DNA of 29,436 bases, from IMG/VR virus record IMGVR_UViG_3300000545_000003, positions 1-29,436 of that record. One strand, written 5' to 3'. The translations under genes were made by a program, and so were the position numbers. The notes beneath the pieces are model-generated. The model was given only the letters and a program-made list of their open reading frames with translations. It was not told the origin of the DNA and did no database searches. Origin of the DNA: a virus. Below are positions 1-29,436 of this stretch, piece by piece (positions within the stretch are counted from its first letter, which is position 1; every line of letters begins with the position of its first letter).

Positions 1-393
1 CGTAAGGGTCGCACCGCTTGGAGTCTCACCCGATGCGGCCAGGGTAATGGCGTTGCCAGCAGCACCCGCTAGAGCGGCTGTAATGTTGACTTGAACGCCT
101 ACCGCGGCGGAGTTGACGTTTACTAGCGCGGTAATCACTGCAGCTGCAGCGGTTGCAGAAAGCGCAGCGGTACCGCCAATAAGGATTTCATTCGGACCGG
201 GGGAAGCTGCAACGAACGTGAATACGACGCCACCGACCGTAATCGTATCGCCTGGGTCGGGTACTCCAGTCAGCGGAACGTTACCAGTCGCAAAAACGGC
301 TCCAACGCCAACCGGAAGCTGCTTTAGGCATTCTTCCTCAGCATAGTTTAAACCAGTAATGTTACTGTCAATCTTATTGATTGCGCAAACCAT
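1..393 (-). CDS. Major tail tube protein, partial
   Basis: The ATG at 393 opens a frame that runs off the left edge, so about 131 N-terminal residues are visible. After a short N-terminal segment the protein has a repeat-rich beta pattern (GDTITVGGVVFTFVA, then alternating Ala/Val/Thr, then AGAAGNAITLAASG) that is common in phage tail tube and other beta-rich virion proteins. It lies directly downstream of the tail-terminator-like gene with an 8-nt gap, the usual place for a major tail subunit in siphoviruses. The late structural operon therefore continues leftwards out of the window. The tail role rests on this domain style plus gene order; a decoration or baseplate protein is the main alternative. 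Confidence 0.6.
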   Translation of the reverse strand, partial: MVCAINKIDSNITGLNYAEEECLKQLPVGVGAVFATGNVPLTGVPDPGDTITVGGVVFTFVAASPGPNEILIGGTAALSATAAAAVITALVNVNSAAVGVQVNITAALAGAAGNAITLAASGETPSGATLT

Positions 394-401
394 GTATCAC
401 C

Positions 402-854
402 TTACCCGAGTTCGTTATATTCGTATTCACTAACGACATTGAACCGTTGATATAACTCTTCGGGTTCAAGCTCGTTGATTCGGACATTCCGAAACCATAT
501 CTTACCCGGTGTAACCTTACCCCTAAATGCATTACGTGCGACAGTTGCAAGCTTTTGCCCTAACTCAAATGCTTGCGAGTCTGACTTAGGGCAAAAGATT
601 TGCACGAATATCAAGCCGCTTGTTTCGTACTTGCGTTGACCGGGTAGTCCCTCACAAGTCGATAGCGTAGCTTGACTCTCAATAACAGTTTGCTTAGACA
701 AACGAGCCCAATATTTAGAACCATCGGGCATCGTTCGATACTGCACACCTTGCCACTGCACTTCTGGCACGTATCCAACGATAGCTACAGTGCTTTGCCA
801 TGCTGTTAGAAACAGTGCGCCGATTTCATCTCGTGTATCGGAAAACGCAATCAT
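402..854 (-). CDS. Tail terminator-like protein (DUF4128 type)
   Basis: A 150-residue protein. Its size, its position between head-tail joining and tail tube genes, and its alpha/beta pattern (N-terminal helix, then a central WARLSKQTVIESQATLS strand region and a final variable helix-strand part) fit the tail terminator family that caps the tail tube and joins it to the head. The start ATG at 854 overlaps the upstream stop as ATGA, so translation is probably coupled. I recognise no catalytic motif, as expected for a structural ring protein. The role is inferred from position and fold style, not from a diagnostic motif. Confidence 0.55.
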   Translation of the reverse strand: MIAFSDTRDEIGALFLTAWQSTVAIVGYVPEVQWQGVQYRTMPDGSKYWARLSKQTVIESQATLSTCEGLPGQRKYETSGLIFVQIFCPKSDSQAFELGQKLATVARNAFRGKVTPGKIWFRNVRINELEPEELYQRFNVVSEYEYNELG

Positions 855-1222
855 GTTTGGAACACCACAGTATACAGCACCTTTTGACCATTGGGCGAAA
901 GCAGTGTGATGTTAGCAATACGCAACTCTTGAGTACCGCGTATCACAACATCTTTCAGGTTTGGGTCAAACGGAACACCGCCCATAAGACCCATTACAGA
1001 ACCCTTAGTCACCTCAGTACCTTTGATAAAGGTAAAAGTTTCCATAGCTAATCTGTCAATCGGCAGAAAGCACATGAGAACCTCAGTATCAGTGACAACC
1101 CTCGGCCCTGGACTCCAAGGCAAGAGTACATTAGGCGTATCTGCAATCGCTCGCCAAGTAACAGTTTGTCCGTTCTTTTTTATTAGGCGCTGCGCTGTAG
1201 CAATGGCCCTATCGAATCTCAT
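851..1222 (-). CDS. Head-tail joining / neck protein (putative)
   Basis: A 123-residue protein starting at the ATG at 1222. It begins with a short basic helix (MRFDRAIATAQRLIKKNG) and continues as a mostly beta protein with the pattern LPWSPGPRVVTDTEVLMCFLP. Size and position between a DnaT_2/connector-like gene and the tail terminator fit the head-completion or neck proteins of HK97/lambda-like phages. It overlaps the next gene by four bases (ATGA) and lies three bases after the previous one. No motif is decisive; the call rests mainly on conserved gene order. Confidence 0.45.
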   Translation of the reverse strand: MRFDRAIATAQRLIKKNGQTVTWRAIADTPNVLLPWSPGPRVVTDTEVLMCFLPIDRLAMETFTFIKGTEVTKGSVMGLMGGVPFDPNLKDVVIRGTQELRIANITLLSPNGQKVLYTVVFQT

Positions 1223-1225
1223 ACA

Positions 1226-1744
1226 TCACACTCTTACAGTGCGTAATCCAAACGCATTGCTTGCACATTGTCCAAACAATGGCGCTAGGAGTGCATTTAC
1301 TGCTGTAAATGTGGGCATAACACCGCTAGTAGCCGGGTTAGCGTATTGAGTTTCAATAGGTCCGACTTTTTCCCTAATCACATAGTCTTGTGGACTAATG
1401 GTAGGTTGCAAATCGAATCCAGCTTGAATAGCCATCGCCAGCTGAACTTGCGCAGCAATCAAAGAGTTTGGAATAACATTGCTAGGTACAACCTCGCAAT
1501 ACAACTCAACACACTTGCGCGGCCAAGCAAGCGATTGAGTTGATGAGCTACGCTTACCCTGATACAAACACTCTTGCGCTTCAAGGTAGTCATTAGCGCG
1601 AATCAACATCGCTGCTACAACATCATTGTCAGCTGGAAACGTTACACCGCGATTGGTGGCATACGTCCTAGCATCCGCAACGCTAACATAGCTATTTGCA
1701 TTTGCTATTTCGTTACCATTCTCGACAGTGATTGTAATAGCCAT
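1226..1744 (-). CDS. DnaT_2-like / head-tail connector protein
   Basis: A 172-residue protein with the family pattern ANSYVSVADARTYA near residues 15-28, a helix-rich middle, and the signature SLAWPRKCVE (about residues 71-80). This pattern is usually annotated as 'DnaT-like ssDNA binding' in phages, but its place after the capsid genes and before the neck and tail genes fits a connector (gp6/adaptor-like) role better. The start at 1744 lies 4 nt after the preceding stop. The family assignment is fairly secure; the connector function is inferred from position. Confidence 0.65.
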   Translation of the reverse strand: MAITITVENGNEIANANSYVSVADARTYATNRGVTFPADNDVVAAMLIRANDYLEAQECLYQGKRSSSTQSLAWPRKCVELYCEVVPSNVIPNSLIAAQVQLAMAIQAGFDLQPTISPQDYVIREKVGPIETQYANPATSGVMPTFTAVNALLAPLFGQCASNAFGLRTVRV

Positions 1745-1748
1745 GACT

Positions 1749-2120
1749 TCAACTCAGTACGAAACCAGTAATCACGCCAGCCACAATCGTAGGCTTGATT
1801 TTGGTTGCATACGTTCCAGTGACTGGAACCGTAATATCAACGTTATGCGTAACAATGGCTTGCGTGGCTGTTAGCGCTTGATTTGGAATGCTATCAGGAT
1901 CGATTACCGGATAGCCGCTATAGATTCCAGGTATGGTACCTGCAGCATAATCACCTGGAACCAAACGATTGGTTTCACCATACTTAGCGTTGGCTGCACC
2001 ATTCATCACAATAGTTTGATACTGCGGTATAGTAACTGCGTTCAGCTTTGCAATCGCTGCAAGTTCAGGACTTGTTGCAGTAATACCAGCAGTGAAATAC
2101 AATACTCTTTTTGTCGCCAT
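1749..2120 (-). CDS. Unknown structural protein
   Basis: A 123-residue protein rich in Ala, Thr, Val and Ile with no Cys and few charges (MATKRVLYFTAGITATSPEL, later ITVPVTGTYATKIKP). This suggests a beta-rich virion component such as a head decoration or minor head protein, but I do not recognise the family. It is the first gene after a large stem-loop in the mRNA (2145-2240). Its start region is unusual: instead of a Shine-Dalgarno sequence, the octamer TGTGGGCA followed by an A-rich stretch precedes the ATG. The stem-loop and odd start suggest separate control of its expression level. Confidence 0.6.
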   Translation of the reverse strand: MATKRVLYFTAGITATSPELAAIAKLNAVTIPQYQTIVMNGAANAKYGETNRLVPGDYAAGTIPGIYSGYPVIDPDSIPNQALTATQAIVTHNVDITVPVTGTYATKIKPTIVAGVITGFVLS

Positions 2121-2144
2121 TTTTTATATGCCCACACTAACCGT

Positions 2145-2240
2145 GTAGGACTGAAAAGGGGACTCGATACGAAAGCGCACAAGACTTATATCGCCAGGTA
2201 CAAGTCTAATAAATATATCGAGTCCCCTTTCCAGCCCTAC
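2145..2240 (-). promoter_or_regulatory. Long stem-loop in late mRNA leader
   Basis: Positions 2145-2169 and 2216-2240 are 25-base inverted arms. The inner 15 bp (2155-2169 with 2216-2230) are perfect. The two outer differences become G-U pairs in the minus-strand transcript but A/C mismatches on the plus strand, so the structure favours the transcribed strand. The 46-base loop carries a smaller hairpin (AGACTT/AAGTCT, 2182-2187 with 2202-2207). No U-tract follows, so it is not a simple terminator. An RNase III processing site, mRNA stabiliser or translation control element are options. Confidence 0.7.
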
Positions 2241-2254
2241 AGGGCTAGATTTGT

Positions 2255-2905
2255 TCAGGTGTTGGGTTTCCAGGCTGGCGAGTTGGGCGAAACAGCGGGT
2301 GCGCCGCTCTCTGTAGATGGCTCAATGGCTGGCGACGGCGGAGCTACCCGTTGTTGGGCTTTGCCGCCCTTGCCTTGCACAGGCTTGACCCCATGCTGAG
2401 GTTGCCCTGGCTTGGCACCGTGCTGAGGCTGTGCGCCGCTAGGTGGCTTCGAATGCGTAGGGGAGGGCTTATCCTCATCCTCGCTTTCATTCTCGCTTTC
2501 ATCCTCGCTTTCATCCTCATCATCGCCGGGCTCACCCTTGATTGTCCGAACGTCGCTCGGAACGTTTTTGTCCTGGTCATCCGTTACGGGAAGCTTTTGC
2601 GTCGCATGCTCGCGCATAAGCGGCTGCAAATCGGGCTTACCCACTCGACCGCCTGCTTTGTCGATGGCGTCCCGCAACTCGCGTTCGTGCTTTGCAATCG
2701 CCTCATCCGCTGAGGGGCACGCTTTAGCGTATATCTCGGGTACTGCACCCATTACGCCATCGCATTCCTCAATCGCATGTTGTTCATTCGGAACAACAGT
2801 CGCATTGCGAAACACAACATGTGCACGAGTTTTCGCCGCAGTCTGAAACTCTTCCGGCGTTGGAGTTACGTCATTGATGAAAAATAGGATTTTGACTTGT
2901 TTCAT
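2255..2905 (-). CDS. Acidic low-complexity protein next to capsid
   Basis: A 216-residue protein with a good Shine-Dalgarno (AAGGA, 7 nt spacing). Residues 1-100 look like a small folded alpha/beta domain (MKQVKILFFINDVTPTPEEF...). Residues about 125-145 are an Asp/Glu/Ser run (DESEDESENESEDED). The rest is disordered and Pro/Gln/Gly/Lys-rich with an imperfect repeat QPQHGAKPG / QPQHGVKPV. It lies right after the capsid gene. I do not recognise the family; a head accessory, capsid-stabilising or internal head protein is plausible. The acidic stretch comes from short DNA repeats that could slip. Confidence 0.6.
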   Translation of the reverse strand: MKQVKILFFINDVTPTPEEFQTAAKTRAHVVFRNATVVPNEQHAIEECDGVMGAVPEIYAKACPSADEAIAKHERELRDAIDKAGGRVGKPDLQPLMREHATQKLPVTDDQDKNVPSDVRTIKGEPGDDEDESEDESENESEDEDKPSPTHSKPPSGAQPQHGAKPGQPQHGVKPVQGKGGKAQQRVAPPSPAIEPSTESGAPAVSPNSPAWKPNT

Positions 2906-2960
2906 TGGCTGTTCCTTATGCAGTCGTTAGGGGTTGAGCTGTAATAGCAAAAGCTACAAC

Positions 2961-3935
2961 TCAGTGCGTAAGAACAACTACGCCAGCCAAGTCCTTTTCC
3001 GAGGTAGCGTAACGGTCCCAATTGGTAGAAGTGAACAAAGCCGCATCCGCGGGCGACTTGCCACCATTACCCTTATCCCAGGCAAAGCCCTTCACGCCAA
3101 CGTTGTAGGACCACTCCGCTTGATAAGTGCGGATGATGTTTTCGTTACCATTCTTGGTTTCCTCGTTGGCATCAAAGTCATTGTTTTGACCAATGACAAG
3201 ACCGGCCGTAACAAGGCCCAAAGTGCGATAGACATCGGGCGAACCAGTAGTAACCAGATTCGGCGAATCAGTCATAATCAAGACCTTGCCAAACGGGTCT
3301 CGAATAACGTTGACCGTACCGTAAGTGAATAACGCTTGAGCGTTCGTAAGGTTGTTCGCATACAGCTTATGCATCGGTACAGAATGCAAAATCCAGGCAC
3401 GGATTGCTGCCGATTGGTCACCGAACTTTGCTTGACCACTGTTCAAGTTTAGCCAGTTTGGTTCGTCTGCGGGGTCAGTCAAACCCGTAGCGTCAAACTT
3501 GATTGCTGTAACTTGCGTCAATGCTGCATATGCAGCACCGATACCAGTGTTAAGCATATCGGCCAACGTATCGATGGCCAACTGTTGACCCATTGCCGCG
3601 CCAGCAATCTGCGGATTCTGTTGAATCCACTTGAATTGACCGGGGTCCAAACGAATCGGCGGCGTACCAGCAGCCACCTTGACTGAAGTGTCCACCATAT
3701 GCGCGAGCACTTTTTCGCTCACTGCGCCAGAACCGTAAGCATTACGACGTCGCACGCTTCCGCCGCTGATTTTGGCAAAAAAGGCAACGTCAGAAAAATC
3801 GCCCTGGTGCGCAGCACTGCGCAATACGATTGCGCCTGCAGTTGCTGCATTGAATAAATCAATCTGTTGACGCAACACCTCAGTAAAAGATGAATAGGCG
3901 TATTCCGAATAAACAGCCAAGTCTGACAGTGCCAT
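2961..3935 (-). CDS. Major capsid protein
   Basis: A 324-residue protein directly downstream of the scaffold gene (start and stop overlap as TAATG). It begins MALSDLAVYSEYAYSSFTEV and contains the pattern of a phage coat protein family: an N-terminal arm, AFFAKISGGSVRRRNAY, a central AAYAALTQVTAI segment, then WILHSVPMHKLYANNL, NVIRDPFGKVLIMTDSPNL and a final ETKNGNENIIRTYQAEW region. It should assemble the HK97-fold icosahedral shell. Length and position (portal, MuF, scaffold, capsid) are typical. I cannot separate the exact coat-protein subfamily by eye. Confidence 0.85.
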   Translation of the reverse strand: MALSDLAVYSEYAYSSFTEVLRQQIDLFNAATAGAIVLRSAAHQGDFSDVAFFAKISGGSVRRRNAYGSGAVSEKVLAHMVDTSVKVAAGTPPIRLDPGQFKWIQQNPQIAGAAMGQQLAIDTLADMLNTGIGAAYAALTQVTAIKFDATGLTDPADEPNWLNLNSGQAKFGDQSAAIRAWILHSVPMHKLYANNLTNAQALFTYGTVNVIRDPFGKVLIMTDSPNLVTTGSPDVYRTLGLVTAGLVIGQNNDFDANEETKNGNENIIRTYQAEWSYNVGVKGFAWDKGNGGKSPADAALFTSTNWDRYATSEKDLAGVVVLTH

Positions 3936-4645
3936 TAGTTTGTACCTTGCTCTTTCTGCGCAATCAGGTGTGCGGCTAAGTCGAGTGGCGACATAGACGC
4001 ATAGTTGGGTTTCTCAGCGCCGGGGACTCCCGGGAGTTTGCTGGCACCGCCACTATTCGGCTTCCCGGCACTGCCAGTAGCCTTGCTCGCTCGAATGATA
4101 GCCGCAAAATCAGGGTTTGACGCAAGTTCTTTGCCTAACTCTTCGGGAGTCAAGGCGGAAGGCTTGCCCGACGCGTCCAACACGCGTGTTTTCGGTTCAT
4201 CGCCCTCAAAATCAGCGGCCAAACGTGCGCGGATGTGAGGCAACATAAGTGCAGGCGAAGTGCTGATTTGACTAGCAAGTTGCATTGCAACATTGTCCAC
4301 TAGCATCTTAGTGGTATGTGACGTCAACTTGCTAATCTTACCTTCGGCTGCTGTATTCGCATCATCTAGTTTTTGTTTCCACGATTTCTCAAGCGTTGCA
4401 ATATCGCCACGCTTGCGAGCATCGTTGCCTTCCAGTTCGGCTAACTTGTCTTCCGCTTCCTTTGCACGCGCTTCCGCATCTTTGCGATTTTGAACCTCAC
4501 GGTCTTTTGCGCGCTTCAAAGCGCCAACATCATCATCGCCTTCTAAATCAAGCTTGTAGTTATCGCCATCCTCGACGTATTCAGCTTTGAATGCATCATT
4601 GAGTTTGCCGTAAGCTTCCTTAGTGATTTTCTTTTTTAGCGCCAT
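3935..4645 (-). CDS. Capsid scaffolding protein
   Basis: A 236-residue highly charged protein. Residues about 40-110 form a long heptad-patterned coiled coil (RAKDREVQNRKDAEARAKEA...). The C-terminal part is Gly/Pro/Ser-rich and ends in a short predicted helix (SPLDLAAHLIAQKEQ), the usual design for a scaffold with a capsid-binding tail. It overlaps the MuF gene by 10 nt and the capsid gene by 1 nt. It acts in procapsid assembly and is expected to leave the head before or during packaging. No protease domain is visible, so it is scaffold only. Confidence 0.75.
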   Translation of the reverse strand: MALKKKITKEAYGKLNDAFKAEYVEDGDNYKLDLEGDDDVGALKRAKDREVQNRKDAEARAKEAEDKLAELEGNDARKRGDIATLEKSWKQKLDDANTAAEGKISKLTSHTTKMLVDNVAMQLASQISTSPALMLPHIRARLAADFEGDEPKTRVLDASGKPSALTPEELGKELASNPDFAAIIRASKATGSAGKPNSGGASKLPGVPGAEKPNYASMSPLDLAAHLIAQKEQGTN

Positions 4646-5655
4646 AGCATCACATTTACACTGTTTTGAAAACGTTCAAATGTCATTGGCTTATCCATTG
4701 ACACATCATTGCGTACTCGAGTCGGTTGCTTGATAGTCCAAGCGACTAACGTTTCATCAACTTGATAGGGGTCACCAGAACCTATTGGTGTGATAGTGGA
4801 CCGACAGTTGATATGCGCAGGAGGCATCGGTCCCTTGCCATACTCGTATATGACTCGATTGCGCGACCTGCATATCTCAGTGGTCACAGCGTCAATAACC
4901 GAGTTCCACATGTAACGACCGAACAATGCAGACGATACACCAGTTGTTATCGTACTGTGAACTTCTGCAATTGCAGTATGAACTACAGCTCTAGACTGGT
5001 TATGGATACGACTCATAACCGATTTGGTACCTTGCGCCGTTTCGCCTAACAGTTCTTGATTGAGCTCTTTCACAGTCGATTGATTCGCCCATGCTTTACG
5101 AATCGTGTTCTCCACAGCGGCTTGCGCAACTAGTGTGAAGTTGTCGACAAAAGGCCCTATAGTCATTCCGTTCGCTGAAATAGGCTTATTCATTACGATT
5201 GAACGCAATCTAGTTGTATCGTCGCTAGTGATAGCAGCAACACCTAATAGCGATGATTTGAAGTTATCTTTGATGTATTCGATTGCTTCAATATCAGACA
5301 CAATGCTTTTGCCAGATAACTCACCCGCTATCAGCAAACTCTCAACCCATAGCCTACGATTGACTGATAGGTCGGCTTGCATAAACTCATCCAACGAACC
5401 TAGCAATGTATTTGCATAGGTTGCATAGATTTGGCGTTGTGACTTTCGCAAGTTTATTAGCAAACGATTCAATTCAACCTTAGATAGGTCGCCAACTTTA
5501 TCGTGCCGAAGTCGCCATAGCGCGCGACTCAACACTTCGCTAGAGTCTCGCAATATATTGTCAAGCTTGATTGTTTGCGTGGCTTTAATAGCCTCCACAT
5601 ACAAGGCTAAGCGAATTGAAAAATCATATAGTTGCTTATTTTCGTCGCTTGCCAT
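4636..5655 (-). CDS. MuF-like head morphogenesis protein
   Basis: A 339-residue protein between portal and scaffold. The N-terminal 170 residues are helical. The C-terminal part has the MuF signature: helix AVVHTAIAEVHS, then YMWNSVIDAVTTEICRSRNR and a terminal PPAHINCRSTITPI. Proteins of this family (Mu gpF, SPP1 gp7) bind the portal and are packaged in small numbers; some carry fused toxins, but none is seen here. The start ATG at 5655 sits inside the recurring motif TTAGTGTGGGCATAT and has no good Shine-Dalgarno. Confidence 0.8.
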   Translation of the reverse strand: MASDENKQLYDFSIRLALYVEAIKATQTIKLDNILRDSSEVLSRALWRLRHDKVGDLSKVELNRLLINLRKSQRQIYATYANTLLGSLDEFMQADLSVNRRLWVESLLIAGELSGKSIVSDIEAIEYIKDNFKSSLLGVAAITSDDTTRLRSIVMNKPISANGMTIGPFVDNFTLVAQAAVENTIRKAWANQSTVKELNQELLGETAQGTKSVMSRIHNQSRAVVHTAIAEVHSTITTGVSSALFGRYMWNSVIDAVTTEICRSRNRVIYEYGKGPMPPAHINCRSTITPIGSGDPYQVDETLVAWTIKQPTRVRNDVSMDKPMTFERFQNSVNVMLWR

Positions 5656-5664
5656 ATGCCCACA

Positions 5665-7146
5665 CTAAGCGATTGCGGACTTATCATCAGGCTGCAACTC
5701 GATTTCCCTTTTCATAGCGTCCACAGTATCTTGTAAAATCTTCTCTTTAGCCGCGTCATCGTTTTCGGTTGCAATGCCAACCTTACGTAATGCAGCCCTC
5801 ATTTCATCAAATGTGATTGCGCCTGTTTGCCACTCTTTCATGACTTCGGAGCGTTCTTCTGGAGTAGCGCGCGCAACGTCAAAGTCTGAATTTAGTTCAA
5901 ACTCGATTGTACTATTTTCCGCATTGACCCATTTAGACGCAATCTTGAGTCCCCATAGGAATGCATCCGATACGTTCTTACTGATATTTGATAGCGTAGA
6001 GTTCTCAGTAGAACTCTCCAACGATGCTTCCGTTGCAGTACGCTGTACTTCCTTTTGCTCCACAATCTTAGCGCCTAGCGCTACCATTTGACGCTCTTTA
6101 GTGTCCATTGCCTCTTTGAGCATGGTGTTAGGTTGCGCTTGTAATAGCCCTGTAGTGGCACCTTGTGGGAGTGCAATACCGCCGCGCGAACCGAAGTTCA
6201 GTTTGCCTTTTAGAACCTCATCTACCCATTCTTTAGTCAAGCCAGTGGCAAAGGGTGTTGGCTGACCCACCACAAAACACGACTCTTCGTAATCAGCGCT
6301 ATTGCGATAGTGCGCAATGTTCAGCGATGCCAAATCGTAAAAGTTCGGATTGTCGATTGTGCTATCGTTGTTCTCCGAACCAATGAACGTAAATGGAATG
6401 GTGGTAACTGGGTTTCCGTTTTCATCCTTGGGATAGAACGTTTCCGCTTGTATAAAGTTACCAGCTTTAGGTGGTAACCCTTTAGCTTCAGTTGGATTTG
6501 GTTCACGCCATACTTGATGTACGTAGTGCCCATTTTCATCCAAACGCAACACGCGAAACTGAGGTGATGTCTTTATTTCAAAGCCATCATCATAGACACC
6601 ATACGTTTCGTATATCACAACTAGCGATAGCAATACCTCCGCACCGCGTTCGATTGTTCGCCAGTTCACAATCTCATTGGGCGAATACACATACATAGTG
6701 GGTCTTACGTTACCACTATTGATATCCGCAACGCTTGCACCCTCCGGATTCGTTTGTGGATAGTCAATAAACAATCCACAACGCGAATACGCAAGCGTGA
6801 ATGCACAAGCTTTCTTAGCCAACTGGTTAATTGTCAGTCCCTCGCCCGTTGCATTCTTTACGAGCGCTTCGAGTTGCGATGGCACCTTGATAACTGGGTC
6901 GCGCATGAATATCTGGCCAACCAAACCGCGCAACGTACCGCGCGCAACGTTGTAAAACACGGCGCGCTTCACATAGGCTCTATACCTAGCGACATTTTCA
7001 TCCGACTTATCATACTCGTTTGGCATCGGTAGATATTCAATGCCAGCTGCTTTGATAGTAGGCTCTCCTGCCAACGTATCTCGAATCAGCTTGTACATCG
7101 GAAGCATGTTACTAAGGTCCGGTCTATGGAACGCTACGTTAGACAT
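5665..7146 (-). CDS. Portal protein (DUF4055 family)
   Basis: About 493 residues from the ATG at 7146. I chose this start because it follows the terminase stop by 7 nt and has AGAGG just upstream; an in-frame ATG at 7263 would overlap the terminase gene by 110 nt. The N-terminal part shows the DUF4055 pattern (MYKLIRDTLAGEPTIKAAG, AYVKRAVFYNVARGTLRGLVG, GRIF-like QIFMRDPVIKVPSQLE). The C-terminal part is helical and charged (NISKNVSDAFLWGLKIASKW). It should form the dodecameric ring at the head vertex through which DNA is packaged and to which the neck binds. Confidence 0.85.
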   Translation of the reverse strand: MSNVAFHRPDLSNMLPMYKLIRDTLAGEPTIKAAGIEYLPMPNEYDKSDENVARYRAYVKRAVFYNVARGTLRGLVGQIFMRDPVIKVPSQLEALVKNATGEGLTINQLAKKACAFTLAYSRCGLFIDYPQTNPEGASVADINSGNVRPTMYVYSPNEIVNWRTIERGAEVLLSLVVIYETYGVYDDGFEIKTSPQFRVLRLDENGHYVHQVWREPNPTEAKGLPPKAGNFIQAETFYPKDENGNPVTTIPFTFIGSENNDSTIDNPNFYDLASLNIAHYRNSADYEESCFVVGQPTPFATGLTKEWVDEVLKGKLNFGSRGGIALPQGATTGLLQAQPNTMLKEAMDTKERQMVALGAKIVEQKEVQRTATEASLESSTENSTLSNISKNVSDAFLWGLKIASKWVNAENSTIEFELNSDFDVARATPEERSEVMKEWQTGAITFDEMRAALRKVGIATENDDAAKEKILQDTVDAMKREIELQPDDKSAIA

Positions 7147-7153
7147 TGAGCCT

Positions 7154-8734
7154 CTAGGTTGGGAGTACGAACTTAACATTGCCTGGGTACTTGCTTGCGC
7201 CATGTAGGCATCTATACCTGACAGCATCGTATATGTGATCTTCGGATGTAGTATCGACATCATCTACTTTCTTTGTATCCCGCGGCAATGTAGGCAATAT
7301 GTCAATTGACGCTTTACAATGTGACATAAAATACAATGCCGGCCCCTCACCCTTGATTGCAGCTTCAAGTCTATCGCGCATTAGTTGTAAGCCAATGATG
7401 CGCGACCCCTGAGACTTGTCTGATTCTAACCAGCGAACGCCTTTTTTAAGCATCAGCTTTTCAGTTGTATCTAAGTCAACGTCAATCACTTGACGTATAC
7501 GATTATCAGCAGGTCCAGGCTTAGGTTGAGTCTTTATCCAACTCAACACCATTAATGCCTGCTCTCTTTCGATAATGCCTTGCGCTATGGATGTCGCAGA
7601 CATTTTTAGACCTGTATTGGATATGTACTGACCCTTACTATCCATCATGCATCCGTACCACTCGTGAATCGCTATCAGCGAACCGGGTTGCGGACAGAAG
7701 GTGTAAGGAGTGCCATCGGAGAGCACGATTGTTGCCTCTGTGCCATCCGCTTCCGCCCACCACATGACCGAAAAGGGGTGACTTGACCCATCATCGTAAG
7801 AGCGGTCTATGCGCCAGCTAGGGGGCACTACGAAGCGGGGCACGATATGCACAGCACGCTTCCACAAATCGTCAATCGCACCGCCTGCAGTTACATCCCA
7901 GTCGCCATCGACCCACGCCTTGCGGAGATTAGGGTCCTTTATGGATTGCAACTCAGCAATATAGCCAGGCGGCAAATACTTGTTTTCGCGATACGAACCT
8001 AGAATAGCAACTTGTGTGCGAGTATGCGTTTCGCTTTGTTTAGTTTGCGGATTGAATATATCAACGCTAGTTCTAACAACTTTACCAGTTGGCGCTGCAT
8101 TGATAAATCTACGCTTTACCCAGTTGTGTCCAGGTCCATTAGGGTTTGCAGTGCTAAATACTTCGAGCGGTATCGGCGGTAAAGGCTGCTTATTGTAAGT
8201 GAGATAAGTTCCGTTAGTATCTTTGGGAGTATCTTCGACTGGATCGAATGTGGACCTGTTGATTGACATAAACTTGTCATACAACGCACTTGTCCCGTGC
8301 TTACACAACTCATTCCACCCAAGATACGGAATCTCCCAACCATGAAAACCGTCATAGTCAGATACTTTTTTGACATGACGAAATAGCAACTCTTCGCCAG
8401 TTGGCCAAGTCCATTTGTACTGCGATGATGATTCGAGAAAGCGTGCGCCATCCTCGAATCGCGGAAACCATTTTTTAGCTTCCGCAACTAAACCGCCCAA
8501 ATGGTCAAACTCTAAATCAAATATAATACCACGCCAAAACTGACCATAGCCTAATCCAACTCGCGATTTGAATCGCATCAGTTGAGTTACAGTCTTACCC
8601 GGCCCTCGTGTGCCATGATAAAGCGTATGGTCGCAGCGCGTATCGAACGCTATAGCCTGCGAACCGGGTAATGGTCGCCACACAACCTCATACTTGGCGC
8701 TTCCGCTTCTAGCGTGTGTGGGCACCACTAGCAT
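7154..8734 (-). CDS. terL: Terminase large subunit
   Basis: A 526-residue packaging motor protein. Walker A is GTRGPGKT at residues 41-48. The Walker B/catalytic Glu region is YLGWNEL (E142), and the coupling motif FSTANPNGPGHNW lies around residues 193-205. The C-terminal RNase H-like nuclease starts near RIDRSYDDGSSHPF (acidic residues 310-315), with a later DVDLDT. It uses ATP to pump DNA into the head and cuts concatemers. The start ATG at 8734 overlaps the small subunit stop as TAATG. Length and motifs are normal. Confidence 0.92.
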   Translation of the reverse strand: MLVVPTHARSGSAKYEVVWRPLPGSQAIAFDTRCDHTLYHGTRGPGKTVTQLMRFKSRVGLGYGQFWRGIIFDLEFDHLGGLVAEAKKWFPRFEDGARFLESSSQYKWTWPTGEELLFRHVKKVSDYDGFHGWEIPYLGWNELCKHGTSALYDKFMSINRSTFDPVEDTPKDTNGTYLTYNKQPLPPIPLEVFSTANPNGPGHNWVKRRFINAAPTGKVVRTSVDIFNPQTKQSETHTRTQVAILGSYRENKYLPPGYIAELQSIKDPNLRKAWVDGDWDVTAGGAIDDLWKRAVHIVPRFVVPPSWRIDRSYDDGSSHPFSVMWWAEADGTEATIVLSDGTPYTFCPQPGSLIAIHEWYGCMMDSKGQYISNTGLKMSATSIAQGIIEREQALMVLSWIKTQPKPGPADNRIRQVIDVDLDTTEKLMLKKGVRWLESDKSQGSRIIGLQLMRDRLEAAIKGEGPALYFMSHCKASIDILPTLPRDTKKVDDVDTTSEDHIYDAVRYRCLHGASKYPGNVKFVLPT

Positions 8735-9210
8735 TAGTGTTTAGTACCAGTAACACCTTGCAATGTAGCTTGCTGCTTTTCACAAGCCGCTTCCCATGCA
8801 GTATCGTCACCAAAAGTCTCTTTTTCAATGACTTTTGGAATGTAGATATTGACTGCTGTAGCTGGTTGCAAATTCTCTTTGCCTTTGATTTTGGCAAACA
8901 GCTTTAGCGCTTCAATGCGGTCACGAGCAAAGTTTGACTTTTCAATGATATCTCTTAACTGTGTTTCTAAGTAGATATCATCCTCATCCTTACCCGTATC
9001 AGTTTTTAACTGTGCCTTGGCTTCACTATATAGTTGTGTAAGTTCCGCATCAATGAACTCGCCAAAGTCATTAGGCTTGCCCCATTGCATAATGACCCAC
9101 ATAGCCCGATGGCTATCGTGGGGATGCAACTTGAATGCAGCATCATAAGGCTTACCACCATATTTTAGTAACAGCCTTGCATACTGATACTTTTCTTCTG
9201 TTTCAGTCAT
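8734..9210 (-). CDS. terS: Terminase small subunit (putative)
   Basis: A 158-residue helical, charged protein directly upstream of terL with TAATG coupling. It begins with a short helical region including YDAAFKLHPHDSHRAMWVIMQWG, followed by long helices (ELTQLYSEAKAQLKTDTGKDE, LRDIIEKSNFARDRIEALK), and ends in a flexible tail. This is the usual organisation of a small terminase: an N-terminal DNA-binding part, a central oligomerising helix pair and a C-terminal terL-contacting tail. The call depends on position and size; the sequence is not strongly diagnostic. Confidence 0.7.
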   Translation of the reverse strand: MTETEEKYQYARLLLKYGGKPYDAAFKLHPHDSHRAMWVIMQWGKPNDFGEFIDAELTQLYSEAKAQLKTDTGKDEDDIYLETQLRDIIEKSNFARDRIEALKLFAKIKGKENLQPATAVNIYIPKVIEKETFGDDTAWEAACEKQQATLQGVTGTKH

Positions 9211-9445
9211 GACAAGCGGCCTTGACCGATTCGTTATGATTGTAGATTTGACGTGCTGTTTCTGGTGTTAGCGTATCTGATTTTGATATCCAGATAGCCT
9301 TAACCCAGTCACAAGCGGTGTCGACTTTAATAGGTGTTAACTTGACAGTTTCAATGACGTCAGGTTTTGTCTCTTGTCCATTGCTCGCGCAACTTAGATT
9401 CAATATCAGCATCGCTAAGCTTAGCGTTATCACTTTGAGTTTCAT
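9203..9445 (-). CDS. Rz1-like outer-membrane spanin / lipoprotein
   Basis: An 80-residue protein with an N-terminal signal (MKLKVITLSLAMLILNLSC). Cys19 is a likely lipidation site, although the residue at -3 is Asn rather than the usual Leu. The mature part has the pattern DTACDWVKAIWISKSDTLTPE and QIYNHNESVKAAC, known from short phage lysis-cassette proteins. It starts inside the Rz-like gene in another reading frame (86-nt overlap), with AAGG six bases before the ATG. Nested spanin genes are typical. It probably forms the outer-membrane half of the complex that fuses the membranes at lysis. Confidence 0.65.
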   Translation of the reverse strand: MKLKVITLSLAMLILNLSCASNGQETKPDVIETVKLTPIKVDTACDWVKAIWISKSDTLTPETARQIYNHNESVKAACHD

Positions 9446-9668
9446 TGACTACCTTGATTGCATCGACTCTAACATCGGCCGATTCGTGAGCGCGCTCGAT
9501 TTCAGTGACTGCAATCGCCTCATGGTCTTTCGAACGTTCATTAGCCGCAGTCGTCTCAGATTCCAAGTTTCCAACCTTACGCGTCAACTTGAGAACGGCC
9601 AAGGCGGAAATACCGGCAATAATCCAGCCACCGCTGGTTTTCGCGAATCCTAAAATCCATGCCCACAT
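9360..9668 (-). CDS. Rz-like inner-membrane spanin
   Basis: A 102-residue protein with one N-terminal membrane segment (WIIAGISALAVLKL, residues about 14-27) followed by a charged helical, coiled-coil-prone periplasmic domain (KVGNLESETTAANERSKDH...). This is inner-membrane spanin architecture. The start ATG at 9668 has a strong Shine-Dalgarno (GGAGG, 7 nt spacing). The Rz1-like gene starts inside it, and the SAR endolysin lies just upstream. It should span the periplasm with its lipoprotein partner during the last step of lysis of a Gram-negative host. Confidence 0.7.
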   Translation of the reverse strand: MWAWILGFAKTSGGWIIAGISALAVLKLTRKVGNLESETTAANERSKDHEAIAVTEIERAHESADVRVDAIKVVNETQSDNAKLSDADIESKLREQWTRDKT

Positions 9669-9696
9669 AACTCAACCTCCGATTTTATAGCCCAAA

Positions 9697-10281
9697 CTAT
9701 GGGGTTCGCGCGAGTTGTTTCTCACACAACTCACGCCTTGCGGCCGCTCGTTTCACTAAACCGGGCAACGCTTTGTAACCGCCCTTGCTATCCTTTACGT
9801 ATATCCACTGAGGCTTCCCGTTAGCATCCTCATTGAAGCGCTTACACCCTGTAGCGTAGTCGCCAATACGAAAAGCTTTCTCAATCGACGTATTACAAAA
9901 GGTGCCGAAATTATAGTTATGATCAATCGCACTTGCTAGCGCAAACGGTTTACTACTTAAGTATGGCGCGCACTTTAGCACTGGTTGCGCATGCTTGATT
10001 AACCCTTGCTCCAATGAGACTTTGCATTCAACCAATGTGTATCGCTTGCCAACTTCGACGTTATAAGTGTCACCAGCGCACTTCGTAGGGATACCTATCG
10101 GGTCAAAATAGCCATGCAATATCATCCCTTCAAAGCGTTCAGTGAATCCGATATCAGTCTCATTACCTAGCAGTATGGTAGCCGCTCCAAAGCCTATTAC
10201 AGCAATTAGACTAACTTTCGTACCTTGCTTAGCTAGACTCGGTCTAGATGGCTCAACAGACTTCTGATTCTGTTCAATCAT
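9697..10281 (-). CDS. SAR endolysin, GH24 lysozyme
   Basis: A 194-residue muramidase. The catalytic triad of T4-type lysozymes is visible with correct spacing: E51, D60 and T66 in RFEGMILHGYFDPIGIPTKC. An N-terminal hydrophobic stretch (SLIAVIGFGAATILLG, residues about 24-39) without a cleavage site indicates a signal-anchor-release enzyme that the Sec system exports and that is held in the membrane until depolarised. It cuts peptidoglycan in the periplasm. It overlaps the holin gene by four bases (ATGA) and is followed by the spanins. Several Cys (C68, C84, C98) may form regulating disulfides. Confidence 0.88.
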   Translation of the reverse strand: MIEQNQKSVEPSRPSLAKQGTKVSLIAVIGFGAATILLGNETDIGFTERFEGMILHGYFDPIGIPTKCAGDTYNVEVGKRYTLVECKVSLEQGLIKHAQPVLKCAPYLSSKPFALASAIDHNYNFGTFCNTSIEKAFRIGDYATGCKRFNEDANGKPQWIYVKDSKGGYKALPGLVKRAAARRELCEKQLARTP

Positions 10282-10580
10282 ACTTTGTCCAACTTTGTCT
10301 GCTTAATCAGTCTAGACACTGCGGACAAAAGGAATATGAGAGCAGCAATCAAAGTAATGACTTGCTCCGGTAGCAAGCGGCGTACTTCATTTGGCATCAT
10401 TGACCAAATTTGAAATATCTTGTCTGGCCAGACTGTCAGCGCAGTCATTAGTAACGTGCCGAATGCGCTTAGCCGGAGTGACCATAACTTGTGTGCTGTA
10501 CGCCACTTAGCAATTGGCGTAGGTAATTTAGATGGTATTTTGGATAACGAATTAGATATTGAATTGCGTATTGACGTCAA
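10278..10580 (-). CDS. Holin
   Basis: A 100-residue membrane protein with two hydrophobic segments (LSAFGTLLMTALTVWP around 38-53 and VITLIAALIFLLSAVSRLI around 74-92) and a positively charged C terminus (KQTKLDKV). This fits a two-segment holin or pinholin paired with a SAR endolysin. The start is a TTG at 10580; it is supported by GAGG seven bases upstream and by the lack of any in-frame ATG before the first membrane segment. The weak start codon may keep expression low. It is the first gene of the late operon. Confidence 0.75.
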   Translation of the reverse strand: MTSIRNSISNSLSKIPSKLPTPIAKWRTAHKLWSLRLSAFGTLLMTALTVWPDKIFQIWSMMPNEVRRLLPEQVITLIAALIFLLSAVSRLIKQTKLDKV

Positions 10581-10953
10581 ACGCTTACCTCGCTTTGCCC
10601 TAACCCTAGGGGTTACCGACCTGTAGGCGCAACGCTAGGTCCGCTGAAATGGCGCTGTACGCCTGGCAAGCCACTAGCCGCTAGGTCAACCCGGCTTCGA
10701 GCTCGAAGGACTAAACCCGGGGCGACAACGGCCGGCAATCCACCGCGCTAGGACCTCGAAAGCGATGCAAGTCCACCGCGCCAGCCTGCGATAGGAACCC
10801 CCTCCCCTCGCCCGGTCTATCAACCTGCAATCACAAGCCAATCGCGGCAAAAGCCAACTCAGCTCGCAAGCGAGTTACACACCATCAGTGCACAGTCGTT
10901 AGTCAAGGGGAGTTGCACATAGGCGTACAACTCGACTAACAGCGCACATTACA
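10581..10953. other. Structured noncoding region between operons
   Basis: No gene is visible. The stretch 10620-10800 is GC-rich compared with its surroundings. It contains a perfect 14-bp palindrome (CTTCGAGCTCGAAG, 10695-10708), three copies of CGCTAGGWC (10633, 10679, 10746) and the palindrome TAACCC-TAG-GGGTTA (10601-10615) next to the holin start. It also holds a composite stem: GTTAGTC/GACTAAC (10898-10904 with 10934-10940) enclosing GAGTTG/CAACTC (10910-10915 with 10928-10933). The late promoter for the holin operon should lie here, but I find no convincing sigma-70 pair. A small RNA or regulator sites are possible. Confidence 0.5.
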
Positions 10954-10988
10954 AGAAAAAACCCTACAGCCAGGGGAGACTGTAGGGT
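10954..10988 (-). terminator. Intrinsic terminator, minus strand
   Basis: A 9-bp perfect stem (10961-10969 with 10980-10988, ACCCTACAG/CTGTAGGGT) with a 10-base loop. On the minus strand it is followed by a run of six Ts and then CTTGT. It ends transcription of the small-gene operon whose last gene stops at 11111. Confidence 0.88.
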
Positions 10989-11047
10989 CCACTAATCAAT
11001 CGAAGGTGACGATACTACGTGTATATTTTGTCTTACTAATTTGCTAC

Positions 11048-11092
11048 CGCTCGGTACATGTAGGATAAGCGGGGGTTTGCATGTACCGAGCG
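11048..11092 (-). repeat. 13-bp inverted repeat downstream of last operon gene
   Basis: Arms CGCTCGGTACATG (11048-11060) and its complement (11080-11092) are perfect, with a 19-base loop. It begins about 18 bases after the stop at 11111 and has no T-tract on the minus strand, so it is not itself a standard terminator. It may protect the 3' end of the mRNA or be a protein-binding site; the true terminator follows about 60 bases on. Confidence 0.7.
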
Positions 11093-11110
11093 AGCAACTT
11101 GACCAGACAT

Positions 11111-11779
11111 TCACGCCGTGCGCCAAACCCTCGCACCGCCGTCAACCGGACGCAACACAAATCGGCGAGTCGGCTTGTAAGCCTGAACAATCTCACCCTT
11201 GCGATTCGTTTCAGTCTGACCTTCGATTGGAGTCGCAAACCGGCGCTGCGCTGCGCTTACAGTGCTAGCTAGACCCTTGTACTTTTTCGAATCCTTTTCA
11301 ACACCCTTGACCAGAAACGATTGGCCAACATTCATCGTTGCGAAAGGATATAGCGATTTTCGGCCAAAACCGATGCGAGGGCCAAGCTGAGGGACGTCAA
11401 TACCATCCTCCAACTCGAAGCCGCTTGCGCTCATTTCATCATCGGAATCCATATCCGATTCAACATCGGACTCGTCCACCGAAACTGCACTCAATGCCGC
11501 ATCTTGACGTTGTTTGGCCACGTATTCATGTCCTTTTGGAGTGGCGCGAATCGCGACACCACCGTTGCCATCATTGACTGCCGTATTGATTTCTACAAGC
11601 TGAAGCTTGAGCATCGTGTCAAATACTTCAGCGCGTGCGAACGTGCCGCCTTGTCCAGCTGCAACGATTTCCTCAATCGTGGTAGGATAGGCGGCAAAAG
11701 GCGACACATTGGCATTCGCAGGCGCGGCGGTCGCAACTGTGGAACCGTTCTTGGTAACTTTCTTAGGGGGCTTTGCCAT
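11111..11779 (-). CDS. Two-domain phage protein, unknown function
   Basis: 222 residues from the ATG at 11779, chosen for its AGGAAG Shine-Dalgarno; the open frame extends upstream without a good start. Residues about 30-85 look like a winged-helix or similar small domain (PTTIEEIVAAGQGGTFARAEV, KGHEYVAKQ). An acidic linker follows (about 95-120). The C-terminal part has LYPFATMNVGQSFLVKGVEK, a 'YPF..M.VG.SF' pattern seen in many small phage proteins of unknown function, ending in RFVLRPVDGGARVWRTA. It is the last gene before two hairpins and a terminator. A DNA-binding or regulatory role is only a guess. Confidence 0.6.
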   Translation of the reverse strand: MAKPPKKVTKNGSTVATAAPANANVSPFAAYPTTIEEIVAAGQGGTFARAEVFDTMLKLQLVEINTAVNDGNGGVAIRATPKGHEYVAKQRQDAALSAVSVDESDVESDMDSDDEMSASGFELEDGIDVPQLGPRIGFGRKSLYPFATMNVGQSFLVKGVEKDSKKYKGLASTVSAAQRRFATPIEGQTETNRKGEIVQAYKPTRRFVLRPVDGGARVWRTA

Positions 11780-11862
11780 TTTCGAAACTTCCTTTTGTCT
11801 GTCGCGACACTGCGACTGCCAAGCAATATGCCCACACTCATTGAATCGCGCAACCCGAAACG

Positions 11863-12261
11863 TCAATTTGTCTGTCGATTTGTCGAATCGGCTTCGATTG
11901 AGCCACTTTCGAACCCTTTGATTGCGCAATCTTGGGCGATAGTTGCGAGCTTTCGCATGGCTTCCAACATGTTGCGCAACGCCTTGATATGGGAAGCTTC
12001 CGCATTCGGTAGCCTTTCCAAATCGCGTAACATAAAGCCGAGGCATTCAGTTTGCCTTGTTACGCATTGATAAAGCATCGGCGCCGTTGCCAATAGCCTA
12101 GAAAATTCTGTAGGCGGAGCAACACGCAAACCGAATACCATAAGTGGATACTGTTCTGCAATCGCAATGTGCTTAGAAGTAGCATACACATTGCCATCCT
12201 CATCTACAGTCATATTCATAGCCTCGATTTGCTCATGCGTCAGAAAGTCTTTATCAGTCAT
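11863..12261 (-). CDS. Hypothetical early protein
   Basis: A 132-residue protein with AAAGG eight bases before the ATG. The middle contains RLLATAPMLYQCVTRQTECL, similar in style to a common phage accessory pattern in which a short 'ATAPELL' helix is followed by a helical hairpin. The C-terminal half is helical (IKALRNMLEAMRKLATIAQD). No enzymatic motif is seen. The gene lies between a small membrane protein and the two-domain protein, separated from the latter by 83 nt. Confidence 0.6.
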   Translation of the reverse strand: MTDKDFLTHEQIEAMNMTVDEDGNVYATSKHIAIAEQYPLMVFGLRVAPPTEFSRLLATAPMLYQCVTRQTECLGFMLRDLERLPNAEASHIKALRNMLEAMRKLATIAQDCAIKGFESGSIEADSTNRQTN

Positions 12262-12273
12262 TCCAATAGCCTT

Positions 12274-12450
12274 TCATAGTACGTTTCTAGACAAGGGTAG
12301 CGTTTGCATAACGCTTTCTAACTCGAGTCGTTTGCGCTCATAGGCTAAGCGCTCCAACTCAACAATACGTCTAAGACGTCTATACAGCCAAGCGGATATC
12401 CCAGTCTCAGCAACACTCACACCTATGAGTACAATCTCAAGGGTTGTCAT
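12274..12450 (-). CDS. Small membrane protein
   Basis: 58 residues from the ATG at 12450; an ATG two codons upstream (12456) is less likely because AAGGG would directly abut it, while it sits six bases from 12450. One N-terminal membrane segment (LEIVLIGVSVAETGISAWLY) is followed by a basic amphipathic helix (RRLRRIVELERLAYERKRLE). It overlaps the 36-residue gene upstream. Function is unknown; such proteins in phages include superinfection exclusion and host-membrane effectors. Confidence 0.6.
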   Translation of the reverse strand: MTTLEIVLIGVSVAETGISAWLYRRLRRIVELERLAYERKRLELESVMQTLPLSRNVL

Positions 12451-12547
12451 TTTCATCCCTTGTCAACTTTGGACGCAATAGCCATCCAACGATGAATCCC
12501 AGATTGAACGTGACCCACATCCATAGTAGTGCGGTACCAAGTCGCAT
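12437..12547 (-). CDS. Tiny membrane protein, 36 residues
   Basis: The ATG at 12547 shares bases with the stop of the upstream gene (TAATG). The frame encodes MRLGTALLWMWVTFNLGFIV... and ends with a short charged tail (RPKLTRDENDNP). It is almost wholly one hydrophobic segment followed by a positive-then-acidic tail, and its end overlaps the next membrane protein by about 14 nt. Tight stop-start overlap on both sides and the clear membrane pattern support a real gene despite its size. It fills what would otherwise be a 90-base gap in a compact operon. Function unknown. Confidence 0.55.
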   Translation of the reverse strand: MRLGTALLWMWVTFNLGFIVGWLLRPKLTRDENDNP

Positions 12548-12858
12548 TAGAATGTCCACACTATGTATGAGGCTGGCATTCGTCGTATCGAACGACCTAA
12601 TAGGTAATACGCATTGCTAAATCTATCTGTAAGTATGCTAGCAATTTCCTCATACGAAGTTTCAACGGCCAACATCGTTACAATCATACCTCTAGCTCGA
12701 TTGATTTCACATTCGAAATAGTCATGCTCAATCAATCGCATGCGTCTACTGCGTCGCAAACAGTTCTCACACCACTTAGTGGACGCAAGAGTTTGTCTAT
12801 TGCGTACAGCCTTACTCCATTGTCTACATTGATAGGCGTAACGTCGTTCACCACGCAT
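12547..12858 (-). CDS. Hypothetical protein, paralogue of its neighbour
   Basis: 103 residues from the ATG at 12858, which overlaps the upstream stop (TGATG); an ATG at 12870 is the alternative. The N-terminal half is basic with CENCLRRSRR. The C-terminal half resembles the upstream 68-residue protein: CEINRARGMIVTML, ASILTDRFSNAYY and a final YIVWTF match CEIIKAKNAIKMML, AKVLSDRFHISYY and YEVWVF there. The two genes look like an ancient tandem duplication. No function recognised. Confidence 0.6.
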   Translation of the reverse strand: MRGERRYAYQCRQWSKAVRNRQTLASTKWCENCLRRSRRMRLIEHDYFECEINRARGMIVTMLAVETSYEEIASILTDRFSNAYYLLGRSIRRMPASYIVWTF

Positions 12859-13064
12859 CAAAATACCCATACCTCATAAGGTGTGTAGGGTGCAACTTCA
12901 TTGGCGCGATACAACGTATTGCTTTCCACATAGTAGGATATGTGAAACCTGTCAGACAAGACTTTAGCAATGTGTTCAGCAACCCCATTACCCGTTATGC
13001 ATGGTAACATCATCTTGATTGCGTTCTTTGCTTTGATGATTTCACACTGCACACAGCAACTCAT
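12858..13064 (-). CDS. Hypothetical protein, paralogue of its neighbour
   Basis: A 68-residue protein whose start overlaps the preceding gene by four bases (ATGA). It starts MSCCVQCEIIKAKNAIK, followed by a helix AEHIAKVLSDRFHISYY and a terminal YEVWVF. It shares this layout with the C-terminal half of the next gene downstream. The N-terminal Cys cluster (residues 3, 4 and 7) could bind metal or be redox active. Function unknown. Confidence 0.6.
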   Translation of the reverse strand: MSCCVQCEIIKAKNAIKMMLPCITGNGVAEHIAKVLSDRFHISYYVESNTLYRANEVAPYTPYEVWVF

Positions 13065-13270
13065 GATGGCAAATCCTTATGTCTAGCCAACCTCATCTTA
13101 TTCCAAATCTCAGCATCCATAACCTGCTCAGGCGTTAGCAATATCTCCACGTCGCATGCATCACACTTAAACGCGTCAAACAGATTCATTTCGGTTGACT
13201 CAGGCGTACTGAATGCCAATGCGAAACCAGTGTTAGTCATAGTGCCATTACAACATATCGGACATAGCAT
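13061..13270 (-). CDS. Small zinc-ribbon-like protein
   Basis: A 69-residue protein with two Cys pairs: C3-x2-C6 (with C7) near the N terminus and CDACD about residues 37-41, spaced like a zinc ribbon. The C-terminal part is helical (LTPEQVMDAEIWNKMRLARH). It sits in the small-gene operon two bases after the previous stop and is coupled to the next gene through ATGA. Metal binding is likely; any nucleic-acid binding role is inference. Confidence 0.6.
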   Translation of the reverse strand: MLCPICCNGTMTNTGFALAFSTPESTEMNLFDAFKCDACDVEILLTPEQVMDAEIWNKMRLARHKDLPS

Positions 13271-13272
13271 AG

Positions 13273-13635
13273 TTAACTCTCAACAAAATAGTCAGGCTTA
13301 GGGAACCGAGGTGAAAACTCTACACTCTCACAAAACTGCATTTGAACGTCGAATGCATCAGCCCAATAGTCAGTCAACTTTTCATCCGTTGGCAAGTACG
13401 CCATAAGTAGAATGTATTTCACTGGTAACATTGTAAACTGCATATTCACTTTAACTTGCCACCACGGATATCTAGGGTCGAAGTGAATAGGACTGAAGTC
13501 TTTAACTGACGGTATCTTGAATATGTAGCGCACCCAAGGTTGAGTCGCAGTTACACCGGGTGTGAAGTCATGATCAGACTTATTGCACCATTCTATAGTC
13601 TTACCGCATATCGTACACAATACAGGTTGAGTCAT
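13273..13635 (-). CDS. Hypothetical protein with N-terminal Cys pair
   Basis: A 120-residue protein. The N terminus has CTICGKTIEWC (residues 7-17), a possible metal site. The remainder is rich in aromatics (YPWWQVKVNMQFTM, LTDYWADAFDVQMQF). I do not recognise the family. It lies between the VRR-NUC nuclease and the zinc-ribbon gene, within a compact minus-strand operon. Confidence 0.55.
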   Translation of the reverse strand: MTQPVLCTICGKTIEWCNKSDHDFTPGVTATQPWVRYIFKIPSVKDFSPIHFDPRYPWWQVKVNMQFTMLPVKYILLMAYLPTDEKLTDYWADAFDVQMQFCESVEFSPRFPKPDYFVES

Positions 13636-13644
13636 TCTTTATTC

Positions 13645-14262
13645 CTAATTCAAATTGAGTGGTAGCGCTTCAATGTATTGACGCAACATATCCGCCGCTT
13701 CCCGCCAGCTGTAGCAAACCACCCAACCGTATCCTACCGACCGCGCATAATCAGCAAAGGCGGTTTGCTTCGCCGATAAACCTCCTACCCCGTCCCGCTT
13801 GGGCCGCTTGCTAGGCGCCTTGAGCTCAATGTAGAGCCCATGCCATCCCGAGTTCGGAAACGGTAGGAAGAGGTCCGCAACGCCCTGCCGAACACCCTCC
13901 GCCTTCAACTGACCGCCGCGTATCGCGCGCGACTGTAAACTATCGCCGCGCGAACCGCCGTTAGGTATCGCATGCAGCCAATGCAGTTGCGGTATGGCTT
14001 CAGTTGAGTCGATTTGTTTTGGATATACACCACTCTCATTCCAGGCATCCGCTATGTCCCATCCATATGTCTTGACGATTGCGATATATGCAAACAACGC
14101 AACCTGATGAGCGCGTTCGGTGTTTGGCTTAGCTAACTGATTTGGAGTCATAGCATCCGCCAAATGGAATACATTAATACGATTATTAGAATTGCAGCCA
14201 GAGATATAACCAGTGTGCCCACACTCATAGTCACCTGTATTTATGTGTTGCTGATACAACAT
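13645..14262 (-). CDS. VRR-NUC domain nuclease
   Basis: About 205 residues. The core is a VRR-NUC (PD-(D/E)XK-like) nuclease: HAIPNGGSR, then LKAEGVRQGVADLFLPFP (the metal-binding Asp in GVADL), GLYIELKAPSK (ExK catalytic pair) and GLSAKQTAFADYARSVGYGWVVCYSWREA. Phage proteins of this family are proposed Holliday-junction or structure-specific nucleases. The N-terminal 40 residues are not part of the domain and contain the motif TGTGGGCA in the DNA; an internal start at the Met of MTPNQLAKPN cannot be excluded. It is the first gene of its operon. Confidence 0.82.
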   Translation of the reverse strand: MLYQQHINTGDYECGHTGYISGCNSNNRINVFHLADAMTPNQLAKPNTERAHQVALFAYIAIVKTYGWDIADAWNESGVYPKQIDSTEAIPQLHWLHAIPNGGSRGDSLQSRAIRGGQLKAEGVRQGVADLFLPFPNSGWHGLYIELKAPSKRPKRDGVGGLSAKQTAFADYARSVGYGWVVCYSWREAADMLRQYIEALPLNLN

Positions 14263-14745
14263 CACTGCATTTGACTAGATTTGAGTCGTTACGAGACGCG
14301 TGACCCCCAAACTCCCATTCCTTTAGTACCTGATAAAATCGATTTCAGCCCTGCTAAGGCCCCTGTTTCGGCGCATAGCCAGGAACATTCATCCTTATAC
14401 AAGAAAATCGCAGACTGCGCAGCCTCTGTGCGTCTCTAAGAGGCGATTCGAAGTCGACCTAGGTCTACCTAGCCACCCTACCTCTAGCGGGCAACCTGGG
14501 GCAACGTCGTAAGAGCGCGAGGCATGTCTAGAGCTATCTGGCGCTCTATAGGGGTCGAAGGTGGTTCTCGAATCACTCTTTTGAGCTGTTTTCAGCTCTT
14601 TCCCCCTAATAATACCTGTAAGATTATGCCCACAATAGCTGGATGTATTTGTCTCGACTTCAGCCCTTTTCCCTCGGTTTCTCGTTAGAAAGTAACGTAG
14701 TGTAGTTAGTTAGTAGTAGTAGTTAGTTTTATTTAAGAGAGGGGA

Positions 14746-14809
14746 ATAAATATATTGGGGGGTGAATATTAAGGGGTGGTTATCCCAATATATTTATCTC
14801 TATTTTTTT
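14746..14809 (+). repeat. 14-bp perfect inverted repeat with T-tract
   Basis: Arms ATAAATATATTGGG (14746-14759) and its complement (14784-14797) flank a 24-base G-rich loop; 14803-14809 is a run of seven Ts. As RNA on the plus strand it resembles a terminator, but no plus-strand gene precedes it. As DNA it is an AT-rich cruciform or unwinding candidate at the point where strand composition flips. Confidence 0.75.
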
Positions 14810-14998
14810 AGACACTTTGATTTACCCTATTCACCCTCCTAAACCTCCAAACCTACTTTTTTCTACTACCTACAAAAAACCCACCCTTTTGTGGGCAAAA
14901 AGCCCCCTTCTCAAAAGAGCATGAGCCAACTAATCGGTCTACATTCCCCCCACATAAACCTACACCACTCACCTAAACTTACATCATCCGACCTTCCC

Positions 14999-15028
14999 AT
15001 ATATCAACATATATCAACATATATCACC
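14999..15028 (+). repeat. Three tandem 10-bp repeats
   Basis: ATATATCAAC, ATATATCAAC, ATATATCACC in direct tandem. The 10-bp unit puts successive copies on the same face of the helix, as with iterons bound by a replication initiator. The surrounding 100 bases are almost free of G. Confidence 0.75.
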
Positions 15029-15277
15029 TCACCTATATGTGGGGATACGCACATTTATCTCCATTTATTACCATATATAAACCGACCTATATAACATCAT
15101 CTTACAGGCTAGTTTCCGGGGTACTTTTACACAGAATCGGCCTAAATGTGCAGGATTCGGCGATTCTCTCGAGTTTTCTCGACTCTAATCAAGTCTGAAT
15201 GTAGGTCACACTATATCTGACCGTAACTCGAAACGCCCGGAGACCCCCCGACCTTCCGCTTTTTAGACCGATTTCAA

Positions 15278-15981
15278 GCTAAAATAAATGCTTGATAAAT
15301 ATGTTTGGGGGTGTTCAGATGCCGATTTTCACTTGACCTAAACCCAAACGCGATTACTTACTCGCTTTCATCCCCTAACAATATGTGTGGGCACCTGTCG
15401 TTTTCGCCAATTCTAAGCTGAAATAAATGCCTGAAAAATACCAAACCCTAGACTTAGGGGGCTTTGACAAGCGTTGTGTGTAAGTGCAACTGTAAGCCTG
15501 AGCGCTTGAGTGAATGTCTGAAACGTTTCGTTTTCGCGCTTTCGACCGATTTTCAGCCGTTTTCATGACCTTTTCACGCAAAATCGATGGGTGTAGGCTC
15601 GATTTTGCGGGCTCAGCTTCATTTGGTCATAACTCAAGTTGTCTATAATCTTTCGCGCTTCCCCCTAAGATTTCAGGTTTTAGCCCGTTTTCTAGGGAAA
15701 ACCGCGGCTTTCTGCCAAACCCCCAAACAACCTAGGCCAACCTATTCAAAGGCCCTCAACCGTAACGGTGAGCCAATATGTGGGCAACCAATCTAAACGC
15801 CACTCAAAGCCCGGTAGGGGCCTTAGCAGGGCCGTTTTAGCCTGTTTCTCGGGCAAAAGGTCGGGTTTTAGGGCCTTTGAGCTCGTTTGAACGTAAGCCC
15901 GATTGACCCGCTATCCCCCGATAGCCTGGCTTTTGCCTCGATTTTAGGCTAAAATAAATGGTTTGGAAAATAGTTAGGGGG
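15278..15981 (+). repeat. Three dispersed AT-rich / G-run elements
   Basis: GCTAAAATAAATG at 15278-15290 and 15948-15960, and GCTGAAATAAATG at 15417-15429. Each is followed by a G-run (TTTGGGGG at 15304, TTAGGGGG at 15454 and at 15974). Start-to-start distance from element to G-run is 26 bases in the first and third copies and 37 in the second. The sequence before each is also related (CGATTTYAAG-like). They could be promoters (TAAAAT as a -10) or initiator boxes. Confidence 0.7.
15577..15609. repeat. 11-bp perfect inverted repeat
   Basis: CGCAAAATCGA (15577-15587) pairs with 15599-15609 across an 11-base loop. There is no T-tract on either side. It could be an operator or a structured RNA element within the noncoding region. 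Confidence 0.7.
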
Positions 15982-16224
15982 TTCAATCTCGCCTTGACTG
16001 AAACCCACACAAACAGTTTCCGCACCCGACTGCTAGGGCGAGTAAGTAGGCTTCGTTTTCTACGCAAAAATCGACCTTTGCAGCCTACTATCCGCGCCGA
16101 GCCTCTAGACAACACAAAGCCCCACTGATTCACGTGGAATCATGGGGCGATTGTAACTAACTCGACTTTATCAGCTGACTTTGATGAAGTGAGTCTCTAC
16201 TTAAAGTCACACTTCTAAATCAGT

Positions 16225-16270
16225 TGCTTTAATGTAAAGCACCTGCTTTAAATGTAAAGCACCTGCTTTA
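16225..16270. promoter_or_regulatory. Operator-like array, 2.5 copies
   Basis: Two palindromes, TGCTTTA-ATG-TAAAGCA (16225-16241) and the same with one extra A (16244-16261), are followed by a third half-site TGCTTTA (16264-16270), spaced 19-20 bases apart. Adjacent palindromes on the same helical face are typical of cooperative repressor binding. The binding protein is unknown. Confidence 0.65.
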
Positions 16271-16336
16271 GCATACTGATATTTGACTCAGTTACCGCTC
16301 GAAGCCGGTTGCTGATAGCTATTTTGATACCTAAAC

Positions 16337-16360
16337 AGGGGGCCGCATTTGCAGCCCCCT
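16337..16360 (-). terminator. Hairpin after the last cassette gene
   Basis: AGGGGGC (16337-16343) pairs with GCCCCCT (16354-16360) across a 10-base loop, starting seven bases after the stop of the 16368 gene. On the minus strand it is followed only by GTTTAGG, so termination would be weak. A second bulged hairpin lies at about 16119-16146. Confidence 0.5.
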
Positions 16361-16367
16361 AGAAGTC

Positions 16368-16592
16368 TCAGCGATTGCTGTCGAGGTAGAACCCAGTGCG
16401 CTTGTTATCCGCCCGTTCTAGCCTCGCCTGACGCAAGCAGCGGGCTAGCACGCGAGCCATCGGCTCATCCGAATAGCCGCGAACAGCCGCGAGCCAACGG
16501 ACACACTCCCCATTCTCGTAAACAGACACACACGCAAAGTTGGTTATCCAAGTTGCGTTTGTCTCAGTGTCCAGATTGATTCGAATAACCAT
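16368..16592 (-). CDS. Hypothetical small early protein
   Basis: A 74-residue protein (MVIRINLDTETNATWITNF...), with GAGG seven bases before the start. It has its own copy of the recurring promoter cassette (16631-16659) with a leader of about 30 bases. The C-terminal half is a basic helix (ARVLARCLRQARLERADNKR). It is the last gene before the noncoding region. Function unknown. Confidence 0.65.
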   Translation of the reverse strand: MVIRINLDTETNATWITNFACVSVYENGECVRWLAAVRGYSDEPMARVLARCLRQARLERADNKRTGFYLDSNR

Positions 16593-16630
16593 TTTGTTTC
16601 CTCACTTCGTTTCAGCCAACCGACAAGTTG

Positions 16631-16659
16631 GTTATGTGCCGATTTGACTAGCCGGTCAA
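16631..16659 (-). promoter_or_regulatory. Promoter cassette for the 16592 gene
   Basis: On the minus strand TTGACC (16659-16654), a 17-base spacer and CATAAC (16636-16631). The -35 lies in an inverted repeat TTGAC-N6-GTCAA (16644-16659). It is followed by the shared leader string CCAACTTGTCGGTTGG. Confidence 0.75.
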
Positions 16660-16688
16660 GCAAGTCATTCAAATAATCGACAAAACGA

Positions 16689-16847
16689 GTGAGCGCTCAC
16701 ATTCCAGACCCCAGGTATCAGGGGGAAGCCAGGGCTAGCTTCGATTCCTGGGGCTGTACGCCATCCTAGCGGCCGATAGGGGCCAGGGCTAGGTCAGTAT
16801 GGGCGAGGGCGTTTGCGGGCAACTGGAGCCAACGTCGCGAGCCTGTT
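16689..16847. other. GC-rich intergenic element with palindrome
   Basis: Contains the perfect 12-bp palindrome GTGAGCGCTCAC (16689-16700), CCCCAGG/CCTGGGG arms (16709-16715 with 16747-16753) and the string GCTAGGTC also found at 10.6 kb. At 16815-16838 there is a 24-base segment matching 14487-14510 at 19 of 24 positions. No gene is seen. It lies between the stop of the 16848 gene and the next cassette promoter. Confidence 0.45.
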
Positions 16848-17045
16848 TCAGGGCTCTAGCGACTGGGTTGGCTCAGTTGCTTCCAGTATCTCAACAATCG
16901 TGTGCAAGCATTGCGTCAATATATGCACGTGTGAACTAAGCCGGCCAATTTCAGTTGAATCCCCATATGGGTCATAAGCATCGATGGTGACGATTCTATC
17001 GCTAGCTGACTTAAGTGCTTCGAATATTTGCTTACGTTGGCTCAT
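16848..17045 (-). CDS. Hypothetical small protein
   Basis: A 65-residue mostly helical protein (MSQRKQIFEALKSASDRIV..., HVHILTQCLHTIVEILEA). Its ATG directly follows the preceding stop (TGA-ATG), so the two are probably co-translated. It is the third gene of a three-gene unit driven by the cassette promoter at 17537-17565. Function unknown. Confidence 0.6.
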   Translation of the reverse strand: MSQRKQIFEALKSASDRIVTIDAYDPYGDSTEIGRLSSHVHILTQCLHTIVEILEATEPTQSLEP

Positions 17046-17276
17046 TCACCATACCTCTAGACGTTGCTGATTGAAGACAAACGACTTGCGACCGTAGCGC
17101 TTGGCCAATCGAAGTAGACGAGCGTAGATAGTGGCTGGCGCATCGGCTGCAGTGGGAGTCCACCCAACCAATGGGTGAGTAAACCAAATGCTGCCGTCCT
17201 CAGCTTCAAATAGGCCGCATTCGATTGGTTGAAGTCCTTTACGTATTGGCATGTTTTGTGTCCCTTCACTTGTCAT
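17046..17276 (-). CDS. Hypothetical small protein
   Basis: A 76-residue protein with a possible small beta domain followed by a basic C-terminal helix: GLFEAEDGSIWFTHPLVGW, then ATIYARLLRLAKRYGRKSF. The start at 17276 overlaps the upstream gene by 11 bases; an ATG at 17252 preceded by AAGGGA is a reasonable alternative. Function unknown. Confidence 0.6.
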   Translation of the reverse strand: MTSEGTQNMPIRKGLQPIECGLFEAEDGSIWFTHPLVGWTPTAADAPATIYARLLRLAKRYGRKSFVFNQQRLEVW

Positions 17277-17529
17277 TGAAGCCTAGCTCAGAATAAGACC
17301 ACATGAGTTTGCCATCAATTAGGCGCTGCAATCTGTTTTGTGCCAGCCTTACGTTGCGATATTGCTCGGCCGCAAGCCCTTGCGTGTAAGTTGTCAGATA
17401 GCCTTCACTGTACAGCTTACGAGCATGGGCATATGCCCTAGATGCGAGTTCTTGCTCTCTGATAAGATGTTTGTGGGCATTTGCAAGGTCTATCTTGTAT
17501 GCCCGAAACCGTTGTTGTTTGCTTCGCAT
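17266..17529 (-). CDS. Hypothetical basic helical protein, possibly leaderless
   Basis: An 87-residue basic helical protein (MRSKQQRFRAYKIDLANAHKHL..., ARKLYSEGYLTTYTQGLAAEQYRNVRLAQNRLQRLIDG). There is no Shine-Dalgarno before the ATG. The -10 of its cassette promoter (TAGATA, 17542-17537) ends seven bases before the ATG, so transcription should start at or next to the start codon. It heads a three-gene unit. A nucleic-acid-binding role would suit the charge but is not shown. Confidence 0.62.
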   Translation of the reverse strand: MRSKQQRFRAYKIDLANAHKHLIREQELASRAYAHARKLYSEGYLTTYTQGLAAEQYRNVRLAQNRLQRLIDGKLMWSYSELGFNDK

Positions 17530-17536
17530 GAGTTAC

Positions 17537-17565
17537 TATCTAGCTGAGTCAAATAAGCTAGTCAA
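17537..17565 (-). promoter_or_regulatory. Promoter cassette with three AGTCAA repeats
   Basis: On the minus strand TTGACT (17565-17560), 17-base spacer, TAGATA (17542-17537). Two more TTGACT copies flank it at 17547-17552 and 17569-17574, in place of the inverted repeat seen in other copies. The shared string CAATCAACTATT lies at 17572-17583. Confidence 0.65.
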
Positions 17566-17578
17566 GTAAGTCAATCAA

Positions 17579-17908
17579 CTATTTCGATTTTAGATTGGCA
17601 AGTGTTTGCGCTCGAATCGAATGTGCAGCAGGGCTCATATGCCAGGCAAGGCTAACACCTTGAAGGTAGCCGCGAGAATGGACCGCGTCGATGCAACCTT
17701 CAACGATAACCCCATTTTGAAGCCTACGGTGGGGTGCTGCCGCTGGATGGCCACATGTGGTGCAGGTGTCAGCGACGGGGCAAGTGAAGCCGCGAGCGCG
17801 CAAGGATGCCTCAGCTTGGGCTTGAATCTCAAGGATTGCAGCCGATACTTTGGCTTGCGTTTTAGCTGACACTTTACGCATGGGTTTGAGTGTTGAGTAA
17901 ATATTCAT
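17579..17908 (-). CDS. Hypothetical Cys/His protein
   Basis: 109 residues from the ATG at 17908, chosen over 17929 because AAGGAACG lies just upstream of it. The N-terminal half is helical. The middle has CPVADTCTTCGHPAAAPH and a later EGCIDAVH, a cluster of Cys and His that could bind zinc. The end is helical (MSPAAHSIRAQTLANLKSK). It has its own cassette promoter (17941-17969). Function unknown. Confidence 0.62.
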   Translation of the reverse strand: MNIYSTLKPMRKVSAKTQAKVSAAILEIQAQAEASLRARGFTCPVADTCTTCGHPAAAPHRRLQNGVIVEGCIDAVHSRGYLQGVSLAWHMSPAAHSIRAQTLANLKSK

Positions 17909-17940
17909 TGCTTCGTTCCTTTGCTGCAATCGACAAGTTG

Positions 17941-17976
17941 GTTATGGGCTAGTTTGACTGTGCAGTCAACTAGCCC
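17941..17976 (-). promoter_or_regulatory. Promoter cassette for the 17908 gene
   Basis: On the minus strand TTGACT (17969-17964), 17-base spacer, CATAAC (17946-17941). The -35 lies in TTGACTGTGCAGTCAA (17954-17969), extended by GGGCTAG/CTAGCCC arms (17946-17952 with 17970-17976) into a nearly perfect 31-base palindrome. It is followed by CCAACTTGTCG. Confidence 0.75.
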
Positions 17977-17988
17977 AATCAACTATTT

Positions 17989-18237
17989 TCAATATTCGCT
18001 ATCTTCGAGTTTAAGCACGTCATTCCAAGACATTTTGCAAGTGCTCAATACCCAAAGGCCGTTAAAATCAGCCGCAATATGCTTTTTTGGCCATGCTGCA
18101 AAGGCAACATGGCAGTCAACTGGCATTATCACGTTAGGGTGAAATCCGCCATTGAGTAACCACTCGCGCAATGATTCAACATGTTCGCTAATCATGTGGC
18201 CACAAAGAATCGAGTTGAGTGCTGCTTTTGAGTCCAT
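17989..18237 (-). CDS. Hypothetical small early protein
   Basis: An 82-residue protein (MDSKAALNSILCGHMISEHV...) with AAGGA nine bases upstream. The centre is GGFHPNVIMPVDCHVAFAAWPKKH and the end acidic (LKLEDSEY). It has its own cassette promoter (18269-18296). I recognise no family. Small size, single-gene unit and early-type promoter suggest a host-takeover or accessory role, which is inference only. Confidence 0.62.
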   Translation of the reverse strand: MDSKAALNSILCGHMISEHVESLREWLLNGGFHPNVIMPVDCHVAFAAWPKKHIAADFNGLWVLSTCKMSWNDVLKLEDSEY

Positions 18238-18268
18238 GCTTCAATTCCTTTTCTCAGTCAACAAAACG

Positions 18269-18303
18269 AATATAGGCCGATTAACTGTGTAGTCAATCGG
18301 CCT
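18269..18303 (-). promoter_or_regulatory. Promoter cassette for the 18237 gene
   Basis: On the minus strand TTGACT (18296-18291), 16-base spacer, TATATT (18274-18269). AGGCCGATT/AATCGGCCT arms (18274-18282 with 18295-18303) surround the -35. This copy lacks the CCAACTTGTCG leader string. Confidence 0.7.
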
Positions 18304-18330
18304 AATCAACTATTCGCTCAAAGCGAGCAA

Positions 18331-18648
18331 TCAACCGTTATGTTGCTGCCAAACGATACGGGCGCCTTCAAGTGCGGCGCCAGTCAAAAAGGATTCAGCA
18401 AACGAGCCAACTACGTCCATTTCGGTCACTTCGACGGGGCAACGCTTTACAAGTTTCCAAGTGCGAATATAAAGGCCGCGCTCATTGCGGCTATTTGCCG
18501 TGGCGGTAGGAATGATGCGACCGCATTCAATGTGCCAACCATCGCTAGGGTGTTCAATGTGTCCATTGGCACAAAGGATGCCAACAACTTTGGCATTGCC
18601 GTAAAAACCTTCAACCAAATCGCCCAAGCGTGCATGTTCGTTAGTCAT
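18331..18648 (-). CDS. Hypothetical small early protein
   Basis: 105 residues from the ATG at 18648, chosen for AAGGAAG eight bases upstream; an earlier in-frame ATG at 18684 lies within the leader. The N-terminal half looks like a small beta-barrel (ARLGDLVEGFYGNAKVVGIL, HPSDGWHIECGRIIPT). The C-terminal half is helical (MDVVGSFAESFLTGAALEGARIVW). It has its own cassette promoter. No function recognised. Confidence 0.65.
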   Translation of the reverse strand: MTNEHARLGDLVEGFYGNAKVVGILCANGHIEHPSDGWHIECGRIIPTATANSRNERGLYIRTWKLVKRCPVEVTEMDVVGSFAESFLTGAALEGARIVWQQHNG

Positions 18649-18688
18649 CTTGTTTGCTTCCTTATTTGTTTGCCCAACCGACAAATTG

Positions 18689-18717
18689 GTTATGCAACGG
18701 TTTGACTAAGCGGTCAA
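18689..18717 (-). promoter_or_regulatory. Promoter cassette for the 18648 gene
   Basis: On the minus strand TTGACC (18717-18712), 17-base spacer, CATAAC (18694-18689), with TTGACTAAGCGGTCAA at 18702-18717 and the following leader string CCAATTTGTCGGTTGG. CAATCAACTATT lies at 18724-18735, overlapping the upstream gene's stop. Confidence 0.75.
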
Positions 18718-18730
18718 GCGATACAATCAA

Positions 18731-18994
18731 CTATTTGATTAAAGCGAGCCATTGCTCAAGCTCGTTAGCAATTTCATTCAAATTGCTATGCGGATTTACT
18801 ACAGCACGAAACCATCCCTCTGGAAGTATACCATTTGGCACAAAAGCAGTATCACCGATATGAATCGTCCAACGGTCCGCATTGCAGTGAAGGTATACCG
18901 CAACGGCTTGCCTTTCTTGCTTGGCATAACTCAATGCAGGCTTCAACGCATACACTAGTTCAGCTTGCGTCACTGAGATTTTGTTCGTTTCCAT
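18731..18994 (-). CDS. Hypothetical small protein, possibly leaderless
   Basis: An 87-residue protein (METNKISVTQAELVYALKPAL...). The middle is beta-like (VAVYLHCNADRWTIHIGDTAFV) and the end helical (LNEIANELEQWLALIK). The -10 of its cassette promoter (TAAAAC, 19006-19001) ends six bases before the ATG, so the mRNA would start at the start codon. Function unknown. Confidence 0.62.
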   Translation of the reverse strand: METNKISVTQAELVYALKPALSYAKQERQAVAVYLHCNADRWTIHIGDTAFVPNGILPEGWFRAVVNPHSNLNEIANELEQWLALIK

Positions 18995-19000
18995 AGGTCC

Positions 19001-19029
19001 GTTTTATGTTGATTTGAATACACAGTCAA
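19001..19029 (-). promoter_or_regulatory. Promoter cassette for the 18994 gene
   Basis: On the minus strand TTGACT (19029-19024), 17-base spacer, TAAAAC (19006-19001). The half-sites read TTGAC-N6-TTCAA. There is no CCAACTTGTCG leader string in this copy. Confidence 0.65.
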
Positions 19030-19074
19030 GCAATCCAATCAACAAATCGACAAATGCGAACAATCAATCAATTG

Positions 19075-19148
19075 AATCCCATAACTTTCGGTGTCAGCCT
19101 CAGATTGCGTTCAATCCCCTAACTTTCGTTTTAATCCCCTAACTTTCG
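19075..19148. repeat. Three 16-bp direct repeats
   Basis: AATCCCCTAACTTTCG at 19113-19128 and 19133-19148, with one mismatch (AATCCCATAACTTTCG) at 19075-19090. Start-to-start spacings are 38 and 20 bases. They lie in the gap between the 19184 gene and the first promoter cassette. The core CCCCTAA also recurs in the 14-16 kb noncoding region. They may be binding sites for a regulator or initiator. Confidence 0.75.
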
Positions 19149-19183
19149 CCGAAAACTCTCAGAACGTCAATGCGAGCGATTGC

Positions 19184-19501
19184 TCAAAAACTCGGGTCTC
19201 GATAGCTATCTCGCTGACCCAATATCAATACAGTTTTGCCAAATCTACCGGAATCGCCATATTCAAGCCAGCAACCTTTAGCGTTGCGAGCAAACCTTAT
19301 GATTATTGCATCGGCATTTGGAGTATGATTCCACTTTTGAACGCCATAGTAGTCATGCTCGATTGCAGGCGTTGCATTGTCTACCTGGACCCAGCAAGTT
19401 TTACCGCTATCTGATACGCGTACTACCGTTGCGCCATATCTATCGGTGATATAGCAAACAGTTGCACCCATACCGATTAGTGGAATGATATCTTTTGTCA
19501 T
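19184..19501 (-). CDS. Conserved phage/bacterial protein of unknown function
   Basis: 105 residues from the ATG at 19501. The pattern PLIGMGATVCYITDRYGATVVRV near the start, an internal VQKWNHTPN region and the ending LILGQRDSYRDPSF match a family of small proteins I have seen as conserved hypotheticals with 'GMGAT...TDR..ATV' and a C-terminal 'G.R..Y.DPSF'. I know of no assigned function. It is the last gene of the HTH-primase operon. Confidence 0.65.
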   Translation of the reverse strand: MTKDIIPLIGMGATVCYITDRYGATVVRVSDSGKTCWVQVDNATPAIEHDYYGVQKWNHTPNADAIIIRFARNAKGCWLEYGDSGRFGKTVLILGQRDSYRDPSF

Positions 19502-19524
19502 AATCCGCCTAGCCAACTGATCAA

Positions 19525-19683
19525 CTATTTCGTAATACGACTAATTGCTTGCTGAATCCACTCATGCAATCGAGCCAAGTCAACACTATTCATTGATTCA
19601 ATGTTCCACCAAATATCCGGCAAATCTGCATTCTTGACAGCAGTACGAATATCTCTAATCAACCGTTGTTTATAGCTTAACAT
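19525..19683 (-). CDS. Small hypothetical protein, 52 residues
   Basis: The ATG at 19683 opens a frame for MLSYKQRLIRDIRTAVKNAD... ending in LHEWIQQAISRITK. It is a basic, helical protein that fills the gap between the nucleotidyltransferase and the 19501 gene, 10 bases after the former's stop. There is no strong Shine-Dalgarno (GAAGA is 14 bases upstream). It ends at the shared string before the next gene. Real but unassigned; it could be a partner of the nucleotidyltransferase. Confidence 0.5.
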   Translation of the reverse strand: MLSYKQRLIRDIRTAVKNADLPDIWWNIESMNSVDLARLHEWIQQAISRITK

Positions 19684-19693
19684 AATCATTTAT

Positions 19694-20233
19694 TCATTCT
19701 TCGATGCGAGCTTGACGTACAACGCACTTCCATTTATCAGACAACCTAGGTGCAGTATTATCTAGATATTCCTGGATTTGCTCAATATCAATTGAACCGA
19801 TTTTTAATAGTTCAATCAAATCGGCGATATCTTTCTGTCGATTCGCTTTCAATTTTAGGTGAACTAGCGTGGGCATGCTCACGACTTGCAAATATTCGCT
19901 ATCCTTATAGCGCTTTAGCACTTCACGCTCGAATGCAGGTGTATCAGCATCGGTTGCCTCGAATGCCAGCATGTCCACCTTGACTTTCCCGATACTGATA
20001 ATCGGTACACGTAAGAGCACAAAGCCGCTAGCATTCTTTATGAACGCAGTATCAGTTACGAGAAAGTCAACATCCGAAGTAGTGCGCACATAGCCATGCG
20101 CGCCAACGGCCAATCCTCCGATTAGCACGTGCGCAATGTTATGTGCGCGCAGCGCTTCCGATGCTCTCAACATTGCGTCAATAACTTCACTTGCGACGAT
20201 ACCGTCAAGTTTCTCTAGACTTGGATTTGTCAT
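19694..20233 (-). CDS. Nucleotidyltransferase (MNT / AbiEii-like fold)
   Basis: A 179-residue protein of the polymerase-beta-like nucleotidyltransferase superfamily. The motif IGGLAVGAHGYVRTTSDVDFLV gives GG (39-40) and the catalytic pair D54 and D56; the third acid is probably D87 in KVKVDMLAF. The helical C terminus (residues about 120-170) is of the stand-alone minimal type. Members add a nucleotide to a protein or RNA, or act in toxin-antitoxin and abortive infection systems. Here it is coupled (ATGA) to a zinc-ribbon gene behind the primase. Its substrate is unknown. Confidence 0.78.
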   Translation of the reverse strand: MTNPSLEKLDGIVASEVIDAMLRASEALRAHNIAHVLIGGLAVGAHGYVRTTSDVDFLVTDTAFIKNASGFVLLRVPIISIGKVKVDMLAFEATDADTPAFEREVLKRYKDSEYLQVVSMPTLVHLKLKANRQKDIADLIELLKIGSIDIEQIQEYLDNTAPRLSDKWKCVVRQARIEE

Positions 20234-20421
20234 GGTTCAAACCTGAGTTTGCTCAACTTATCGGAGTTGACACCGTCTATGATGATATTTGAGGAGTTGC
20301 AATTGCCACACTTTTCTAGAAACTGAGCGCGCAACGATAGTCTCAGTTGCTTGCAATTGTAGCAATAATATTCCATTAGATTGGGGTTGTCTACTATGAC
20401 AACTTCTTCTATGATTTTCAT
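20230..20421 (-). CDS. Small zinc-ribbon protein
   Basis: A 63-residue protein with CYNC near residue 20 and CGNC near residue 38, a C-x2-C / C-x2-C ribbon. Both flanks are short and charged. It starts eight bases after the primase-helicase stop and overlaps the nucleotidyltransferase start by four bases. Zinc ribbons of this kind often bind DNA, RNA or a partner protein; coupling to the nucleotidyltransferase suggests they act together (inference). Confidence 0.65.
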   Translation of the reverse strand: MKIIEEVVIVDNPNLMEYYCYNCKQLRLSLRAQFLEKCGNCNSSNIIIDGVNSDKLSKLRFEP

Positions 20422-20429
20422 TGTTACGG

Positions 20430-23027
20430 TTATTCCAGAATACGCGCGTTCTCAACCGCATATCCCATTTGTCCAGTACCGTGCGCTTTCAACATTTCTA
20501 GTGTATTGATTTTGGATATGTCACCATTGTCACACAGAATGTCAATTGCCCTCTTGATTGCTTTGCTAGCGCCTATCTTGTCATTCTTGAATGCAGCTAG
20601 GTTATGAAGCCTATTGCTAAGGTATGCGTATGGGATGATTTTTGCCTCGTGCAGTTTGGCACCATAAGAGCCTGTAGTGTTTGCCGCAACATCTTGCCAG
20701 TTGCCCACAATCCAGCGCTTGATAGCGGCCTTCACTGAAATAACTTGCTTCGTTTCATCCGTTTCAACTTGCCCGATATCACCAGCTGTAAATCGAGTCT
20801 GCATATTGTGGGCATCCGCACTAGCGGCCGCTATCGCCCAAGTTGCCATTGACTCGGTTATGATTGGACTAACAAAGTTAACACCCACTGCGACTAGCGC
20901 GGCTAGACGCAATGCTTTGAAGTGCGTTCGGCTCCATAGCTCCAATTCAACGTCGCGCAAATCTTCCAAGTTCTGTTTCGCGTCAATGAAGCCGCTGAAG
21001 TCCTTCATTAGACGATATGCGGTATCGTCTAACTTGACTTCAATGCGTTGATTAGACTTGCTAAGTGCTAAGCAATGGGCAGCCAATGTGGCAAGCGATT
21101 GAATGAGTGCATTGTCTGGATACACCTTAGCACAATGTTCATTCAATGGCGGTTTCTTACCCTTGTAATCAAGAATCATGAAACGTGGAATCAAACCCTC
21201 AGATACAACGTTTTCGCTCAATACGTTATAGAACTTGGTAGGGGTAGACTCGCCAATGAACGTCAAGGCTGGCGATTGAATGTCTGAAGTATTGCGCTCT
21301 ACATGGCTGTATGCTGAACTTCTAAGCACCTGATTAGGTCCAGACAAGTTATACAGGTCTAGCAATGTCCTAAATATGCCTTGCATATTATTGCTGCTGC
21401 TATTGCCTTTTCTGCCAGACATCTCAAGATATTGGCCAAACTCTTTACTGACTACTACAAAGCTTTTGGTATTGCTGCTAGCCATGTATCGCAATAGCCC
21501 TTGCGATGACGCCGCATCACCGAACCCTGCAAACTCGGATGCCGCAGGGACACTCTCACATATTACATTGATTAGTTTTGAAATACCACTAGCTAACGCT
21601 TCCTTACCGTTGCCAGTCTTAGCCAGTATCACACCATACATGTTCAGCCCTGTATTTGATATGGTGTAAGAACGGCCAGAAATACCAGCCATTAATCCGA
21701 TTGCACCCATGAGTGCAACTTCCGCAATAGGCCGTGGGGATGATTTGTAAATGTACGTTGCAATATCGCCTATCAGTCCTTCGGGAAACTGATATGCAGG
21801 ATTAGTATACAGTACAGGCTGGTTTAGATAATCGTAAGAATGCTTAACGTCGCTTATGCTGACTAGACTACCATTTGGATTTACATAATGAGCATAGCCA
21901 TTGACGTGAGCATGACCGTTGACGTGCTCATTCGAGCTCGCCACGGCGCCTACAGCGGCCGTAGGCTGCAATCGGTTGGCGAGGTTAGGCAACCCTGGCC
22001 ATTGCCCGCTGACGGCTAGCACGCGCTGGCGTTCGGCTTCGCGATCGCGGTCAAGCCGCGCGGCTTGCTTAGCCTCGACATCTAACCGCTGTAGCTCACG
22101 CTGACGCTCGATTTCCGCGGCTTGTTCAAGCGCTAGCCTTTCCGCGGCTTGTTCTTGTTCTTCCCTGAGTTGAGCTACCAGCGCTTGTGTTTGATTGTAA
22201 ATCGCATCTAGATTGATTGGTGGTGGTAACCTATCAAACGCACGATTTAGCATCCAACCTACATAGTCCTTTCGCTTAGCCTTTGGACGCTTGCCCAAAT
22301 AACTAGTGCGAAACATACGCACGATTTGCTCTTTGCTTTGTGTGTAGTAAGCCAGGATATCAATCAGTGCAAAGTCGGCTTCACTTTGTGACTGATATAA
22401 GCCTTGCCATACACCTTTGAATAGTAAATCGTACTTCTCACCATTAGATGCACGCAACGCCATAGCGTGCACTTCATTGTCGCTATAGGACGCTTCAGAA
22501 TCGCCAGTGTAACATTCAATTACACCGTTGCTTTTACCAAGGTGTCCCCATAGCGATTCTAAAGCTTGCCCACAATCTACAATCGGCTTATTCCAGTGAA
22601 CGTTGCCCGTCATAGTCATATATCGTAGTGATGAATACACTTCGACTTTATGGCGACGTCTGCCGGATGGCACATTACCCTTTACGATAATGTGCAAACC
22701 CTTACCGCTTGGGCTTATCTCAGCATAGCTATTGAATGTTGTGCATACCTGTTGCTGCAGTATGCGTGCAGTTGCATCACCGTTAGCATAGTCCAAATCG
22801 ATGAATGCATAATCGTCTGATTCGGTTAGTACAAACCCTATGCCTGATAAGTCACTTCGTTTTGAAGCTGCAACGCATTGCTCGAATGTTGCCCAAGTGT
22901 CAGGCTTATTGACCGATGCAAAGTGACCCGTATGAACATTGATTGGATGTTTAACACCATTTTCGTCTCGCCAAACAACCCATTGCGCGAGCCTACGTAG
23001 CTCTAGCGGTATGGATTCAAAACCCAT
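20430..23027 (-). CDS. Primase-polymerase / DUF3987 helicase
   Basis: About 865 residues from the ATG at 23027, overlapping the HTH stop by 11 bases. The N-terminal domain is a primase-polymerase of the archaeo-eukaryotic type: IPLELRRLAQWVVW (6-19), FIDLD with D77 and D79, SPSGKGLHI with H112, and KVEVYSSLRYMTMTGN with E129. A helical linker region follows (SQSEADFALIDILAYYTQS), then a coiled coil (about 280-335), an odd repeat (HVNGHAHVNGYAHYVN, 368-383), and the DUF3987 helicase with Walker A AKTGNGKEAL (469-478). It should prime and unwind phage DNA. Confidence 0.85.
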   Translation of the reverse strand: MGFESIPLELRRLAQWVVWRDENGVKHPINVHTGHFASVNKPDTWATFEQCVAASKRSDLSGIGFVLTESDDYAFIDLDYANGDATARILQQQVCTTFNSYAEISPSGKGLHIIVKGNVPSGRRRHKVEVYSSLRYMTMTGNVHWNKPIVDCGQALESLWGHLGKSNGVIECYTGDSEASYSDNEVHAMALRASNGEKYDLLFKGVWQGLYQSQSEADFALIDILAYYTQSKEQIVRMFRTSYLGKRPKAKRKDYVGWMLNRAFDRLPPPINLDAIYNQTQALVAQLREEQEQAAERLALEQAAEIERQRELQRLDVEAKQAARLDRDREAERQRVLAVSGQWPGLPNLANRLQPTAAVGAVASSNEHVNGHAHVNGYAHYVNPNGSLVSISDVKHSYDYLNQPVLYTNPAYQFPEGLIGDIATYIYKSSPRPIAEVALMGAIGLMAGISGRSYTISNTGLNMYGVILAKTGNGKEALASGISKLINVICESVPAASEFAGFGDAASSQGLLRYMASSNTKSFVVVSKEFGQYLEMSGRKGNSSSNNMQGIFRTLLDLYNLSGPNQVLRSSAYSHVERNTSDIQSPALTFIGESTPTKFYNVLSENVVSEGLIPRFMILDYKGKKPPLNEHCAKVYPDNALIQSLATLAAHCLALSKSNQRIEVKLDDTAYRLMKDFSGFIDAKQNLEDLRDVELELWSRTHFKALRLAALVAVGVNFVSPIITESMATWAIAAASADAHNMQTRFTAGDIGQVETDETKQVISVKAAIKRWIVGNWQDVAANTTGSYGAKLHEAKIIPYAYLSNRLHNLAAFKNDKIGASKAIKRAIDILCDNGDISKINTLEMLKAHGTGQMGYAVENARILE

Positions 23028-23211
23028 GCTTTCGCAAACCTTCGTCAAGGATGTTGTAGCGCGATACTGTCATATCGGTTGCTATACCGTTAGCAATCTC
23101 TCTTATAGTTTGTCGATTGACTCCTAACTCGCGCTCCATTTGTACGAAGCTCCACTCATATTTCCCTTTTGCCAAGTTTATCCGCAATGCTAGATGTTTC
23201 ATGTCAATCAC
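23017..23211 (-). CDS. Cro/CI-like HTH regulator
   Basis: 64 residues from a GTG at 23211, preferred over the ATG at 23202 because GGGAGG lies eight bases upstream. The centre is a helix-turn-helix (SFVQMERELGVNRQTIREIANG, about residues 21-42) of the XRE type; no oligomerisation or protease domain is present. It heads the primase operon and diverges from the plus-strand recombination operon, the usual position for an early switch regulator. It may bind the ATAC/GTAT or TTGAC/GTCAA sites nearby (inference). Confidence 0.75.
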   Translation of the reverse strand: MIDMKHLALRINLAKGKYEWSFVQMERELGVNRQTIREIANGIATDMTVSRYNILDEGLRKHGF

Positions 23212-23600
23212 TCGCTTTACCTCCCAACGTGGGCATGAGTGGCCCCAAACCCGAACATGAGCGCCACACTAGCACCGCATAAATGAAGCTTGCAATCTTT
23301 TCTTGCAGCCTCTACAGTCCAAAACTCGCCAGCGCTAAATGGGTCTTTTTTGACCCGAATCCGGTCAAAAGCGATAGCTCGTCAGGTTTGCTTGAAATGT
23401 AGACAAATGCGCGAAACCAGCGTACAACTTACTTTCACATACCGTATCCGCAACTCCACACAAACACTGCAAAAGTTGGCTTTTACAATACGGGTATTGC
23501 GAAAATAAAATGCCTGCAAAGTCGGATTGTGTTTGACTTGCGATTTGTGGTTGCGCTATGCAGGGGGCTAGAAAACATCATTCCGTTTTGAGAGCAGCAA
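23212..23600. promoter_or_regulatory. Divergent control region
   Basis: Carries the outward promoters of the HTH-primase operon (minus) and the recombination operon (plus). TTTTGACC/GGTCAAAA (23348-23355 with 23363-23370) and GGGTC/GACCC (23341-23345 with 23352-23356) are two stems that cannot form together. Short palindromes ATAC-C-GTAT (23439-23447) and ATAC-GG-GTAT (23488-23497) are operator candidates. I find no convincing minus-strand sigma-70 pair. Confidence 0.55.
23482..23511 (+). promoter_or_regulatory. Candidate early promoter, plus strand
   Basis: TTTACA (23482-23487), 18-base spacer, TAAAAT (23506-23511). The spacer contains the palindrome ATACGGGTAT, which could let a repressor block it. 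A weaker alternative is TTGACT (23533) with TATGCA (23557-23562). Confidence 0.5.
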
Positions 23601-24017
23601 ATGAACGCACGTGATGCATTGATACTTGAATGGCACAAAGCACAGACAACGCTAGCCCTTGCGAAAGAGGCGGAGAGCCTGTTACGCGCGCAAGTCATTG
23701 CCGCCGAGTTTCAGCCCGAACCGCTAGCCGAGGGGACGCGTACCGTCGAGCTTGGGCAAGGCTACAAGTTGAAAGCGCAATTCAAAGTCAATCGCAAATT
23801 TACGATTGACTCGGATGCGCTGATTGACTTCCTGGCATCGCTAAATGACAGTGAGCAAGCGCTTGAAATAAGCGAAAAGATTGTACGATGGAAAGCGGAG
23901 TTATCCCTATCCTTTTACCGTACACTACCCGCTCATTTTCGCGATATATTTGACGCGCTCATCGTTGCAAAGGATGATATGCCAACTCTAGAGCTAGTGA
24001 TTCCCACATTGGAGTAA
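23601..24017 (+). CDS. Small conserved phage protein, unknown
   Basis: A 138-residue protein. The first 35 residues are helical (LILEWHKAQTTLALAKEAESLL). The middle has the string LGQGYKLKAQFKVNRKF. The rest is helical with a hydrophobic end (LVIPTLE). This layout is common beside Sak4-like ATPases in phages, but I know no confirmed function. It is the first gene of the plus-strand operon, five bases before the ATPase start. Confidence 0.6.
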   Translation: MNARDALILEWHKAQTTLALAKEAESLLRAQVIAAEFQPEPLAEGTRTVELGQGYKLKAQFKVNRKFTIDSDALIDFLASLNDSEQALEISEKIVRWKAELSLSFYRTLPAHFRDIFDALIVAKDDMPTLELVIPTLE

Positions 24018-24022
24018 AGTCA

Positions 24023-24739
24023 ATGCAAGCCTCGCAACTCAAGCCGGCAAACGAGCTCGCGAAACGCTACGGTGTAAAAGCGATTATCTTCGGTGCCCCT
24101 GGGTCCGGCAAAACGCCACTCGTGGCGACCGCTCCACGCCCCGTAATGCTCGTAACCGAGCCGGGTATGCTGAGCATGCGCCACGCTACGATTCCAGCCT
24201 GGGAAGCTTACACAGCGGCGCGCATTGTCGAGTTTATGGAATGGGTTGCAAAGTCAAAAGAGCTTGGCTCATTCGATACTGTAGCCATTGACTCACTTAG
24301 CAATATCGCTGAAATATTCCTAGCTGAAGAAATGCCCAAAAATAAACATGGGCTTAAGGCTTATGGCGCGATGTCCGAGCGTGTCATGCAAGTATGTGGG
24401 CTACTCTATTATATGCCCCAAAAGCATATCGTAATGATTGCGAAACAAACGCAAGTCGAAAACGGTAAGCAGACACTAATCCAAGATGGCCAAGTGACAT
24501 ACGAGAGTGTGATGCAACGCAGGCCGCACTTTCCGGGCAAGGATTTGAACGTCAAAATCCCACACCTGTTTGATGATGTATTGCACTTAGGCGAGGCAAG
24601 TGTGCCAGGCCAACCCAGGCCAGTTAAAGCGCTACGCACAAAAGAGATTCCCGAAGTATTCGCGCGTGATAGGGCCGGTAATCTAGCTGAACTAGAGCCC
24701 CCTGATTTGACACTACTATTTGCTAAAGCAATGCAGTAA
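24023..24739 (+). CDS. P-loop ATPase, Sak4-like (AAA_24)
   Basis: A 238-residue RecA-fold ATPase with Walker A GAPGSGKT (24-31) and Walker B FDTVAIDS (D90-S91); a later GLLYYMPQKHIVMIAKQT strand follows. It fits the Sak4/AAA_24 family of single-strand annealing or RecA-like phage recombinases. GGAG lies eight bases before the ATG, at the end of the preceding gene. It is followed by a DUF669 protein, a nuclease and a helicase, a typical recombination set. It probably pairs or loads DNA during phage replication. Confidence 0.82.
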   Translation: MQASQLKPANELAKRYGVKAIIFGAPGSGKTPLVATAPRPVMLVTEPGMLSMRHATIPAWEAYTAARIVEFMEWVAKSKELGSFDTVAIDSLSNIAEIFLAEEMPKNKHGLKAYGAMSERVMQVCGLLYYMPQKHIVMIAKQTQVENGKQTLIQDGQVTYESVMQRRPHFPGKDLNVKIPHLFDDVLHLGEASVPGQPRPVKALRTKEIPEVFARDRAGNLAELEPPDLTLLFAKAMQ

Positions 24740-24753
24740 GGATATAGGACAAC

Positions 24754-25437
24754 ATGAAACTACAAACCACATTCGACGCAACGCAATACGACCCTACGCA
24801 AGGTGGTGGGCAACTACCGCTTGGCCGGCATCCGGTAGTGATTGAGACAAGCGAAGTCAAAGCTTCCAAGGCTGGCGATAGCGGCTACTTGCAACTCAAC
24901 TTACGCGTCACCGAAGGTCCAGCGGTTGGCGAAACGGGACCGATGCGATTCAACCTGTATCACTCGAATGCTAAAACAGTTGAGATTGCACACAAACAAC
25001 TGTCCGCGGTATGCCATGTGACTGGAGTGTTTGCACTGAGCGATTCGGCTCAACTCCATAATATTCCATTTGTAGTCGAAGTAGGTGCGCAGTCCGACCC
25101 CAAATATACCGAAGTCAAGCGCGTCTATGATATGCGCGGCAATGAACCGCACCGTCAAGGTACCGGCGCGCAACAAGGGGCTGCGCAACCTCAGCAAGCC
25201 CAAGCGCCGCAGCAAGCCGCGCCAGCTCAAGCGCCAGCTCAAGCGGCACCCTGGGGAGCGCCACAGCAAGCCCCTACACAGCCAGCGCCAGGGGTTGCAC
25301 CGCAGACATGGGGCCAACCTGCACAGCAACCGCAGCAAGCCGCACAACCTGCGACAGCGCCAGCATGGGGCCAAACACCGAGCGGAGCGCCAGCCTCACA
25401 ACCCAATGGCGCACCCCCATGGGGCCAGCCCCGCTAA
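24754..25437 (+). CDS. DUF669-type ssDNA-binding protein with disordered tail
   Basis: A 227-residue protein. Residues 1-130 show the DUF669 pattern (GQLPLGRHPVVIETSEVKAS, YLQLNLRVTEGPAVGETG, TVEIAHKQLSAVCHVTGV). Such proteins follow Sak4 ATPases and are proposed ssDNA-binding partners. The C-terminal 95 residues are disordered, Gln/Pro/Ala-rich, with four Trp-Gly units (PWGAPQQ, TWGQPAQQ, AWGQTP, PWGQPR). Unlike bacterial SSB it ends in Pro-Arg, not an acidic DDDIPF tip. AGGA precedes the start. Confidence 0.72.
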   Translation: MKLQTTFDATQYDPTQGGGQLPLGRHPVVIETSEVKASKAGDSGYLQLNLRVTEGPAVGETGPMRFNLYHSNAKTVEIAHKQLSAVCHVTGVFALSDSAQLHNIPFVVEVGAQSDPKYTEVKRVYDMRGNEPHRQGTGAQQGAAQPQQAQAPQQAAPAQAPAQAAPWGAPQQAPTQPAPGVAPQTWGQPAQQPQQAAQPATAPAWGQTPSGAPASQPNGAPPWGQPR

Positions 25438-25465
25438 TCGATTCGTACTACCACTAGTCTGGACA

Positions 25466-25500
25466 AACACCGTAGCTTGACAACCTACGGTGTTTTCGTT
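25466..25500 (+). terminator. Intrinsic terminator, plus strand
   Basis: A 10-bp perfect stem (25466-25475 with 25485-25494), 9-base loop and a tract TTTTCGTTTT. It divides the operon between the ssDNA-binding protein and the nuclease, so the downstream genes are expressed through read-through or from another promoter. Confidence 0.82.
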
Positions 25501-25512
25501 TTGGGTTACTAA

Positions 25513-26445
25513 ATGACAAAGCTAGATACACCTGGCATGCAAACCGCGATAGCCAATCGGGTATATGCAGACATTGCCAACCATAGTATTCGAGCGTATG
25601 CCAATGAACACCGCAACCATTTAGGCGCAAGTCAAATAGGGGACTCATGCAGCCGCAAGCTTTGGTATATTTTCCGCTGGTGTTTCAAAGCTAAGTTCAA
25701 AGTTACTGACCCGAAAACTCAGCAAATCGATATAGAAAAGACGCAAGCCAATCATGGTCGCATGATGCGTCTATTCAATCGAGGACATGCCGAAGAGGCA
25801 AATATTCTCGAGTGGCTAAAAGGTATAGGCGCTCAAGTGTGGGCACATGATGAGAGTGGAGAACAGTTTCGCATTCAAGACATACTAGGTCACTTTGGTG
25901 GTTCTCTTGACGGTATATGCATACTGCCAAAAGAGTATGACATACGCGAACCTGTATTACTCGAGTTCAAAACAAATGGCTCACACAAAGCTTTCAAAGC
26001 ATTGCTAGATGAGGGTATGCAGAAGGCTAAGCCACAACACTATGCACAAATATGTGTGTACGGCGCCGAGCCTAAGTATGACTTATCGCATTGCCTCTAC
26101 ATCGTAGTCAATAAAAGCGATGATGAGCTGTACATTGAAGTGGTCAAACTTAATCAAAATGTCAGTAAGCAAATGCGTGCTAAGGCGGAGCAAATCATAC
26201 TATCTCAGGAAGCTCCGCCTAGACTAAGTGACAATCCCACATACTGGGAATGCAAGTTCTGTGATGCATTCGACATATGTCATAAGGATGCATTACCCGA
26301 ACGTAACTGTAGATCATGCGTTAATGTGCAACCCGTGGACAATGCTAGGTGGTATTGCCATATGCACACTAACATCATACCGCACGATTTTATCCCAAAG
26401 GCTTGCGATGGCTACCAGCCTGTAACAGTGATTCGTAAAAAGTAG
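25513..26445 (+). CDS. Cas4/RecB-like nuclease with Fe-S cluster motif
   Basis: A 310-residue PD-(D/E)XK nuclease. The order is GHAEE (91-95), GGSLDG with D133, then LEFKT with E151 and K153. The N-terminal C46 and the C-terminal C247, C250 and C256 match the one-plus-three Cys pattern that holds a 4Fe-4S cluster in Cas4 and AddB. A second Cys/His group (C266, C269, C282, H285) may bind zinc. It should resect DNA ends for recombination. It follows a terminator and precedes the helicase by nine bases. Confidence 0.82.
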   Translation: MTKLDTPGMQTAIANRVYADIANHSIRAYANEHRNHLGASQIGDSCSRKLWYIFRWCFKAKFKVTDPKTQQIDIEKTQANHGRMMRLFNRGHAEEANILEWLKGIGAQVWAHDESGEQFRIQDILGHFGGSLDGICILPKEYDIREPVLLEFKTNGSHKAFKALLDEGMQKAKPQHYAQICVYGAEPKYDLSHCLYIVVNKSDDELYIEVVKLNQNVSKQMRAKAEQIILSQEAPPRLSDNPTYWECKFCDAFDICHKDALPERNCRSCVNVQPVDNARWYCHMHTNIIPHDFIPKACDGYQPVTVIRKK

Positions 26446-26454
26446 GCTCCGCCG

Positions 26455-28059
26455 ATGTACACCTTACGTTACTACCAAGAGGAATGCGTTTGGAGCATTT
26501 TCGATTACTTTGAACGTAAGGGTGGAAATCCAGTATGCGCATTGCCAACCGGAACCGGCAAAGCACTATGCATTGCTGAGTTTCTTAGACGCGTGTTTGT
26601 GCAGTGGCCATCGCAACGCGTTGTCATGTTGACTCACGTAAAAGAGCTAATAGAACAAAACGCAAATCACTTACAGCAAGTCTGGCCTACTGCACCGCTT
26701 GGTATCTATTCTGCTGGACTCAATAGCCGCGATTGCATCATGCCGATTCTATTCGGTGGTGTGCAGTCTGTAGCACCTGCATTGAAGCGTAAGGCGGACT
26801 GCTTTGGCTGGCGAGACTTAGTCATTATCGATGAAGCGCACTTGCTTAGTGATTCGCAAGATTCGATGTATCAGTTTGTGATTGCACAGTTACGCGCAAT
26901 CAACCCGTTGCTAAAAGTGATTGGCTTCACTGCAACCCCATATCGAATGCGTATGGGTCTTATTACTGACAACGGGATTTTCACTGACATATGTTACGAC
27001 ATCACAAACTTTGATAGCTTCAATCGGTTGATAGCCGAAGGTTTTCTAGCGCCCTTGATTGCGCGTCCTACGCGTACTGAAATCGACGTGTCGAATGTGG
27101 GCATCACAGCGGGCGAGTTCAATCAAAAGCAACTCGAGAAAGCGGTTGATACCGATAGCGTCGTATTCAATGCTGTAAAGGAAATGACTGAACTCGGATA
27201 CGACAGAAAATCGTGGCTAGTGTTTGCGAGTGGTATAGATAACACTGAACATGTTTCGAGCGTCATTCAACATTATGGCTTAGACGTGCTACCCGTTCAC
27301 TCGAAGCTATCCAACCGGCTGAATAAAGAACGCCTGGACGCATTTAGAGCGGGCGAACTACGTGGCATCGTGAGCGGGCAAAAGCTGACAACCGGATTTG
27401 ACCATCCTCCGATTGATTTTATCGCCGATTTAAATCCGACTCTCAGCCCTGGAAAGCACGTGCAAAAATATGGCCGTGGAACGCGCCCGAGTGAAGGTAA
27501 GGCTAACTGTTTGGTCGCAGATTTTGCGGGCAACGTAAAGCGACTTGGGCCTATCAATGACCCTAAAATACCGCGTAAGCCAGGCGAGCAAGGCGGAGAA
27601 GCGCCCGTCAAGATTTGCGATGCGTGCGGCGTCTATAATCACGCGAGCGCCCGACAATGCATCGCATGCGGTCAACCCTTTTCATTCGAAACTAAGCTAT
27701 TTGCGACCGCTGGCCACGATGCACCGATGCGTACCGATTCGCCCGTTGTCGAGTATTTCAATGTGCAGAAAGTGATTTACAATCTGCATGAGAAACGCAG
27801 TCAAGGTGCGCTGACTAAACCGCCATCTATCAAAGTTAGTTACTTCTGCGGTTTGAATATGTTTAATGAGTATGTGCTACTTGAGCATGGTGGCTTTGCC
27901 GCCAAGCGTTCGCGCGAGTGGTGGCGTCAACGCCATGCAGAGGACCCTCCTGCAACTACCTACCAAGCACTTGCCCGGGTGTCTGAACTACGCATGCCTA
28001 AACGCATACGTGTATGGACAAACAAACCGTATCCTGAAATCTTGAGTGCAGAGTGGTGA
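26455..28059 (+). CDS. SF2 DEAH-box helicase, altered Walker A
   Basis: A 534-residue helicase. Motif I is PTGTGKAL (31-38), motif II DEAH (126-129), motif III TAT (159-161), motif V LTTGFDHP (311-318) and motif VI QKYGRGTR (337-344). A C-terminal zinc finger has C388, C391, C402 and C405. It resembles UvsW/RecG-type branch-migration or unwinding enzymes. Residue 37 of the P-loop is Ala, where Thr or Ser normally contacts magnesium, so ATPase activity may be weak or absent. Stop and next start overlap. Confidence 0.83.
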   Translation: MYTLRYYQEECVWSIFDYFERKGGNPVCALPTGTGKALCIAEFLRRVFVQWPSQRVVMLTHVKELIEQNANHLQQVWPTAPLGIYSAGLNSRDCIMPILFGGVQSVAPALKRKADCFGWRDLVIIDEAHLLSDSQDSMYQFVIAQLRAINPLLKVIGFTATPYRMRMGLITDNGIFTDICYDITNFDSFNRLIAEGFLAPLIARPTRTEIDVSNVGITAGEFNQKQLEKAVDTDSVVFNAVKEMTELGYDRKSWLVFASGIDNTEHVSSVIQHYGLDVLPVHSKLSNRLNKERLDAFRAGELRGIVSGQKLTTGFDHPPIDFIADLNPTLSPGKHVQKYGRGTRPSEGKANCLVADFAGNVKRLGPINDPKIPRKPGEQGGEAPVKICDACGVYNHASARQCIACGQPFSFETKLFATAGHDAPMRTDSPVVEYFNVQKVIYNLHEKRSQGALTKPPSIKVSYFCGLNMFNEYVLLEHGGFAAKRSREWWRQRHAEDPPATTYQALARVSELRMPKRIRVWTNKPYPEILSAEW

Positions 28060-28250
28060 TGACAACCAAAACAGAAGCTGAAAAGCACCTAAAAAGCATT
28101 GCTGAATTACTAAAAAGTGCCATGCCGGATAACATGGGTTTTGCCCTATTCATGTTCAGCGATAAGACGCACTTACACTATGCATCATCAGTAAAGCGCG
28201 AAATAATGATTAAAGCTATTCGAGAGTGGCTAAGCCACGTTGAGGATTGA
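28059..28250 (+). CDS. Small conserved phage protein, unknown
   Basis: 63 residues from the ATG at 28059, which shares bases with the helicase stop (TGATG); two in-frame GTGs (28053, 28056) are less likely. It resembles a common family of short phage proteins with MGFALFMFS, a charged middle and a helix IKAIREWLSHVE at the end. The family has no known role. It is co-translated with the helicase. Confidence 0.65.
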   Translation: MTTKTEAEKHLKSIAELLKSAMPDNMGFALFMFSDKTHLHYASSVKREIMIKAIREWLSHVED

Positions 28251-28514
28251 ATGTCAAAACGCGGTGACGATTGGCAAGAGTTTGCAGTCGAAGTACATAA
28301 CCATATCGAAGTTTACACCGTTCCTCAGTATGGCGACAAAGGCAATGATTTGGCTAGTGACTACACCGCGCAAGAGTGTATCAATCAGGCAAAAAAATAT
28401 CTAACTAGGCATGGTCGCAACGCTAGACCGGAGCAAGATGCGTTAGACTTACTCAAGTGTGCACACTACATTCAACTCGCTCATGACGCATATACAAAAG
28501 AGGCTGGTGTATGA
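28251..28514 (+). CDS. Conserved phage protein, unknown
   Basis: An 87-residue protein with the conserved strings YTVPQYGDKGND and CINQAKKYLTRHGRNARPEQDALDLLKCAHYIQLAHD, a pattern I have seen in short phage proteins beside replication genes. GAGG lies five bases before the start, directly after the preceding stop. A helical regulatory or adaptor protein is likely; its function is not known to me. Confidence 0.65.
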   Translation: MSKRGDDWQEFAVEVHNHIEVYTVPQYGDKGNDLASDYTAQECINQAKKYLTRHGRNARPEQDALDLLKCAHYIQLAHDAYTKEAGV

Positions 28515-28723
28515 GTATTGAAATACAAGACTTGATAGATGAAAGTGAATGGTTGCGAAAGCGAAATCGAGAAAGCGAAACAGCAACGCACCCATGCGAT
28601 TATTGGTTTCCAACTGACTGCATGTGTAAGGGTGCATGCTCGTGTCATTGGGAAGAAAATATCGCAATACCTAAGTTGCCACCCCCAGCTATAAAGAGAA
28701 AAGCAAATGACAGTAGTCGATGA
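28511..28723 (+). CDS. Small Cys-rich protein
   Basis: A 70-residue protein starting in an ATGA overlap with the preceding gene. The N-terminal half is a charged helix (IQDLIDESEWLRKRNRE). The second half has five Cys (29, 37, 39, 43, 45) and H46, which could bind zinc. The end is basic. It overlaps the clamp start by 17 bases. Function unknown. Confidence 0.55.
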   Translation: MSIEIQDLIDESEWLRKRNRESETATHPCDYWFPTDCMCKGACSCHWEENIAIPKLPPPAIKRKANDSSR

Positions 28724-29436
28724 TAACGTACCAGTTCCAGAAAAGCGTAAGCGCGGTAGACCACGCAAGGATGGCAATGTTAATCCTAATCAAACTGCAT
28801 TGCCAAATCACAAGCCTAAGCAAGCTAGCCCTAGCGCTTCACTGATTACAGCCCTACGTTTCATCAGCGTTGCGCAACGCAAGGCTGGACCCACTAACGT
28901 ACAGTTTTGTAATGCAAGTCATGGCTGGATTGCAGCCAGCGATGGCATCGTTACAGCCGCGCATCCAATACAGGAAAATATCGAAACATGCCCACAAACT
29001 CATCCGCTTATGGAAGCGCTTGCGACGGTTGCTCAAGAACGTGAGCTATCCATTACGCAACTGACTCCCCATGCGCTTGCGATTACCAGTGGCGCATTCC
29101 GAGGGCTGATATCGTGTGTCGATTCGTCCGAGATTCCGATTACAGGACCGGACCCCGTTTTCATGGCGCTCGACGGTGCGCAAGGGCTAGCGATTCAGCG
29201 CGCGCTAGCAGGGGTGTCCAGCTTGGCCGTGGATGGCTCGCCCGAACCGGCTAAGGCTGGCGTATACCTGCAACCCCGGACGGCTGTAGCGACCGATGGC
29301 GCGGCCCTACTCGAGTCTTGGCATGGTGTTGAGTTGCCCGGTGCTGTGCTCATGCCACGGTATGCAGCGGTCGCAATCGGCATAACCAAGGCTGGACTGA
29401 TTGGCATCGGTGCTAGCGCCAGTTCAGTTACATTTC
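28707..29436 (+). CDS. Divergent sliding clamp (DnaN-like) with AT-hook, partial
   Basis: 243 residues are visible; the frame runs off the right edge. Residues 13-23 are a classic AT-hook (KRKRGRPRKDG). After a linker, the clamp pattern appears: AASDGIVTAAHPI (76-88), AITSGAFRGLISCVD (125-139), VATDGAALLESWHG (194-207), LPGAVLMPRYAAVAI (210-224) and a final GASASSVTF. This resembles the beta clamp's repeated folds, where 'ATDG' and 'LPRKA' strings recur. Bacterial DnaN is about 366 residues, so perhaps a third is missing. It overlaps the preceding gene by 17 bases. The AT-hook may anchor the clamp to AT-rich phage DNA (inference). Confidence 0.65.
   Translation, partial: MTVVDDNVPVPEKRKRGRPRKDGNVNPNQTALPNHKPKQASPSASLITALRFISVAQRKAGPTNVQFCNASHGWIAASDGIVTAAHPIQENIETCPQTHPLMEALATVAQERELSITQLTPHALAITSGAFRGLISCVDSSEIPITGPDPVFMALDGAQGLAIQRALAGVSSLAVDGSPEPAKAGVYLQPRTAVATDGAALLESWHGVELPGAVLMPRYAAVAIGITKAGLIGIGASASSVTF

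Follow-up and report, generated by a model that had tools for sequence, protein, structure and literature searches.

Six repeated promoter-like cassettes precede small accessory genes in a phage genome fragment related to Septimatrevirus

The window analysed here, which is the whole virus record G000 (29,436 bases), carries an array of six minus-strand sites that follow the common pattern AATAGTTGATTG-N6-TTGACY-N4-RGTCAA with constant spacing (Table 1). The array occupies the accessory region downstream of the primase gene, the hypervariable block of the Septimatrevirus/Kilunavirus-related family, and we consider it probable that the six sites are early-promoter cassettes specific to this lineage of lytic siphophages. 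According to this model, host sigma-70 RNA polymerase would start at each TTGACY-N16/17-(C/T)ATAAY-like site shortly after the DNA has entered the cell, and each cassette would express a single small accessory gene or a few in a row. The likeness of the cassettes, together with the Sak4-type annealing protein, SSB and exonuclease encoded by the backbone, would lead to homologous recombination between cassettes, by which genes could be inserted, lost or swapped in the window's lineage while each gene retains a promoter and start site. The TTGATTG block located 13 bp upstream and the RGTCAA arm in the spacer would probably be the binding sites of a single shared factor governing when these genes are expressed or shut off.

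The window is part of the genome of a lytic siphophage of ~43 kb that is kin of Septimatrevirus and Kilunavirus. Its terminase is 62–76% identical to those of Septimatrevirus/Kilunavirus phages (Pseudomonas 73, Burkholderia KL1 and E. coli FtMidnight), and it shares with these relatives a gene order running from the small HTH gene and primase through a small-gene block to the lysis, terminase and head genes, with the replication genes on the opposite strand. Around 14 kb, comprising tail and polymerase genes, is absent from the window, whose recombination genes match the SSB and exonuclease families and the Sak4 homologue of the relatives. Searches of viral contigs, IMG/VR and phage records brought up no near relative with the array, and an IMG/VR search with the window primase as query returned no relative.

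Table 1. Coordinates of the cassettes, of the ORFs behind them and of other features in the window
Feature	Position	Strand	Description	Leave-one-out score (bits)
Cassette F	16631..16678	(-)	TTATTTGAATG, -35 TTGACC, dyad arm AGTCAA, -10-like CATAAC, then CAACTTGTCGGTTGG	36.2
Cassette E	17537..17584	(-)	AATAGTTGATTG, TTGACT, TAGATA; lacks right dyad arm	21.4
Cassette D	17941..17988	(-)	AATAGTTGATTG, TTGACT-N4-AGTCAA within 13-bp-arm hairpin (GGGCTAGTTGACT / AGTCAAACTAGCCC), CATAAC, then CAACTTGTCGATTG	
Cassette C	18269..18315	(-)	AATAGTTGATTA, TTGACT-N4-AGTTAA within 14-bp-arm hairpin, TATATT; terminator-like	
Cassette B	18689..18736	(-)	AATAGTTGATTG, TTGACC-N4-AGTCAA, CATAAC, then CAATTTGTCGGTTGG	42.3
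Cassette A	19001..19048	(-)	ATTTGTTGATTG, TTGACT-N4-ATTCAA, TAAAAC	32.4
Lone upstream block	19520..19529	(-)	AATAGTTGAT; overlaps stop of ORF 19525-19689; no promoter or dyad	
Small ORF behind cassette F	16368..16592	(-)	74 aa; function unassigned	
Three small ORFs behind cassette E	16848..17529	(-)	17266-17529, 17046-17276, 16848-17045	
Small ORF behind cassette D	17579..17902	(-)	107 aa; no tblastn match in phage records	
Small ORF behind cassette C	17989..18237	(-)	82 aa	
Small ORF behind cassette B	18331..18648	(-)	105 aa; no match in phage records	
Small ORF behind cassette A	18731..18994	(-)	87 aa; no match in phage records	
Primase/helicase	20430..23048	(-)	Anchor that assigns the array to the accessory region of the family	
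Small HTH protein	23017..23202	(-)	phrog_13059; not supported as array regulator	

A repeated motif of constant geometry

An earlier reading made from the sequence alone had described the six sites, with TTGACY hexamers, spacers of 16–17 bases and three copies of CATAAC, and had assigned one small ORF to each of five sites and three ORFs to that at 17537-17565. All of this is borne out, and the six-site array is confirmed. Aligned on TTGAC, the sites read A(A/T)TAGTTGATTG-N6-TTGACY-N4-RGTCAA(A), followed after a further six or seven variable bases by a hexamer rich in A and T. When a 38-column matrix was built from five sites and the sixth was scored, scanning both strands of the window and using shuffles as control, each held-out site reached 21–42 bits and shuffle maxima were 5–12 bits; in all six rounds the held-out site outscored every other position on either strand. 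The 29.4-kb contig holds these six sites and none elsewhere, each directly 5′ of a small minus-strand ORF and 6–40 nt away from it. Allowing up to one mismatch, TTGATTG-N6-TTGAC has 8 matches in the window, including all six sites (0.25 expected), and TTGACY-N4-RGTCAA has 5, all of them array sites (0.29 expected). The inverted repeat previously seen in five sites stands, except that at 17941-17969 and 18269-18296 its arms are far longer, 13–14 bp. The claim that most units place their upstream block at the preceding stop has to be reduced, since in three of the six the AATAGTTGATTG block overlaps the upstream stop or lies next to it. A long outer dyad joining CAATCAACTATT and CCAACTTGTCGGTTGG was also considered and dropped, being weak site by site (P 0.006–0.77).

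Conservation across the six sites is a mosaic. Pairwise identity is 84% in AATAGTTGATTG, 100% in TTGAC and ~64–67% in RGTCAAA, and it drops to 28–38% for the bases between and around these blocks, where 25% is expected by chance. Such a pattern, with fixed spacing and diverged gaps, favours selection on discrete elements over fresh duplication. The exact window motif was not found in viral_contigs or in 19 relatives, and looser patterns gave single matches in unrelated viral contigs only and, in genomes, matches in two Chitinophagaceae contigs only, so that no wider regulon is seen in these collections.

As for the promoter hexamers, -35 and -10 are separated by 17 bp in five cassettes and by 16 bp in cassette C. 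The -10-like hexamer is CATAAC in three copies, the same three that have CAAYTTGTCGRTTG on their 3′ side, and TATATT, TAGATA or TAAAAC in the other three. CATAAC is a weak -10 that lacks both T positions of TATAAT, and a strict sigma-70 scan accepts only cassette C of the six sites; both results speak against the promoter reading. For the sites at 17537 and 19001, the predicted transcription start falls at, or adjoins, the A of the ATG, so that the mRNAs from cassettes E and A would be leaderless.

The small genes of the array showed nothing above the Pfam cut-off, no significant PHROG and no convincing PADLOC match. No homologues were found in 11 related genomes or fragments, nor, for the three ORFs queried (behind cassettes A, B and D), in 50,697 phage records.

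Promoter slots and gene exchange in Septimatrevirus

The strongest new evidence comes from the relatives' slots rather than from the window. In the equivalent region, Septimatrevirus genomes carry the cassette AAAG-TTCGTCG-N6-TTGACG-N4-TTCGAA, followed by a -10 (TATATT, TAGAAT) and a shared leader, which recurs as three to four near-identical promoter-leader slots. As in the window array, the slots combine TTGAC promoters with a single small gene, or a few in a row, behind each, in the same genome region and orientation, and their upstream block is equally spaced (TTCGTCG-N6-TTGACG against TTGATTG-N6-TTGACY). In contrast, the letters differ, the window has six copies instead of three to four, the -10s of Septimatrevirus are strong (e.g. 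TATATT), and its slot directly behind primase is absent from the window. In a homology test with TTGAC masked, the upstream blocks of the six window sites ranked 1, 4, 5, 6, 9 and 29 among 139 TTGAC occurrences, a result only suggestive of homology between the two kinds of cassette in the upstream block, with the remainder diverged. Repeated palindromes were rejected as a general marker of the relatives' promoters because their counts were not above shuffles.

Slots 1, 3 and 4 are present in all 11 Septimatrevirus phages scanned and slot 2 in five of them. Nine unrelated gene families lie behind slot 1 and five behind slot 3, and a single gene is always present behind slot 4. In addition, three gene families (94–100% identical) are each present in two different slots. 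The MNVTNLKTAVE family (100% identical) is behind slot 1 in Ab26 and S3 and behind slot 3 in GZ35 and Kakheti25, the MTYAEAKK family (96%) is behind slot 1 in UF_RH5 and slot 3 in Kopi, and the MNALNNIQ family (94–98.5%) is behind slot 2 in five phages and slot 1 in DoCa11. Indeed, the DoCa11 promoter consists of the slot-1 core followed by the slot-2 spacer, -10, leader and gene, and with its switch point inside the promoter it looks like a recombinant. GC-rich hairpins with T-tracts, that is, intrinsic terminators, are located directly upstream of slots 1 and 2.

The changing gene behind a slot, together with the same gene in different slots, establishes gene exchange at the cassettes in this family, and the genome comparison shows that Septimatrevirus cassettes act as plug-in sockets for gene swapping. 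The sequence-only reading had proposed a modular system of this kind for the window; it was right for the family, whereas in the window itself the exchange is not shown. By homology of place and design, the six window cassettes likely work in the same modular, swappable way, given the same place, orientation and one-gene layout and a similar block equally far upstream.

How do lytic phages gain and lose small early genes without breaking their regulation? These genes change fast and often act on the host, and the question is poorly understood outside T4. Socket-like promoter slots are now seen in cultivated, well-sampled phages of Pseudomonas, Stenotrophomonas and Xanthomonas, in which the socket mechanism is open to laboratory testing, and they offer a route to new host-takeover or counter-defence genes by position alone. 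In a literature search on Septimatrevirus and its relatives, which covered subscription papers thinly, no account of cassettes of this kind came to light.

Common factor, gene conversion or RNA element

Under the favoured explanation, the six promoter-like sites would be points of both transcription and repression, and a common regulator of the cassettes presumably exists. The main rival, which we regard as possible though doubtful, is that these are ordinary host-type early promoters kept alike by gene conversion, with no dedicated regulator and an incidental palindrome. In its favour, no regulator of the array was identified, the spacer letters in the relatives differ and do not form the same dyad, and a fixed TTGAC would, by our estimate, have a matching right arm at some spacing by chance in ~5% of cases. 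Nevertheless, the conservation, which is a mosaic with diverged gaps of fixed length and not uniform, speaks against this account, and so do cassettes C and D, whose outer hairpin parts lengthen the dyad with different letters that yet pair within each site.

Which protein might read the cassettes? The sequence-only reading had named the HTH protein at 23.1 kb. In favour of a repressor/operator regulon under this protein, a small HTH gene is retained throughout the family as the first gene of the primase operon, and the window's recognition helix (NRQTIREI versus SHELIRKL) differs in parallel with the difference of the motif from that of phage 73. However, neither the window nor the relatives have a cassette-like site at the HTH gene, and the TTGACC/GGTCAA pair at 23350-23369 that had been offered as a link has half-sites 3 bp further apart than the motif (19 versus 16 bp across) and no motif score. 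Moreover, the HTH protein of DoCa1, QH3 and G006 is a different one with another recognition helix, and still the cassettes of these phages resemble those of phage 73, as scored with a matrix built from DoCa1 and G006 sites among others but not from QH3. The HTH protein was therefore rejected as regulator, and we hold such a regulon to be very improbable; a lysogeny repressor is in any case unlikely in a lytic family. More speculatively, the cassettes may be a regulon and recombination sockets at once, in which a phage or host factor would read the TTGATTG / TTGACY-N4-RGTCAA half-sites and switch the whole accessory set, each lineage rewriting all copies in concert with the factor; we advance this only tentatively.

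It is also conceivable, though we find it improbable, that the dyads serve mainly as RNA hairpins in read-through transcripts, being terminators or processing sites that part the small genes in a PeSL-like manner. Cassettes C and D do fold far better than shuffles (z -5.2 and -4.8), cassette C is terminator-like and the relatives have true terminators beside the promoter. Against this, the other four sites fold like shuffles (z -0.6 to -1.4), most sites lack a T-tract, and a hairpin has no need of a conserved TTGAC at promoter spacing.

Comparison with PeSL and ESAS cassettes

The window array resembles the two closest known systems in its working but departs from each in a defining feature. 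PeSL of T4-type phages are repeated promoter/stem-loop cassettes mediating accessory-gene shuffling (Arbiol et al. 2010; Comeau et al. 2014; via PMC4503421). As far as the account in PMC4503421 goes, the likeness lies in copies of one early-promoter-type element between small accessory ORFs, six in the window (as predicted promoters) and three to four in the relatives; the terminator-promoter layout recurs in Septimatrevirus slots 1 and 2, and gene shuffling between relatives is likewise found in Septimatrevirus. Unlike PeSL as described there, the window stem-loop overlaps the -35 and spacer instead of lying upstream of the promoter, and the stem is strong in two of the six sites. No terminator lies directly upstream of a promoter in the window, where cassette C alone is terminator-like and its stem overlaps the promoter. 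The genomes also differ, T4-type myoviruses in one case and a 43-kb siphophage family in the other.

ESAS of cluster K mycobacteriophages combine a repeated promoter with an inverted repeat whose letters differ by subcluster; several intergenic copies of ~46 bp, with -35/-10 hexamers 17–18 bp apart, stand before small accessory genes (Pope et al. 2011, PMC3203893; Adephagia 2024, PMC11373665). The hexamer spacing of the window is near this range. ESAS inverted repeats measure 15–17 bp with a spacer, whereas the window dyad is 6+6 bp with N4: the arms are 6 bp in five sites, reach 13–14 bp in cassettes C and D only, and are lacking in E. ESAS are often accompanied by the 13-bp SAS (GGGATAGGAGCCC) at the start codon, which is not seen in the six window leaders, and their phages are temperate and actinobacterial, while the window belongs to a lytic family. 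The window array and ESAS are nevertheless built alike, with several intergenic copies, promoter hexamers, an embedded inverted repeat and small accessory genes downstream.

Repeats and the accessory block

Immediately upstream of cassette A, the first promoter cassette, AATCCCCTAACTTTCG occurs as three direct copies against 0.17 expected, an iteron-like arrangement, and a fragment of it lies near position 15370. About 2 kb of the window lacks a convincing ORF. Two short tandem repeats fall inside this stretch, TTTTAGCC/CTAAAAT words recur there many times, Rfam matched nothing in it, and it is possibly an origin or another cis region. One gene of the accessory block is, from weak model matches, possibly toxin- or defence-like.

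Positions of the features
Feature	Record	Position	Strand	Remark
Direct repeats	window	19075-19148
ORF-poor stretch	window	14266-16367
Tandem repeats	window	14998-15026, 16225-16270
Accessory-block gene	window	19694-20233	-	weak matches: nucleotidyltransferase DUF6036 and AbiEii models
121-bp duplications	PSV3 (L022)	39771-40012, 42915-43156
Repeated promoter pair	G008 (L030)	12220-12265, 14838-14883	-

Other phages

The phage PSV3 record (NC_069755.1) should be used with caution: its perfect tandem duplications look like assembly artefacts, and broken genes are numerous. Before primase, a single locus holds either the small HTH protein of phages 73/KL1 (L021/L023) or that of QH3/DoCa1 (L043/L046), two unrelated-looking types, one replaced by the other within a single phage family. 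G008, a distant relative, carries a repeated promoter pair of its own whose spacer contains a hairpin (TAGCAC/GTGCTA), once more lineage-specific.
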